This document shows, piece after piece, positions 1-54,184 of a DNA stretch of 54,184 nt. The translations under genes were made by a program, and so were the position numbers. Below the pieces are notes generated by a model that did no database searches, had not been told where the DNA came from, and saw only the letters and a list, made by a program, of their open reading frames with translations. The stretch comes from Cardiobacteriaceae bacterium (lineage in GTDB: Bacteria; Pseudomonadota; Gammaproteobacteria; Cardiobacteriales; Cardiobacteriaceae): the NCBI GenBank assembly GCA_017934275.1, contig JAGBJT010000006.1:1-54184 (forward strand). The letters are read 5' to 3'. Positions within the stretch are counted from its first letter, which is position 1. Every line of letters begins with the position of its first letter.

Positions 1-6
1 AAATTG

Positions 7-55
7 ACGGTGGAAAATAAAAAATCCGCCGTATCAAAAAACAGCGGATTTGTTT
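7..55. terminator. Terminator-like hairpins at window start
   Basis: Two overlapping inverted repeats are visible. The first pairs ACGGTGGA with TCCGCCGT and has one G-T pair. The second pairs AATCCGC with GCGGATT across an A-rich loop. They lie in non-coding DNA downstream of proS and probably end transcripts from one or both sides. The gene on the left lies outside the window. Confidence 0.45.
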
Positions 56-262
56 GCAAATAAATACAAATAACGGCACTTGTAGATGCAAAGTAGGATT
101 CGCTCCCGACCGCGTCGGGTTGCCCGTCGTGGCACACGACCGCCCCCGCGCGCCGCGGGCGGCGGATTTGTTTTGCAACTAAATACAAAAACGGCACTCG
201 TAGGTTCAAATAAGGAACGCCCGTCGTGGCACGCGACCGACCGCGTCGGGCGGGCGGTAAAT
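44..262. repeat. GC-rich imperfect tandem repeat, period about 118 bp
   Basis: Two units start at 44 and 162 with GCGGATTTGTTT, followed by TAAATACAAA and CGGCACT. Each unit then holds two small hairpins: CCGAC-CGC-GTCGG (about 106-118 and 237-249) and GTCG-TGGCAC-CGAC (about 126-140 and 223-237). The order of the two hairpins is swapped between the units. The stretch is far richer in GC than the rest of the window. No gene is supported here; the small open frame at 86-268 only follows the repeat. Function unknown. Confidence 0.6.
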
Positions 263-264
263 TA

Positions 265-1980
265 TTAAGCGTTTGTTTGTTGCAATTGCCTTAATTTTTC
301 TGCGATTTCGCTGATTTTGATGCGGATTGCATCTTTTTCGCGGCGTAATTTCCACTCAACTTCACCGTCGGCAAGTGTTTTATCAGAAATCACAATCCGC
401 GCTGGAATACCGATTAAATCTAAATCCGCGAACATAAAACCAGGTCTGCGGTTGCGGTCATCGATTGCCACATCAAAGCCTTTCGCTAGAAGTTCCTGAT
501 ACAAATCTTCCGCGGCTTTTTGCACATTCGGTGATTTTTGTGCGTTTATCGGTGCAATGACCGCGGTGAATGGCGCAATGGCGAGCGGCCAAATGATGCC
601 GTATTCATCGTTATTTTGCTCAATTGCTGCTGCGACTATTCGCGATACGCCAATACCGTAGCAGCCCATTTGCGGCGTGATTTTGCTACCGTCTTCGCCT
701 GTGCAAGCAAGCGACAAAGCTTCGGAATATTTTGTGCCGAGTTGGAAAATATGTCCGACTTCAATTCCGCGAGCGATTTGCAATTTCCCTTTACCGTCAG
801 GAGAAGGGTCGCCAGCTACGGCATTGCGCAAATCGGCAGTTTGCGGAGTAGGGCAATCGCGTCCCCAGTTGCAGTTGATGTAGTGATAACCGTCTTCGTT
901 AGCACCGACGGAAAAATCACTCACCGCAGCCGCCGCATAATCCGCAATCACCGTGATATTAGACGGTAAATTGATAACTCCCAGCGAACCAAAACCCGCA
1001 CCGAATGCCGCTTTTACTTCATCTTCCTCTGCCATCGCAAATGGTTTTGCAACCTGCGGCAAATTCTCCGCTTTGATGGAATTGAGCTCGTGGTCGCCGC
1101 GCAAAATGAGTGCGACTAAACCGTCCGTGCCTTTCACTACCAAGGTTTTGAGCGTTTTTTCGATTGCTATACCGTGATTTTTTACTAGCTCATCAATGGT
1201 TTTAGCCTGCGGTGTTGCGATTTTTTCCATATTCGCTGTTGGTGCGGCAGGGGAATTTTGCGGTAAGGTCGCCGCTTTTTCGATGTTCGCTGCGTAATCG
1301 CTCTCGTCAGAAAAGGCAATCGCGTCTTCGCCAGTAGCCGCAATAATGTGAAATTCGTGCGAAGAATCACCGCCAATAGAACCGTTATCCGCCAGCACCG
1401 CACGGTAATTCAACTGCAATCGCTCGAAAATCCGACAATACGCCGCACGCATCTTCGCGTAACTATCACGCATTCCATCTAAGTCTAAATCGAAGGAATA
1501 CGCATCTTTCATCAGAAATTCTCGCCCCCGCATCACGCCAAACCGCGGACGCACTTCGTCTCGGAATTTCCATTGAATTTGATACATATTCACAGGCAGT
1601 TGTTTGTAAGTTGCTAAATCACGCTTAACAAGGTCGGTGATGATTTCTTCGTGCGTCGGACCAATGCAATAAGCGCGCTCGTGGCGGTCGCTAAAACGCA
1701 ATAATTCTGGACCATAAGCCTCCCAACGACCGCTTTCCTGCCAAAGTTCCGCTGGCTGCGCCGACGGCATTAGCACTTCCAAAGCACCTGCACGGTTCAT
1801 TTCCTCACGCACAATCGCTGCAACTTTATTCAAAACACGCAATCCCAACGGTAACCAAGAATAAATTCCTACTGCGGTTTGCCGAATCATTCCAGCTCGC
1901 AACATCAATTGATGGCTAATAACCTCAGCCTCCGCTGGCGTTTCCTTCTGCGTAACTAACCAAAATTGTGAAAGACGCAT
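265..1980 (-). CDS. proS: Prolyl-tRNA synthetase
   Basis: Charges tRNA-Pro with proline using ATP in the cytoplasm. The 571-residue protein has the bacterial ProRS layout. Class II motif 1 lies near residues 28-47, the TXE-like GPTHEE at 108-113, and motif 2 ([10 protein letters not shown]) near 139-148. The INS editing insertion spans about 225-405, motif 3 (GCYGIGVSR) is at 439-447, and the C-terminal anticodon-binding domain follows. Length matches the E. coli-type enzyme of about 572 residues. It is transcribed away from the secreted-protein gene upstream on the same strand, from which it is separated by a terminator, so it is probably monocistronic. Confidence 0.97.
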
Positions 1981-2009
1981 TGTTTTCTCCCTCGAAAATG
2001 TGGTAATAA

Positions 2010-2039
2010 AAAAGCCAATCCGCTAAGGGATTGGCTTTT
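2010..2039 (-). terminator. Rho-independent terminator
   Basis: A perfect 12-bp stem (AAAAGCCAATCC with GGATTGGCTTTT, loop GCTAAG) lies just beyond the stop of the minus-strand secreted-protein gene and before proS. Read on the minus strand it is followed by a T-rich stretch, so it probably ends that transcript. Confidence 0.8.
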
Positions 2040-2059
2040 GCATTGCAGTTAGAAAAATA

Positions 2060-2569
2060 TCAATCACAAAGCGATTTGATGCTTTCTTCTGCTTCTTTCT
2101 TGCGAGTTTGAATCGCATCTTTTGAAAGAGGAACTAAATTGCCACGACCGTCATCTTCATAAACAACAGTTTTGGTGTTCATCATTGACAAGTTCTTTTT
2201 AGCGGTATCACAGCGTTGTTGGCGAGTGATTGTTCCTGGAACTTCGCTAGTAGAAGGAGCGTTTGGATCAACAGCAGCGTTGTTAGATTCACCAGTCAAA
2301 TCTTCTTGCGTTACACGAACTGGACGGATTACATTTGAATCTTTGCCGTTAGCGTATGGACGGTCTTTGCGGATTTCCATTCCGTATTCATTCAACATTG
2401 TGAATTCGGTTACACCGCGAGCTGGGCGTTTGGCGTAGCGAGTTTTGCCGCCTTCTTTCCATTTATATACAACGAATTGTTTTTCAAGAGTTTTATTTAC
2501 ACCATCTTGAGCAAAAGCGGCTACTGAAACAGCACAAATTACAGCCGCGATAATTGATTTTTGCAACAT
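2060..2569 (-). CDS. Small secreted protein, DUF4124-like
   Basis: A protein of about 169 residues. I chose the start at 2569 because it opens directly on a signal peptide (MLQKSIIAAVICAVSVAAFA, likely cleaved before QDG) and has GGAAA upstream; a longer frame to 2665 adds 32 unlikely residues. The mature N-terminus reads VYKWKEGGKTRYAKRP, which resembles the DUF4124 pattern of periplasmic proteins, but the match is loose. Two cysteines near the C-terminal half (RCDTA and SLCD) could form a disulfide. The function is unknown and the cell location is inferred as periplasmic. Confidence 0.75.
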   Translation of the reverse strand: MLQKSIIAAVICAVSVAAFAQDGVNKTLEKQFVVYKWKEGGKTRYAKRPARGVTEFTMLNEYGMEIRKDRPYANGKDSNVIRPVRVTQEDLTGESNNAAVDPNAPSTSEVPGTITRQQRCDTAKKNLSMMNTKTVVYEDDGRGNLVPLSKDAIQTRKKEAEESIKSLCD

Positions 2570-2851
2570 TTGCGATTTCCTATTTGTTTGGGTTGATTTA
2601 GAAAAGTCCGCGCATTCTAAATTAAAACGCACAGAAAAGTTGCGAAAATGCAACAAAAATTTCATATTTGCTTTTCAGCAGTATTTCCGAGCAATTTTTC
2701 TAGCATAAACCGCGCTGCAATCCAAATTATTTTTTTCAGTGAAATTTGTTTTATGAAATAACGACCGCATTAAGTGGAGCTCAAAGGCAATAGTTGCGCT
2801 TTGTTACAATCTCATTCCCTTATTAACCCTTATATACAAGGAGATTCTTCG

Positions 2852-3835
2852 ATGAAAAAACCTGTTCGCGTAACCATTACTGGTGCAGCTGGAAATATTG
2901 GCTATGCAATGGCTTTCCGTATTGCAGCTGGCGATATGCTCGGTCCTGATCAACCTGTAATTTTGCAATTGTTGGAAATTACGCCAGCACTTGGTGCTTT
3001 GCAAGGCGTTGTGATGGAATTAAACGACTGTGCATTCCCGCTTTTACATTCAGTAATCGCGACCGATGATTTAAGCGTTGCGTTCAAAGATACTGATTAT
3101 GCTTTGTTAGTTGGTGCTCGTCCGCGTGGTCCAGGTATGGAACGCAAAGATTTATTAGCCGCTAACGGTGCGATTTTTGCTCCACAAGGTAAGGCTATCA
3201 ACGATTACGCTTCACGCGATGTAAAAGTTTTAGTAGTTGGAAATCCAGCAAATACCAATGCTTTGATTGCGCAAGCTTCTGCTCCTGATATCAATCCGCG
3301 TCAATTTACGGCGATGACTCGTCTTGACCATAACCGTGCTATGTCGCAACTTGCGGAAAAAACTGGCACTCACAATACCGACATCAAGAAGATGATTATC
3401 TGGGGTAACCACTCATCTACCCAATATCCAGACATCAATTTCGCTACCGTGCAAGGCAAACCTGCTAAATCGGTAGTTGATGATGCTTGGTATAAAGAAA
3501 CTTTCATTCCAGAAGTGCAACAACGCGGTGCGGCGATTATCAAAGCTCGTGGTGCTTCTTCTGCGGCATCGGCTGCATCAGCGGCGATTGACCATATGCG
3601 CACTTGGGCTTTGGGAACTGCGGAAGGTGATTGGGTAAGTATGGCGATTCCTTCTGATGGTTCTTACGGTATTGCTCCTGGTGTGATTTATTCATATCCC
3701 GTAACTTGTAAAGACGGTAAATATGAAATCGTGCAAGGTTTAGAAATCGATGCATTTAGCCGTGAAAAAATGGACGCTACCGATAAAGAACTTCGCGAAG
3801 AAGCAGCAGCAGTTGCTGATTTGTTGAAGAAATAA
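2852..3835 (+). CDS. mdh: Malate dehydrogenase (NAD)
   Basis: Interconverts malate and oxaloacetate with NAD in the TCA cycle. The 327-residue protein starts at 2852 behind AAGGAG. It shows the nucleotide-binding glycine motif [10 protein letters not shown] near residues 9-18. The substrate-loop arginines are in [15 protein letters not shown], followed by MTRLDHNRA, and the catalytic histidine is in [10 protein letters not shown]. This is the cytosolic-type MDH subfamily, as in Neisseria and many other proteobacteria, not the short E. coli type. A terminator follows at 3858-3884, so it is probably a single-gene unit. Confidence 0.95.
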
Positions 3836-3857
3836 TTTTTTCGGTAAATGAAAAAAG

Positions 3858-3884
3858 ACCGCCGCAACAAACGGCGGTTTTTTT
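3858..3884 (+). terminator. mdh terminator
   Basis: A perfect 7-bp GC-rich stem (ACCGCCG with CGGCGGT) is followed by seven Ts, 23 bp after the mdh stop. Confidence 0.85.
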
Positions 3885-3922
3885 ATGAAAGATGCTTGCT
3901 TTTTACGGATTAAGGATTAGCG

Positions 3923-4798
3923 ATGTTGAAAGAAAAAGTTCTTTACAGCCGCGATGGCAAATATATTCCGCGTATTGCGGCGATTCACGATTTATGCGGT
4001 TACGGAAAATGTTCGCTGGGAGTTGCGATTCCTGTTTTGTCGGCGGCTGCTTGTGATGTTTGCCCTGTTCCGACGGGAATTTTTAGTAGTCATACCGCCT
4101 TTCCAGGTTGGTATATGCACGACACTACCGCGATTTTGACCGATTATTTGAACGCTTGGAAAAATATCGGAGTTGAGATTGATGCGGTTTATTCAGGATT
4201 TTTAGGCGCGCCTGAACAAGTCGCGGCTATTCGTCGGGTTTATCAGGAATATCCGCGGGCTTTGAAGTTGGTTGATCCTGTAATGGCGGATCACGGCAAA
4301 ATTTATCCGACATACACGCCAGAGCTTTGTGCGGCGATGGCGAGTTTGGCAAAAGATGCCGATATCTTGACCCCGAACTTGACCGAAGCGGCGATTATTC
4401 TGAGCGAACCGATTGGCGATGAATGGGCGGGCGCGAATATTTCCGATAGTGAGGCAGAGCGGATTGTGAAAGCATTGCTTGCGCTTGGTGCAAAAACCGT
4501 TATCTTGAAGGGAATTAACCGTGATGACGGTGTAATCCGTAACTTCATCGGTAGCGGTGATGAAGTTTTGGAAGTGAATAATGAATTTTTACCGTATATG
4601 CTGCACGGAACGGGAGATTTATACGCTTCTGCATTGCTTGCGGCGGTGATGGCTGGTAAAACGATTTTGCAGGCAACCGAATTTGCAGGTAATTTGACCA
4701 AAGACGCGATGATTGTGAGTAGCTATCAGCCCGACTACAAAAATCGCGGTGTAAGCTTTGAACCGTTGCTGGGAAAAATCAGCGATTTGTTGGATTAA
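3923..4798 (+). CDS. Pyridoxal/pyridoxamine kinase (PfkB-like)
   Basis: Phosphorylates B6 vitamers as part of PLP salvage. The 291-residue protein shows the ribokinase-fold pattern of this family: an N-terminal HDLCGYGKCSL, the substrate-side PTGIFSSHTAFPG, the PVMADHG segment, LTPNLTEA, and the catalytic anion-hole motif HGTGDLYASAL near residues 229-239. It resembles the pyridoxamine kinase group more than E. coli PdxK. It lies between mdh and pyrH on the same strand, 39 bp before the pyrH start, and may be co-transcribed with pyrH. Confidence 0.85.
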   Translation: MLKEKVLYSRDGKYIPRIAAIHDLCGYGKCSLGVAIPVLSAAACDVCPVPTGIFSSHTAFPGWYMHDTTAILTDYLNAWKNIGVEIDAVYSGFLGAPEQVAAIRRVYQEYPRALKLVDPVMADHGKIYPTYTPELCAAMASLAKDADILTPNLTEAAIILSEPIGDEWAGANISDSEAERIVKALLALGAKTVILKGINRDDGVIRNFIGSGDEVLEVNNEFLPYMLHGTGDLYASALLAAVMAGKTILQATEFAGNLTKDAMIVSSYQPDYKNRGVSFEPLLGKISDLLD

Positions 4799-4837
4799 CA
4801 CGATTTACGGCATTGTTATTGACATAAGGAGATGAAT

Positions 4838-5566
4838 ATGAATATTGAAGGCAAGACTCCGAAATATCACCGTATCCTGCTCAAAATGAGCGGTGAAGCT
4901 TTGATGGGCGAGCAATCTTTCGGATTAGATGCGACGACAATCAACCGAATTGCGGCAGAAATCGGAGTTCTGAACCGTGCAGGAGTTGAAGTCGCGATTG
5001 TGATTGGCGGCGGTAATTTATTCCGCGGTGCGCAGCTTGCGGCTTTGGGAATGGAACGCGTCGCGGCGGATCATATGGGAATGCTGGCAACTTTGATGAA
5101 TGCTTTGGCGGTGCAAGATGCACTCGAACAATTGCAAATTCCAGCGCGGGTTATGTCGGCTTTACGGGTAGATGAGGTTTGCGAACCGTTTATTCGTCGC
5201 CGTGCTATTCGGCATTTGGAGAAAGGTCGGGTGGTGATTTGCGCTGCGGGAACGGGTAATCCATTTTTTACAACCGATTCGGCGGCAAGCTTACGGGCAA
5301 TTGAGCTGGAAGTCGATGCAATGCTCAAAGCCACCAAAGTCGATGGAATTTATTCCAAAGATCCGAAAAAATTCCCCGATGCCGAAAAATATGACAAGCT
5401 GACATATCAACAAGCTTTAATCGAAAATTTGCAAGTTATGGACGCAACTTCAATCGTAATGTGCCGTGATAACAAAATGCCGTTGATTGTTTTTGATTTG
5501 ACTAAACACGATGAAATTATCCGTGCGGTATTCGGTGAGGCAGTCGGAACGGTGATTGATTCTTAA
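4838..5566 (+). CDS. pyrH: UMP kinase
   Basis: Phosphorylates UMP to UDP in pyrimidine synthesis. The protein belongs to the hexameric amino-acid-kinase family, shown by [20 protein letters not shown], and [14 protein letters not shown] with [11 protein letters not shown] prefer the ATG at 4838: AAGGAG at 4826-4831 touches the alternative ATG at 4832 but lies six bases before 4838. That gives 242 residues. The next gene is frr, the usual partner. The usual upstream rpsB-tsf pair is absent, its place taken by the B6 kinase. Confidence 0.95.
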
Positions 5567-5623
5567 ATTGCTGTAATTTGTAATAACTGAACATTTATAT
5601 ATAAAACCGAAAACGGAGTTTTT

Positions 5624-6181
5624 ATGTTGAACGAAATTATTAAAAATGCAGAAGCAAGAATGCAAAAGAGTATTGCTTCTCTTGAAACGGAAATGAGCAA
5701 AATTCGCACAGGAAGGGCGAATGTTTCCTTGTTAGACCATATCGAAGTTGATTATTACGGTTCGATGGTTCCACTTTCGCAGGCGGCAAATGTTTCGGTA
5801 AGCGATTACCGTGCTTTGTCAATTCAAATCTGGGAAAAAGATATGGTTAGCAAAATTGAAAAGGCGATTATCAATTCCGATTTGGGACTGACACCGCGCA
5901 CCGCTGGACAGACTATTCATATCAATTTGCCACCGCTTACCGAAGAACGGCGCAAGGAACTCGTAAAAGTCGTGAAAGGCGAGGGCGAGCAGGGCAAAGT
6001 TGCAATCCGCAATATTCGCCGCGATGCTAATGCGGAAATTGCCAAGCTGCTAAAAGATAAAACCATCTCCGAAGACGAGGATAAAAAAGCCCAAACTGAT
6101 GTGCAAAAACTTACCGATAAATATGTCGAACAAGTAGAAAAAGTGCTGGCGGAAAAAGAAAAAGAATTGATGGAAGTTTGA
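5624..6181 (+). CDS. frr: Ribosome recycling factor
   Basis: Splits post-termination ribosomes together with EF-G. The 185 residues match the family length. Typical segments are [15 protein letters not shown] near residues 27-41, the VDYYGS strand, TPRTAGQ, and [11 protein letters not shown], with the long C-terminal helix of the triple-helix bundle. It sits 57 bp behind pyrH and is followed by a terminator at 6197-6223. Confidence 0.97.
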
Positions 6182-6196
6182 GGTGTTAGATGAAAG

Positions 6197-6223
6197 GCGG
6201 AAGTTTGTACTTCCGCTTTTTTT
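6197..6223 (+). terminator. frr terminator
   Basis: A perfect 7-bp stem (GCGGAAG with CTTCCGC) followed by seven Ts, 15 bp after the frr stop. Confidence 0.88.
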
Positions 6224-6283
6224 ATGTGTAATCGACATTAAATTGATGAAATATTCCTTCAGATTATTGATTAAATTCCGCGC

Positions 6284-6327
6284 TTTTCAGAGTACTCTGA
6301 AAACAGTTCTTGACAAAGAACTGTTTT
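6284..6327 (+). promoter_or_regulatory. Palindrome-hairpin module, copy 1
   Basis: A perfect 20-bp palindrome, TTTTCAGAGTACTCTGAAAA (6284-6303), overlaps a perfect 12-bp hairpin (6300-6311 with 6316-6327, loop GACA). The last four As of the palindrome pair with the closing Ts of the hairpin, so the two structures compete. The same layout recurs at 33299-33344 and 35771-35815. Here no gene follows: a mobile element starts 12 bp downstream. The rest of 6182-6720 holds terminators and repeats but no supportable gene. Confidence 0.6.
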
Positions 6328-6338
6328 GTTAGCTTTGT

Positions 6339-6551
6339 TATGGTTGTTCCAATTAAAAATAATATTTAGTTAGCTTCGCCTCTCCGTATGCGCAGATATA
6401 GTCGTTTCAGTTCAAAATAAGACAAGGCAGCGAGCCGAAGACAGTATCTAGAATACGGCGAGGCGAAGCTAACGCAGTATTATTTTGAAATGGAACGACT
6501 ATACTGTCTTCGGCTCGCTGCCTTTTCTTATTTTGAATTGAAACGACTATA
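6339..6551 (+). mobile_element. Correia-like element (outer copy of nested pair)
   Basis: The outer element is split. Its left half (6339-6396) begins with a decayed terminal repeat (TATGGTTGTTCC) and its right half (6504-6551) ends in GAAACGACTATA. Joined through one TA, the halves give an element of about 108 bp, the size of the other copies. A second element in opposite orientation sits inside it at 6397-6503. Confidence 0.8.
6397..6503 (-). mobile_element. Correia-like element (inner copy)
   Basis: A 107-bp element, inverted relative to the other copies, runs from TATAGTCGTTTC to GAACGACTATA. The TA at 6397-6398 and the TA at 6502-6503 are consistent with TA target duplication. Its body carries the same conserved GACAAGGCAGCGAGCCGAAG and GGCGAGGCGAAGCTAACGC blocks, in reverse order, as the copies at 33070, 36001, 45167 and 47574. 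It has no coding capacity and would be moved by a transposase in trans. Confidence 0.88.
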
Positions 6552-6562
6552 TTTTTAAGAAA

Positions 6563-6622
6563 AAGTGGAAATTTGAGTTTTCCGCTTTTTTGAAGAACAA
6601 AAAATGAATTTTGTAGATGCGC
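6563..6622 (+). repeat. Hairpin plus tail shared with 20049-20129
   Basis: An imperfect hairpin (AAGTGGAAA with TTTCCGCTT, then a T run) is followed by a 24-bp tail at 6599-6622. This tail nearly matches 20106-20128; the shared core is AAAAAATGAATTTT. It may be a remnant of a second short repeat family. The hairpin alone could also act as a terminator. Confidence 0.35.
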
Positions 6623-6667
6623 TATATGCAAAAATTACTATTGAATGCTGAACGCAATAAATAAAAA

Positions 6668-6693
6668 AACCCCGAAAAAATCGGGGATTTTTT
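6668..6693 (-). terminator. ATP synthase operon terminator
   Basis: CCCCGA at 6670-6675 pairs with TCGGGG at 6681-6686. A runs on the left and T runs on the right let it work on both strands. It lies 35 bp beyond the atpC stop. Confidence 0.85.
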
Positions 6694-6720
6694 ATTGAGC
6701 AGTTCTGCCTGTGAAATCGT

Positions 6721-7131
6721 TTAGCGTTTTGCTCGACGGATAGCTGAAAGTTGTGCCGCAATTTGAGCCAATTCGAGTTGAGCCATTGCGTGTTCGTCGC
6801 TAGATTCAACGCCTTTCATCCGCTCTTCGGCTCGTTCCTTGGCTTTTTTTACCGCTTCTTCGTCTAAATCCGCTGCGTGCAGAGCCTCGTCGGCAAGAAT
6901 TATGGTTTTGTGTGGTTGAACTTCTAAAAATCCACCAGAGATATACAAAACTTCTTCCTTATTGCCTTCCAGTTGCAAGCGAACTTGTCCCGCTTTCAAA
7001 TTTGCCATTAAAGGAGTGTGTCCAGCCAAAACTCCCAACTCGCCAGCTTCTGCTGTCGCGGAAACTTGTAGTACATCGCCCTCGTAAAGAAGGCGATCTT
7101 GACTAACTACACTAACCTGAAAAGGTTTCAT
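6721..7131 (-). CDS. atpC: ATP synthase F1 epsilon subunit
   Basis: Part of the central stalk of F1; couples rotation and can inhibit ATP hydrolysis. The 136-residue protein has the N-terminal beta-sandwich (VVSQDRLLYEGDV, GELGVLAGHTPL near residues 31-42, VLYISGGFLEVQP) and the C-terminal two-helix hairpin. It is the last gene of the atp operon, 12 bp behind atpD, and is followed by the terminator at 6670-6686. Confidence 0.96.
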   Translation of the reverse strand: MKPFQVSVVSQDRLLYEGDVLQVSATAEAGELGVLAGHTPLMANLKAGQVRLQLEGNKEEVLYISGGFLEVQPHKTIILADEALHAADLDEEAVKKAKERAEERMKGVESSDEHAMAQLELAQIAAQLSAIRRAKR

Positions 7132-7143
7132 AACGACCTCCTT

Positions 7144-8538
<1,395 letters not shown>

Positions 8539-8554
8539 TTAGACCTCTCTAAAA

Positions 8555-9427
8555 TTAAACCGCATCGGCACCAGCGACGATTTCCGTCAATTCTTGCGTG
8601 ATTGCCGCTTGACGAGCTTTGTTGTAACGCAATTGCAATTCGTTAATCAGATTGCCAGCATTATCGGAAGCACTCTTCATCGCTACCATTCTTGCCGACA
8701 TTTCCGAGGCGATATTCTCTAAAACCGCTTGCTTAACCAAACTTTCGATGTAGCGTTTTAATAGACGGCTTAATAAAACCTCTGGATTTGAGTCGTAGAG
8801 ATAATCCCAAGAATGACCAGCGAGTTGTTCATCAGCGTAAGACACGCTTGCTGGAAGTAATTGCATTAGCGACGGTTTTTGCGACATCGCGTTTTCAAAA
8901 ATGTTTGCGGCTACGAAAACTTTTTGCAGCTCACCTTTTTCATAAGCTTCAACTATCGGATTGATGCCGCCAATTAAATCGGTAATTTTTGGATCTTCTG
9001 GATAGTTTTCCACGCAAGATAAAAGCTGCGCCTTGATACGGCTAACAAATCCTGCACCCTTGCGACCGAAAACAGAAATGACAATTTCGTGTCCTTTTTC
9101 TTTTTCTTCGCGCACCGACTGCATTACCGTTTTGAATAAGTTGATATTCAGACCGCCGCACAAACCTCTATCGGTCGAAACAATGATGTATCCGACTTTT
9201 TTAACATCGCCAGATACAGGTGTTAAATAAGGGTGTTGCTTACCGCTTGTGGCTTTAACTAGGTGATTGATAACCCGTAATAAGTTTTGCGTATAAGGAC
9301 GACCGACGCGCATTTGTTCTTGCACGCGTCGGACTTTTGAAGCCGCTACCATTTCCATTGCGCGAGTGATTTTCTGCGTGTTTTTCACGCTTTTAATCTG
9401 CCCGCGTATTTCTTTGGCATTAGACAT
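8555..9427 (-). CDS. atpG: ATP synthase F1 gamma subunit
   Basis: The rotor shaft of F1. The 290-residue protein shows the N-terminal helix IRGQIKSVKNTQKITRAMEM, the DRGLCGGLN segment near residues 86-94, and the C-terminal helix with SASDNAGNLINELQLRYNKA and ITQELTEIVAGA. It lies between atpA and atpD with gaps of 12 and 22 bp. Confidence 0.98.
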   Translation of the reverse strand: MSNAKEIRGQIKSVKNTQKITRAMEMVAASKVRRVQEQMRVGRPYTQNLLRVINHLVKATSGKQHPYLTPVSGDVKKVGYIIVSTDRGLCGGLNINLFKTVMQSVREEKEKGHEIVISVFGRKGAGFVSRIKAQLLSCVENYPEDPKITDLIGGINPIVEAYEKGELQKVFVAANIFENAMSQKPSLMQLLPASVSYADEQLAGHSWDYLYDSNPEVLLSRLLKRYIESLVKQAVLENIASEMSARMVAMKSASDNAGNLINELQLRYNKARQAAITQELTEIVAGADAV

Positions 9428-9439
9428 AACAGTTCTTCC

Positions 9440-10981
9440 TTACCAAGTGCCTTTTGCTTTGAATTCGTCCAAAGCGGATTTGATTCCAGCTTCGATTTCG
9501 TCGTCGTAAGCACCTTTTTCGTTGATTTTGTCGAGCAAATCTTTATGTTCATTACGCATAAAGTTCAACATCGCCGCTTCGTAACGACCAACTTCATCAA
9601 CCGCGACTTCGTCTAAATAGCCTTTATCAGCTGAAAAGAGCGAAATTGCCATTTCCGCAACACTCAAAGGTGAGTATTGTTTTTGCTTCATTAATTCGGT
9701 TACGCGTTGTCCGTGTTCTAATTGCTTACGAGTAGTTGCGTCCAAATCCGATGCAAATTGCGCAAACGCTGCCAATTCACGATATTGAGCCAGTGCTAAA
9801 CGAACACCGCCACCGAGCTTCTTGATAATCTTGGTTTGCGCTGCGCCACCAACCCGTGATACTGATAAACCAGCGTTGATAGCAGGACGGATACCAGCGT
9901 TGAATAAGTCGGTTTCGAGGAAAATTTGTCCGTCAGTGATTGAGATTACATTCGTCGGAACGAAAGCCGAGACATCTCCACCTTGGGTTTCAATAATCGG
10001 AAGGGCAGTCAATGAACCAGTTTTGCCTTTAACTTCGCCGTCGGTTAATCTTTCAACTTCGGCAGCGTTGATTCTTGATGCTCTTTCTAACAAACGAGAA
10101 TGCAAATAGAAAACATCACCAGGGTAGGCTTCACGACCAGGCGGACGACGCAATAACAATGAAATTTGACGGTAAGCCCAAGCTTGCTTGGTCAAATCAT
10201 CGTAAATAATCAGAGCGTCTTCACCGCGATCACGGAAATATTCACCCATCGCGCATCCCGTATAAGCAGCGATATATTGCATCGCAGCAGAATCAGAAGC
10301 CGAAGCCGCAACGATAATGGTGTGTTTGAGAGCATCGTGTTCTTCGAGTTTGCGCACAACCGAGGCGATTGAAGATGCTTTTTGACCGATAGCGACATAA
10401 ATACATTTCACATCGGTATCTTTTTGATTGATGATGGTATCTACCGCAATTGCAGTTTTACCAGTTTGACGGTCGCCGATAATCAATTCCCGTTGTCCGC
10501 GACCAATTGGCACCATCGCATCAATTGATTTCAAACCTGTTTGCAAAGGTTGATCAACAGATTGCCGTTCGATAACCCCAGGAGCAATTTTTTCAATCGG
10601 CGAAGTATCAGAAGTTTCAATCGCACCTTTACCGTCAATAGCTTGACCGAGCGCATTTACAACCCGACCGAGCAAATTGCGACCGACTGGAACTTCCAAA
10701 ATTTTGCCAGTACATTTAACTTTATCGCCTTCGCGCAATTGTGAGTATTCACCCAAAACAACCGCACCGACGCTATCTCTTTCTAAATTTAATGCGAGAG
10801 CGTATTCACCGCCAGGTAACTCAACCATTTCACCAAGCATTACCTGCTGCAAGCCTTGAATACGGACAATGCCGTCAGACACGCTGATTATGGTTCCCTC
10901 GACTTTGCTCTCAACTTTATTGTCATAATCAGCAATCTTGTCTTTAATAAAACTGCTGATTTCTGCTGCATTTATTTGCAT
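9440..10981 (-). CDS. atpA: ATP synthase F1 alpha subunit
   Basis: The non-catalytic nucleotide-binding subunit of F1. The 513-residue protein has the P-loop GDRQTGKTA near residues 170-178, Walker [33 protein letters not shown], and the ATPase alpha/beta signature region [14 protein letters not shown] with the arginine finger. Length matches E. coli AtpA exactly. Confidence 0.98.
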
Positions 10982-10993
10982 ATAGTTAATTCC

Positions 10994-11545
10994 TCAAATC
11001 TTTTCAAGCTTGCGCGCAAAACTATTTAAGCGTCCCTGTATCGATTGATCGATAACTTGTCCGTCAAATTCAATTTTGATTCCTGCAATCAGTTCAGGCT
11101 TTTCAATGATTTTTAACAGCAAACCGCGTCCTTGTGCCTTCTTTTTCAAAAGAGCAATAATCGATTGCTTTTGAGCTGGCGTTAGAGATTTAGCTGTATA
11201 AACAGTTACTGGTGTGCGTCCTTTGCCTTCATTGAGTAACTCTTCAAAGACTTGGGCAACTTCGGGAATAATCTGCAAGCGTCCGTTGTCGTGCAGAATA
11301 TTCAGGAAATTTAACTCTTTCGCACTTAAACCTTCACCGCGCGCTTTTGTAAAAAATTCTCCCAACCAAGATTGAAATTCACTAATAAAACCTTGGGCCG
11401 ATAAGCGTTTTGTAAATTCGGGACCGCCTGTAACCTTGGCAACGGCAGTTAAAAAAGACTGCCATTGCTCGATATTACCGTCCGCGACCGCTTGTTCATA
11501 CACTGCTTTCGCATATGGTCTTGCTATGGTTTCGGATTGAGACAT
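10994..11545 (-). CDS. atpH: ATP synthase F1 delta subunit
   Basis: Links the peripheral stalk to the top of F1. The 183-residue protein has the conserved N-terminus ARPYAKAVYEQA and the C-terminal PELIAGIKIEFDGQVIDQSI, followed by GRLNSFARKL. It sits 1 bp from atpF and 12 bp from atpA, typical of tight translational coupling in the operon. Confidence 0.97.
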   Translation of the reverse strand: MSQSETIARPYAKAVYEQAVADGNIEQWQSFLTAVAKVTGGPEFTKRLSAQGFISEFQSWLGEFFTKARGEGLSAKELNFLNILHDNGRLQIIPEVAQVFEELLNEGKGRTPVTVYTAKSLTPAQKQSIIALLKKKAQGRGLLLKIIEKPELIAGIKIEFDGQVIDQSIQGRLNSFARKLEKI

Positions 11546-11546
11546 A

Positions 11547-12017
11547 TCAGAATTTCTCTGTCAGTTCCTGCAAAAGTTGTTCGTGATCTTTTGCATTGAT
11601 TTCACGACCGACGACTTTTTCAGCACCTTCGATAACCAAAGCGGATAACTTTCCACGCAACTCTTGCTGCGCTTGACGCTGTTCGTGTTCGATTTGCGCT
11701 CTGGCTTGATTTAATTCAAGAGTTCCAGCTTTCTTCGCATCTTCACGAGCAGCATCAACGATTTGTCCCGCTTGTTTTTGCGCTTGAGTCAAAATTTCGT
11801 TAGCTTGCTTTTTCGCATCAGCTATCGTGTCTTGCAATTGCTGTTCAGCAGATTGCAGTTTGAATCTTGCGCTGTCCGCCATACTCAAACCGTCGGCAAT
11901 TTTCTTTTGCCGTTCAGCTGAAATAGAAGCAAAAATCGGCCAAATGTATTTGTGAACAAACCACCAGAAGACCAGAAAAGTGCCTATTTCACCAATCAGC
12001 GTTAGATTTATTCCCAT
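11547..12017 (-). CDS. atpF: ATP synthase Fo b subunit
   Basis: The peripheral stalk. The 156-residue protein has one N-terminal membrane helix (residues about 4-26, LTLIGEIGTFLVFWWFVHKY) and a long charged coiled coil typical of the b dimer (IADAKKQANEILTQAQKQAG). It has the usual short b length of 156. Confidence 0.97.
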   Translation of the reverse strand: MGINLTLIGEIGTFLVFWWFVHKYIWPIFASISAERQKKIADGLSMADSARFKLQSAEQQLQDTIADAKKQANEILTQAQKQAGQIVDAAREDAKKAGTLELNQARAQIEHEQRQAQQELRGKLSALVIEGAEKVVGREINAKDHEQLLQELTEKF

Positions 12018-12052
12018 TTCTAGGACTCCTCTGTATGCTGAAAATCAGCCGA

Positions 12053-12364
<312 letters not shown>

Positions 12365-13162
12365 TTAATGATGAGCTTCAACCATTGAAATATAAACAAC
12401 GGTCAAAATCATGATGATGTATGCCTGAATGCTAACAATCAAAATATGGAAGATAGCCCAAGCACCACCAGGTAAAAACTGAACAAAAAACGGCAAAAGC
12501 CCGATGAGAATAAAGACTAATTCACCCGCGAATAAGTTTCCGTAAAGACGCAATGAGAGAGAAATAACTTTTGCCATGTCCTCAATAATCCGCATAACCA
12601 GATTGATTGGGAAAAGAATGATTTTGAATAAGAAATTTTTGCTTTCAAAAGGGTGTCCGCCCATTGATTTGATAAGTCCGAATAAACCGTGATTATTTTT
12701 GAAAGCGTAGATATAAGTAAGAGTGATAACGGTGATAGAAATAGCGAATGTGGCGTTGGAATCAGTAGAAGGAACTATTTTTAGATGATGAATTCCAAAC
12801 ATTGAAGCAATTGCTGGAAGTAAATCAACTGGGATTAAATCCATAATATTCCACAGAAGCACCCAACAGAAAATGGTTAAAGCCAAGGAACCGACATCAG
12901 CACGACTTTCACCGAAAAAGCTTTTTACCGTGTTATCTATAAAATCAAAAGCCATTTCTGCCACATTTTGTGCAAATCCAGGAACTCCGCTTTGCATCCG
13001 TTTAGCTATGAAATAGAAAAATCCGCAGAAGAGCGCGCCGAGTAGAGTAGAGAAAAGTAAGGTATCTACATCTAGCGACCAGAAACTACCCCGCTCACCG
13101 ATAACTAAATTTTGCAGATGGTGTTGAATAATCTCTGCACCGCTTTGTCCTGATTCAGCCAT
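12365..13162 (-). CDS. atpB: ATP synthase Fo a subunit
   Basis: Forms the proton half-channels against the c ring. The 265-residue, multi-helix protein has the essential arginine in SLSLRLYGNLFAGE near residues 202-215, and a C-terminal helix ending in VYISMVEAHH. It is transcribed just after atpI. Confidence 0.97.
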   Translation of the reverse strand: MAESGQSGAEIIQHHLQNLVIGERGSFWSLDVDTLLFSTLLGALFCGFFYFIAKRMQSGVPGFAQNVAEMAFDFIDNTVKSFFGESRADVGSLALTIFCWVLLWNIMDLIPVDLLPAIASMFGIHHLKIVPSTDSNATFAISITVITLTYIYAFKNNHGLFGLIKSMGGHPFESKNFLFKIILFPINLVMRIIEDMAKVISLSLRLYGNLFAGELVFILIGLLPFFVQFLPGGAWAIFHILIVSIQAYIIMILTVVYISMVEAHH

Positions 13163-13169
13163 TTTGTTC

Positions 13170-13523
13170 TCACTTCATCAATAAAAAAGTCATTAGATGG
13201 GAACCAAAATAATTAACCGTAAAACCGATAACGATTCCCAAAGCCTGTAAATTTGTTCCGATAAGAAGAACGCTGGTAAAAATTCCGACGCTCAACCATT
13301 TGAACGATTCGCAAACTAGCATCACTCGATAAAAATTTTTTGCGCCGAGCACCTGCGGTAATTTACGGATAACTAGAAAACTACTCGCAGTGGCTGTGCA
13401 ACTAATTGCAGAACCAGCTAAAACTGCTTGCCAAGAGATTCCTGCGATAAACACCGCAATCACCGTAAAAATCAACGCAAATGCAACTTGCACGGTGAGT
13501 AACTGCAAAACAGTTTGTTTCAT
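13170..13523 (-). CDS. atpI: ATP synthase accessory protein I
   Basis: A 117-residue protein with four predicted membrane helices, in the standard first position of the atp operon, 7 bp before atpB. AtpI proteins are non-essential and help c-ring assembly or Mg2+ supply. Sequence conservation in this family is low, so the call rests on position, length and topology. Confidence 0.9.
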   Translation of the reverse strand: MKQTVLQLLTVQVAFALIFTVIAVFIAGISWQAVLAGSAISCTATASSFLVIRKLPQVLGAKNFYRVMLVCESFKWLSVGIFTSVLLIGTNLQALGIVIGFTVNYFGSHLMTFLLMK

Positions 13524-13578
13524 AGCGAAAAACGGGCGGGGATTTTATTCACCGCGACAATTTTTGTCAATAACGCCA

Positions 13579-14472
13579 TCACTTGTATCCCCATTTTTCT
13601 AGGATTGCGTCTAATTCATCGAGATTTTTATATTTAAGCACGATTTTTCCTGCGCCGTTGTGTTGATGATTTATTGCGACGCTATAACCAAGAAAATCGC
13701 TGACTTTATCTTCCAAATTAACGATATCTGGGCTTTTTTTCGGTTTGAATTTATCTGCTGCAAGTGAGTTGAAAGTGTTTAATTGTCGCACTTTTGCTTC
13801 GGTTTGTTGCACGGTTAAATTTTTCGCAATAATTTCATTTAAGAGCAAAAGTTGTTGATTTTCTTGCAGGGCGGCGATGGCGCGGGCGTGTCCTTTTTCG
13901 ATTTTTTCTTCTTCCAGAGCTTCTTTTACCGCTGCGGATAATTTCAGAAGTCGCAGAGTATTGCTGACATTGGAGCGGGAAATTCCTAGTAGTTTGCCGA
14001 TTTGTTCGTGGCTTAAATTGAATTTATCGACGAGTTTTTGAAAACCTTCGGCGATTTCGAGTGGATTTAGGTCGGCTCTTTGTAGATTTTCGATAAGCGA
14101 GATGGCGATTGCTTGTTCGTCGTTGTAATTTTTGATGATGCAGGGAACTTGTGCGAGACCGCATTGTTTTGCGGCGCGGAAGCGGCGTTCGCCAGCGATT
14201 ATTTCGTATTTAATTGCGGGATTTTCTGCTTTAACAGGACGGATAACTAGCGGTTGCAACACCCCGTATTCCGCGACGGATGCGGCTAATTCATTGATAT
14301 TTTCTTCTTTGAATTTGCGTCGTGGCTGATATTGCCCTGCTTGAATTTCCGTGCAGGAAATATCTTGCAGTCGCTCATCGCTGGCTTTTTCTTTGGTATT
14401 GCTGATGATTTCCTTGCCGTAATCACCGAGAATTTCTTCTAATCCGCGGCTAAGTCCTGATCTTTTACTCAC
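13579..14472 (-). CDS. parB: Chromosome partitioning protein ParB
   Basis: A CTP-dependent clamp that loads at parS and spreads on DNA for origin segregation. The 297-residue protein has the partner-binding N-terminus, the CTP-binding box IAGERRFRAAK near residues 95-105, and ENLQRADLNPLEIAEG. It also has the parS-reading helix-turn-helix IGKLLGISRSNVSNTLRLL and a C-terminal dimerisation domain. It follows parA by 30 bp. I did not spot a parS site in this window. Confidence 0.95.
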   Translation of the reverse strand: MSKRSGLSRGLEEILGDYGKEIISNTKEKASDERLQDISCTEIQAGQYQPRRKFKEENINELAASVAEYGVLQPLVIRPVKAENPAIKYEIIAGERRFRAAKQCGLAQVPCIIKNYNDEQAIAISLIENLQRADLNPLEIAEGFQKLVDKFNLSHEQIGKLLGISRSNVSNTLRLLKLSAAVKEALEEEKIEKGHARAIAALQENQQLLLLNEIIAKNLTVQQTEAKVRQLNTFNSLAADKFKPKKSPDIVNLEDKVSDFLGYSVAINHQHNGAGKIVLKYKNLDELDAILEKWGYK

Positions 14473-14502
14473 TTTTTTCCCTTTGCGTGTATAGAAAAAT
14501 AT

Positions 14503-15300
14503 TTATTCCGTATCCAATTCGAAAGAATGCTTCGGTATGCCTAATTTTCTTTCTAATTCTTCGGCGACGAGGCGGTAACTTTCTGCACCTTTGGAGTTTG
14601 GTTCATATTTATTTATCGGTTTGCCAAAACTTGGAGCTTCCGCGAGGCGGATATTGCGTGGCACGGAAACTTCGAACAATAAGTTTTTGAAATGTGCGGC
14701 GAGGTTATCGGAAACATCTTTGGTAAGCCGTGAGCGCGGGTCATACATTGTCCGTAAAACTCCCGCGATTTCGAGTTTGGGATTAACCGTCTTTTTGATT
14801 TCCCCGATAGTTTCCAGTAAAGCTCCGACACCTTCGAGGGCGAAATATTCGCATTGAATTGGCACGAGCACAAAATCCGCCGCGACGAGGGCATTTACCG
14901 TCAGCAAATTCAAAGTTGGCGGACAATCGATAAAAACCCAATCGAATTGTTCTAACCATTGACCGCAATTGTTTTTGAGGGCGGCGTATCGTTCTTTCTT
15001 TCCTGCCATTTCGCTTTCTGCTGCGGTTAAATCGCGGTGCGACGGTAAAAGATGCAGATTGCATTCTTGGACGAAAAGGCAGACATTTTCTGGTTTTTCC
15101 TCACCGACGATGACATCCAACACGCTCACGGGAAGTTTGCGGCAATTTACTCCGCAGGCGACGGTGGCGTTGGTTTGTGGGTCGAAATCGATAAGCAGGA
15201 CACGGTCGCCGCGTTCGGCAAAAATTGCGGCGAGAGATACCGCAGTAGTGGTTTTGCCGACACCGCCTTTTTGGTTGGTTACCGCGATGGTTTTGGTCAT
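14503..15300 (-). CDS. parA: Chromosome partitioning ATPase ParA (Soj)
   Basis: A Walker-type ATPase that positions ParB-parS complexes. The 265-residue protein has the deviant Walker A KGGVGKTTT (residues about 11-19) with the signature lysine, Walker A' FDPQTNAT, and Walker B WVFIDCPPTLNLLT. It has no N-terminal HTH, so it is the chromosomal type. It sits between rsmG and parB as in many proteobacteria. Confidence 0.95.
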   Translation of the reverse strand: MTKTIAVTNQKGGVGKTTTAVSLAAIFAERGDRVLLIDFDPQTNATVACGVNCRKLPVSVLDVIVGEEKPENVCLFVQECNLHLLPSHRDLTAAESEMAGKKERYAALKNNCGQWLEQFDWVFIDCPPTLNLLTVNALVAADFVLVPIQCEYFALEGVGALLETIGEIKKTVNPKLEIAGVLRTMYDPRSRLTKDVSDNLAAHFKNLLFEVSVPRNIRLAEAPSFGKPINKYEPNSKGAESYRLVAEELERKLGIPKHSFELDTE

Positions 15301-15317
15301 TTTTTTATGCTTCCTTG

Positions 15318-16007
15318 TTAATTTTTTGTGCTACGCCGAATTTCTATCCAAATCCGCTCTGCGTCTAATTTTGGAACGGAAATTTTTTCGCAGTTAATTT
15401 TTTGAAATGCAGGATTGGTGATTTTTTCTTCGCTACGGGCTTTCATCATTCCAAGACAGTTATCGTGATTTATCAAGTGTCCTGCTTGCTCTAAAAATTT
15501 ATCCGCATTTGCCACGGCGCGTGCGACGATTAAATCGATATTTTCCGTAATTTTCCAATCTTCTACCCGAGAAGCGATTACCGTTGTGTTTGTAAGTTCG
15601 AGATGTCTTTTAGCTTCTTGCAAAAAGCTTGCTTTTTTATGGGCAGATTCGACGGTAAAAATTTTCCAATTTGGTTTTGCTATCGCCCAAACTAATCCTG
15701 GAAATCCCGCACCAGAGCCGATATCCGCAACGGTAATTTGTTCCGATACCGTCGGATTGTTGCGTAGAGAATTTTCGGCATACGGTAGAGCGGCAAGGCA
15801 ATCAAAAATATGCAGATAGATTTGTTCTTCGCAGTTGCGGATTGCGGTTAGGTTATGGATTTTGTTCCAGCGGTTTAAGAGTTTGAGGAATTTTTCCGTT
15901 TTTTCCGTGAAATTTGCTGGCAATGCAAAATTGAATTGTGCGCAGCCCTGCACGAGTATTTCGCGATGTTTATCTTGAAAATCTTCCGAATTGTCTAAAC
16001 GGCTCAT
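15318..16007 (-). CDS. rsmG: 16S rRNA (G527-N7) methyltransferase
   Basis: Methylates G527 of 16S rRNA using SAM. The 229-residue protein shows the SAM-binding VADIGSGAGFPGLVWAI near residues 91-107, the FTVESAHKKASFL segment, and IVARAVANADKFLEQ. It is followed by parA-parB, the classic gid-par arrangement, and starts 7 bp behind pepA. Confidence 0.95.
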   Translation of the reverse strand: MSRLDNSEDFQDKHREILVQGCAQFNFALPANFTEKTEKFLKLLNRWNKIHNLTAIRNCEEQIYLHIFDCLAALPYAENSLRNNPTVSEQITVADIGSGAGFPGLVWAIAKPNWKIFTVESAHKKASFLQEAKRHLELTNTTVIASRVEDWKITENIDLIVARAVANADKFLEQAGHLINHDNCLGMMKARSEEKITNPAFQKINCEKISVPKLDAERIWIEIRRSTKN

Positions 16008-16014
16008 TTCGTTT

Positions 16015-17466
16015 TTAGTCCGCCAAGTTGGAGAGGAAGTTAAAAATCAAAGCGAGCGGTCTAGCAGTTGAGCCTTTTTCCTCGCCAGCGGATTTCCAAG
16101 CAACTCCTGCAATATCCAAATGTGCCCAAGCGGTGTTTTCGGGGATAAATTCTTGTAAAAATGCGGCGGCAGTTGCAGCTCCTGCTTCGCGTTTGCCTGA
16201 AATATTGGCTAAATCCGCAAACGGGCTTTTCATCATTTCCGCGTATTCGCAATCGGTTGGCATATTCCAAGCGCGGTCGTGGATTTCTTCGCCAGCGTTG
16301 ATGAGCAATTTACCGAGATTTTCATCATTACTAAACAATCCCGCGCGGACGCTACCAAGTGCGATGACGCAAGCTCCCGTCAGCGTTGCGATGTCGATTA
16401 GATATTGCGGTTGATATTTTTCGCTGTAACTAATTGCGTCTGCCAAAATCAGGCGACCTTCCGCATCGGTATTGAGAATTTCGACGGTTTTGCCAGATTT
16501 AGTGCTGATGATGTCGCCTGGTTTGATTGCAGTGCCGCTAGGGAGATTTTCCGTTGCGGCGATGAGAGTAACGATGTGTAACGGTAATTTGGCCTGCGCT
16601 GCGGCATAAATTGCGGATAAAACGGTGGTTGCGCCGCATTTGTCGTATTTCATTAAATCCATTTCGGCGGCGGGTTTGAGTGAAATTCCGCCTGCGTCGA
16701 AGCAAACTCCTTTTCCGACTAGCACTACGGGGCTGGAATTTTTCGCATTTTTCGGACGGTATTCAACGGCAATAAAACGCGGTTCTTCTTCGCTGCCTTG
16801 GCTTACCGCTAAAAGTCCGCCCATTTTTTCGGCGGCAATTGCGGCTTTATCAAGAATTTCGACCGTAATGGCGGGGAATTTTTCCAGCGTTTTTGCGCTG
16901 GCGGCGAGATATGTCGGAGTGCAAATATTTGCTGGCGTATTGCTCAAATCACGGCAAAACTTTGCCGCATCAGCGTAAGTTTGCGCCCAATTGATTGCGG
17001 TTTTAGTTGCGGTGTCGGCGGTAGATATGGCAATTTGAATTTGATTGAGGTCGAATTTCGCGTCTTTGCGGTAGGCGTTGAAGCTATAAAAACTGTCGGC
17101 GAGTGCGCGTAAAACTTGTTTTTTTGCCGCTAAATCCGAGCAGAAATCAATATCCACCGCGATTTTTGTCAATTGATATTCACGAGCAATTTCACGGCAA
17201 ACTTTGGCAAATTCCGCGATTTTTCTGCTGATATTGCCGTTAGTTAATTGCACTAGCGCAACACTTGTCGCGATATTGGGAATTTCTAGGAAGATATTTT
17301 TTTTGGCACTTGTGAAAGCGGAATTCTTATTTTTTAAGCTTGAAAAATAACCTTGAGATTGTTGGTCGATATCTTTAAGTAATGTTGAAAATTCGTTTTC
17401 TTCGGTATAAGTAATCAAAAAGTTCTGTGTTGAAAATTGTGATTTTTCTAGTTCTAAAAATTGCAT
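16015..17466 (-). CDS. pepA: Leucyl aminopeptidase (M17)
   Basis: A hexameric cytosolic metallo-aminopeptidase. I start it at 17466 (MQFLELEK, with GGAG upstream), giving 483 residues; the longer frame adds 16 unlikely residues. The metal- and substrate-binding region VLVGKGVCFDAGGISLKP and the family signature NTDAEGRLILAD are intact. It is divergent from lptF across about 100 bp, the same arrangement as in E. coli. Confidence 0.95.
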   Translation of the reverse strand: MQFLELEKSQFSTQNFLITYTEENEFSTLLKDIDQQSQGYFSSLKNKNSAFTSAKKNIFLEIPNIATSVALVQLTNGNISRKIAEFAKVCREIAREYQLTKIAVDIDFCSDLAAKKQVLRALADSFYSFNAYRKDAKFDLNQIQIAISTADTATKTAINWAQTYADAAKFCRDLSNTPANICTPTYLAASAKTLEKFPAITVEILDKAAIAAEKMGGLLAVSQGSEEEPRFIAVEYRPKNAKNSSPVVLVGKGVCFDAGGISLKPAAEMDLMKYDKCGATTVLSAIYAAAQAKLPLHIVTLIAATENLPSGTAIKPGDIISTKSGKTVEILNTDAEGRLILADAISYSEKYQPQYLIDIATLTGACVIALGSVRAGLFSNDENLGKLLINAGEEIHDRAWNMPTDCEYAEMMKSPFADLANISGKREAGAATAAAFLQEFIPENTAWAHLDIAGVAWKSAGEEKGSTARPLALIFNFLSNLAD

Positions 17467-17568
17467 TTTTATGCTCCATAAATAAAAACAATATTGGCTA
17501 AAACCGCGCAGCACTGCGGTTTTGACTATAACATAGCCCGCTTTTTCTCAAACCTTGACAGATTTTTG
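17467..17568. promoter_or_regulatory. Divergent pepA/lptF promoter region
   Basis: A 102-bp spacer between divergent genes. It holds an 8-bp inverted repeat (AAAACCGC with GCGGTTTT) and AT-rich stretches. I could not fix specific -35/-10 boxes with confidence. Confidence 0.4.
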
Positions 17569-18648
17569 ATGATTTTTTCCATAGTTCAACGAGCATTTTT
17601 GCGACAAATTTTGTCGGTATTTTCGGCGGTGATTTTTGTTCTGCTCGCAATCATTCTCGGTTTTCGCCTTTCCAAACTTTTAACTACGGCGGTAGAAGGA
17701 ACAATTTCGCTTTCTGCCGTGTGGAAATTGATTGCGATGCAGGCGGTAAATATCGGTGTAGTGCTGATGCCGACGGCTTTAATCGTTGCGATGATGATGA
17801 CCCTTTCACGATGCTATCAATCGCAGGAAATAACCGCGATTTTTGCCGCGGGCAGAGGACGGCTAACTATCGCGCGCTTTTTATTTCTACCGAGTTTTTT
17901 GATTGCTGCGACGGTGTTGCTGCTGAATTTATTTTTATTACCTGAAACTTACCGTCAAGTGTCGCTACTTCGCTCGCAAGCCGAACAAGAAGCGGGATTT
18001 GCAATGATGACGGCGGATAGTTTTCGCTCAATTTCACGCAATTTAGCAATTCATACGGGTGCGGGAGAAGATGGCGGTTTTCGCGATTTTTTTATTTATC
18101 AAAAAAGCAAAAATAAACCCGAGCAGGCGGTAACTTTTGCTGATTTCGGAAAAGTGCAGGAAGAAAATTCCGAGCAGTTTTTGCTGATTGATAAGGCAAT
18201 TCGCGTCTCTTTTTCGGATTTCAAAGATAGTGCGGAAGATTTTTATAAATCGGCAACTTATGTGCAATTTGACGAGGGAAAATTGCACCTGCCGTCTGCT
18301 GATAGCGCAAATGCCGACGCTCGTTTGCGTAATGTCCGAAGTTTTGAGCTAGATAATTCAGCAGCGGCAAGAGCAGAATTGCAAAAACGCATCAATCCCG
18401 CTTTGGCTCTGCTGATTTTTTCCTTTGCCTTACCGCTTATTGCTCACACTAGACCGCGCAGCAATCCGCAAAGATTGTTGCCAGCTTTTTTACTTTTCGC
18501 GCTTTATTTGAATGCACTTGATTGGGCAGTGAAAGCGGCGGCAAAAGAGAAAATTTCCTTATTTGTTAGCGGTTTTGCTATTCACGGTTTGGTGCTTGTT
18601 TTGATTGTTTTCTTTTGGTTTTTGGCATACCGTCGCGGACAACCATAA
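17569..18648 (+). CDS. lptF: LPS export permease LptF
   Basis: An inner-membrane permease of the LptB2FG transporter that moves lipopolysaccharide to the outer membrane. The start at 17569 gives 359 residues. Three N-terminal membrane helices lie at about 12-34, 55-78 and 98-120, a periplasmic jellyroll domain spans about 130-265, and three C-terminal helices follow. The segment SRCYQSQEITAIFAAGRG is the coupling-helix region. lptG, usually next, is not in this position; the next gene is an amidase. No strong ribosome-binding site is visible before the chosen start. Confidence 0.9.
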   Translation: MIFSIVQRAFLRQILSVFSAVIFVLLAIILGFRLSKLLTTAVEGTISLSAVWKLIAMQAVNIGVVLMPTALIVAMMMTLSRCYQSQEITAIFAAGRGRLTIARFLFLPSFLIAATVLLLNLFLLPETYRQVSLLRSQAEQEAGFAMMTADSFRSISRNLAIHTGAGEDGGFRDFFIYQKSKNKPEQAVTFADFGKVQEENSEQFLLIDKAIRVSFSDFKDSAEDFYKSATYVQFDEGKLHLPSADSANADARLRNVRSFELDNSAAARAELQKRINPALALLIFSFALPLIAHTRPRSNPQRLLPAFLLFALYLNALDWAVKAAAKEKISLFVSGFAIHGLVLVLIVFFWFLAYRRGQP

Positions 18649-18682
18649 AAGTTTTTAAGTTTTTAATTTTGAGAATATAAAA

Positions 18683-19990
18683 ATGCAGTTATCGCGCTTA
18701 ATTTTTTCTACTCTTGTTATTTTTATTTCACAATCTTTATATGCAGATTTCGCTAATCAAGCTGCAACGAAATATATCGACCAAGCAATTGACAAATCAA
18801 CTGTTGAGTTTTATGCCGCACCGACCCAGCAGCAAAATCAGAATAATCCCAAGGCAAAATCAAATCAAGTGCAAATTATTCAAGGAACGGTTAAGCCGCA
18901 ACTGCAAAGCAATAATTACGAACCGCGATATCAAGCAAATTTAGGTTCTGATTTGGAAGATGAAATTGACTTAAACCATAACCAAGAAGTTATTTCTGCA
19001 ATCGAAAAAATGTCGCCGAAAAAAGTGGAAATTCGCGAGTTTTCTCCGAAGGCAAATCCGCAGAGAAAAAATCCGATTTTCACTCTCGTGCTCGATAGCG
19101 GACATACACCAAAGAGTGGCGGGGCAATTTCCTGTTCGGGAAAAGATGAAGTGCAATTTAACGACCGCCTAGTCTCTGAACTCAAACCGCAATTGGAACA
19201 ACTCGGTATTAGGGTGATTTTGACCAGAAATGCTGGTAGCGGCAATATTTCTCTCATTGAACGGGCAAATATTGCCAATGCCAACAACGCGGATTTGTTT
19301 ATTTCTATCCACCACGACAGCGCGGAAGTCCGTAGCAGTACAACTGGAAATCTGCAATTGCAAGAAATTGGTCGAAAAGGGAATTTACCGATTTATTGCA
19401 GCATTTTTCCGCTGCGCGGTTTTTCTGTATTTACTAGCCGTTTGAACGGCAATCCACAAGATAGTTTGGAATTTGCAAGCGTTCTGGAAAGCAAGATTCG
19501 ATTGAAATCACCAGGTCGTGATCCCGCTAGCCATAACCGCCACGGACAACGCAAACAGCTCGATCCCAAGCGCGGTATTTATCAATTCGACCCGCTGGTG
19601 GTGCTAAAAAATACCAAGATGACCGCGATTTTGCTGGAAGTCGCGGTAATAACCGATAGAGAAGATGAAACATTAGCGGAGAGCGCGCAATATCGCGGGC
19701 AGGTTATTAGCGCGATAGTTGAAACGGTTGCCGAATATGCCAGTAGTTTGGGATATGTCGGTCAGATGAGTCAAGCCAGCTACACAGTAAATAGTAATGC
19801 GATGGAAAATCAAATACCGCAAATCTTTGAGGAAAAAATTACGGTAAATACGGAACAAAAAAATGAAAACTCCACTCCGCTATTTGTGCCGCCCAAAAAA
19901 CCTGCCGAGCCTCAATTTGATGCTAGTGGAGCGGAAAAGAAATTGTGGCAGGAAAAAGATAGAGAAATACGACAAAAGTATGTGAAATAA
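18683..19990 (+). CDS. N-acetylmuramoyl-L-alanine amidase (Amidase_3)
   Basis: Cleaves the amide bond between MurNAc and the peptide in peptidoglycan, probably in the periplasm. The 435-residue protein has a signal peptide (cleavage after about residue 22, SLYA). A low-complexity linker of about 100 residues follows, then an Amidase_3 domain from about 130 to 355. Zinc ligands appear as His in LDSGHTP, Glu in GKDEVQFN and His in ISIHHDS; the catalytic Glu is in LLEVAVITD. The C-terminal tail is Pro/Lys-rich. It has no AMIN or LysM domain that I can recognise. Confidence 0.9.
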   Translation: MQLSRLIFSTLVIFISQSLYADFANQAATKYIDQAIDKSTVEFYAAPTQQQNQNNPKAKSNQVQIIQGTVKPQLQSNNYEPRYQANLGSDLEDEIDLNHNQEVISAIEKMSPKKVEIREFSPKANPQRKNPIFTLVLDSGHTPKSGGAISCSGKDEVQFNDRLVSELKPQLEQLGIRVILTRNAGSGNISLIERANIANANNADLFISIHHDSAEVRSSTTGNLQLQEIGRKGNLPIYCSIFPLRGFSVFTSRLNGNPQDSLEFASVLESKIRLKSPGRDPASHNRHGQRKQLDPKRGIYQFDPLVVLKNTKMTAILLEVAVITDREDETLAESAQYRGQVISAIVETVAEYASSLGYVGQMSQASYTVNSNAMENQIPQIFEEKITVNTEQKNENSTPLFVPPKKPAEPQFDASGAEKKLWQEKDREIRQKYVK

Positions 19991-19998
19991 ATACAAAA

Positions 19999-20129
19999 GG
20001 GTTTGTCTAAAAATCGATATTTGACGGTTGATTTGTAAATTCAAAAAAGCGGGGAGTGGGGCAGCCGCCCCACAAGCCCCTCTCTTTTTTTTTCGGAGAG
20101 CGGTAAAAAATGAATTTTTAGATACGCCC
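19999..20129 (+). repeat. Symmetric inverted-repeat element with central GC hairpin
   Basis: The central stem GTGGGGC (20056-20062) pairs with GCCCCAC (20067-20073), framed by GGGG and CCCC, followed by CTCTC and nine Ts. This will act as the terminator of the amidase gene. The outer ends also form an imperfect inverted repeat about the same centre: GTTTGTCTAAAAATC near 20001-20015, against the complement of AATTTTTAGATACGCC near 20113-20128. The whole stretch thus looks like a short element with terminal repeats. Part of its right end recurs at 6599-6622. Confidence 0.55.
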
Positions 20130-20235
20130 AAAAATCGTTTTTGTGGTAGTAAAACAACAGCTTATTGCATTGATTTAGCGTTTTAAGAACATTCAAAAAT
20201 ATAATCCGCGCCTTTTGAATAAATACGAAATAGAA

Positions 20236-20691
20236 ATGACACAAATACTAGTTTTAAATGGTCCAAACTTAAATCTTCTCGGTAGCCGTGAGCCAGAACA
20301 TTACGGTCGCGATAATCTAGAAACCATCGAAAAACGCACGAAAGAAATCGCTGGGGAATTTGATTTTGACATCGAATTTTTTCAGTCCAACACCGAAGGT
20401 ACTTTGGTTGATTTAATTCAAGAAGCGGGCAAATGTGCAGTTGATTTCATCATTTTTAATCCTGCCGCTTTTACGCATACCAGCGTCGCAATCCGTGATG
20501 CTTTGAAGGCGGTAAATATTCCCTTTATTGAAGTGCATTTGTCGAACATTCACAATCGGGAAGAATTTCGCCGTAATAGCTATTTCAGCGATATTGCTAT
20601 CGGCACGATTAGCGGATTAGGCGCAATTGGCTACGAACTCGCTGTTTTGGCGGCACACCGCTATTTAAGCGACGATACAAGAAAAAAATGA
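20236..20691 (+). CDS. aroQ: 3-dehydroquinate dehydratase, type II
   Basis: Dehydrates 3-dehydroquinate to 3-dehydroshikimate in the shikimate pathway. The start at 20236 ([13 protein letters not shown]) gives 151 residues. Visible motifs are the N-terminal [13 protein letters not shown] with the mobile loop arginine, the [12 protein letters not shown] region, [20 protein letters not shown] with the catalytic His pair, and the conserved [12 protein letters not shown]. It precedes accB-accC as in E. coli and many proteobacteria. Confidence 0.96.
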
Positions 20692-20720
20692 ACGAAAAAT
20701 AAATTTACGGAGACCAAATA

Positions 20721-21176
20721 ATGGACATTCGCAAAATTAAGCAACTAATCGAATTGCTCGAAAATTCTGATGTATCCGAAATTGAAATCACCGAAGGAGA
20801 AGAACGAGTTCGGATTAGCCGTAATCAAGCAGCTAGTCAACCGATTTATCAAGCTCCAATTCCAGCGGCTAATTTTCAAATTCCTGCGGCTGCTCCTCTT
20901 GCAACACAAACTGCAATATCTACGGAAAAAGCCGAACCGACTGGCAAGTTAATCCGTTCTCCGATGGTTGGCACTTTCTATTCCGCACCGTCTCCCGATG
21001 CTGAAAATTTCGTCAAAATTGGTCAGGAAATCAAAACTGGCGACACGGTTTGCATTATCGAAGCGATGAAAATGTTTAACCGTATCGAGGCGGAATTCGG
21101 CGGAAAAATTAAGGAAATTTTGGTTGAAAACGGTCAGCCAGTTGAATATGACGAGCCGCTTTTTGTTCTTGAATAA
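20721..21176 (+). CDS. accB: Biotin carboxyl carrier protein of acetyl-CoA carboxylase
   Basis: Carries the biotin prosthetic group in fatty-acid synthesis. The 151-residue protein has an N-terminal dimerisation segment, a Pro/Ala-rich linker at about 38-70, and a C-terminal biotinyl domain. The biotinylated Lys117 lies in EAMKM. The RSPMVGTFY strand and the protruding-thumb region are present. It starts 29 bp after aroQ and 12 bp before accC. Confidence 0.97.
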
Positions 21177-21187
21177 GAGGTAGGCTG

Positions 21188-22531
21188 ATGTTTTCCAAAG
21201 TTTTGATTGCCAATCGCGGTGAAATTGCACTGCGAATTTTGCGAGCTTGCCGTGAATTAGGAATTTCGACGGTAGCGGTGCATTCCAAAGCCGATAGTGA
21301 TTTGAAACATATCCGTTTAGCTGATGAGTCGGTGTGTATTGGACCTGCTTCTTCATCGGAAAGTTATTTGAATATGGCGACGATTATTGCCGCTGCCGAA
21401 GTTACCAATGCCGATGCAATTCACCCAGGCTACGGCTTTTTATCGGAAAACGCCGATTTTGCCGAAAGAGTTGAGGAATCTGGCTTTACCTTTATCGGAC
21501 CAAGGGCGGAAACTATCCGAATGATGGGCGATAAAGTTGAAGCAATTAAGGCGATGAAAGAGGCGGGAATTCCTTGCGTGCCAGGTTCTGGTGGCGCACT
21601 TTCTGATGATGCCGAAGAAATCCGTGCGATGGCGGAAAAAATCGGTTATCCCGTGATTATCAAGGCAGCTGGTGGCGGTGGCGGTCGCGGTATGCAGGTA
21701 GTTCGTAATCCGCAAGATGTTGTCGGTGCGGTAAAACTTACCAAAACGGAAGCCAAGCAAGCTTTCGGTAATAGCACGGTTTATATGGAAAAATTTCTGG
21801 AAGCTCCACGGCATATCGAAATTCAAGTTCTGGCGGATAAACACGGTAACGCTATTCACTTGGGCGAACGGGATTGTTCTTTGCAACGCCGTCATCAAAA
21901 GGTTTTGGAAGAAGCACCCGCTCCTGGAATTACACCAGAACAGCGAGAAAAAATCGGCAAAATCTGCACCGATGCTTGTAAGCGGATTGGCTATTTCGGT
22001 GCGGGAACTTTTGAGTTTTTGTATGAAAAAGGTGAGTTTTACTTCATCGAAATGAACACTCGGGTGCAGGTTGAACATCCAGTTACGGAGATGGTTACGG
22101 GTGTGGATATCGTCCGTGAGCAAATTCGTATTGCGGCTGGTCTTGAACTTTCTTATAAACAAGAAGATATAAAAATTCACAATCACGCGATTGAATGCCG
22201 CATCAACGCAGAAGACCCTCGCACCTTTATTCCATCTCCTGGCAAAGTTAAGGAATTTCACGCTCCAGGCGGACTTGGAGTGCGGGTGGAAAGTCATCTC
22301 TATTCTGGTTACAGCGTGCCGCCGTATTACGACTCGATGATTGGCAAAATCATCACTTGGGCGAATAACCGTGAAAATGCGATTAACCGTATGCAGGTTG
22401 CGCTTTCGGAAACGATTATTGAAGGGATTAAAACCAATATTCCGCTACATCAAGAACTTCTTGCTGATGAAAAAGTGCGTGCTGGCGGTATGGATATCCA
22501 TTATTTGGAACATAAATTGGGAATTAAATAA
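21188..22531 (+). CDS. accC: Biotin carboxylase subunit of acetyl-CoA carboxylase
   Basis: Carboxylates biotin on AccB with ATP and bicarbonate. The 447 residues match the family. Visible are the N-terminal [29 protein letters not shown], the ATP-grasp glycine loop [10 protein letters not shown] near residues 162-171, and [16 protein letters not shown] with metal and catalytic residues. A terminator follows at 22557-22584. Confidence 0.98.
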
Positions 22532-22556
22532 CAGATTTCTTTTTACAGTGCGATTG

Positions 22557-22584
22557 ACGGACTTTCACAGTCCGTTTTTTTTTT
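22557..22584 (+). terminator. accC terminator
   Basis: A perfect 7-bp stem (ACGGACT with AGTCCGT) followed by ten Ts, between the accC stop and the rsmA start. Confidence 0.88.
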
Positions 22585-22598
22585 ATCTGGCGAATGCG

Positions 22599-23384
22599 AT
22601 GAATAGAAATAACCAAACGGCAATTGCGGCAAATAAAAACCTCGGGCAGCATTTTTTAGTTGATGAGGCGGTGATTAGCCAAATTTTGGCGGCATTTGCG
22701 CCGAAAACGGGCGAAAAAATCCTTGAAATCGGACCAGGAATTGGTGCCCTGACATTTCCATTGTCAGAAAAATGCGATTTTTTAACTTTGATTGAATTAG
22801 ACAGCAGGGCGATTGAGTTTTTGTCGGAGCGTCTAAGTCCGAATGTCAAAATTATTGCAAGCGATGTTTTGAAGGTGAATTTTGCGGATATTGGTTCTGA
22901 TTTGCGTCTAATTGGAAATTTGCCCTACAACATTAGTTCGGCGATTTTGCTTCACTGTTTAACTTACCGCGCGGTGATTAAAGATTGTGTTTTTATGGTG
23001 CAAAAAGAGCTTGCTGAGCGGATTTGCGCTGACACTGGAAACCGTGATTACGGGCGGATTACGGTAAGTATCAGGCAATATTTTTCTGCGGACTATTTAT
23101 TTACCGTGCCGCCAGAGGCTTTTTCGCCGCCGCCGAAGGTTGATAGTGCGGTTATTTATTTGCATAAAAGAGAAAAATCGCTGTGGGATATTAAAAATCA
23201 GGAAAAATTTCAGGAAATTCTGCGTCTTGCTTTTTCGATGCGTAGAAAAATGTTGCGTAAATCATTGGGCGGCATAATTAAAGCCGAGGAATTGGAAGAA
23301 TTAGCGATTTTGCCGACTGCTCGTCCCGAAGAGCTTGATGGTGCTGATTTTGCCAAAATTGCGAATTATTTGGCAGAAAAATAA
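22599..23384 (+). CDS. rsmA: 16S rRNA dimethyladenosine transferase
   Basis: Dimethylates A1518 and A1519 of 16S rRNA (KsgA). I chose the start at 22599 (MNRNNQTAIAANKNLGQHFL), giving 261 residues; a longer open frame runs back into accC. Motifs are NLGQHFLVD, the SAM-binding EIGPGIGALT, NLPYNISSAIL and FSPPPKVDSAV. The start lies just past the accC terminator with no strong ribosome-binding site, so expression may depend on a promoter inside this short gap. Confidence 0.95.
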   Translation: MNRNNQTAIAANKNLGQHFLVDEAVISQILAAFAPKTGEKILEIGPGIGALTFPLSEKCDFLTLIELDSRAIEFLSERLSPNVKIIASDVLKVNFADIGSDLRLIGNLPYNISSAILLHCLTYRAVIKDCVFMVQKELAERICADTGNRDYGRITVSIRQYFSADYLFTVPPEAFSPPPKVDSAVIYLHKREKSLWDIKNQEKFQEILRLAFSMRRKMLRKSLGGIIKAEELEELAILPTARPEELDGADFAKIANYLAEK

Positions 23385-23390
23385 TATAAC

Positions 23391-25532
23391 CTATAAGTTA
23401 TGCAACAAGTGCTTTTTAACCCGTGTTTTTAAGCGTAAAGAGTTAAAAATAACCGAAAGACTAGAACAACTCATTGCAATTGCCGCAATTGATGGTGATA
23501 AATAACCGCAGGCTGCGAGTGGTATTGCTGTTAAGTTATAAATCAAGGAGAAAAACAGGTTTTGTTTTATCGTCTTGATGGTTAATTTTGAGATGATTAT
23601 AGCGTTACTAACTTGCCCGATATTCGCTTCTTTATTATAATTGAGTAGGATTACATCAGCGGCATCACAACTGCCACGACTACCGTTGATAAATGCAAAA
23701 CCAATATTACTTTCCGCAATTGCTGGTGCATCGTTTAATCCATCTCCGACAAAAGCGACGAATTTATATTTTTCTTTCATTTTTTTTATTAGATTCAGCT
23801 TATCTTGCGGTAGTGTTTCAGCGTAAAATTCTTTGATTTTTAATTCATTTGCAATAAACTCAACCGACTTTTTATTATCTCCGCTAATGATTAAACTGCT
23901 GATATTTAATTTATGCAATTCTTTGACAGCTTTTTTAGTACCATTTTTGATGCAGTCTTGCAAAATAATTATTGCTGCTGGTTTATGGTTAATGTTTATT
24001 CCGACAAGAGTTGCCTGTTTTTTATTCTTAAAATCAATTTCCGTCCAAGTTAAGTTACCGATTTTGATTTTTCCGTATTTTGCAATTTCGCATTCAAGAC
24101 CGCAACCTGGAATATTTTGTAAATTATTTATTTCAAAATCGATTAACGGTATATTTTTTTCTTTTTGATAGTCGCAAATTGTTTGAGCAAGAGGGTGATT
24201 TGAAGAGCTTTCAATTGCAGCGCAGAGTGCAATAATTTCTTCTTGACAGTATTGGGAGTTTAACAAAATAAAATCAATTATTTCTGGTTTTCCCTGCGTG
24301 AGAGTCCCCGTTTTATCAAAAGCGATAAGTTCCGTTTTACCGACTAGTTCTAGAATTTGTGCATTCTTAAAACGGATTCCCATTTTTACCGCAATTTGCA
24401 TTGCCACCACAATTGCCGAGGGAGTTGCAAGCCCCATCGCGCAAGGGCAACTAATAACTAATACCGCAACTGCATTATTTATCGCTTGCGAAAGATTATT
24501 GGTAATTAAATAGCTAAAAATTGCCGTAAGAGTAGAAAAAAATAGCACTGATGGTATAAAAATTGCCGCGATTTTATCGGCAATGCGGGCGATTTCTGCT
24601 TTGCCAGATTGCGCTTGGGATATTGCTTGAATGATGTCGGCAATAACGGTTTCTTTGCCAGTTTTTGTAACCTGATATTCCCCGCTACCAGAAATAACCG
24701 TCGCACCGCAATAAACGGGAGAATTCACGCATTTTTCCTGCGCGAGATATTCACCGTTGATGAAATCCTCTTGGCAGAAAATATTACCTTTAATCAATAT
24801 TCCGTCGGCGGCAATTCTTTCACCGTGTTTTGCTCGGACAATGTCGTTTATTTTGAGGTTTTGGATATTGCTTCTAATCCAAGAATTATTGCGTAAAACC
24901 TCGATTTCTTCTGTGTTTAATTTTTCAAGTTGCGAAAGACTATTTAAGGATTGATATTTTGTTTTTTCTTCAATATATTTACCGATGCTGACAAAGCATA
25001 AAATCATCACCGATGCTTCAAAATAAACTTCTGTTTTTCCGCTGAAAAATAATATAACCGAATAGATATAAATAATGGTTGTTCCGAGCACAATTAAAGT
25101 ATCCATATTGGCGGATTTATTGCATAGAGATTTCCAAGCTGATTTATAAAACGGTATGGCAAAAAATTGTGCAATAGTTGATAAAAAAAACTGTAATGGT
25201 AGAGAAAGCATTAACTGATGCCAAGAAAATAACATTGCAATCATTGCAGTTAAAAATGGCATCGTTATGAGTAAAAGAATGATGATTTTTACGGTTGATA
25301 GTGGATTATTTTTGACGGAATAGTCCTGTGAATATGCTTGAAAACCAGTTTTTTCGATAAGTTTAATTATTTCATCTGTGTTTAATTTTGTATTTTGAAA
25401 ATCAATTCGAACTTTATTGCTGATTAAATTGACTTCTGCTTGCTTGATATTGGGATTTTTATTGAGTACTTTTTCTATTCTTGTCGCGCAGGCTTGACAG
25501 CGCATTCCAGAAATATAAAGCTCAATAATCAT
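23391..25532 (-). CDS. Copper-type heavy-metal P1B ATPase
   Basis: Pumps metal, most likely Cu(I), across the inner membrane. The 713-residue protein has an N-terminal HMA domain with GMRCQAC (Cys12, Cys15), the metal-transport CPC at 362-364, the phosphorylated Asp406 in DKTGTLT, a SSNHPLA His-Pro motif, and VGDGLNDAPA. The last helices carry YN and MSCSS, the features tied to Cu(I) selectivity. The actuator motif, usually TGE followed by S or P, reads NGEY here. It could be a CopA-type exporter or a FixI/CtpA-type oxidase-assembly pump. The rsmA stop is 6 bp from its own stop (convergent). Confidence 0.88.
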   Translation of the reverse strand: MIIELYISGMRCQACATRIEKVLNKNPNIKQAEVNLISNKVRIDFQNTKLNTDEIIKLIEKTGFQAYSQDYSVKNNPLSTVKIIILLLITMPFLTAMIAMLFSWHQLMLSLPLQFFLSTIAQFFAIPFYKSAWKSLCNKSANMDTLIVLGTTIIYIYSVILFFSGKTEVYFEASVMILCFVSIGKYIEEKTKYQSLNSLSQLEKLNTEEIEVLRNNSWIRSNIQNLKINDIVRAKHGERIAADGILIKGNIFCQEDFINGEYLAQEKCVNSPVYCGATVISGSGEYQVTKTGKETVIADIIQAISQAQSGKAEIARIADKIAAIFIPSVLFFSTLTAIFSYLITNNLSQAINNAVAVLVISCPCAMGLATPSAIVVAMQIAVKMGIRFKNAQILELVGKTELIAFDKTGTLTQGKPEIIDFILLNSQYCQEEIIALCAAIESSSNHPLAQTICDYQKEKNIPLIDFEINNLQNIPGCGLECEIAKYGKIKIGNLTWTEIDFKNKKQATLVGININHKPAAIIILQDCIKNGTKKAVKELHKLNISSLIISGDNKKSVEFIANELKIKEFYAETLPQDKLNLIKKMKEKYKFVAFVGDGLNDAPAIAESNIGFAFINGSRGSCDAADVILLNYNKEANIGQVSNAIIISKLTIKTIKQNLFFSLIYNLTAIPLAACGYLSPSIAAIAMSCSSLSVIFNSLRLKTRVKKHLLHNL

Positions 25533-25550
25533 AGAAGTTCTGATAAATAA

Positions 25551-25585
25551 AAATAAATGCTAGATTATTTTTCTAGCATTTATTT
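25551..25585 (-). terminator. Terminator between Sel1 gene and P-type ATPase
   Basis: A perfect 13-bp stem (AAATAAATGCTAG with CTAGCATTTATTT) lies 10 bp beyond the Sel1 gene stop, so it probably ends that transcript before the ATPase gene. Confidence 0.75.
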
Positions 25586-25594
25586 GTTTAGTAA

Positions 25595-26317
25595 TTATTG
25601 CTTGTTATTTATTGTTTCTTGTAATATATCAGCATACTCACAAGCTTCTTGTAAGCCTAATGAACAAGATTGCTGATACATATTAAGAGCTTCATTTTTA
25701 TCTCTACTTTCACCGTATAAGCCTTCTTCTAAAACTTTAGCATAGGCAAAACAACCATTTGCTGAATTATTCTTGCAGCTTTTTCTGAATAGAGATGCCG
25801 CGCGTTCTGTTTGTTTTTCACCTTGCACTTTATTTACACCTGTTTCCCAAAAAACGCCGATTTTCCAACAACTATCGCCGTAGTTTTTATCGCAGGACAA
25901 GTTATAGAATTCTCTCGCTTGTGAAATATTTTTGACAATTCCTTCAACATTACCCTCTTCATACCAAGTTCCCAATGTAAAGCAAGATTCCAATGAAGAT
26001 TGATTGCAGCCGATTTGATGATATTTTTTTGCTTTTGGAATGTCTTGTGCGCCTAATTTGGCATCGAAGAATAATTCTGCGAGGTTTGTGCAAGATTTTC
26101 CGTGATTATTTGTTTCACAGTTTTCTTGTAAATAAGTTGCAGCCTGTGTGAAATCATTATTTTTGATAAGTTCTTCGGCGGTGGTGAAGCATTTATCAGT
26201 GTCGCTGCAATCAATAGTGGCGGTTGGTTTATCTTCAGCTTTGGTTGGTTTTTTATTATCTTCTGCGTAAATTATATTAGTCATTACAAGTAATAAAATA
26301 AGTGTATATTTTTTCAT
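25595..26317 (-). CDS. Secreted cysteine-rich Sel1-repeat protein
   Basis: A 240-residue protein with a signal peptide (cleavage near IIYA-ED). About five Sel1-like repeats follow. Each repeat carries a spaced Cys pair, as in CNQSSLESC, CDKNYGDSC, CKNNSANGC and CSLGLQEAC. This is the pattern of Helicobacter Hcp-type disulfide-stapled solenoids. A periplasmic location is inferred. Its neighbour dsbD supplies reducing power to periplasmic disulfides, which fits a Cys-rich client or partner. The molecular function is not known. Confidence 0.85.
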   Translation of the reverse strand: MKKYTLILLLVMTNIIYAEDNKKPTKAEDKPTATIDCSDTDKCFTTAEELIKNNDFTQAATYLQENCETNNHGKSCTNLAELFFDAKLGAQDIPKAKKYHQIGCNQSSLESCFTLGTWYEEGNVEGIVKNISQAREFYNLSCDKNYGDSCWKIGVFWETGVNKVQGEKQTERAASLFRKSCKNNSANGCFAYAKVLEEGLYGESRDKNEALNMYQQSCSLGLQEACEYADILQETINNKQ

Positions 26318-26359
26318 ATTGAAGTTCTCCGTATTGGTTTAGAAAATAAAAATAAATAA

Positions 26360-28135
26360 CTACATTTTTTCCTTAATATTGCGAATGTTATTGCGCAAAT
26401 CTTCAGGGGGTAATTCACCGATGATTTTCTCATCGGCAGAGATTAAATCAGCATTGGGATGGTAAAAAATTAAGGCTGGGGGACCAGATAAGTTTAGCGT
26501 TTGCATTAAATTTCTCTCCTCTTCACCGTAATTATTTAGGTTAATTTTGATGCGGTTAAATGATAAAAGTTCAGGAATGGAAGATAAATGCTTTTCCATT
26601 CTTTTGCAAGATAAGCACCAGTCAGCATAAATATCAACAATTGTTGGTTTATCGCTTTGTTTTATTATACTTTCAAGTTTATTGATAGAGACGGTTTTGA
26701 ACTGAATTTGATTTTGATTGCTTTGAAAATTTTCTGCGCTAGATTGTAAAAAATGTTGGCTGGAAAATATTTCCATTGCAAAAATAATTGCTGCAATAAA
26801 TGATATTCCCGCTAAATAACGCATTACATAATTAAAACTAATTGAATGCTGACCGCGACTTTGAGTATCAAAAAATACCGCAACAGCTAGAAAATATGCT
26901 GTCCAAATTAAATAAGAGAATTCAGGTTTAATTGCACGGCTGAATAAGTAACAAGTTAGCGCAAGCATTAGCCAAGCATAAATTCTTTTGATGATGAGCG
27001 ACCACATTCCCGTTTTAGGCATAAATTTTCTTAAAAATCCTGCAAATAAGAGGAGCGGCAATCCCGTTGCAAAACCGAAAATGAATAGGGCGAAAGCAGC
27101 TTTTAGTATCGAAGTTTGGGTGCTATAAATGAGTAAAGCGGTTAAAACGGGGGTTGAACAAGGGCTGACAACCAGAACGGAAATAAAGCCGAGAACTGCG
27201 GCAGCGATGAATTGTCCTGATTGTTGCTTTCTGGCAATGCGGTCAATGTAATTTTGCCAAACAAGCGGTGTTTGCAGAGTAAAGAAGTCAAATAAAGCCA
27301 GAGATAAAACCGCAAAAAATAAAGCAATTGGAATAATAAAAATTGGTTTTTGCAATGCCGCTTGCAGATTAAATTGGTTAAATGAACCGAAAATTGCCCC
27401 CAGCAAGGCGGTTGCAGTTGCCATTGCGGTGATATAAGTTAAAGTTAATAAATAAGGCTTAAATCCAGCTTGATTTTTACCGATGACCAGAGAACTGACA
27501 ATTGGAATTAAAGGGTAAATGCAGGCGGTAAAAGATAAACCAATTCCGAGTAAGAAAATAAACGGTAAAGTTGTCCAAAAATTATCATCTAATTTATTAG
27601 CGATAAAGCTACGGTCTGTTTTTTTTGCTGTAACAGTAGTATTTTTTATTTCTGACGGTGCAGGTTTTATATCATTAAGAGTGGGGAATTTCCATTGCTC
27701 TGGTGGAAAACAAATTTCACCGTCTTTGCAGCCTTGTGCATTCAATAATATTTCTGGCAATTGTTGTTGATGAGTGAAGCTTATTTCTGCTTTTTGTTCG
27801 TCAAATACGGCAATTTTTCCGAACAATTCATCTTCTTTGATGCGGCTATTGCTGAAATTGATTGGAATATCGGTAAGTTCGGGATTAGCAAGCGAGATTT
27901 TGTCTTTGTAAAGATAAAAACCTTCGGGGAAGGAAATTGTGATTTTGCTAGTAATTGCGCCGTTTTCGTTTTGAAATTGCTCTAATTCGGGAATAAAAAC
28001 ATCTTTGAAATTGATGTTTTGCGAATTTTTTACTCCGAAAGCGGAACTAAAACTTTGATTGTCCGCAAAACTGCCGTAACAACAGAATAAAAATACCATT
28101 ATTACGGCAGCATAGAGGCGAAAAATACGAAACAT
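26360..28135 (-). CDS. dsbD: Thiol:disulfide interchange protein DsbD
   Basis: Transfers electrons from cytoplasmic thioredoxin to periplasmic disulfide isomerases and cytochrome c maturation. The 591-residue protein has a signal peptide and an N-terminal nDsbD domain with the Cys pair in CKDGEICFPP near residue 140. A membrane domain of about eight helices follows, with one Cys in SFTACIYPLIP and another in VSPCSTPVLTAL. The C-terminal thioredoxin fold carries the active site DWCLSCKRME. The three-domain layout is complete. Confidence 0.95.
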   Translation of the reverse strand: MFRIFRLYAAVIMVFLFCCYGSFADNQSFSSAFGVKNSQNINFKDVFIPELEQFQNENGAITSKITISFPEGFYLYKDKISLANPELTDIPINFSNSRIKEDELFGKIAVFDEQKAEISFTHQQQLPEILLNAQGCKDGEICFPPEQWKFPTLNDIKPAPSEIKNTTVTAKKTDRSFIANKLDDNFWTTLPFIFLLGIGLSFTACIYPLIPIVSSLVIGKNQAGFKPYLLTLTYITAMATATALLGAIFGSFNQFNLQAALQKPIFIIPIALFFAVLSLALFDFFTLQTPLVWQNYIDRIARKQQSGQFIAAAVLGFISVLVVSPCSTPVLTALLIYSTQTSILKAAFALFIFGFATGLPLLLFAGFLRKFMPKTGMWSLIIKRIYAWLMLALTCYLFSRAIKPEFSYLIWTAYFLAVAVFFDTQSRGQHSISFNYVMRYLAGISFIAAIIFAMEIFSSQHFLQSSAENFQSNQNQIQFKTVSINKLESIIKQSDKPTIVDIYADWCLSCKRMEKHLSSIPELLSFNRIKINLNNYGEEERNLMQTLNLSGPPALIFYHPNADLISADEKIIGELPPEDLRNNIRNIKEKM

Positions 28136-28175
28136 TTTTCTATTTTATTTTGATAGAAGAGTGTGGTTTTTTATC

Positions 28176-28652
28176 TTAAAGAGTCATAGTCGGCAGACCA
28201 GTTGCTAACATTTTGCCGATTTTGCTTTCAATTAGTTCTCTGAATTGTTCAACGCCTTTTCCGACAAGTTGAATTCCGATGCCTGGCACGCGTTTCATTA
28301 TTGGTTTTTTCGGATTTTGCCAAACCACGCGTCCTGCGAATGAATATTGCCGTTCTTCATCTGGCAATTTAACCATTACGAAAACTTCGCTTTCTTTACC
28401 GCCTGACGGATAAAGCGGAAATTCATCGCTAGTTGGATAAAACAAACCGCATCCTGACACGAACGGCATATAAGCTTGATACAAGGCTCGATTGTCTTCG
28501 AATGCCATACGGATAACGCCTTTTCTTGCGGCGGTTGCGGTTTTTCTTGTAATTTCAGGAGATTTTGCTGCCGCAGCGGGAGCGGGTTTTGCAGCTGGTT
28601 CGGAAGTGGCAGTGGTTTTGTTTTCGTTATCAAGTTCGAATTGAGGGCTCAT
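28176..28652 (-). CDS. pilZ: Type IV pilus PilZ protein
   Basis: A 158-residue protein whose core (about 45-150) matches Pseudomonas-type PilZ: KGVIRMAFEDNRALYQAYMP, GCGLFYPTSDEFPL, and FAGRVVWQNPK with PGIGIQLVG. This pilus-biogenesis subgroup is known to lack the c-di-GMP-binding RxxxR motif, and I do not see one. The N-terminal 45 residues are an Ala/Pro/Lys-rich extension not usual for the family. It overlaps holB by 4 bp; tmk-holB-pilZ is a known order. The host therefore probably makes type IV pili. Confidence 0.88.
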   Translation of the reverse strand: MSPQFELDNENKTTATSEPAAKPAPAAAAKSPEITRKTATAARKGVIRMAFEDNRALYQAYMPFVSGCGLFYPTSDEFPLYPSGGKESEVFVMVKLPDEERQYSFAGRVVWQNPKKPIMKRVPGIGIQLVGKGVEQFRELIESKIGKMLATGLPTMTL

Positions 28653-29668
28653 AGTGAGTAATTCCTTTGTTCTATGTATTGCAAAAACAGGCTGTTGATA
28701 TTAACAGCAACGCCGAGCTGCTGCTGATTAGGTCTTAACAATCTGTTAAGAGCGGCGTTGAGTGAGTGCAGACGATTGATATCGATATCATTTTTGCTAA
28801 TTGCACTTGGCGGCTGATTTTGCCAAGTATGAGGTAGTTTGTCCAATTGCAGATATTCAATTAAAACCCGCAGATTAAGTAGCACCACGGGAAGTTTGTC
28901 TTTATCTGGAATACGGTTGAGTTCTTGCAAAAACGCGCGGTTTTGTTTGGGATTTTTGCAATATGCGGCAAGTTGTCCGAAGAGCGCGAGTGGATTTTCC
29001 TTTCCTTGCCAGAATTCGGCGGCAAATGGATTGTGCTGATATAGCGGAAGAATTGCTGCAATTTGTTCTTCTTGCCAATTTTTGTCGCGTAAATATTGGG
29101 CGGCATCTTGCGGCGAGGGAGGATTTATGCTCAAACAAGTTGAACGGCTCAAAATTGTTGGTTTTACCGAGCGTTTTGCGGGTGCGGAGAGGATAAAAAA
29201 ATTGTGTTCCGACGGTTCTTCGAGGGTTTTTAGTAGCGCGTTTAGTGACGATTCGTTGTAACGGTCGATATTTCCGAGAAAAACAAATCTTTTATCCGCA
29301 ATGCTCGGTGTTTGGCTGATATTTGCGAGCAGTTCGCGGACTTCTTCGATTTTGAGAGCATCGGTAAAAAAGAACAAATCTGGGTGATTTTCGATTTTGA
29401 GGAGGCGGCAGTTTTGGCAATTTCCGCAACCGTTCTGATTTTTGCAGATGGCGTTTTGAATAATCTGACTGGCGGCGGCGATTGCGTTTTCGCGCTGAAT
29501 ATCGAGAAGTAGCAAGCAACTTTTAGGATTTGTCGCGCTTGCTTTGATGTTTTCTTTATCCCGTTCTAGCCAGAAAAATTTTTGTGCGTTTTGTAAAGCC
29601 TGCTGCCAAGCGGATATTTCTTCCGTTGCGGGAGTTTTTTCTTTTACGGTTTTTTTTGCAACTGCCAT
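28649..29668 (-). CDS. holB: DNA polymerase III delta-prime subunit
   Basis: A clamp-loader subunit. The 339-residue protein has the four-cysteine zinc module C-x8-CxxCxxC (CGNCQNC near residues 80-86), the HPDLFFF strand, the IDRYNESSLNALLKTLEEP sensor region, and LSRSTCLSI in place of the usual SRC motif. A functional Walker A is absent, as expected for delta-prime. It overlaps pilZ and lies 11 bp from tmk. Confidence 0.93.
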   Translation of the reverse strand: MAVAKKTVKEKTPATEEISAWQQALQNAQKFFWLERDKENIKASATNPKSCLLLLDIQRENAIAAASQIIQNAICKNQNGCGNCQNCRLLKIENHPDLFFFTDALKIEEVRELLANISQTPSIADKRFVFLGNIDRYNESSLNALLKTLEEPSEHNFFILSAPAKRSVKPTILSRSTCLSINPPSPQDAAQYLRDKNWQEEQIAAILPLYQHNPFAAEFWQGKENPLALFGQLAAYCKNPKQNRAFLQELNRIPDKDKLPVVLLNLRVLIEYLQLDKLPHTWQNQPPSAISKNDIDINRLHSLNAALNRLLRPNQQQLGVAVNINSLFLQYIEQRNYSL

Positions 29669-29679
29669 ATTTTTTCTCT

Positions 29680-30303
29680 TTACTTATTGATTAGCTCATC
29701 GAGATACGGTTTGATTTTGGCGAAAACTTCGGGCGGTGTGCCATCAGCTGCGATGATTTTGCACCAGGAATTTTTTTCGGCGCGCTGTTCATAACCGCGA
29801 ATTACGGCATCGAAAAATTCCTGATTTTCATCTTCGATACGGTCGGGATTGTTGCCGCGCAGTTTGCGACGAGTTGTGGCGGTGTTGAGGTCGGGGGAAA
29901 GGATTATCGATAAATCGGGTTCGCGGTAGATGTTGGGAAATAGTGCTTCGAGCGATTGCAGAATTTTTTCCTCGATACCGCGAGCCGTGCCCTGATAAGC
30001 GTAAGTTGCGTCGTTGTAACGGTCAGAAATTATCCACTGCCCGTTATTTATTGCAGGAAGAATGAGACTTTGTAAATGCTGAAACCTTGCGGCAAAGAGG
30101 AGAAATAGTTCGCTTTCACGGCAAATTGCGAGTTTTTTGTCAAGAAAAATTTCGCGGATTTTTTCGCCGAGTTCGCTACCGCCTGGTTCGCGGCTGGTTT
30201 GGAAGCGAATGTTTTTATCCCGTAAATATTCCGCGATGAGAAGAATTTGCGTGTTTTTACCCGCTCCGTCGATACCGTCGATTGCGATGAATTTTCCTTG
30301 CAT
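29680..30303 (-). CDS. tmk: Thymidylate kinase
   Basis: Phosphorylates dTMP to dTDP. I chose the start at 30303 (MQGKFIAIDG), which has AAGGAGC upstream, giving 207 residues. The P-loop reads GIDGAGKNTQ: the residue after the Walker lysine is Asn where most family members have Ser or Thr. The DRYNDATYAYQG signature and the P-D-L substrate region are normal. It is divergent from grpE. Confidence 0.95.
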   Translation of the reverse strand: MQGKFIAIDGIDGAGKNTQILLIAEYLRDKNIRFQTSREPGGSELGEKIREIFLDKKLAICRESELFLLFAARFQHLQSLILPAINNGQWIISDRYNDATYAYQGTARGIEEKILQSLEALFPNIYREPDLSIILSPDLNTATTRRKLRGNNPDRIEDENQEFFDAVIRGYEQRAEKNSWCKIIAADGTPPEVFAKIKPYLDELINK

Positions 30304-30353
30304 TTCTGTGCTCCTTGTAGCTTGATTGTTTGATTTAAGCGTCATTTTGCCTG

Positions 30354-30381
30354 CTTGAAAAACTAACGCCTCGCTCCAGAT
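30354..30381 (+). promoter_or_regulatory. Sigma-32-type promoter of grpE
   Basis: CTTGAAA at 30354-30360, a 13-bp spacer, and CTCCAGAT at 30374-30381 match the heat-shock sigma-32 consensus (CTTGAAA and CCCCATNT). It lies 39 bp before the grpE start. The paired promoter before dnaK supports the call. Confidence 0.65.
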
Positions 30382-30419
30382 AAGGCGGGCTTTTTAATTT
30401 TTATGACAGGAAAAAATCA

Positions 30420-31013
30420 ATGACGGAAGAAATTCAACAATCACAAGAGGCAGAAGTTGCACAGGAAAATTCCGAAGTGCAGGAAGAAGCAGCTGAATTA
30501 AATGAAGAGCAAACGGCGGAAAAATCAGAAGCCGAGCAAATTTTGGAATTAGCGGCGCAAGTTGCTGCATTAAAAGAGCAATATTTGCGTGAGCGCGCGG
30601 AAAACGAAAACTTACGCAAACGGCAAGAAAGAGAGCTTGCGAATGCGCATAAATTTGCGGTTGAACGCTTAATTCGTGATTTATTCCCTGTTTTGGATTC
30701 GCTTTCACTTGGGCTTACAGCGGCACAAGAAGCTGCGGCAAAAGATGCGGCTAATCAGGAAGCTATCGCGAAATTCGTCGAAGGTTTGGAAATGACCGCA
30801 AAAATTTTGACGGAAAACTTGGCAAGAAACGGTGTAACTGAAATTACCGCGGAAAAGGGCGAAAAATTTAATCCCGAAAACCACGAAGCAATCGCGATGT
30901 TCCCTAATCCTGAATGTGAAAACAACACGATTTTTGAATTAAGCCAAAAAGGTTATGCGCTTAACGGTCGAGTTGTTCGGGCAGCGAAAGTTGTGGTGGT
31001 GAAGAATTCGTAA
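30420..31013 (+). CDS. grpE: Nucleotide exchange factor GrpE
   Basis: Releases ADP from DnaK. The 197-residue protein has an acidic Gln/Glu-rich N-terminus, a long coiled coil (AALKEQYLRERAENENLRKR) and the C-terminal beta domain with the family signature NPENHEAIAMFP and AKVVVVKNS. It lies directly upstream of dnaK and behind its own heat-shock promoter. Confidence 0.96.
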   Translation: MTEEIQQSQEAEVAQENSEVQEEAAELNEEQTAEKSEAEQILELAAQVAALKEQYLRERAENENLRKRQERELANAHKFAVERLIRDLFPVLDSLSLGLTAAQEAAAKDAANQEAIAKFVEGLEMTAKILTENLARNGVTEITAEKGEKFNPENHEAIAMFPNPECENNTIFELSQKGYALNGRVVRAAKVVVVKNS

Positions 31014-31025
31014 AGCACTTGCTGG

Positions 31026-31054
31026 CTTGAAATGAGAGCTGTAAAACCCATTGA
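31026..31054 (+). promoter_or_regulatory. Sigma-32-type promoter of dnaK
   Basis: CTTGAAA at 31026-31032, a 14-bp spacer, and CCCATTGA at 31047-31054 fit the heat-shock consensus closely. The predicted transcript has a leader of about 80 nt before the dnaK start. Confidence 0.78.
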
Positions 31055-31140
31055 AGAGCCGTTTTGAATTGAATTTAGAAGTTGCAAATCTGCAATTTAT
31101 TTAGAGAAATTTTTATTTTTGAAATTTAAGGAAATTAACA

Positions 31141-33066
31141 ATGGCAAAAATTATTGGTATTGATTTAGGAACTACCAACTCCTGCGTCGCGATTATGGAC
31201 GGTGATAAAGCAAAAGTTATCGAAAACTCCGAAGGCGCACGCACCACTCCATCGATTATCGCTTTTGGTGAAGATAACGAAGTTCTAGTCGGACAACCTG
31301 CAAAACGCCAAGCGGTAACTAATCCGAAAAATACTCTTTATGCAATCAAACGCTTAATCGGTCGTCGTTTTGATGAAAAAGAAGTGCAAAAAGACATCAA
31401 TCTCGTGCCGTATTCAATCGTTAAAAACGATAACGGCGACGCTTGGGTTGAGGTTAAAGGTAAAAAAATGGCTCCGCCTGAAATTTCGGCTCGGGTTTTG
31501 CAAAAAATGAAAAAAACCGCCGAAGACTATTTGGGCGAAAAAGTAACCGAAGCGGTAATCACTGTTCCAGCATATTTCAACGATGCGCAACGGCAAGCTA
31601 CCAAAGATGCGGGAAAAATCGCAGGCTTGGAAGTTAAACGGATTATCAACGAACCAACGGCGGCGGCTTTGGCTTACGGTATCGACCGTGGTGCGAAAGA
31701 CGCAAAAATCGCTGTTTATGACTTGGGCGGCGGAACTTTCGATATTTCCATCATCGAAACCGTAGATTTGGACGAAGAAGGTCAGCAGTTTGAAGTGCTA
31801 GCGACTAATGGCGACACTTTCTTGGGCGGTGAAGATTTCGATAGCCGTGTAATCGATTATTTAGTCAGTGAATTCAAAAAAGAGCAGGGCATCGATTTAT
31901 CTAACGATTCACTCGCTCTGCAACGCTTAAAAGAAGCAGCAGAAAAAGCCAAAATCGAACTCTCATCTAGCCAACAAACCGATATCAATCTTCCGTATAT
32001 CACCGCGGATAACACTGGACCGAAACATCTGAACATCAAACTCACTCGGGCAAAATTGGAAAGCTTGGTTGCGGATTTGATTGAACGCTCGCTCGAACCT
32101 TGCCGTGTGGCGATGAAAGATGCGGGACTTTCAAATTCGGACATTACCGATGTAATTTTGGTTGGCGGTCAAACTCGGATGCCAAAAGTGCAAGAAGCGG
32201 TGAAGAATTTCTTCGGTAAAGAACCGCGCAAAGATGTGAATCCTGATGAAGCGGTAGCAATCGGTGCGGCGGTGCAAGGTGGCGTGCTTACTGGTAGCGT
32301 AAAAGATGTGTTGTTACTCGATGTAACTCCGCTTTCACTCGGTATCGAAACACAAGGCGGCGTGATGACCAAACTCATCGAGAAAAACACCACTATTCCG
32401 ACTAACGCTTCACAAGTATTTTCAACCGCGGAAAACAATCAAAGTGCGGTAACAATCCATATTCTGCAAGGCGAACGCCAACAAGCTTCGGCAAATAAAT
32501 CGCTCGGCAGATTTGATTTAACGGGAATTCGTCCTGCTCCGCGCGGTGTGCCGCAAATCGAAGTAACACTGGATATTGATGCTAACGGTATTTTGAATGT
32601 ATCGGCGAAAGATAAAGATACGGGCAAAGAGCAGTCAATCGTGATTAAGGCGAATTCTGGTTTGTCCGACGATGAAATTCAAAGAATGGTTAAAGATGCC
32701 GAAACTCACGCCGAAGAAGACCGTAAATTCCAAGAAATGGTCGAAGCGCGCAATAACGGCGAGTCAATGATTAACGCTATCGAAAAAGCAATCGACGATT
32801 TGGGCGATGAGGCAACGGAAGAAGATAAGAATGCGGTTAATCCAGCAATCGAAAAACTCCGCGAAGCAATGAAAGGCGAAGATATCGAAGCAATCAAATC
32901 CGCTACCGAGGAACTCACCAACGCTTCAATGCCGATAATGCAAAAGTCATACGAAAAAATGGCAAAAGCACAGCAAGGCGGAGCAGAAAACGCGGGCGGC
33001 AATACGGAAAATCCTGCCGATGACGGCGTAATCGATGCGGATTTTAAAGAAGTTGATAAAAATTAA
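31141..33066 (+). CDS. dnaK: Chaperone DnaK (Hsp70)
   Basis: The central Hsp70 chaperone. The 641-residue protein has the three family signatures: [11 protein letters not shown] near residues 5-15, the [12 protein letters not shown] block near 195-206, and [14 protein letters not shown] near 340-353. The [15 protein letters not shown] linker is near 389-403. The C-terminal tail ([10 protein letters not shown]) ends in the usual acidic DnaK motif. dnaJ is not next to it; a mobile element follows 3 bp after the stop. Confidence 0.98.
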
Positions 33067-33069
33067 AAA

Positions 33070-33176
33070 TATAGTCGTTCCATTTCAAAATAATACTGCG
33101 TTAGCTTCGCCTCGCCGTATTCTAGATACTGTCTTCGGCTTGCTGCCTTGTCTTATTTTGAACTGAAACGACTATA
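33070..33176 (+). mobile_element. Correia-like element
   Basis: A 107-bp element from TATAGTCGTTCC to GAAACGACTATA. The terminal inverted repeats are about 24 bp and imperfect. The body has the conserved blocks GTTAGCTTCGCCTCGCCGTA and CTGTCTTCGGCTTGCTGCC. It sits between the dnaK stop and its terminator, so it will be in the dnaK 3' untranslated RNA and can fold as one long hairpin. Confidence 0.9.
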
Positions 33177-33195
33177 ACTTTTACTTGATTAAGAA

Positions 33196-33221
33196 GGGCG
33201 GTTTATGACCGTCCTTTTTTT
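33196..33221 (+). terminator. dnaK terminator
   Basis: GGGCGGT (33196-33202) pairs with ACCGTCC (33208-33214) with one G-T pair, followed by seven Ts. It is displaced from dnaK by the inserted element. Confidence 0.8.
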
Positions 33222-33298
33222 GTGCTGCATTGTGGCGGATAAATCTCGATATGTCATATTTTGTTTATAAATAGTATTGCAAAGTGTGGCAAAAATCG

Positions 33299-33348
33299 TT
33301 TTAGTCTAGACTAAAACCAGCTTTCTTGACAGAAAGCTGGTTTTTTTT
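33299..33348 (+). promoter_or_regulatory. Palindrome-hairpin module, copy 2
   Basis: The perfect 18-bp palindrome TTTTAGTCTAGACTAAAA (33299-33316) overlaps a perfect 14-bp hairpin (33313-33326 with 33331-33344, loop TGAC) followed by a run of Ts to 33348. The hairpin has the form of a terminator placed in the leader of the lipoprotein gene, which starts at 33369. The A tract is shared, so the palindrome arm and the hairpin exclude each other. This suggests an attenuator or an operator-terminator; the role is inferred. Confidence 0.6.
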
Positions 33349-33368
33349 ATCAACTAAAAGGAATAAAT

Positions 33369-34037
33369 ATGAAAAAGATACTAGCTTTTTCGGTTGTAAT
33401 TGCAATGTTGAGTTTGACTGGATGCGGTGGAAATGGCAATAGTTCAGAGCCGATTTATCCTGAACCAGAACCTTCTAAACCTACTTTGACAGGTGGCTAT
33501 TTAAATGTAACGACAGGCAAACAAGGAAATTTGTTGGATAACAAAAAGGAAACCGTAATTGTTTTGTCTGAAAATGAACAAATTAGTCTTGGAGATGCAA
33601 GCAAATTGCCTGCTTATGCAACATATGGTTCGGCGGCGGCAGTGTTATATAACGGTGATATTCTCCTAGCGCATCAAGGACAAGCTACACCAGAAAGTTC
33701 TTTGCCAACAGGAGTGGTTAATTATTCAGGTAATGCTTTTGTGTTGAAATCAAACTTGCCGTATAGCGAAAGCAATATGACGGTGAATGCAAAAGTTGAT
33801 ATTGAAGCATCGTTTAATTCAAAAACACTTAACGGCTCAATTTCTAACATCACGATTGGTAGTGAGACATTTAGAGATATCGCGCTTCAAGGGCAAATTA
33901 AGGGCAATAGATTCATCAGCACTAATTCCGTTGTGTTAGACGGTGGTTTTTACGGACCTGCTGCTCAAAATGCCGTTGGTGTGTTTAAGGACGGCGAGCA
34001 AGGTTTAGCAGGTGGTTTTGCGGCTGATAAAAAATAA
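33369..34037 (+). CDS. TbpB-like surface lipoprotein
   Basis: A 222-residue lipoprotein with signal peptide and lipobox LTGC (Cys19), then a Gly/Ser/Pro-rich tether. The C-terminal half (about 115-220) has the small beta-barrel pattern of transferrin-binding-protein B lobes: YSGNAFV, VDIEASFNSKTLNGSISN, then GQIKGNRF, GGFYGPAAQNAVGVF and a final GGFAADKK. Such lipoproteins are often moved to the cell surface by Slam; no Slam gene is in this window. It could bind a host iron or heme protein or another ligand, and the ligand cannot be read from the sequence. It stands behind the palindrome-hairpin module. Confidence 0.8.
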   Translation: MKKILAFSVVIAMLSLTGCGGNGNSSEPIYPEPEPSKPTLTGGYLNVTTGKQGNLLDNKKETVIVLSENEQISLGDASKLPAYATYGSAAAVLYNGDILLAHQGQATPESSLPTGVVNYSGNAFVLKSNLPYSESNMTVNAKVDIEASFNSKTLNGSISNITIGSETFRDIALQGQIKGNRFISTNSVVLDGGFYGPAAQNAVGVFKDGEQGLAGGFAADKK

Positions 34038-34070
34038 CTTGTTGTTTTCACAAAAAACTTGTAAACAAAA

Positions 34071-34098
34071 AATCCCGTCGTTTTTCGGCGGGATTTTT
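34071..34098. terminator. Bidirectional terminator
   Basis: AATCCCGTCG pairs with CGGCGGGATT (one G-T pair), with As before and Ts after. It lies between the convergent lipoprotein and ATPase genes and can serve both. Confidence 0.82.
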
Positions 34099-34113
34099 TG
34101 TTTTTAGCGGGAT

Positions 34114-35670
34114 TTAGTTTTCCTTCACAACCCAATCCTTCAAAGTCCGTAACTCTTCATCAAAACAAGCACCAATTTCGTAGAGTTTTTTCGAACCCTG
34201 TTCGTATTGAATTGCATAGCCTTTTTCGTCGATTTGCCGTAAAGCTTCTTCTGATGTGCCACGCAATTTGAATTCAAAAACATAAACCGCATCCTCGGTT
34301 TCCAGCACGAAATCACTTCGTCCTGCGGCTGTTCGCTCTTCGGTGCGGACTTCAAAATAACTCGCCAGACGGAAGATTAAGTAGAACATTGTCTTGTAAT
34401 GCGCTTCGTTTTGTCGTTCAGCGTCATACGGTATTGATGAAAAAAAACTGCGCATTTGCTGCATCGCATCATCGACGCGGCGTTCTTCGAAGGCGAGCGT
34501 GAGTTCGGAGAGAAAAGATGAGTTTTTATCACTAGATGTTTTGGAGTAATACGGCATCAAGCACTCTAAAAATCCCAATCGCACCTCTTCATTCGGAAAA
34601 CCAAGTTGGTAACGAACGCCGCGCACGGATTTAATCGTTAAATAGCCGCTTTGGTAAAGGATTGGAATCGGTGTTTCAGCACGCTCGGTCGGAGTGTCAA
34701 AAATTTTTGTTGTTGCGTAAAAACCTTCCAGTTCTTCTGGTTTTAAGCTGTAATTTGCGAACATTTCGGTCAAATGCGTCGGTGTGCCTGAGGAGAACCA
34801 GTAATTATTAAATTCCAAATCCGCAAGGCAGTTTAATAAGCTGTAGGGGTTATAAATATCGGGGCAATTACGGCTGAAATGGTAGCCGTCGTATTTATTT
34901 TTTAGCATCAAGAGTGCATTTTCGAAAGATATTCCATTTTTTTCGGCAAGAGCTTGAACTTCTGGTTGTAAATATTTGATTATTTCCGCTTCCGTGATGC
35001 CGCAAATTGTGGCGTAGTCGTCGTTTATCGAGATTATTTTTAAGTTATTGAGCTCACTAAAAATACTCAATTGACTGAATTTAGTAATCCCCGTAAGGAA
35101 TACAAAACGCAGATGCTCGCCTGATTCTTTCAATGGGCTATAAAAAGAACGCAGCATCGTGCGCATTGTTTGGAAATTCTCATCATCAACGACGGTGTCA
35201 AGCAATGGCGCGTCATATTCATCGACGAGAACGACAACTTTTTCGCCTGTTTGAGCGCGGGCTCTGTCGATTAAAGTTTTTAAGCGAATTCCAGGCAGGA
35301 GTTCGGGAACGCTTGGAATGTCATACAAATGCTCGTATTTTCCCAGTGTATTGTCTAACAACTGCTGTAAATCGTTTGGCGAAGTAAATTTCACGCCACT
35401 CATATCAAACCGTAAAACTGGAAATTTTTTCCACTCTTGCTCCATTTTTTCGATTTCTAATCCTTCGAAAAGCTCTTTTTTGCCTTGAAAATATGCTTCC
35501 AAAGTTGTAACAAGTAGGCTTTTACCGAACCGCCGCGGACGGGATAAAAAGAATGCGGTATCGGTATGCGTCATTTTGTAAATCAGGGCGGTTTTGTCGA
35601 TATAGACGGAATTTTCTTCCCGTAAAGTTGGAAAATGAGAAACGGCGGTGAGAATTTTGCGAGGTGTCAT
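34114..35670 (-). CDS. AAA-ATPase-like / PD-(D/E)XK nuclease-like protein
   Basis: A 518-residue protein of the DUF1703-type family. The N-terminal AAA_ATPase-like domain (about 1-240) has IDKTALIYKM, the P-loop region SRPRRFGKSLL near residues 40-50 and the Walker B-like VVVLVDEYDAPLLD. The C-terminal PD-(D/E)XK domain shows RSDFVLETEDAVYVFEFK near residues 448-465, with the D-(E)xK catalytic arrangement. Members are common, often in many copies, in Bacteroidetes and host-associated proteobacteria. Their function is unproven; a role in defence or mobility is only a guess. It lies on the minus strand between two genes that share a leader module. Confidence 0.88.
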   Translation of the reverse strand: MTPRKILTAVSHFPTLREENSVYIDKTALIYKMTHTDTAFFLSRPRRFGKSLLVTTLEAYFQGKKELFEGLEIEKMEQEWKKFPVLRFDMSGVKFTSPNDLQQLLDNTLGKYEHLYDIPSVPELLPGIRLKTLIDRARAQTGEKVVVLVDEYDAPLLDTVVDDENFQTMRTMLRSFYSPLKESGEHLRFVFLTGITKFSQLSIFSELNNLKIISINDDYATICGITEAEIIKYLQPEVQALAEKNGISFENALLMLKNKYDGYHFSRNCPDIYNPYSLLNCLADLEFNNYWFSSGTPTHLTEMFANYSLKPEELEGFYATTKIFDTPTERAETPIPILYQSGYLTIKSVRGVRYQLGFPNEEVRLGFLECLMPYYSKTSSDKNSSFLSELTLAFEERRVDDAMQQMRSFFSSIPYDAERQNEAHYKTMFYLIFRLASYFEVRTEERTAAGRSDFVLETEDAVYVFEFKLRGTSEEALRQIDEKGYAIQYEQGSKKLYEIGACFDEELRTLKDWVVKEN

Positions 35671-35770
35671 AACGGTATTTGCAACAAATTAAAACTTGGG
35701 TTTGATTTTAAGCCAAATGGTTGCTAATAAATTTGTATATATGAAGTCTGGCAATGCAATACAAAAATCG

Positions 35771-35815
35771 GTTTAGTCTAGACTAAACCCCGTTATCTTG
35801 ACAGATAACGGGGTT
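35771..35815 (+). promoter_or_regulatory. Palindrome-hairpin module, copy 3
   Basis: The perfect 18-bp palindrome GTTTAGTCTAGACTAAAC (35771-35788) overlaps a perfect 13-bp hairpin (35786-35798 with 35803-35815, loop TGAC). The core TTTAGTCTAGACTAAA is identical to copy 2, and both are preceded by AAAAATCG. The following gene starts at 35852. Here the hairpin is followed by GTCTTTAATT, not a pure T run. Confidence 0.6.
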
Positions 35816-35851
35816 GTCTTTAATTAAAAATAATAAAGAAAAGGTCTCTTT

Positions 35852-37077
35852 ATGGATTTTATTTTTCATCAAAATAATCTGCAAGTTGGTAACAGCAAAA
35901 TTTCATTGATTTCAAAAACATATGGTTATTGTTTTCAAACGGGATTTTCTGAATATAAAAATCTGGTTATTCCTTGCCAAGAAACAGGAAGTAATGTTGT
36001 TATAGTTGTTCCATTTCAAAATAATACTGCGGAAGCTTCCTCGCCGTATTCTAGATACAGTCTTTAAGCTCGCTGCCTTGTCTTATTTTGAACTGAAAAG
36101 ACTATATAGCGATAGTGAGTGATAAATATATTGAAAAATACATACGCTATCCCTTATATCTAGATGAAGCGGCTGAAAATATAAATTCAATTGCAACGGA
36201 TATAAACGAACTTCGAGTTGGTAAAACTGTTTTATCACGCAGAGCTTATGGTAATGCTGTGCAATATTTCAACGGTAGGGAAAATTGCGGCACAGTTGTA
36301 ATACCAATAAACACAATGTCAGGACATTTTTTTATTATTTATGAAACTCATCGCATTCCCAAGAATGCAACTATCTTGCAAGAAAATATCTTACATAGTA
36401 ATAAAAAGGATATTGTTTGTAATGCAAATGTGGTATCTGTTGGTAAAGAAATACGCGTTTTGAATAAAGAAGTGCAACTTTATGATGCAAATGCAAACTT
36501 GCGTGATGAAGCCTATCGTCCTTTATATCAGCACGGTATTGAACATTTTTACCACTGTACGGCAAAAAGTAATATTGAAAATATTCTCGCAAAAGGCTTG
36601 TATTCAAGGCAGTATCTAGAAAAAGAACATATAACTTACGAAGAATTAGCAGAAATGAATATTCCTGATGAAAATGACATTGTTTCCTTGTCCTTTTCAA
36701 AGTTTCATCCAGATTATTACTATCCTGGTAGAGAAGAATTTAGCCAGCGAAAATGCGTAAGAGAGAAATTTCGTAAGAAAGAAATTGCCTATTTGAAAAT
36801 AAGCATCGATATTTTGAAAGCTCCCGCTTTGAAAATTGCATTTTGTGATATGGATCACAATTCAATGAATGTATCGGTTTCAGCTGGTGTGGATAAGATT
36901 AATTTGAAGTCAATAAAATATAACCGCAAGGCTGAAATATTAGTTCAAAGACATATTCCAGCAAAATATATTACGGTTGATAATGAAAACAATGGAACGA
37001 AAAATAACAATAAAGACGGTGCGAGAGTAGGTTTGGCACTTTTAGGTCTTGCTTTGGGAATACCACTGTTGGGCTAA
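35852..37077 (+). pseudogene. DarT-like ADP-ribosyltransferase gene split by a mobile element
   Basis: The gene starts at 35852 (AAAAGG upstream) and is interrupted at 36001-36106 by a Correia-like element; the disrupted frame stops inside the element at 36067. Removing the element and one TA joins codon ATA across the site and gives one open frame of 373 codons. The second part carries a DarT/DUF4433-like domain: FYHCTAKSNIENILAKGL with the ART histidine, then SLSFSKF, and RKAEILVQRHIPAKYI with the likely catalytic Glu. The N-terminal 190 or so residues are unrecognised. The last 19 residues (GARVGLALLGLALGIPLLG) are hydrophobic. No DarG macrodomain antitoxin is adjacent. Use of the GTG at 36115 as a start is unlikely, because no ribosome-binding site precedes it. 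Confidence 0.72.
36001..36106 (+). mobile_element. Correia-like element inside the DarT-like gene
   Basis: A 106-bp element from TATAGTTGTTCC to AAAAGACTATA, flanked by TA on both sides. The body differs at a few positions from the copy at 33070 (for example AAGCTTCCTCGCC). It introduces an in-frame stop at 36065-36067 into the host gene. Confidence 0.9.
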
Positions 37078-37112
37078 ATTTATTGCACTATTCATAAGAA
37101 AAAATTATATTC

Positions 37113-37931
37113 TTACCGAATAAGTCCGCGTTTTCCCGTTTCTTTTATGAATTCTGAAATTTTTCTGGCGGCTTCTGATTTTTCGGCAATTTCCGCGATT
37201 TTTACTCGGGCTTCGGCGAGCAGTAAATTTTCCTGGTAAAGATGATGAAAAGATTGTTTTACTGCATCGATTTCCTCGGCGGAAAATTTATTTCGCCGCA
37301 TTCCTTCTAAATTTATACCGTGGGCGCGAGCAGGCATTCCTTCGACGGTCGAAAACGGCGGCACATTTTGTTTAACACCGCTAGAAAAAGCGAGCATCGA
37401 ATAAGCACCAACTCGCACAAATTGATACACCAGCGCATAACCGCCAAGCACGACGAAATCTTCAATCACCACATGTCCTGCAAGTGAAGCATTATTTGCG
37501 AAAATTGTGTTACTTCCTACGACACAATCGTGCGCCAAATGGCAATAAGCCATAATCCAATTGTTATCACCGACTTTTGTAACACCGCCGCCTTGCACCG
37601 TGCCACGGTTAAAAGTTGTGAATTCGCGGATTGTGTTGTTATCGCCGATTTCGAGCAGGGTATCTTCACCGTCATATTTTTTATCTTGCGGCATTGCCCC
37701 GAGTGAGGCAAATTGAAAAATTTGATTATTTTTGCCGATTTTTGTGCGACCTTCGATGACGGCGTGCGGTGCAATAACCGTTCCTGCATCGATTTGCACA
37801 TTTTTACCGATAACCGCATAAGCTCCGACCGACACGCTACTATCAAGTTCTGCGCTTTTATCGATTTGCGCCGTCGGATGAATTTGACCTTGCGGAATAT
37901 CTTTACCGTTAAAAATTAAACCTGCTTCCAT
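37113..37931 (-). CDS. lpxA: UDP-N-acetylglucosamine acyltransferase
   Basis: The first step of lipid A synthesis. The 272-residue protein has the left-handed beta-helix hexapeptide repeats ([20 protein letters not shown] onwards), the catalytic His in [11 protein letters not shown] near residue 136, [16 protein letters not shown], and the C-terminal helical domain with GLNLVGLRR-like [14 protein letters not shown]. It has about 10 extra N-terminal residues relative to E. coli LpxA. It is not in the usual lpxD-fabZ-lpxA cluster but 15 bp behind an ABC-2 polysaccharide-exporter ATPase gene. Confidence 0.95.
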
Positions 37932-37946
37932 AAAAATCTCCTGAAA

Positions 37947-38693
37947 TTATTCTGTAATAATAAAGTCTGGTTGATATTTAGAGATGATTTCTTTCGTGTC
38001 TCCAATTTCTTTAATTTTTCCGCCCTCGAGCCAGATTGCTTTTTGACAAAATTTTGCTGCCGCGGATAAATCGTGCGATACGAATAAAAATGTTGTATTG
38101 CCTGATAGTAATTCTTGAATTCGTTTTTCGCATTTGACTTGAAAATCCGCATCGCCGACGGAAAGCGCTTCGTCGATAATCAAAATATCGGGCTCGGAAA
38201 TAGTTGCGATAGCAAAGCCCAAACGAGCCGACATACCCGACGAAAAGTTTTTTACGGGGATATCTATGAAGTCTTTTAATTCGGCAAATTCGATGATTGC
38301 ATCAAAGTTCTTATCCATAAATTTGCGGCTTAATCCCAACAAAGCACCGTTTAAGTAAATATTTTCACGGGCGGTTAAATCACCGTCAAAACCAGCGGAT
38401 AATTCAATCAAGGGGGCAATTTTTCCATTAACCGTAATGCTGCCTTGATAAGGTTTAACAATCTTGCAAATTAGCTTTAAGAGGGTAGATTTTCCTGCAC
38501 CGTTATGTCCAATTAAAGCCCAAGACTCGCCTTTTTTTACCGTAAGAGATATATTTTGCAAAGCCAAGAATTCTTGAAACATCAATTGCCGTTTTAATAG
38601 TTTGATGACATAATCTTTTAGACCGCTGAAATGTTCCGTTGATTTATTAAAACGAACCGTTACGGCATTGATTTCAATTGCAATATCGCTCAT
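37947..38693 (-). CDS. ABC-2 polysaccharide exporter ATPase (Wzt/KpsT-like)
   Basis: Energises export of O-antigen, capsule or teichoic-acid-type polymers. The 248-residue protein has Walker A GHNGAGKST near residues 58-66, the family signature NFSSGMSARLGFA, and Walker B ILIIDEALSVGD. The N-terminal LKDYVIKLLKRQ segment is typical of this polysaccharide group. It lacks the C-terminal carbohydrate-binding domain of long Wzt proteins. It follows its permease by 23 bp on the minus strand. Confidence 0.9.
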   Translation of the reverse strand: MSDIAIEINAVTVRFNKSTEHFSGLKDYVIKLLKRQLMFQEFLALQNISLTVKKGESWALIGHNGAGKSTLLKLICKIVKPYQGSITVNGKIAPLIELSAGFDGDLTARENIYLNGALLGLSRKFMDKNFDAIIEFAELKDFIDIPVKNFSSGMSARLGFAIATISEPDILIIDEALSVGDADFQVKCEKRIQELLSGNTTFLFVSHDLSAAAKFCQKAIWLEGGKIKEIGDTKEIISKYQPDFIITE

Positions 38694-38716
38694 TTTTTAT
38701 TCCGAAAAAGAAATAA

Positions 38717-39505
38717 TTAAATATAAAGAATAAAGTTATCTTGACGGCGGTAAAAGTATAAAGAACCGAGAAATAAAAATACCGTTGCGGTTATAAATCC
38801 AGTTATTACGGATAATAAATCAGGTGCGCTGGCGTGCAAAACAACGGCTCTAAATTGCTCGATATATCCATACATCGGATTGAGGTTTTTATAATACCAA
38901 ATATATTCATCTGAAATTATGCTAGAAGGGTAAAATAGCGGAGTTAAATACATCCACATCGTAGAAAAAACTCCCCATAAATATTGCACATCACGGAAAA
39001 ATACATTTGCCGCCGCTAAAAACATTCCTAAACCAACACTGAATATAAAAACTTCCAGCATAATCAATGGTATATAAAGCAAATAAACGGAAAATTCCGC
39101 TTTGGTAATAATCATTACGAGTAATAAAGCAACCAGTGAAAATAGCAGATTAACTAAACTTGAACCGCATTTGGAGATGGTGAAAATATATTTAGGGATA
39201 TAAGTTTTTTTGAGTAAGGTGGCAGAAGATGTTATTGAAAGACAGGAATTATTTGTGGCTTCCGTCATAAAGTTGAAGATAATCTGTCCAGCGATTAAAT
39301 AAAGCGGAAAATTGGGAATATCAAAGCGGAATAAATTAGAAAAAACCACTACCAAAACTAGCATTGTTAAAAGCGGGTTTAAGATACTCCAAATATATCC
39401 CAAATATGAACGGCGATATTTAAGTTTGATGTCTTTAATAATTAACTGCTTAAATAATTCACGAAAAGCAAAAAAATTGCGCAATGCGGAAATAATGTTG
39501 AACAT
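38717..39505 (-). CDS. ABC-2 polysaccharide exporter permease (Wzm/KpsM-like)
   Basis: The membrane partner of the preceding ATPase. The 262-residue protein has an N-terminal cytoplasmic helix (LFKQLIIKDIKLKYRRSYLG), about six membrane helices, and the conserved YLTPLFYPSSII and LNPMYGYIEQFR segments of ABC2_membrane permeases. No glycosyltransferase genes are nearby, so the exported glycan cannot be named. Confidence 0.9.
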   Translation of the reverse strand: MFNIISALRNFFAFRELFKQLIIKDIKLKYRRSYLGYIWSILNPLLTMLVLVVVFSNLFRFDIPNFPLYLIAGQIIFNFMTEATNNSCLSITSSATLLKKTYIPKYIFTISKCGSSLVNLLFSLVALLLVMIITKAEFSVYLLYIPLIMLEVFIFSVGLGMFLAAANVFFRDVQYLWGVFSTMWMYLTPLFYPSSIISDEYIWYYKNLNPMYGYIEQFRAVVLHASAPDLLSVITGFITATVFLFLGSLYFYRRQDNFILYI

Positions 39506-39618
39506 AAAAATGCTGTTTGGATTGGTAAAATTCGTGCAATTATATTGCCAACAGTTAATTTGTCAATCGGGATTTAATATAAATTTAACGATATTATTTA
39601 ACTCTTAATGGAGCAAAA

Positions 39619-40149
39619 ATGTCTCATAAAAAACCTGTAATTTCTATCGTAATGGGGTCGGATTCGGACTTGCAAATTATGCAGGATGCGGCAGAAATTT
39701 GCCGTGAATTTCAAGTGAATTTTGAGCTGTCAATAGTTTCCGCACACCGCACACCAGAGAGAATGTTTGAATATGCCAAAGAGGCGCATTTTCGAGGTAT
39801 AAGAGTGATAATTGCAGGAGCAGGAGGGGCAGCGCATTTACCTGGAATGATAGCTGCGATTAGTCCTTTGCCCGTTATCGGAGTGCCGATTAAATCTTCT
39901 AATTCCATCGACGGTTGGGATTCGGTTTTATCAATTTTGCAAATGCCAAATGGAATTCCAGTGGCGACGGTAGCCTTAAATGCGGCAAAAAACGCAGGGT
40001 TATTGGCAATTCGTATGTTGGCTAGTGCGGATAAAAATATGCAGGAAAAAATGATTGCATATCAAGAGAAATTAAAAAACTCGGTATTAGAAAAAGTCGA
40101 AAGGGTGAATAAAAATTATGCCGAAGATAGCTATTTTTCAAGCTACTAA
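39619..40149 (+). CDS. purE: N5-carboxyaminoimidazole ribonucleotide mutase
   Basis: Converts N5-CAIR to CAIR in purine synthesis. The 176-residue protein has [14 protein letters not shown] near residues 12-25, [27 protein letters not shown], and [19 protein letters not shown]. It is the class I PurE that works with PurK, which is encoded 4 kb away on the other strand. Confidence 0.95.
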
Positions 40150-40230
40150 ATTGGCTAAAACTAATTAAATTAAGCTAAAAGAGTTATGAAAAATAGTTAT
40201 GGTTATTTATAAACTAATTCATAAGTTGAA

Positions 40231-40313
40231 GCTTGATAAATAACGCTCGGTTAAGTTAATATCAAGCCTTGTTTATTGATGTCCCCTCAATCGAAGAGGG
40301 GAGTTTTATTTTT
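40231..40313 (+). promoter_or_regulatory. metE leader with hairpins and terminator
   Basis: The 204-bp gap between purE and metE holds a perfect 8-bp inverted repeat, GCTTGATA (40231-40238) with TATCAAGC (40260-40267). It also holds a terminator-like stem, CCCCTC (40283-40288) with GAGGGG (40296-40301), followed by TTTTATTTTT. ATTGA and TCAAT (within 40275-40292) can pair across the terminator stem, an alternative fold. The terminator ends only about 40 bp before metE. It may simply end purE, or it may act as an attenuator for metE. Confidence 0.45.
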
Positions 40314-40353
40314 CAATCTGAAAATTTGTTCATAAAAAGGGAGTTCCAAAAAT

Positions 40354-42630
40354 ATGACAAAAATTCACAGTCTAGGTTATCCGCGCATCGGTGCTAAACG
40401 CGAACTTAAATTTGCACAGGAAGCTTATTGGCAAGGAAAAAGCACTGCGGAAGACTTATTAAATGTTGCCAAAGAAATCCGCAAAATTAACTGGACAGAG
40501 CAAAAAGATTTCGATTTAGTTCCCGTTGGGGATTTTTCTTTTTATGACCAAGTTTTGGATATGTCGCAAACTTTGGGAGTTTTACCGAAAAGAGCAACCG
40601 ACCTCGGCGGCGATGATTTGGATCAATTTTTCCGTGCGGCTCGCGGTAGAAGTCCGAAAGATAGCGGTGCTGGGGTTGCGGCAAGCGAAATGGTGAAATG
40701 GTTTAACTCCAACTATCACTATATGGTTCCAGAATTTCACTGTAATACCGAATTCACAGCTAATACCGAAAGATTAGTCGCACAAATCAAAGAAGCGAAA
40801 GCTCTTGGCGTTGCGATTAAACCTGTGTTGATTGGACCGATTTCATATTTGTGGCTCGGTAAGGAAAAAGACGATTGCAGCCGCATTTCGTTGCTTACCA
40901 AAATTATTCCTGCTTACGGCAAAATTTTGGAAGATTTGAAAGAAGCAGGCGCAGATTGGGTGCAAATTGATGAGCCAGTGTTGGTGATGAGTTTGGACGA
41001 AAAATGGAGAAGCGTTTTTGCTACTACTTACGGCGGTGTTTTTCCAGATGCAGGCTTGAAAATTCTGCTTACAACTTACTTCGGTGCGCTCAAAGAAAAT
41101 CTCGAACTTTTGCAAAACGCCAAAGTGCAAGGTGTGCATATTGATGTTGTTAATGCTGGTTGGAATGAGGCGGAAAGCTTACTCAAATCCGATAAGGAAA
41201 TTGTTTCTCTCGGTGTGATTGACGGTCGCAATATTTGGAAAGCGGATTTGAATGCGCTTTTGGATAAATTGGAACCGCTTGCCAAAACTTATGGCGATAA
41301 ATTGTGGTTATCTTCATCTTCATCGCTATTGCATGTGCCAGTGGATTTAGATTTGGAAGATAGTCTGGATGCGGAAATTAAATCTTGGTTTGCTTTTGCA
41401 CGGCAAAAATTGCAAGAACTCCGTGTCTTGCGTAAAGCTTTGAATGAAGGACGCGCCGCGGTTGAGGCAGAACTTTCAGCAAATGCAGTTGCGCTGCAAG
41501 GACGGCGCGCCTCAACGAGAGTAAATAATCCTGCGGTTAAAAGCCGTGTTGCGGGAATTACTCCTGATATGGATAAACGCGCTGATGCTTATGAAGTCAG
41601 AGCAGCGGCGCAAAAATCGCTCAATCTTCCGCTTTTCCCGACTACGACTATCGGTTCATTTCCGCAAACTGCTGAAATCCGTAAATCTCGTAGTGATTTC
41701 AAAAAAGGTCTTATTGATGAAGCAACTTACAAAGCGGCGATGCAGGCTGATATTAAGCAATGCGTAGAAATTCAAGAAGAGCTCGGTATTGATGTTTTCG
41801 TGCACGGTGAAGCGGAACGCAACGATATGGTCGAATATTTCGGTGAGCAGCTTGCGGGTTATGTTTTCACCAAATTCGCTTGGGTGCAAAGTTACGGTTC
41901 GCGCTGTGTAAAACCACCGATTATTTACGGTGATATTTCCCGTCCAAAAGCGATGACGGTTGAATGGTCAAAATATGCGCAATCCCTGACTTCTAAACCG
42001 ATGAAGGGAATGCTCACAGGACCTGTAACTATTTTGAATTGGTCGTTTGTCCGTGATGATCAACCGCGCTCTGAAACTTGTAATCAAATTGCTTTGGCAA
42101 TCCGTGATGAGGTTTGCGATTTAGAAGCGGCTGGCGTGCGTGTAATTCAAATTGATGAGCCAGCCATCCGTGAAGGTTTGCCGCTTAAACGCGAAGATTG
42201 GCAGGAATATTTGGATTGGGCGGTGAAAGCTTTCCGTATTTCGGTTTGCGGTGTGAAAAACGAAACGCAAATTCACACACATATGTGCTATTCCGAATTC
42301 AACGACATTATGGAATCAATTGCAGCGATGGACGCTGATGTCATCACGATTGAAACTTCTCGCTCGGATATGAAGCTCTTGGAAGCATTCGAAACTTTCA
42401 ACTACCCGAACGAAATTGGACCAGGCGTTTATGACATTCACTCACCGAATGTTCCGACGGTCGAAAATATGGTTGATTTGATGGAAAAAGCGGCAAAACG
42501 CATTCCTATTGAAAGATTGTGGGTAAATCCAGACTGCGGCTTAAAAACTCGCGGCTGGGCGGAAACCAAACCTGCACTCAAAAATATGGTTGATGCTGCC
42601 AAAGAATTACGCAGCAAATTTGCTAAATAA
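40354..42630 (+). CDS. metE: Cobalamin-independent methionine synthase
   Basis: Transfers the methyl group from methyltetrahydrofolate-triglutamate to homocysteine. The 758-residue length matches E. coli MetE (753). The N-terminal domain begins [16 protein letters not shown]. The catalytic C-terminal half has [12 protein letters not shown], the zinc ligands in HTHMCYSEF and the Cys of [11 protein letters not shown], and [14 protein letters not shown]. It has GGGAG upstream. The methionine importer metNIQ lies 10 kb away. Confidence 0.97.
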
Positions 42631-42650
42631 TTCATCAAATAGCAATACAA

Positions 42651-42679
42651 AACCGCAGTTTCAAGCTGCGGTTTTTTTT
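42651..42679. terminator. Bidirectional terminator
   Basis: A perfect stem, AACCGCAG with CTGCGGTT, with As before and eight Ts after, between convergent metE and the metallopeptidase gene. Confidence 0.85.
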
Positions 42680-42688
42680 GTCGTGTTT

Positions 42689-43390
42689 TTAGTTGTAATG
42701 GGTTAATTCCGCCGTATTTAATTCTTTACGGAGAATTTGCCAATTCGGCATATAGTGGCTCAAATGCCGTTTGAAGTTGGCGTTATGCGAGGGTTCGATG
42801 AGGTGAATTAGCTCGTGCAAAATGATGTATTCCAGATATTTTTCTTCCTGATGGACGAGTTGTAGGTTAAAACATAATGTTTTACTCGACGGTTTGCAGC
42901 TGCCCCATCTACTTTTCATATTTTTAATTTTCCACTCTTGGCAATAAAGATTTGTTCTCTTTTGCCAAAAATCTAGTGCGGGAATAATTTTTTCCGTTAA
43001 TTTTTCCGTAAGAAATTTAATCAAAATATCTTTTGCTCGTTTTTTTTGCACCGAGAGCTCGATTGTTTTTAATTCTTCATTTATTTTGCAGCTATCTTTC
43101 GTAGCTTGATTTATGCGTAATAGTGAATATTCGGTATCAAATATTTTGATTTTATCTCCAGTGCTTAATTCGTGGAAAAAGCGTTTTTCTACTTCTGCTT
43201 GTTTTTTTTCTACCTCTTGGCGGATAAAATCATAGTTTTTATCGATAAACTCTTGGATATATTCAAGCTTGACACCTTTGGGAGCTGATATTTTTACTTC
43301 TGCCCAATCATCAACTCGTAGATAAAGCCGTTTTATCTTTTTGTAATGGATTTTTAAGCTGAAATCGCGATATTTTGTTTCTAACAGCAT
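42689..43390 (-). CDS. M48-type metallopeptidase, YgjP-like (DUF45)
   Basis: A 233-residue protein with the zinc-protease motif HELIHLIEPSHNANFKRHL near residues 192-210 (HExxH with a third His) and the preceding conserved RWGSCKPSSKTLCFNLQL. These are the hallmarks of the YgjP/SprT-like family. Members are often found near restriction-modification or repair genes, but here the neighbours are metE and purK. The substrate is unknown. Confidence 0.88.
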   Translation of the reverse strand: MLLETKYRDFSLKIHYKKIKRLYLRVDDWAEVKISAPKGVKLEYIQEFIDKNYDFIRQEVEKKQAEVEKRFFHELSTGDKIKIFDTEYSLLRINQATKDSCKINEELKTIELSVQKKRAKDILIKFLTEKLTEKIIPALDFWQKRTNLYCQEWKIKNMKSRWGSCKPSSKTLCFNLQLVHQEEKYLEYIILHELIHLIEPSHNANFKRHLSHYMPNWQILRKELNTAELTHYN

Positions 43391-43411
43391 TTTGTTTTCT
43401 TTTGTTTTTAT

Positions 43412-44533
43412 TTATTTTGCTTTAATTTCTAAACTAAATTTTTTCACTCTTGCGATATTATTTTTTAGCTCTTCTGCATTATTTGCACAGACGGTAATAT
43501 GCCCCATTTTGCGCCCTGGACGGACTTCATCTTTACCGTACCAATGAATAAATGTTTGCGGTAGAGCAGATATTTCTTTTAGAAAATCCACATCGGCAGC
43601 ACCTTTTGCACCATCTGCCCCGACTAAATTCAGCATTGCCGCGTATTTATAAACCGTCTCAACCGAACCAAGCGGCAGACCAGCAAGTATCCGTAACATT
43701 TGTCCGAATTGTGAAGTTTCGCAAGCTTCGATGGTTAAATGACCACTGTTATGCACTCGGCAGGCAGTTTCATTAACAAAAACTTTATCTTCATCATCAA
43801 TAAACATTTCAACGGCAAAAATTCCACTGTCATTGAAACTATCTGCTAATCTTTCTGCTATTTCAAGGGCTTTAATTTCAGCTGGTTTTGATATTTCAGC
43901 AGGCATTTTTACTACATCAACGAGATTTAACTTATCATCAAATTCCATTTCCACAATTGGATAGATTTTACGGTTTTTATATTTATCACAGGCGATAATT
44001 ACCGCAATTTCTTTTTTAATATCGCAAAGTTTTTCGATAACGCTAGGAGTATCCCAAATTTTATCTGCCTCTTCGGCATTTTTTATAACTTGAACTCCTT
44101 TTCCGTCATATCCCCCTTTGCGTGTTTTTTGCACGAGAGGAAAGCTTAAATTAGTTAATTCTCTTGGTTTTTCTGCTAAATAAAAATCGATAGTCGGAAT
44201 ATTATTTTGACGGTAAAATTCTTTTTGCACTCCTTTATCTTGAATTATTGCCAAAGTGTGGGGAGACGGAACCGTTTTTTTACCCTGTTCGTGTAAAAAT
44301 TCTAATCCCTTATTGGAAATATGTTCTATTTCAATTCCAATTGCATCGCAATCAATACCGAAAGCGCGAACGGTATCATAATCATTGAAATCACCGCAAA
44401 TGAATTCGTCGCATAAATGCGCGCAAGAGGCGTTTTTTTGTGGGTCGAGAACTTTGGTTTTAACAGGTAATGAAATTGCTTCTTGCAAAAACATTCTGCC
44501 GAGTTGTCCGCCACCGAGAATTCCAATTTTCAT
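43412..44533 (-). CDS. purK: N5-carboxyaminoimidazole ribonucleotide synthase
   Basis: Makes N5-CAIR from AIR, ATP and bicarbonate, the step before PurE. The 373-residue ATP-grasp protein has IGILGGGQLGRM at its start, FPLVQKTRKGGYDGKGV near residues 131-147, and FVNETACRVHNSGHLTIEAC near 250-269, where other members read E-x-APRxHNSGH. The change of the usual P-R to C-R in that motif is minor. Confidence 0.94.
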   Translation of the reverse strand: MKIGILGGGQLGRMFLQEAISLPVKTKVLDPQKNASCAHLCDEFICGDFNDYDTVRAFGIDCDAIGIEIEHISNKGLEFLHEQGKKTVPSPHTLAIIQDKGVQKEFYRQNNIPTIDFYLAEKPRELTNLSFPLVQKTRKGGYDGKGVQVIKNAEEADKIWDTPSVIEKLCDIKKEIAVIIACDKYKNRKIYPIVEMEFDDKLNLVDVVKMPAEISKPAEIKALEIAERLADSFNDSGIFAVEMFIDDEDKVFVNETACRVHNSGHLTIEACETSQFGQMLRILAGLPLGSVETVYKYAAMLNLVGADGAKGAADVDFLKEISALPQTFIHWYGKDEVRPGRKMGHITVCANNAEELKNNIARVKKFSLEIKAK

Positions 44534-44581
44534 ACTCTTTTTCCTATAAAATTCAACTATCGCTACAAAATTAGAAAAGAA

Positions 44582-44612
44582 AACGGTGTATTTTTTTACA
44601 CCGTTCTATTAT
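44582..44612 (-). terminator. rraA terminator
   Basis: A perfect 9-bp stem (AACGGTGTA with TACACCGTT) lies between the rraA stop and the purK start, on the side expected to end the minus-strand rraA transcript. Confidence 0.75.
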
Positions 44613-44627
44613 CTTTTATCAACTGTT

Positions 44628-45110
44628 TTATGATTTTATTTCAGTTGGAGAGACTAAAATTCCGTCCTCATCGCAATAAATAAAATCGCCTTCTTTGAAT
44701 TCGATATTGCCGAAAGAAAGAGGAATTCCCGTTTGACCTTGACCGTCTTTTGCGGATTTTTTCGGATTTGTGCCGAGTGCTTTAATACCAAAATCCATCG
44801 TGTTGATTGTGCTGCTGTCGCGGATTACACCGAAAACAACCGCACCAGCCCAGCCGTTTTTCCGTCCTGCTTCGGCGATTTGGTCGCCAATCAAAGCCGA
44901 AGCTAAAGAACCACCACCATCGACGACTAAAACTTCCCCTGTTGATGGCGAATTTAAGGTCTTTTTTACTAATCCGTTATCACGAAAACAACGAATTGTA
45001 CGGATTTTTCCCGAAAATTTTTTGCGCAGTCCGTAATTATTAAATTGCACTTCGCAAGATGGAGTTTCGGGAGCAATATCAATTAAATCAGCGGTTGCAA
45101 AATCTTGCAT
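44628..45110 (-). CDS. rraA: Regulator of RNase E activity RraA
   Basis: A trimeric protein that binds RNase E and dampens mRNA decay in E. coli. I start it at 45110 (MQDFATADLIDIAPE) behind GGAAACC, giving 160 residues, the family length; the longer frame adds 25 residues. Motifs are VVDGGGSLASALIGDQIAE near residues 65-83, and VFGVIRDSSTINTMDFGIKA. The divergent space before aroG contains a mobile element. Confidence 0.9.
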   Translation of the reverse strand: MQDFATADLIDIAPETPSCEVQFNNYGLRKKFSGKIRTIRCFRDNGLVKKTLNSPSTGEVLVVDGGGSLASALIGDQIAEAGRKNGWAGAVVFGVIRDSSTINTMDFGIKALGTNPKKSAKDGQGQTGIPLSFGNIEFKEGDFIYCDEDGILVSPTEIKS

Positions 45111-45166
45111 TTTTGGTTTCCTTTTTTTTGGTGAATGAAATGAAAAAAATATTGCCGAAATTTTAG

Positions 45167-45273
45167 TATAGTCGTTCCACTTCAAAATAATACTGCGTTA
45201 GCTTCGCCTCGCCGTATTAGGCATACTGTCTTCGGCTCGCTGCCTTGTCTTATTTTGAATTGAAACGACTATA
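45167..45273 (+). mobile_element. Correia-like element between rraA and aroG
   Basis: A 107-bp element from TATAGTCGTTCC to GAAACGACTATA with the conserved GTTAGCTTCGCCTCGCCGTA and CTGTCTTCGGCTCGCTGCC blocks. It occupies nearly half of the 231-bp divergent space between rraA (start 45110) and aroG (start 45342). Confidence 0.9.
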
Positions 45274-45341
45274 TCAGCTGGAATACGCTTAAATCAATAA
45301 AATAATCTTTTATTTATAACTAGTTTATTTAAGGAAAATAA

Positions 45342-46397
45342 ATGAAAAATACCGACGATTTAAGAATTAAAGAAGTTCGTCCTGTTTTACCGCCAATTGC
45401 GGTGATTGAAAAATATCCCATTACTCAACTTGCTGCTGAAACGGTGCAAAACTGCCGTGATGCAATCCACAACATTATTTACGGTGCAGATAACCGCCTG
45501 TTGGTGATTATCGGACCTTGTTCAATTCACGATACCAAACTTGCGCTTGATTACGGACAACGCCTCAAAAAACTACGGGAAAAATACCGCGATACATTAG
45601 AAATTGTGATGCGAGTTTATTTTGAAAAGCCGCGCACAACCGTCGGTTGGAAAGGTTTGCTCAATGATCCGTATTTAGACGGTTCGTTTGCGATAAACGA
45701 CGGCTTACGAATGGCGCGCAAATTGTTGCTTGATTTGAACGATGATGAAATTCCCGTTGCAGTCGAGTATCTCGATATGATTACTCCGCAATACATCGCC
45801 GATATGGTGGCTTGGGGCGCGATTGGAGCACGGACGACGGAAAGTCAAGTGCATCGGCAACTTGCTTCGGGTTTGTCCTGCCCCGTTGGTTTCAAAAATG
45901 GCACAAATGGCGATATTCAAATTGCGATTGATGCGATTTCGTCGGCTCGTTCTGGGCATTCGTTTTTATCGGTAACCAAGCTCGGGCATTCGGCGATTGT
46001 TAGCACGAACGGTAATGAAGATGCACACATCATTCTGCGTGGCGGTAAGCAAGCTCCGAATTATTCCGCAGCTGATGTCGCCGAATGTGAAGCAATGCTT
46101 GCCAAAGCCAATTTGCCAGAAAAAATAATGATTGATTTCAGCCACGCTAATTCCCGCAAGGAATATCAACGGCAAATGCTAGTTGCCGAAGATGTCGCCA
46201 GCCAAATTGAGGCGGGAAATAAGAGCATTTTCGGGGTGATGATTGAAAGCAATATCGTGGCTGGAGCGCAAAAATTGATTAACGGTCGAGCGGAAGTTTA
46301 TGGACAATCGATTACGGATGCCTGTATCGGTTGGGAAGATAGCGAAAAAGTTCTGGAAAGATTGCACCGTGCGAGTGCGGTTCGTTGTAAGAAATAA
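45342..46397 (+). CDS. aroG: 3-deoxy-7-phosphoheptulonate synthase, class I
   Basis: Condenses PEP and erythrose 4-phosphate, the entry to aromatic amino acid synthesis. The 351-residue protein matches E. coli AroF/G/H. Motifs are LLVIIGPCSIHD near residues 54-65, MRVYFEKPRTTVGWKG near 89-104, ARTTESQVHRQLASGLSCPVG near 166-186, and DFSHANSRK. Which aromatic amino acid inhibits it cannot be read with confidence. It is followed 23 bp later by a lipoprotein gene. Confidence 0.96.
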   Translation: MKNTDDLRIKEVRPVLPPIAVIEKYPITQLAAETVQNCRDAIHNIIYGADNRLLVIIGPCSIHDTKLALDYGQRLKKLREKYRDTLEIVMRVYFEKPRTTVGWKGLLNDPYLDGSFAINDGLRMARKLLLDLNDDEIPVAVEYLDMITPQYIADMVAWGAIGARTTESQVHRQLASGLSCPVGFKNGTNGDIQIAIDAISSARSGHSFLSVTKLGHSAIVSTNGNEDAHIILRGGKQAPNYSAADVAECEAMLAKANLPEKIMIDFSHANSRKEYQRQMLVAEDVASQIEAGNKSIFGVMIESNIVAGAQKLINGRAEVYGQSITDACIGWEDSEKVLERLHRASAVRCKK

Positions 46398-46420
46398 AAA
46401 TTCATTTAGGAGACTAAATA

Positions 46421-46771
46421 ATGAAAAAACAAATCAGTGTTTTAATTCTGTCGGCTTTATTGTTAGCGGCTTGTTCGAGTGGTGAAAATGGCGGTAGTAG
46501 CGTATCCAAAGCAATTATCACCCCAGTTTTGAATAACGAATGCCATAGTCAATTGGAACAGCAAAAATTATGGCAAGTCGCGAAATTGCAGTTCGGTTCA
46601 AAAGCCGAGGAATATGCCAATCGAATTTGCTCTTGCGCATCGGAACAGGCAGCAGAACGGATAACACCTGCGCAAATGCTGAAACTTTCTAGCGATGCGG
46701 GACGGATTGAAGTCGCTAAAGAAGTAATCCCACCAACGCTTTCCGCTTGTTATCAGCAGTTGGTTAAATAA
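46421..46771 (+). CDS. Small Cys-containing lipoprotein
   Basis: A 116-residue protein with a lipobox LAAC (Cys18), a short Gly/Ser linker and a mature helical domain containing four cysteines (NECHSQ, RICSCAS and SACYQQ) that could form two disulfides. It has a good ribosome-binding site (AGGAG) and follows aroG closely, so it may be co-transcribed. I do not recognise the family. Confidence 0.8.
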   Translation: MKKQISVLILSALLLAACSSGENGGSSVSKAIITPVLNNECHSQLEQQKLWQVAKLQFGSKAEEYANRICSCASEQAAERITPAQMLKLSSDAGRIEVAKEVIPPTLSACYQQLVK

Positions 46772-46794
46772 GCAAGCTGTTGTTAATTAACGAA

Positions 46795-46822
46795 AAATCC
46801 CCGTAAAAAACGGGGATTTTTT
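46795..46822. terminator. Bidirectional terminator
   Basis: A perfect 9-bp stem (AAATCCCCG with CGGGGATTT) with As before and Ts after, between the lipoprotein gene and the convergent transglycosylase gene. Confidence 0.85.
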
Positions 46823-46843
46823 ATTTATCACAGTTAGGAAATA

Positions 46844-47497
46844 TCAAATCGGGCAATGATTTAGTTGCTGGCGATACATATCCGCCCATCTGACAACTTT
46901 ATCGGAGACTTCCATTAGCCACGGTTTTGCACGGTAAGAGCCGCGTTCGAAGCCGCCCATTCCTTCGTGGTAGGCGAGATATTGATTTTTTACATCATTG
47001 AGCGGCGTGCCGTTGCGGCGTAGGTTGGCGTGAGCGTAAAAGCTGATGAAATCAACCGCATCATCAAATCTTTCACGGCTAGGATTAAGCGGCGCGGTGC
47101 GGGTTTTGAGTAAATACCAATCCCAAGATTCGTCTTTGACTTGCGCATAACCGTAAGCTTTATGCACACTCATCGCCCGTGGATTGAAGCGAGATTCCTG
47201 ATGGATAAACGCCAAAACATATTCAGGTTGAATGTTCCATTTTTGCCGTGCATCGAAGAGAACTTTGCGCCAATGCGGATAATTTTTGAGCAGAACACAG
47301 GCGTTTTCCTGCATTTTTTCTGGCGGTTGGCGGTCTTGGTTAAATCGTGGGTCGTCTTGGTGAATGTTGGGGAAATTCGACGGCATCGGCGGTAAATTGC
47401 GACGCGGTTTTTTAGCTGGATAACTAGTTGAACAGGCGGTAAAAAATAAAAAAGAAATTAGCGAAAAAATTAGAAAAAAATTATTTTTTGAATTCAT
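46844..47497 (-). CDS. Lipoprotein lytic transglycosylase-like protein (SLT fold)
   Basis: A 217-residue lipoprotein when started at 47497 (lipobox FTAC, Cys22); a longer frame adds 23 residues. The core has FIHQESRFNPRAMS, with the catalytic Glu of the goose-lysozyme/SLT fold, then YGYAQVKDESWDWYL and the C-terminal YLAYHEGMGGFERGSY, which matches the SLT signature A-Y-N-G. It would cut glycan strands from the outer-membrane side of the wall. It is divergent from glnS. Confidence 0.87.
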   Translation of the reverse strand: MNSKNNFFLIFSLISFLFFTACSTSYPAKKPRRNLPPMPSNFPNIHQDDPRFNQDRQPPEKMQENACVLLKNYPHWRKVLFDARQKWNIQPEYVLAFIHQESRFNPRAMSVHKAYGYAQVKDESWDWYLLKTRTAPLNPSRERFDDAVDFISFYAHANLRRNGTPLNDVKNQYLAYHEGMGGFERGSYRAKPWLMEVSDKVVRWADMYRQQLNHCPI

Positions 47498-47573
47498 TGG
47501 CAAGCTTCTCGACAGATGTAAAATTTCCGAAATTTTATCATTCGATTGGGCTGAAAATAACCGCAAAAAAGTA

Positions 47574-47678
47574 TATAGTCATTCCAGTTCAAAATAATAC
47601 TGCGTTAGCTTCATCGCCGTATTCTGATACAGTCTTTAAGCTCGCTGTCTTGTCTTATTTTGAACTGGAATAACTATA
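47574..47678 (+). mobile_element. Correia-like element between slt-like gene and glnS
   Basis: A 105-bp element from TATAGTCATTCC to GGAATAACTATA. It is the most diverged intact copy (CATCGCCGTATTCTGATACAG), but the terminal repeats match each other base for base over 13 positions. It fills much of the 250-bp divergent space between the transglycosylase gene and glnS. Confidence 0.9.
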
Positions 47679-47747
47679 AATTGCAATATCTTATCGGTAA
47701 TATTTCAAGCCGTTATCATCTAAATTATTAGCAAAAAGGAACAAAAT

Positions 47748-49418
47748 ATGAGCGCGATTGATGAAACTCCCGCCGCCGCTAACTTTATTCGCAACATTAT
47801 TGAAGAAGATATTAAAAATAATAAAAATCAGGGCAAGGTTCAAACTCGCTTTCCGCCCGAACCGAACGGTTATTTGCATCTCGGGCACATTAAATCTATC
47901 TGCTTAAATTTTGGTATGGCGGAAGAGTTTTCGGGCAATTGCAATCTGCGTTTTGATGATACCAATCCTGAAAAAGAAGATGTCGAATATATGGATTCCA
48001 TCAAGGAAGATGTCGAATGGTTGGGATTTCATTGGCAGAACCTAAATCACGCTTCAGATTATTTCGAGCAATTATTTCAATATGCCTTGCAGTTGATAGA
48101 ACAAGGTGATGCTTATGTTGATAGCCAAAGTCCAGATGAAATAAAAAATAACCGTGGAACGCTAACAGAACCTGGAAAAAATAGCCCATACAGGGAAAGA
48201 AAAATCGAGGAAAACCGTAAATTATTTTTAGAAATGGCGGAAGGAAAATATCCTGACGGTGCAATGGTATTACGGGCAAAAATTGATATGGCATCGCCGA
48301 ATATCAATATGCGCGACCCAATCATTTACCGTATCCGCCACGCCGCACATTTCCACGCTGGCGATAAATGGAAGGTTTATCCGATGTATGACTACACGCA
48401 TTGCTTGTCGGATATGTTAGAAGGTATCACGCATTCGCTTTGCACTTTGGAATTTGAAGATCACCGCCCGCTCTACGACTGGGTTTTGGATAAATTAAAC
48501 ACCCCTTGCCATCCGCAGCAAATCGAATTTGCACGGCTTAATTTGGAATATACCGTGCTTTCCAAACGGCGCTTAATTCAACTTGTGAAAGAAAATTTTG
48601 TCCGTAATTGGGATGATCCGCGGATGCCGACGGTGGCAGGTTTGCGCCGTCGCGGTATTCCAGCGGCTGCTTTGCGCAAATTTTGCCGTCAAATCGGGAT
48701 AAGCAAAGCCGACGGCACAATCGAAATGAGCTATTTTGAAAATGTTATCCGTGATTATCTCAACCAAAATTCACCGCGAGCAATGGCGGTGTTAAGTCCT
48801 CTAAAAGTAACGATTACCAACTTTAATGATAATCTTCCGAGAATGTTAAAAGTTGCAAATCATCCGCAAAATGAAGATTTCGGTAATAGAGAAGTTAGCT
48901 TTTCGGATAGTTTGTATATCGAAAAAGAAGATTTTTCCGAAAATCCACCGAAAAAATGGAAAAGATTGGCATTGGGCGAAAGTGTGCGTTTGCGCGGTAG
49001 TTTTGTTATTACTTGTGATGAATGTATCAAGGACGAAAACGGCGAAATAATCGAACTCAAATGCCGTTTAGATGAAAATACTTTGGGTAAAAATCCCGAA
49101 GGATATAAGCCAAACGGTGTAATTCATTGGGTCGATGCTAAAACGGCGGTAAAAGCGGAAATCCGTAAATATTCCTTGCTGTTTAACAATCCAAATCCGA
49201 TGGCGGCGGATGATTTCCGTGAAACTATCAATCCGAATTCTTTGGAAATTATTGACACTGCTTTTGTGGAAAAATCCTTGACAGAAAGTTTTAACAGTGC
49301 AGAAATCACCACTTATCAATTTGAACGGCAAGGTTATTTCGCAAATGATAAAGATGGTAGTTCTGAAAATCCTGTTTTCAACCTAACTTTGGGATTGAAA
49401 GATAGTTTTGGAAAGTGA
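47748..49418 (+). CDS. glnS: Glutaminyl-tRNA synthetase
   Basis: Charges tRNA-Gln. The 556-residue class I enzyme has the HIGH motif as HLGH in PEPNGYLHLGHIKSI (near residues 38-52), LRFDDTNPEKED, and the KMSKS counterpart VLSKRRL near 269-275. The C-terminal beta-barrel anticodon domains are complete. Length matches E. coli GlnS (554). Its presence implies direct Gln charging, as in gamma- and some beta-proteobacteria. Confidence 0.97.
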   Translation: MSAIDETPAAANFIRNIIEEDIKNNKNQGKVQTRFPPEPNGYLHLGHIKSICLNFGMAEEFSGNCNLRFDDTNPEKEDVEYMDSIKEDVEWLGFHWQNLNHASDYFEQLFQYALQLIEQGDAYVDSQSPDEIKNNRGTLTEPGKNSPYRERKIEENRKLFLEMAEGKYPDGAMVLRAKIDMASPNINMRDPIIYRIRHAAHFHAGDKWKVYPMYDYTHCLSDMLEGITHSLCTLEFEDHRPLYDWVLDKLNTPCHPQQIEFARLNLEYTVLSKRRLIQLVKENFVRNWDDPRMPTVAGLRRRGIPAAALRKFCRQIGISKADGTIEMSYFENVIRDYLNQNSPRAMAVLSPLKVTITNFNDNLPRMLKVANHPQNEDFGNREVSFSDSLYIEKEDFSENPPKKWKRLALGESVRLRGSFVITCDECIKDENGEIIELKCRLDENTLGKNPEGYKPNGVIHWVDAKTAVKAEIRKYSLLFNNPNPMAADDFRETINPNSLEIIDTAFVEKSLTESFNSAEITTYQFERQGYFANDKDGSSENPVFNLTLGLKDSFGK

Positions 49419-49500
49419 TTTGATATAGCTATTTCTTGGGATTACTAATGGTAAAAAATAAACCACAATAGTCCCATTTTTTTTAGCTTGGAGTGTAAAA

Positions 49501-49713
49501 ATGTTAGAAGAAAAAGAATTTGATGTGAATGTTAAAGAAATTCCAGAAAGACCCGAAACATTAGGCGAAAAATTATTCCGCGAAGAGACGGAAGCAGCAG
49601 AACGACATTATCTGGAAACGGGGATTTGTTATACCCAAGAGGAGGTTGATGAGTGGTTGGCTAGTTGGGGGACGGAAAACGAAAAGCCGTGTCCAGTATG
49701 GAAAGGAAAGTAG
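49501..49713 (+). CDS. Antitoxin of ParE/RelE-type module, copy 1
   Basis: A 70-residue acidic protein with GGAG upstream. The C-terminal part (EEVDEWLASWG and EKPCPVWKGK) is nearly the same as in the second copy at 50019. It overlaps the following toxin frame by 16 bp, a common TA layout. I do not recognise the DNA-binding fold; the antitoxin role is inferred from position and duplication. Confidence 0.72.
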   Translation: MLEEKEFDVNVKEIPERPETLGEKLFREETEAAERHYLETGICYTQEEVDEWLASWGTENEKPCPVWKGK

Positions 49714-50002
49714 TTTATTCTGACCGAGCACTCGCTGATTTACGGAGATTGCGACGGTTTTTGGCTATTAAAAATGATAAGGCAGCTAATCGTGCAGCAA
49801 ATGCAATTAGAACAAAAATAAAAGATTTGGCTATTTTTCCGTATATCGGTAAAAAAGTAAAAGGTTCTAATGTTCCCGAGATTTAATTATTCCCTTCGGT
49901 AAAACAGGTTATATCGCAAGATATAGAGTTTTTAGTAAAGAGGTGCTGATTTTGGGGATTAAACATCAACTTGAACTCGGTGATGATATTTGGTTGAAAT
50001 AG
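49698..50002 (+). pseudogene. ParE/RelE-type toxin, frameshifted (copy 1)
   Basis: The toxin starts at 49698 (MERKVVYSDRALADLRRLRR) and runs in frame to a stop at about 49886 after NVPEI. Right behind, in another frame, the rest of a ParE toxin is readable: LIIPFGKTGYIARYRVF, then ILGIKHQLELGDDIW, to a stop at 50000-50002. Joined, the product would be about 98 residues, the family length. The break is a small indel at GAGATTTAATTA. The toxin is therefore probably inactive. Confidence 0.78.
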
Positions 50003-50018
50003 ATAGAAGAGGGTGGAA

Positions 50019-50222
50019 ATGGAAAATATAAAAACACTTGACAAAGAAGCAGTAGAGTTAAAAGAAACTTTGGGAGAAAAATTATTCCGTGAAGAGGCGG
50101 AAGCAGCAAGAGGGCATATGGACGAAACAGGAATTTATTTCACTTATGAAGAAGTAGATGAATGGCTTGCAAGTTGGGGGATGGAAAACGAAAAACCGTG
50201 TCCAGTATGGAAAGGGAAGTAA
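50019..50222 (+). CDS. Antitoxin of ParE/RelE-type module, copy 2
   Basis: A protein of about 67 residues. I prefer the ATG at 50019, which has GAGGG seven bases upstream, over the GTG at 50013. It shares LGEKLFREE, EEVDEWLASWG and the identical end EKPCPVWKGK with copy 1. It overlaps the remnant toxin by 16 bp, as copy 1 does. Confidence 0.7.
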   Translation: MENIKTLDKEAVELKETLGEKLFREEAEAARGHMDETGIYFTYEEVDEWLASWGMENEKPCPVWKGK

Positions 50223-50353
50223 TTTATTCTGACCGAGCACTGGCTGATTTACGGCGATTGCGGCGGTTTTTGTTATTCAAAAATGATAAAAAACTTATTC
50301 GGATTTTGGCAATTAGGCATCAACTTGAACTTGGTGATGAAGTTTGGGATTGA
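50207..50353 (+). pseudogene. ParE/RelE-type toxin with internal deletion (copy 2)
   Basis: The frame starts at 50207 (MEREVIYSDRALADLRRLRR) and jumps from FKNDK straight to LAIRHQLELGDEVWD, the C-terminal end of the toxin. It is 48 residues long against about 98 expected, so the central half of the fold is missing. The reading frame remains open, which points to an in-frame deletion. Confidence 0.75.
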
Positions 50354-50392
50354 AATATAGCATTTATTTCTAGTTATATATTTATTAGTTAT

Positions 50393-50421
50393 TTGCTTTA
50401 ATTATTTTTATATTTGATAAT
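50393..50421 (+). promoter_or_regulatory. Predicted promoter of metNIQ
   Basis: TTGCTT (50393-50398), a 17-bp spacer, and GATAAT (50416-50421) fit a sigma-70 promoter. The transcript would start near 50428, just before GGAGG and the metN start at 50439. I did not see a MetJ-box repeat. Confidence 0.55.
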
Positions 50422-50438
50422 AAGAATTCGGAGGAAAT

Positions 50439-51473
50439 ATGATTAAATTACGCAATATTTCGAAAACTTATCGGAGCAAAAACCAGCAAATTTTGGCACT
50501 TGACGGTATAAATTTAGAAGTCAAAGAAGGTGAAATTTTTGGCGTGATAGGTGAAAGTGGGGCAGGGAAGAGTTCTTTAATTCGCTGTGTTAATTTATTA
50601 GAGCGACCTGATAGCGGTGAAGTGATAATTAACGGTGAGAATTTACTCAATTTAGATAAGGCGAAGTTATTCTCTGCACGGCATAAAATAGGTATGATTT
50701 TTCAGCATTTTAACTTGCTTTCAAATAGAACCGTTTTTGAAAATATTTCTTTGCCGTTGGAGTTATTAAAACAAAATAAAAGCGATATTAAAAAACGCAT
50801 TGATGAATTGCTTGATTTAACAGGCTTGAAAGATAAAGGCGGATATTTCCCAGCGCAACTTTCAGGTGGGCAAAAACAAAGAGTGGCAATTGCTAGAGCT
50901 TTAGCGAGTAATCCCAAAGTTTTACTTTCCGATGAGGCGACTTCTGCGCTAGATCCCAAAACTACGGAAAATATTTTGCAACTGATTGCCAAGATAAATA
51001 AAGAGCTTGGTTTAACTGTTTTGATGATTACTCACGAAATGGAAGTTGTAAAGTCAATTTGCCATAAAGTAGCCTTAATTGATAAAGGAAAGATTATAGA
51101 AACTAACCGAGTTGCAGAATTCTTTAATAATCCTTCTACGGAAACTGCAAAGGCTTTTGTGCGGCAAAGTGAGAAGTTTAATTTGCCTGATTTTTACCAA
51201 AAGAATATACATTCAACTGGTGATTATCCGATTATTAAATTGCATTACAGAGGGCAAATTATTGATAAACCGTTGCTTTCGCTTTTAACTCGAAAATTTA
51301 ATATTGATACGAGTATTCTTCAAGCCAAAATCGAACATTTTGATAATAAATCAGACGGCATAATTATTGTTGAATTGATTGCTGAAAAAGACAACATTGC
51401 TGCGGGAATTGAATACTTACAGGGTAAAAATTTAGATTTAGAGGTATTGGGTTATGTTCGAAAAAATATTTAA
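50439..51473 (+). CDS. metN: Methionine ABC importer ATPase MetN
   Basis: Powers uptake of D/L-methionine. The 344-residue protein has Walker A GESGAGKSS near residues 38-46, the signature LSGGQKQRVAIARAL near 140-154, Walker B VLLSDEATSALD, and the C-terminal NIL domain (about 265-344) that senses methionine. It overlaps metI by 20 bp. Confidence 0.95.
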   Translation: MIKLRNISKTYRSKNQQILALDGINLEVKEGEIFGVIGESGAGKSSLIRCVNLLERPDSGEVIINGENLLNLDKAKLFSARHKIGMIFQHFNLLSNRTVFENISLPLELLKQNKSDIKKRIDELLDLTGLKDKGGYFPAQLSGGQKQRVAIARALASNPKVLLSDEATSALDPKTTENILQLIAKINKELGLTVLMITHEMEVVKSICHKVALIDKGKIIETNRVAEFFNNPSTETAKAFVRQSEKFNLPDFYQKNIHSTGDYPIIKLHYRGQIIDKPLLSLLTRKFNIDTSILQAKIEHFDNKSDGIIIVELIAEKDNIAAGIEYLQGKNLDLEVLGYVRKNI

Positions 51474-52122
51474 TCCGCAAATATTAAATTTACTATTTAC
51501 CGCCACGCTGGAAACTTTATATATGACCTTTACGGCGGCGTTTTTATCGGCGATTATCGGTATTCCGCTCGGTGTTCTGTTATATAGCTCACGACCGAAT
51601 AATTTTTTAGAAAATAAGTATATTTATTATCCACTTGGAGTAATAGTTAATATCACTCGTTCTATCCCTTTTATGGTTTTGATGCTAGCGATAATTCCCT
51701 TTACACGCTTTATTATCGGTTCATCGATTGGAAATACGGCGGCATTAGTTCCATTAACTATCGCGGCAATTCCGTTTATTGCCCGAATGACGGAAAATAT
51801 TATTAACGAAGTGCCGAAAGGTTTAATTGAAGCAGCGCAATCGATGGGGGCGAATAACCGTCAGATTATATGGAAAGTATTACTTCCAGAAGCCCGTAGC
51901 GGATTAGTTGGAGTTATGACGATTGTAATTATTGCTTTAATCGGTTATACGGCGATTGCGGGGGCGATTGGAGCAGGCGGACTCGGCAAAGTAGCTAAGG
52001 TTTATGGTTACGATAGATATCGCTTGGAGATTATGTTTGCTTGCGTTTGCATACTTGTAGTTTTAGTGCAGAGTATTCAAAGTATCGGTGATTATTTAGC
52101 GAAAAAATTAGATCATCGGTAA
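51454..52122 (+). CDS. metI: Methionine ABC importer permease MetI
   Basis: A 222-residue permease with five predicted membrane helices and the ABC coupling motif EAAQSMGANNRQIIWKVLLP near residues 129-148. MetI proteins are about 217 residues long. It overlaps metN and precedes metQ by 78 bp. Confidence 0.95.
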   Translation: MFEKIFNPQILNLLFTATLETLYMTFTAAFLSAIIGIPLGVLLYSSRPNNFLENKYIYYPLGVIVNITRSIPFMVLMLAIIPFTRFIIGSSIGNTAALVPLTIAAIPFIARMTENIINEVPKGLIEAAQSMGANNRQIIWKVLLPEARSGLVGVMTIVIIALIGYTAIAGAIGAGGLGKVAKVYGYDRYRLEIMFACVCILVVLVQSIQSIGDYLAKKLDHR

Positions 52123-52200
52123 TTTCTTATTGGTTATGTTTTAAGTTGGTTTATATGACTTGAAATAATCTTTTTTAATTCAAAATACGGAGAAAATTCA

Positions 52201-52986
52201 ATGAAACAGGTAAAATTTTTAAGCTTAACACTAGCTTTATTTGCTGCTTTTTCAAGCATTGCAGAAGCTAAAATTAAAGTCGGTTCAATGAGCGGACAGG
52301 AGTCTGAATTGGTCTATACAGCGGCAAAAATTGCCAAGGATAGGTTTAATTTAGAAGTCGAAGTGGTGGAATTTGATGACTATGTAATGCCAAATGTTGC
52401 ATTAGCAGAAAAAGAAATCGATGCGAATGCAATGCAACACAAGCCTTATATGGACGGAATAAATAAAGATAGGGGCTTTAAGTTGGTCTCCGCGGCGAAT
52501 ACTTTTATTTACCCGATTGGTGCATACAGTAAAAAAATTAAAGATATAAAAGAGTTAAAAGATGGGGCAAAAATTGCTTTTCCAAATGATGCTACAAACG
52601 GTGCAAGAGCCCTAATTATGATGCACAACGCTGGTTTAATTAAGCTTAAAGACCCAGAAGATTTGCAAGCTTCAAAGTTGGATGTGGTGGAAAATCCGCA
52701 TAAATTTAAGCTGATTGATGCTGATGCGCCGTCTTTGCCGCGGGTTTTGGAAGATGTCGATTTGGCGTTTATCAACTCAAATTACGCGGTAAATCACGAT
52801 TTATTACCGCAAAAAGACGCTCTACTAGTTGAACCGAAAGAAAGCCCCTATGTCAATATCATCGCGACCCGTGAAGGTGATGAAAATCGCGAAGAAATTA
52901 AGCAATTTATTCAAAGTTATCAAACCGATGAAGTGCTCGAAGTCGCAGAAAAAATCTTCAAAGGTGCGGCGGTTAAGGGCTGGTAA
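52201..52986 (+). CDS. metQ: Methionine-binding protein MetQ (NlpA family)
   Basis: The substrate-binding partner of MetNI. The 261-residue protein has KIKVGSMSGQESELVYTAAK after a signal peptide, QHKPYMDGINKDRGF, IAFPNDATNGARALIMMHNA, and FINSNYAVNHDLLPQKDAL. The signal peptide ends in IAEA and has no lipobox cysteine, whereas most MetQ proteins are lipoproteins. It has GGAG upstream. Confidence 0.95.
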   Translation: MKQVKFLSLTLALFAAFSSIAEAKIKVGSMSGQESELVYTAAKIAKDRFNLEVEVVEFDDYVMPNVALAEKEIDANAMQHKPYMDGINKDRGFKLVSAANTFIYPIGAYSKKIKDIKELKDGAKIAFPNDATNGARALIMMHNAGLIKLKDPEDLQASKLDVVENPHKFKLIDADAPSLPRVLEDVDLAFINSNYAVNHDLLPQKDALLVEPKESPYVNIIATREGDENREEIKQFIQSYQTDEVLEVAEKIFKGAAVKGW

Positions 52987-53008
52987 TTGAAGTTAAGTCA
53001 CACTTAAA

Positions 53009-53048
53009 AATAAAGCTGGATATATATTTAATCCAGCGTTATTTTTAT
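53009..53048 (+). terminator. metQ terminator
   Basis: AATAAAGCTGGAT pairs with ATCCAGCGTTATT (one mismatch), followed by a T run, about 25 bp after the metQ stop. Confidence 0.75.
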
Positions 53049-53112
53049 ATATAAGAGTGTGGTTATAAATTTTCTGCACTGTTTATGTTTTAGTGGTTTA
53101 AAGAAAATAAAA

Positions 53113-53131
53113 CGGCGGAAAAAATCCGCCG
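53113..53131 (-). terminator. Terminator of the toxin/immunity transcript
   Basis: CGGCGGA pairs perfectly with TCCGCCG across five As, 13 bp beyond the stop of the minus-strand immunity-like gene. Confidence 0.7.
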
Positions 53132-53143
53132 AATATTTGATTA

Positions 53144-53665
53144 TTAAAACTGCCGTTGTAAATTGCAAATAAAATCATCTATATCTTGAAGGAGTTTACT
53201 GTTTATTTCCTTTTGAGTCATATTTGTCCCATCAAAATAAAGAGGAGAATATGAAGCAAAGTTTTTCAGATCATTCCGATAATTAAAGTTGGCATAGATT
53301 AGATCAAGCTCTTCAAATAATGCTTGTAAGTTATTACTACACATATCTCGACTTATAGACAATATTATAAATAACAATTTATTTTCAGCCACTTCTATCT
53401 CATTGTCATAATTTTTGTTTTTAGAAAGCAATTCATACAAAAAATCAACTAAATTGTTTTCTTTTGACAAAATATGCGACAAAAGTTTTTCTTCGATATC
53501 AGTTAGTTTATTTTCTTTTTCATATTTATCCAGAAGGTAACTTTTCAGAAAATTTTCTGGAAAATAAAAAAGTTTTATTCCTAAAAATAATAAAAATAAA
53601 TTAGCATTTATATTATATGTTTCAAAAATGCTAAATTTATTTATAACTTTATGCCAGCTAATCAT
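53144..53665 (-). CDS. DUF2247-like immunity protein
   Basis: A 173-residue cytoplasmic helical protein. Its C-terminal part, FEELDLIYANFNYRNDLKNF followed by ASYSPLYFDG, resembles the DUF2247 pattern (IY-x-F-x-YP...F-x-x-YMP), a family recurrently seen beside polymorphic toxins. The start overlaps the stop of the toxin-like gene by 4 bp. The base composition is very AT-rich compared with its neighbours, a common sign of transfer. The immunity role is inferred from family and position. Confidence 0.65.
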   Translation of the reverse strand: MISWHKVINKFSIFETYNINANLFLLFLGIKLFYFPENFLKSYLLDKYEKENKLTDIEEKLLSHILSKENNLVDFLYELLSKNKNYDNEIEVAENKLLFIILSISRDMCSNNLQALFEELDLIYANFNYRNDLKNFASYSPLYFDGTNMTQKEINSKLLQDIDDFICNLQRQF

Positions 53666-54184
53666 CGTGTTCCTTTTTTATTTTTTGGATAATTATTTGG
53701 TTTGCCAGTTACCTTTCCATTTTCTATAAAATTTCGATGAGTAACTCCACTATTTGGATCAACAATCCATTCAAATACACCTTCTTTTCCATTTAATGAA
53801 CCTTCTATTTGATATAAAGTTCTGGTTATTCCATCTTTTTGATTTGTAAGCACAAACTGTTCGGCATCAGAAGCATAATTATCAATGATGGAATTAAAAT
53901 TATGATGTGGATTTGTTTTTAATCCACTACCCGTTCTAGGGTTATCAACTACTGGATTATGTATTTCAGAATTTTTACTATTTTTTGCGGTTTTTTCTGC
54001 CTTTTTCTTATCTTTTTTAGCCGTTTTTTCCGCAGTCTTTTCCGCTTTTTTCTCCTTGCTACCGATGCCAAACATTCTTCCGATAGCTTTTACACCTTGA
54101 CCAGCTTTTTGAATTGCTTTTCCTGCTGGAATTAGTCCAGTTGCTGCCCAAGTTTTATCGGCTAAACCTTCTGCCTCTTTGATG
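53662..54184 (-). CDS. C-terminal end of a polymorphic toxin (partial)
   Basis: The frame stays open to the right edge of the window, so the 5' part is missing. The visible 173 or so residues include a segment with IPAGKAIQKAGQGVKAIG, then a Lys/Ala-rich linker (about KEKKAEKTAEKTAKKDKKK). A compact C-terminal domain follows, ending GVFEWIVDPNSGVTHRNFIE and VTGKPNNYPKNKKG. This ending is typical of toxin tips of CdiA/MafB/Rhs-type proteins, though I cannot name the toxin family. The internal ATG at 54075 is probably not the true start. The downstream gene is the likely immunity gene. Confidence 0.65.
   Translation of the reverse strand, partial: IKEAEGLADKTWAATGLIPAGKAIQKAGQGVKAIGRMFGIGSKEKKAEKTAEKTAKKDKKKAEKTAKNSKNSEIHNPVVDNPRTGSGLKTNPHHNFNSIIDNYASDAEQFVLTNQKDGITRTLYQIEGSLNGKEGVFEWIVDPNSGVTHRNFIENGKVTGKPNNYPKNKKGTR

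Follow-up and report, generated by a model that had tools for sequence, protein, structure and literature searches.

What kind of element is a perfect palindrome that runs directly into a perfect hairpin, and why does it stand at three places in one stretch of Cardiobacteriaceae DNA? The window, by which we mean the whole 54,184-nucleotide stretch that was analyzed (contig 31 of the source genome, an incomplete assembly of 1.4 Mb), had been described in an earlier note as carrying such a palindrome (H1) and adjoining hairpin (H2) at three sites. Both parts are real and perfect in all three copies (see table), although two of the starts given in that note were off by one base (they are 33298 and 35770) and the palindrome size of 18-20 bp narrows to 20 bp throughout; the 12-14 bp given for the hairpins was correct. 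When the entire window was scanned on structure alone, the only perfect palindromes with arms of at least 8 were the three at the noted sites, and the heptamer CTTGACA lies at the hairpin tip in each of them. Dinucleotide-preserving shuffles of the window (n=100) yielded about two palindromes of this arm length per shuffle and none with an adjoining hairpin.

Table. Module copies, neighboring genes and copies outside the window; C numbers are contigs of the respective genome.
Feature	Coordinates	Strand	Description
Copy 1, H1	6284-6303	+	20-bp perfect palindrome TTTTCAGAGTACTCTGAAAA, core AGAGTACTCT
Copy 1, H2	6300-6327	+	12-bp perfect hairpin, loop GACA; CTTGACA at 6309-6315; tail TTTTGTTA
Copy 2, H1	33298-33317	+	20-bp perfect palindrome GTTTTAGTCTAGACTAAAAC, core AGTCTAGACT
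Copy 2, H2	33313-33344	+	14-bp perfect hairpin, loop TGAC; CTTGACA at 33325-33331; strong T tract
Gene led by copy 2	33369-34037	+	222-aa lipoprotein, TbpB_B_D domain
Divergent multi-copy gene	34114-35670	-	AAA-ATPase_like + PDDEXK_9 (DUF1703 family), 518 aa
Upstream leader part conserved in copies divergent from the AAA-ATPase/nuclease gene	35690-35769	+	Ends ATACAAAAATC
Copy 3, H1	35770-35789	+	20-bp perfect palindrome GGTTTAGTCTAGACTAAACC, core AGTCTAGACT
Copy 3, H2	35786-35815	+	13-bp perfect hairpin, loop TGAC; CTTGACA at 35797-35803
Frame led by copy 3	35852-36067	+	71 aa, apparently cut by dispersed repeat
Further source-genome copies	C55:27062, C16:18450, C19:367, C14:60494, C7:1959, C27:3133, C14:30302, C55:773, C50:5648, C3:1, C30:3092, C38:71858, C62:13887		In addition to the three window copies
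Sister-genome copies	C17, C18, C39, C41, C30, C15		C30 decayed; C15 cut by dispersed repeat

The H1 palindrome measures 18-26 bp across copies, mostly exactly 20, and has the core AGWSTASWCT (AGTCTAGACT or AGAGTACTCT) and outer arms that are free in sequence (GGTTT, GTTTT, GATTT, AGTTT, TTTTC, CTGTA, CCAAA, TTGCA). The description of the stems as wholly different from copy to copy went too far, since copies 2 and 3 share one core and copy 1 has the other. In 12 distinct modules the 48 outer H1 pairs comprise 47 Watson-Crick pairs and a single G-U, compared with 43% when arms are swapped between modules. The arms of H2 (e.g. CCCCGTTATC, CCAGCTTTC, ACAGTTC, GAGCTTCTT, GGGCGGAC, AAGTCCGC, CTCCTTTTTC) are likewise complementary within modules and not between them (102 of 108 pairs versus 40%). 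In a structure-fitted alignment 12 of 17 pairs had changed on both sides and 97.9% of the cells were paired, a level reached in 0 of 500 shuffles; sliding the partners within the same alignment lowered pairing to 37-52%. The co-variation that had been read as the sign of a functional structure is thus borne out.

As RNA the tips read U-CUAG-A or A-GUAC-U in H1 and UUGACA in H2. The H2 loop had been reported as a constant TGAC, and what holds of this is that CTTGACA is kept; the unpaired bases themselves vary, with GACA in copy 1, TGAC in the other two window copies and ACTTG in the copy at C14:30302 (GACA, UGAC and ACUUG in the transcript). Because the loop register shifts between copies in this way, it is the CTTGACA sequence and not the register that is conserved. 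Pairing is almost purely Watson-Crick and G-U pairs are scarce for an RNA stem. As DNA, however, the C30 palindrome has a flaw (its loop reads CTAC), whereas the sense RNA closes into a full hairpin with one U-G wobble, and another U-G pair sits at the H2 foot in C27; these wobbles, few as the cases are, favor selection acting on the RNA rather than the DNA level.

Searches by DNA sequence, by pattern and by covariance model found 16 copies in the source genome and 6 in a sister species of the same genus (a 'Cardiobacteriaceae bacterium' from roe deer reticulum, whose genome is also incomplete), giving 22 in two species; the C3 and C50 copies may be one locus split by the assembly. The earlier note had named two outcomes as fatal to its proposal, a lack of further copies in the genome, or three copies that prove to be unrelated terminators whose loop is not conserved in relatives; the genome has many further copies, and the sister species retains the loop sequence. 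Outside the genus, a two-part pattern search returned nothing structured in 32 genomes of the order or 369 of the class, the same kind of pattern recovered only the sister genome from a contig collection of 85,000 species, and it gave no structured module in viral contigs, phages and plasmids. The 29 viral contigs that did match AGAGTACTCT...CTTGACA are coincidences, because their palindrome arms are merely 5-7 and their hairpins 2-5 bp. A scan free of sequence assumptions came back empty over 400 kb from other Cardiobacteriaceae and brought up no module with other tips in a further 223 kb of the source genome, and weak covariance-model matches in other Cardiobacteriaceae were ordinary terminators or chance. 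Within the organisms searched, then, the module is restricted to one Cardiobacteriaceae genus. In agreement with the first impression that no named element has this form, Rfam 15 gave no family at the gathering threshold over the window; at a relaxed threshold, applied to five loci, only sub-threshold matches overlapped the modules (the best being NmsRb at 27.8 bits against 52), and we recognized no description of the module in the open-licence papers that were searched. Searches by sequence similarity miss elements of this sort, and the members reported here were reached only through short fixed tips combined with structure.

The placement of the module is regular. In sixteen copies the distance to a downstream start codon, itself furnished with a Shine-Dalgarno-like sequence, is 37-52 nt; in ten of these it is 37-42 nt, and nearly all copies with an intact gene behind them fall in the wider range. 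About 20 genes are led across the two sister rumen bacteria, and these are mostly single and unrelated: they include TbpB/FHBP-like lipoproteins (the gene led by copy 2 and the one in C50), Sel1-repeat proteins (C27, C30), a glycine-zipper lipoprotein (C62), a DUF805 protein (C38), a DUF6150 protein (C14b and its sister-species counterpart G001:C39), an interrupted DarT-like gene in the window and several small membrane proteins. By a crude count, envelope proteins are not significantly enriched among them (11/16 versus 25/51, p = 0.14). Both internally mutated copies precede a lost or broken gene. In C19 one base change breaks both stems, and the locus has a small gene in the sister species and none in the source genome; the sister-species copy G001:C30 has CTCGACA and one mismatch per stem, and the lipoprotein gene behind it has a broken frame. 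Copy 1 has no gene behind it and its module is still perfect; a dispersed repeat lies there instead, whose arrival was perhaps recent.

Some features of these neighborhoods deserve mention in their own right. The dispersed repeat occurs in the window at 6398-6550, 33071-33175 and 45168-45272, with a related one near 36005-36110; its ends are inverted (ATAGTCGTT(C/T)CA(A/G)TTCAAAATA), and it is inserted in module-led frames or modules in the 36005 region and in G001:C15. Behind copy 3 a DarT-like frame (ssDNA ADP-ribosyltransferase family) continues at 36115-37077, and the DarT-like gene as a whole (35852-37077) appears to be split by the repeat. At the C50 locus of the source genome (L100, G000:C50) an unusually G+C-rich stretch, in a genome of 42% G+C, lies about 60 bases 5' of the module and adjoins a contig end; it is possibly an assembly chimera. 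The flank 5' of copy 1 (6245-6283) resembles that of the copy at C14:30302 (G000:C14:30264-30301), both following the pattern TTGATG...ATTCCTTCA...ATTGATTA. These two copies make up a second leader family, and its upstream part may be the promoter.

H1 and H2 overlap in the intact modules, the 3' end of the first doubling as the 5' foot of the second. The shared stretch spans 2-8 bases (AAAA at 6300-6303 in copy 1, AAAAC in copy 2 and AACC in copy 3; others include AATC, AG, AAG, TTGGG, GCAA, TAAACT and AAAACTGT) and has two possible partners, the start of H1 and the end of H2. We compared full H1 plus trimmed H2 with trimmed H1 plus full H2 in 10 modules (G1AAA and C30 were left out) and found that the two states differ by no more than 1 kcal/mol in 7 modules and by no more than 3.5 kcal/mol in the whole set, although part of this balance arises automatically from the repeated stretch. 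The folds had been called mutually exclusive. They do compete, but only over 4-5 shared bases in the window copies, and both hairpins can coexist when trimmed; with so few shared bases and an automatic share in the balance, exclusion is real but partial. On stability alone H1 (-6 to -9 kcal/mol in most copies) is much weaker than H2 (-14 to -22 kcal/mol), so H1 would need help.

We favor the possibility, to which we give about an even chance, that the module acts in cis as a leader RNA specific to this lineage, and most likely as a transcription attenuator in which H1 competes with the base of a terminator. RNA polymerase would make H1 first, with a stem of at least 8 bp and the fixed tip AGWSUASWCU, and H2 next, with a stem of about 11-15 bp, the fixed CUUGACA tip and usually a U-rich tract after it. 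A full H1 would keep the base of H2 open, while a full H2 would shorten H1 by claiming its last 2-8 bases as its own 5' base. H2 would serve as the terminator (attenuator) in most copies, and a trans-acting protein or RNA that reads the fixed tips may shift the balance such that the downstream gene is transcribed or not. Our reasoning for favoring attenuation is that (i) the stretch after H2 is T-rich, with a mean of 5.9 T in 8, and (ii) H2 was called terminator-like in 3 of 3 window copies; the T tract is poor in C16, C30 and C38. Of the features by which a leader terminator is recognized in sequence, a terminator-like hairpin with a T tract is present and a competing alternative fold is present in part. 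Weighing against this reading are these poor tracts, the low stability of H1 by itself, the scarcity of G-U pairs, the negative searches for BglG-type and ANTAR factors, the small number of species (two) and the regions upstream of H1: a clear upstream promoter was seen only in C30 (TTGTCA-16-TATAAT), and in C62 the terminator of the upstream gene stops about 10 nt 5' of H1.

More tentatively, and at rather less than an even chance, the modules could make up a regulon-wide class of leader RNA. This would be a branch-migration switch of overlapping hairpins that a dedicated factor reads at the tips only, leaving the stems free to evolve, in front of dispersed lineage-specific genes that include several surface lipoproteins. 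Should the module work in the way proposed, a set of mutually unrelated genes is held under one short RNA layout that conserves tips and a folding conflict rather than stems. The module would also point to a regulator that binds RNA in this rumen lineage, which is uncultured, and the targets of that regulator may include TbpB/FHBP-type surface lipoproteins.

Could the module instead be passive, the terminator end of an AAA-ATPase/PDDEXK gene that spreads with its upstream region and happens to land before other genes? About nine copies are divergent from such a gene and near-identical over about 130 bp while standing before different genes, and the family (13 matches in the source genome and 16 in the sister, many of them fragments at contig ends) gave no match at E 1e-30 in 11 other genomes tested, Cardiobacteriaceae included, so that among the genomes tested it is expanded only in the genus of these two species. 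Expansions of the DUF1703 family, to which no role is assigned, are known elsewhere (PMC6387759), and 'mobile attenuators' have been described (PMC2965389); by analogy with the latter the AAA-linked copies may have spread together with the gene. Recent copying is true of these near-identical copies. It cannot explain the copies elsewhere, however, because their stems are different: many copies have unrelated yet complementary stems, and several have no AAA gene in the neighborhood that was fetched. In addition, the stems pair perfectly in front of intact genes, two copies that lack an intact gene carry mutations in them, and we consider the passive explanation unlikely. At another copy of the AAA gene (L163 = G000:C29, 5' of 14263; L167 = G001:C56) a run of 16-18 A, which could vary in length, lies upstream together with the inverted repeat TGACAATTTTTGTCG / CTGACAAAAATTGTCG, and both stand before a gene whose product resembles a secreted protein.

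Other explanations make different use of the same features. If arms of H1 or H2 paired with the ribosome-binding site, the H1/H2 balance could expose or hide it, and long pairings of this kind are striking in C62 (CAGATTGC with GCAATCTG), C38, C50 and C27. The permutation p value is 0.02 (0.03 for H1 of the copies that are not AAA-linked), but relative to the ribosome-binding sites of the genome background the combined Fisher p value is 0.45 (0.11 without AAA-linked copies), and AAA-linked copies pair on average worse than background. We rejected such sequestration as a general mechanism and regard a translational switch as improbable. A conserved tip on a variable stem is typical of nick sites, and CTTG^A is the nick site in some rolling-circle origins. 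Recognition of the hairpins as single-stranded or cruciform DNA, for example by a HUH nickase or the neighboring PD-(D/E)XK nuclease, would suit the nearly complete Watson-Crick pairing and the occurrence of nuclease family and module in the same genus; the fixed orientation and distance to start codons, the T-rich tail and the several copies away from the nuclease gene make it very improbable. A shade more remote is the idea that the modules form the 3' parts of a family of genes for trans-acting small RNAs, standing before other genes by happenstance: H1 with a terminator-like H2 and conserved unpaired tips resembles many sRNA ends, yet the distance to the start codons, which have Shine-Dalgarno sequences, is steady at 37-52 nt and the module is mutated where the gene behind it is lost or broken. 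We give least credence to a DNA promoter with TTGACA as its -35 box and H1 as operator. TTGACA is the exact sigma-70 -35 consensus, its spacing to the ATG hardly varies (10 copies have 37-42 nt) and in C62 there is not much space for a promoter further upstream, but there is no -10 element at spacers of 15-19 (the score is below the shuffled mean, p = 0.98), and a promoter would explain neither covarying stems around a -35 box nor why the outer palindrome varies symmetrically. A promoter in the loop was rejected for want of that -10 element, and a plain DNA operator for H1 was rejected in that it does not explain outer five positions that vary yet stay complementary. A leader peptide across H1 (in copy 3, ATG CAA TAC AAA AAT CGG TTT AGT CTA GAC TAA) was also rejected, as an ATG-TAA breaks it in C16 and C14b.

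There is precedent for parts of the attenuator reading that we favor. Premature-terminator attenuators and 'mobile attenuators' are terminator-like hairpins directly 5' of unrelated genes, some of which have spread with mobile units (Naville and Gautheret 2010, PMC2965389). The module is similar in being a terminator-like hairpin directly before unrelated genes. It differs in that its stems covary rather than being copies of one sequence, its tips and overlap are fixed, and an extra palindrome hairpin always lies 5' of the terminator. In RAT sites of the BglG/SacY type a hairpin overlaps the base of the next terminator, and a protein that holds this hairpin allows readthrough. The module shares the overlap, which is a likeness in how the two would work; its H1, in contrast, is perfectly palindromic and has a loop of 4 bases, and no protein with the BglG-type CAT_RBD domain (PF03123) was found in either of the two incomplete genus genomes by a search whose controls were positive. 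ANTAR-dependent antitermination (EutV, NasR) uses tandem hairpins with hexaloops in which A1 and G4 are conserved. The likeness here is that one fixed-tip hairpin follows another and that the later one conflicts with termination, but the tips of the module do not fit the A1/G4 rule and its second hairpin is itself the terminator; a search for ANTAR (PF03861) gave no match, although its control matched nowhere either. BIME/REP and similar elements are dispersed palindromic units able to terminate transcription and attenuate (PMC2965389). The module is likewise a dispersed palindromic unit, but its stem sequence is not conserved, whereas its orientation and position before start codons are fixed. 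Since the second hairpin is terminator-like in most copies, the nearest kind, the transcription attenuators, is known even though the element is not: an attenuator-like cis-regulatory leader RNA belongs to a known kind, and what is new, to our knowledge, is that free stems occur together with two fixed tips and an obligatory overlap.
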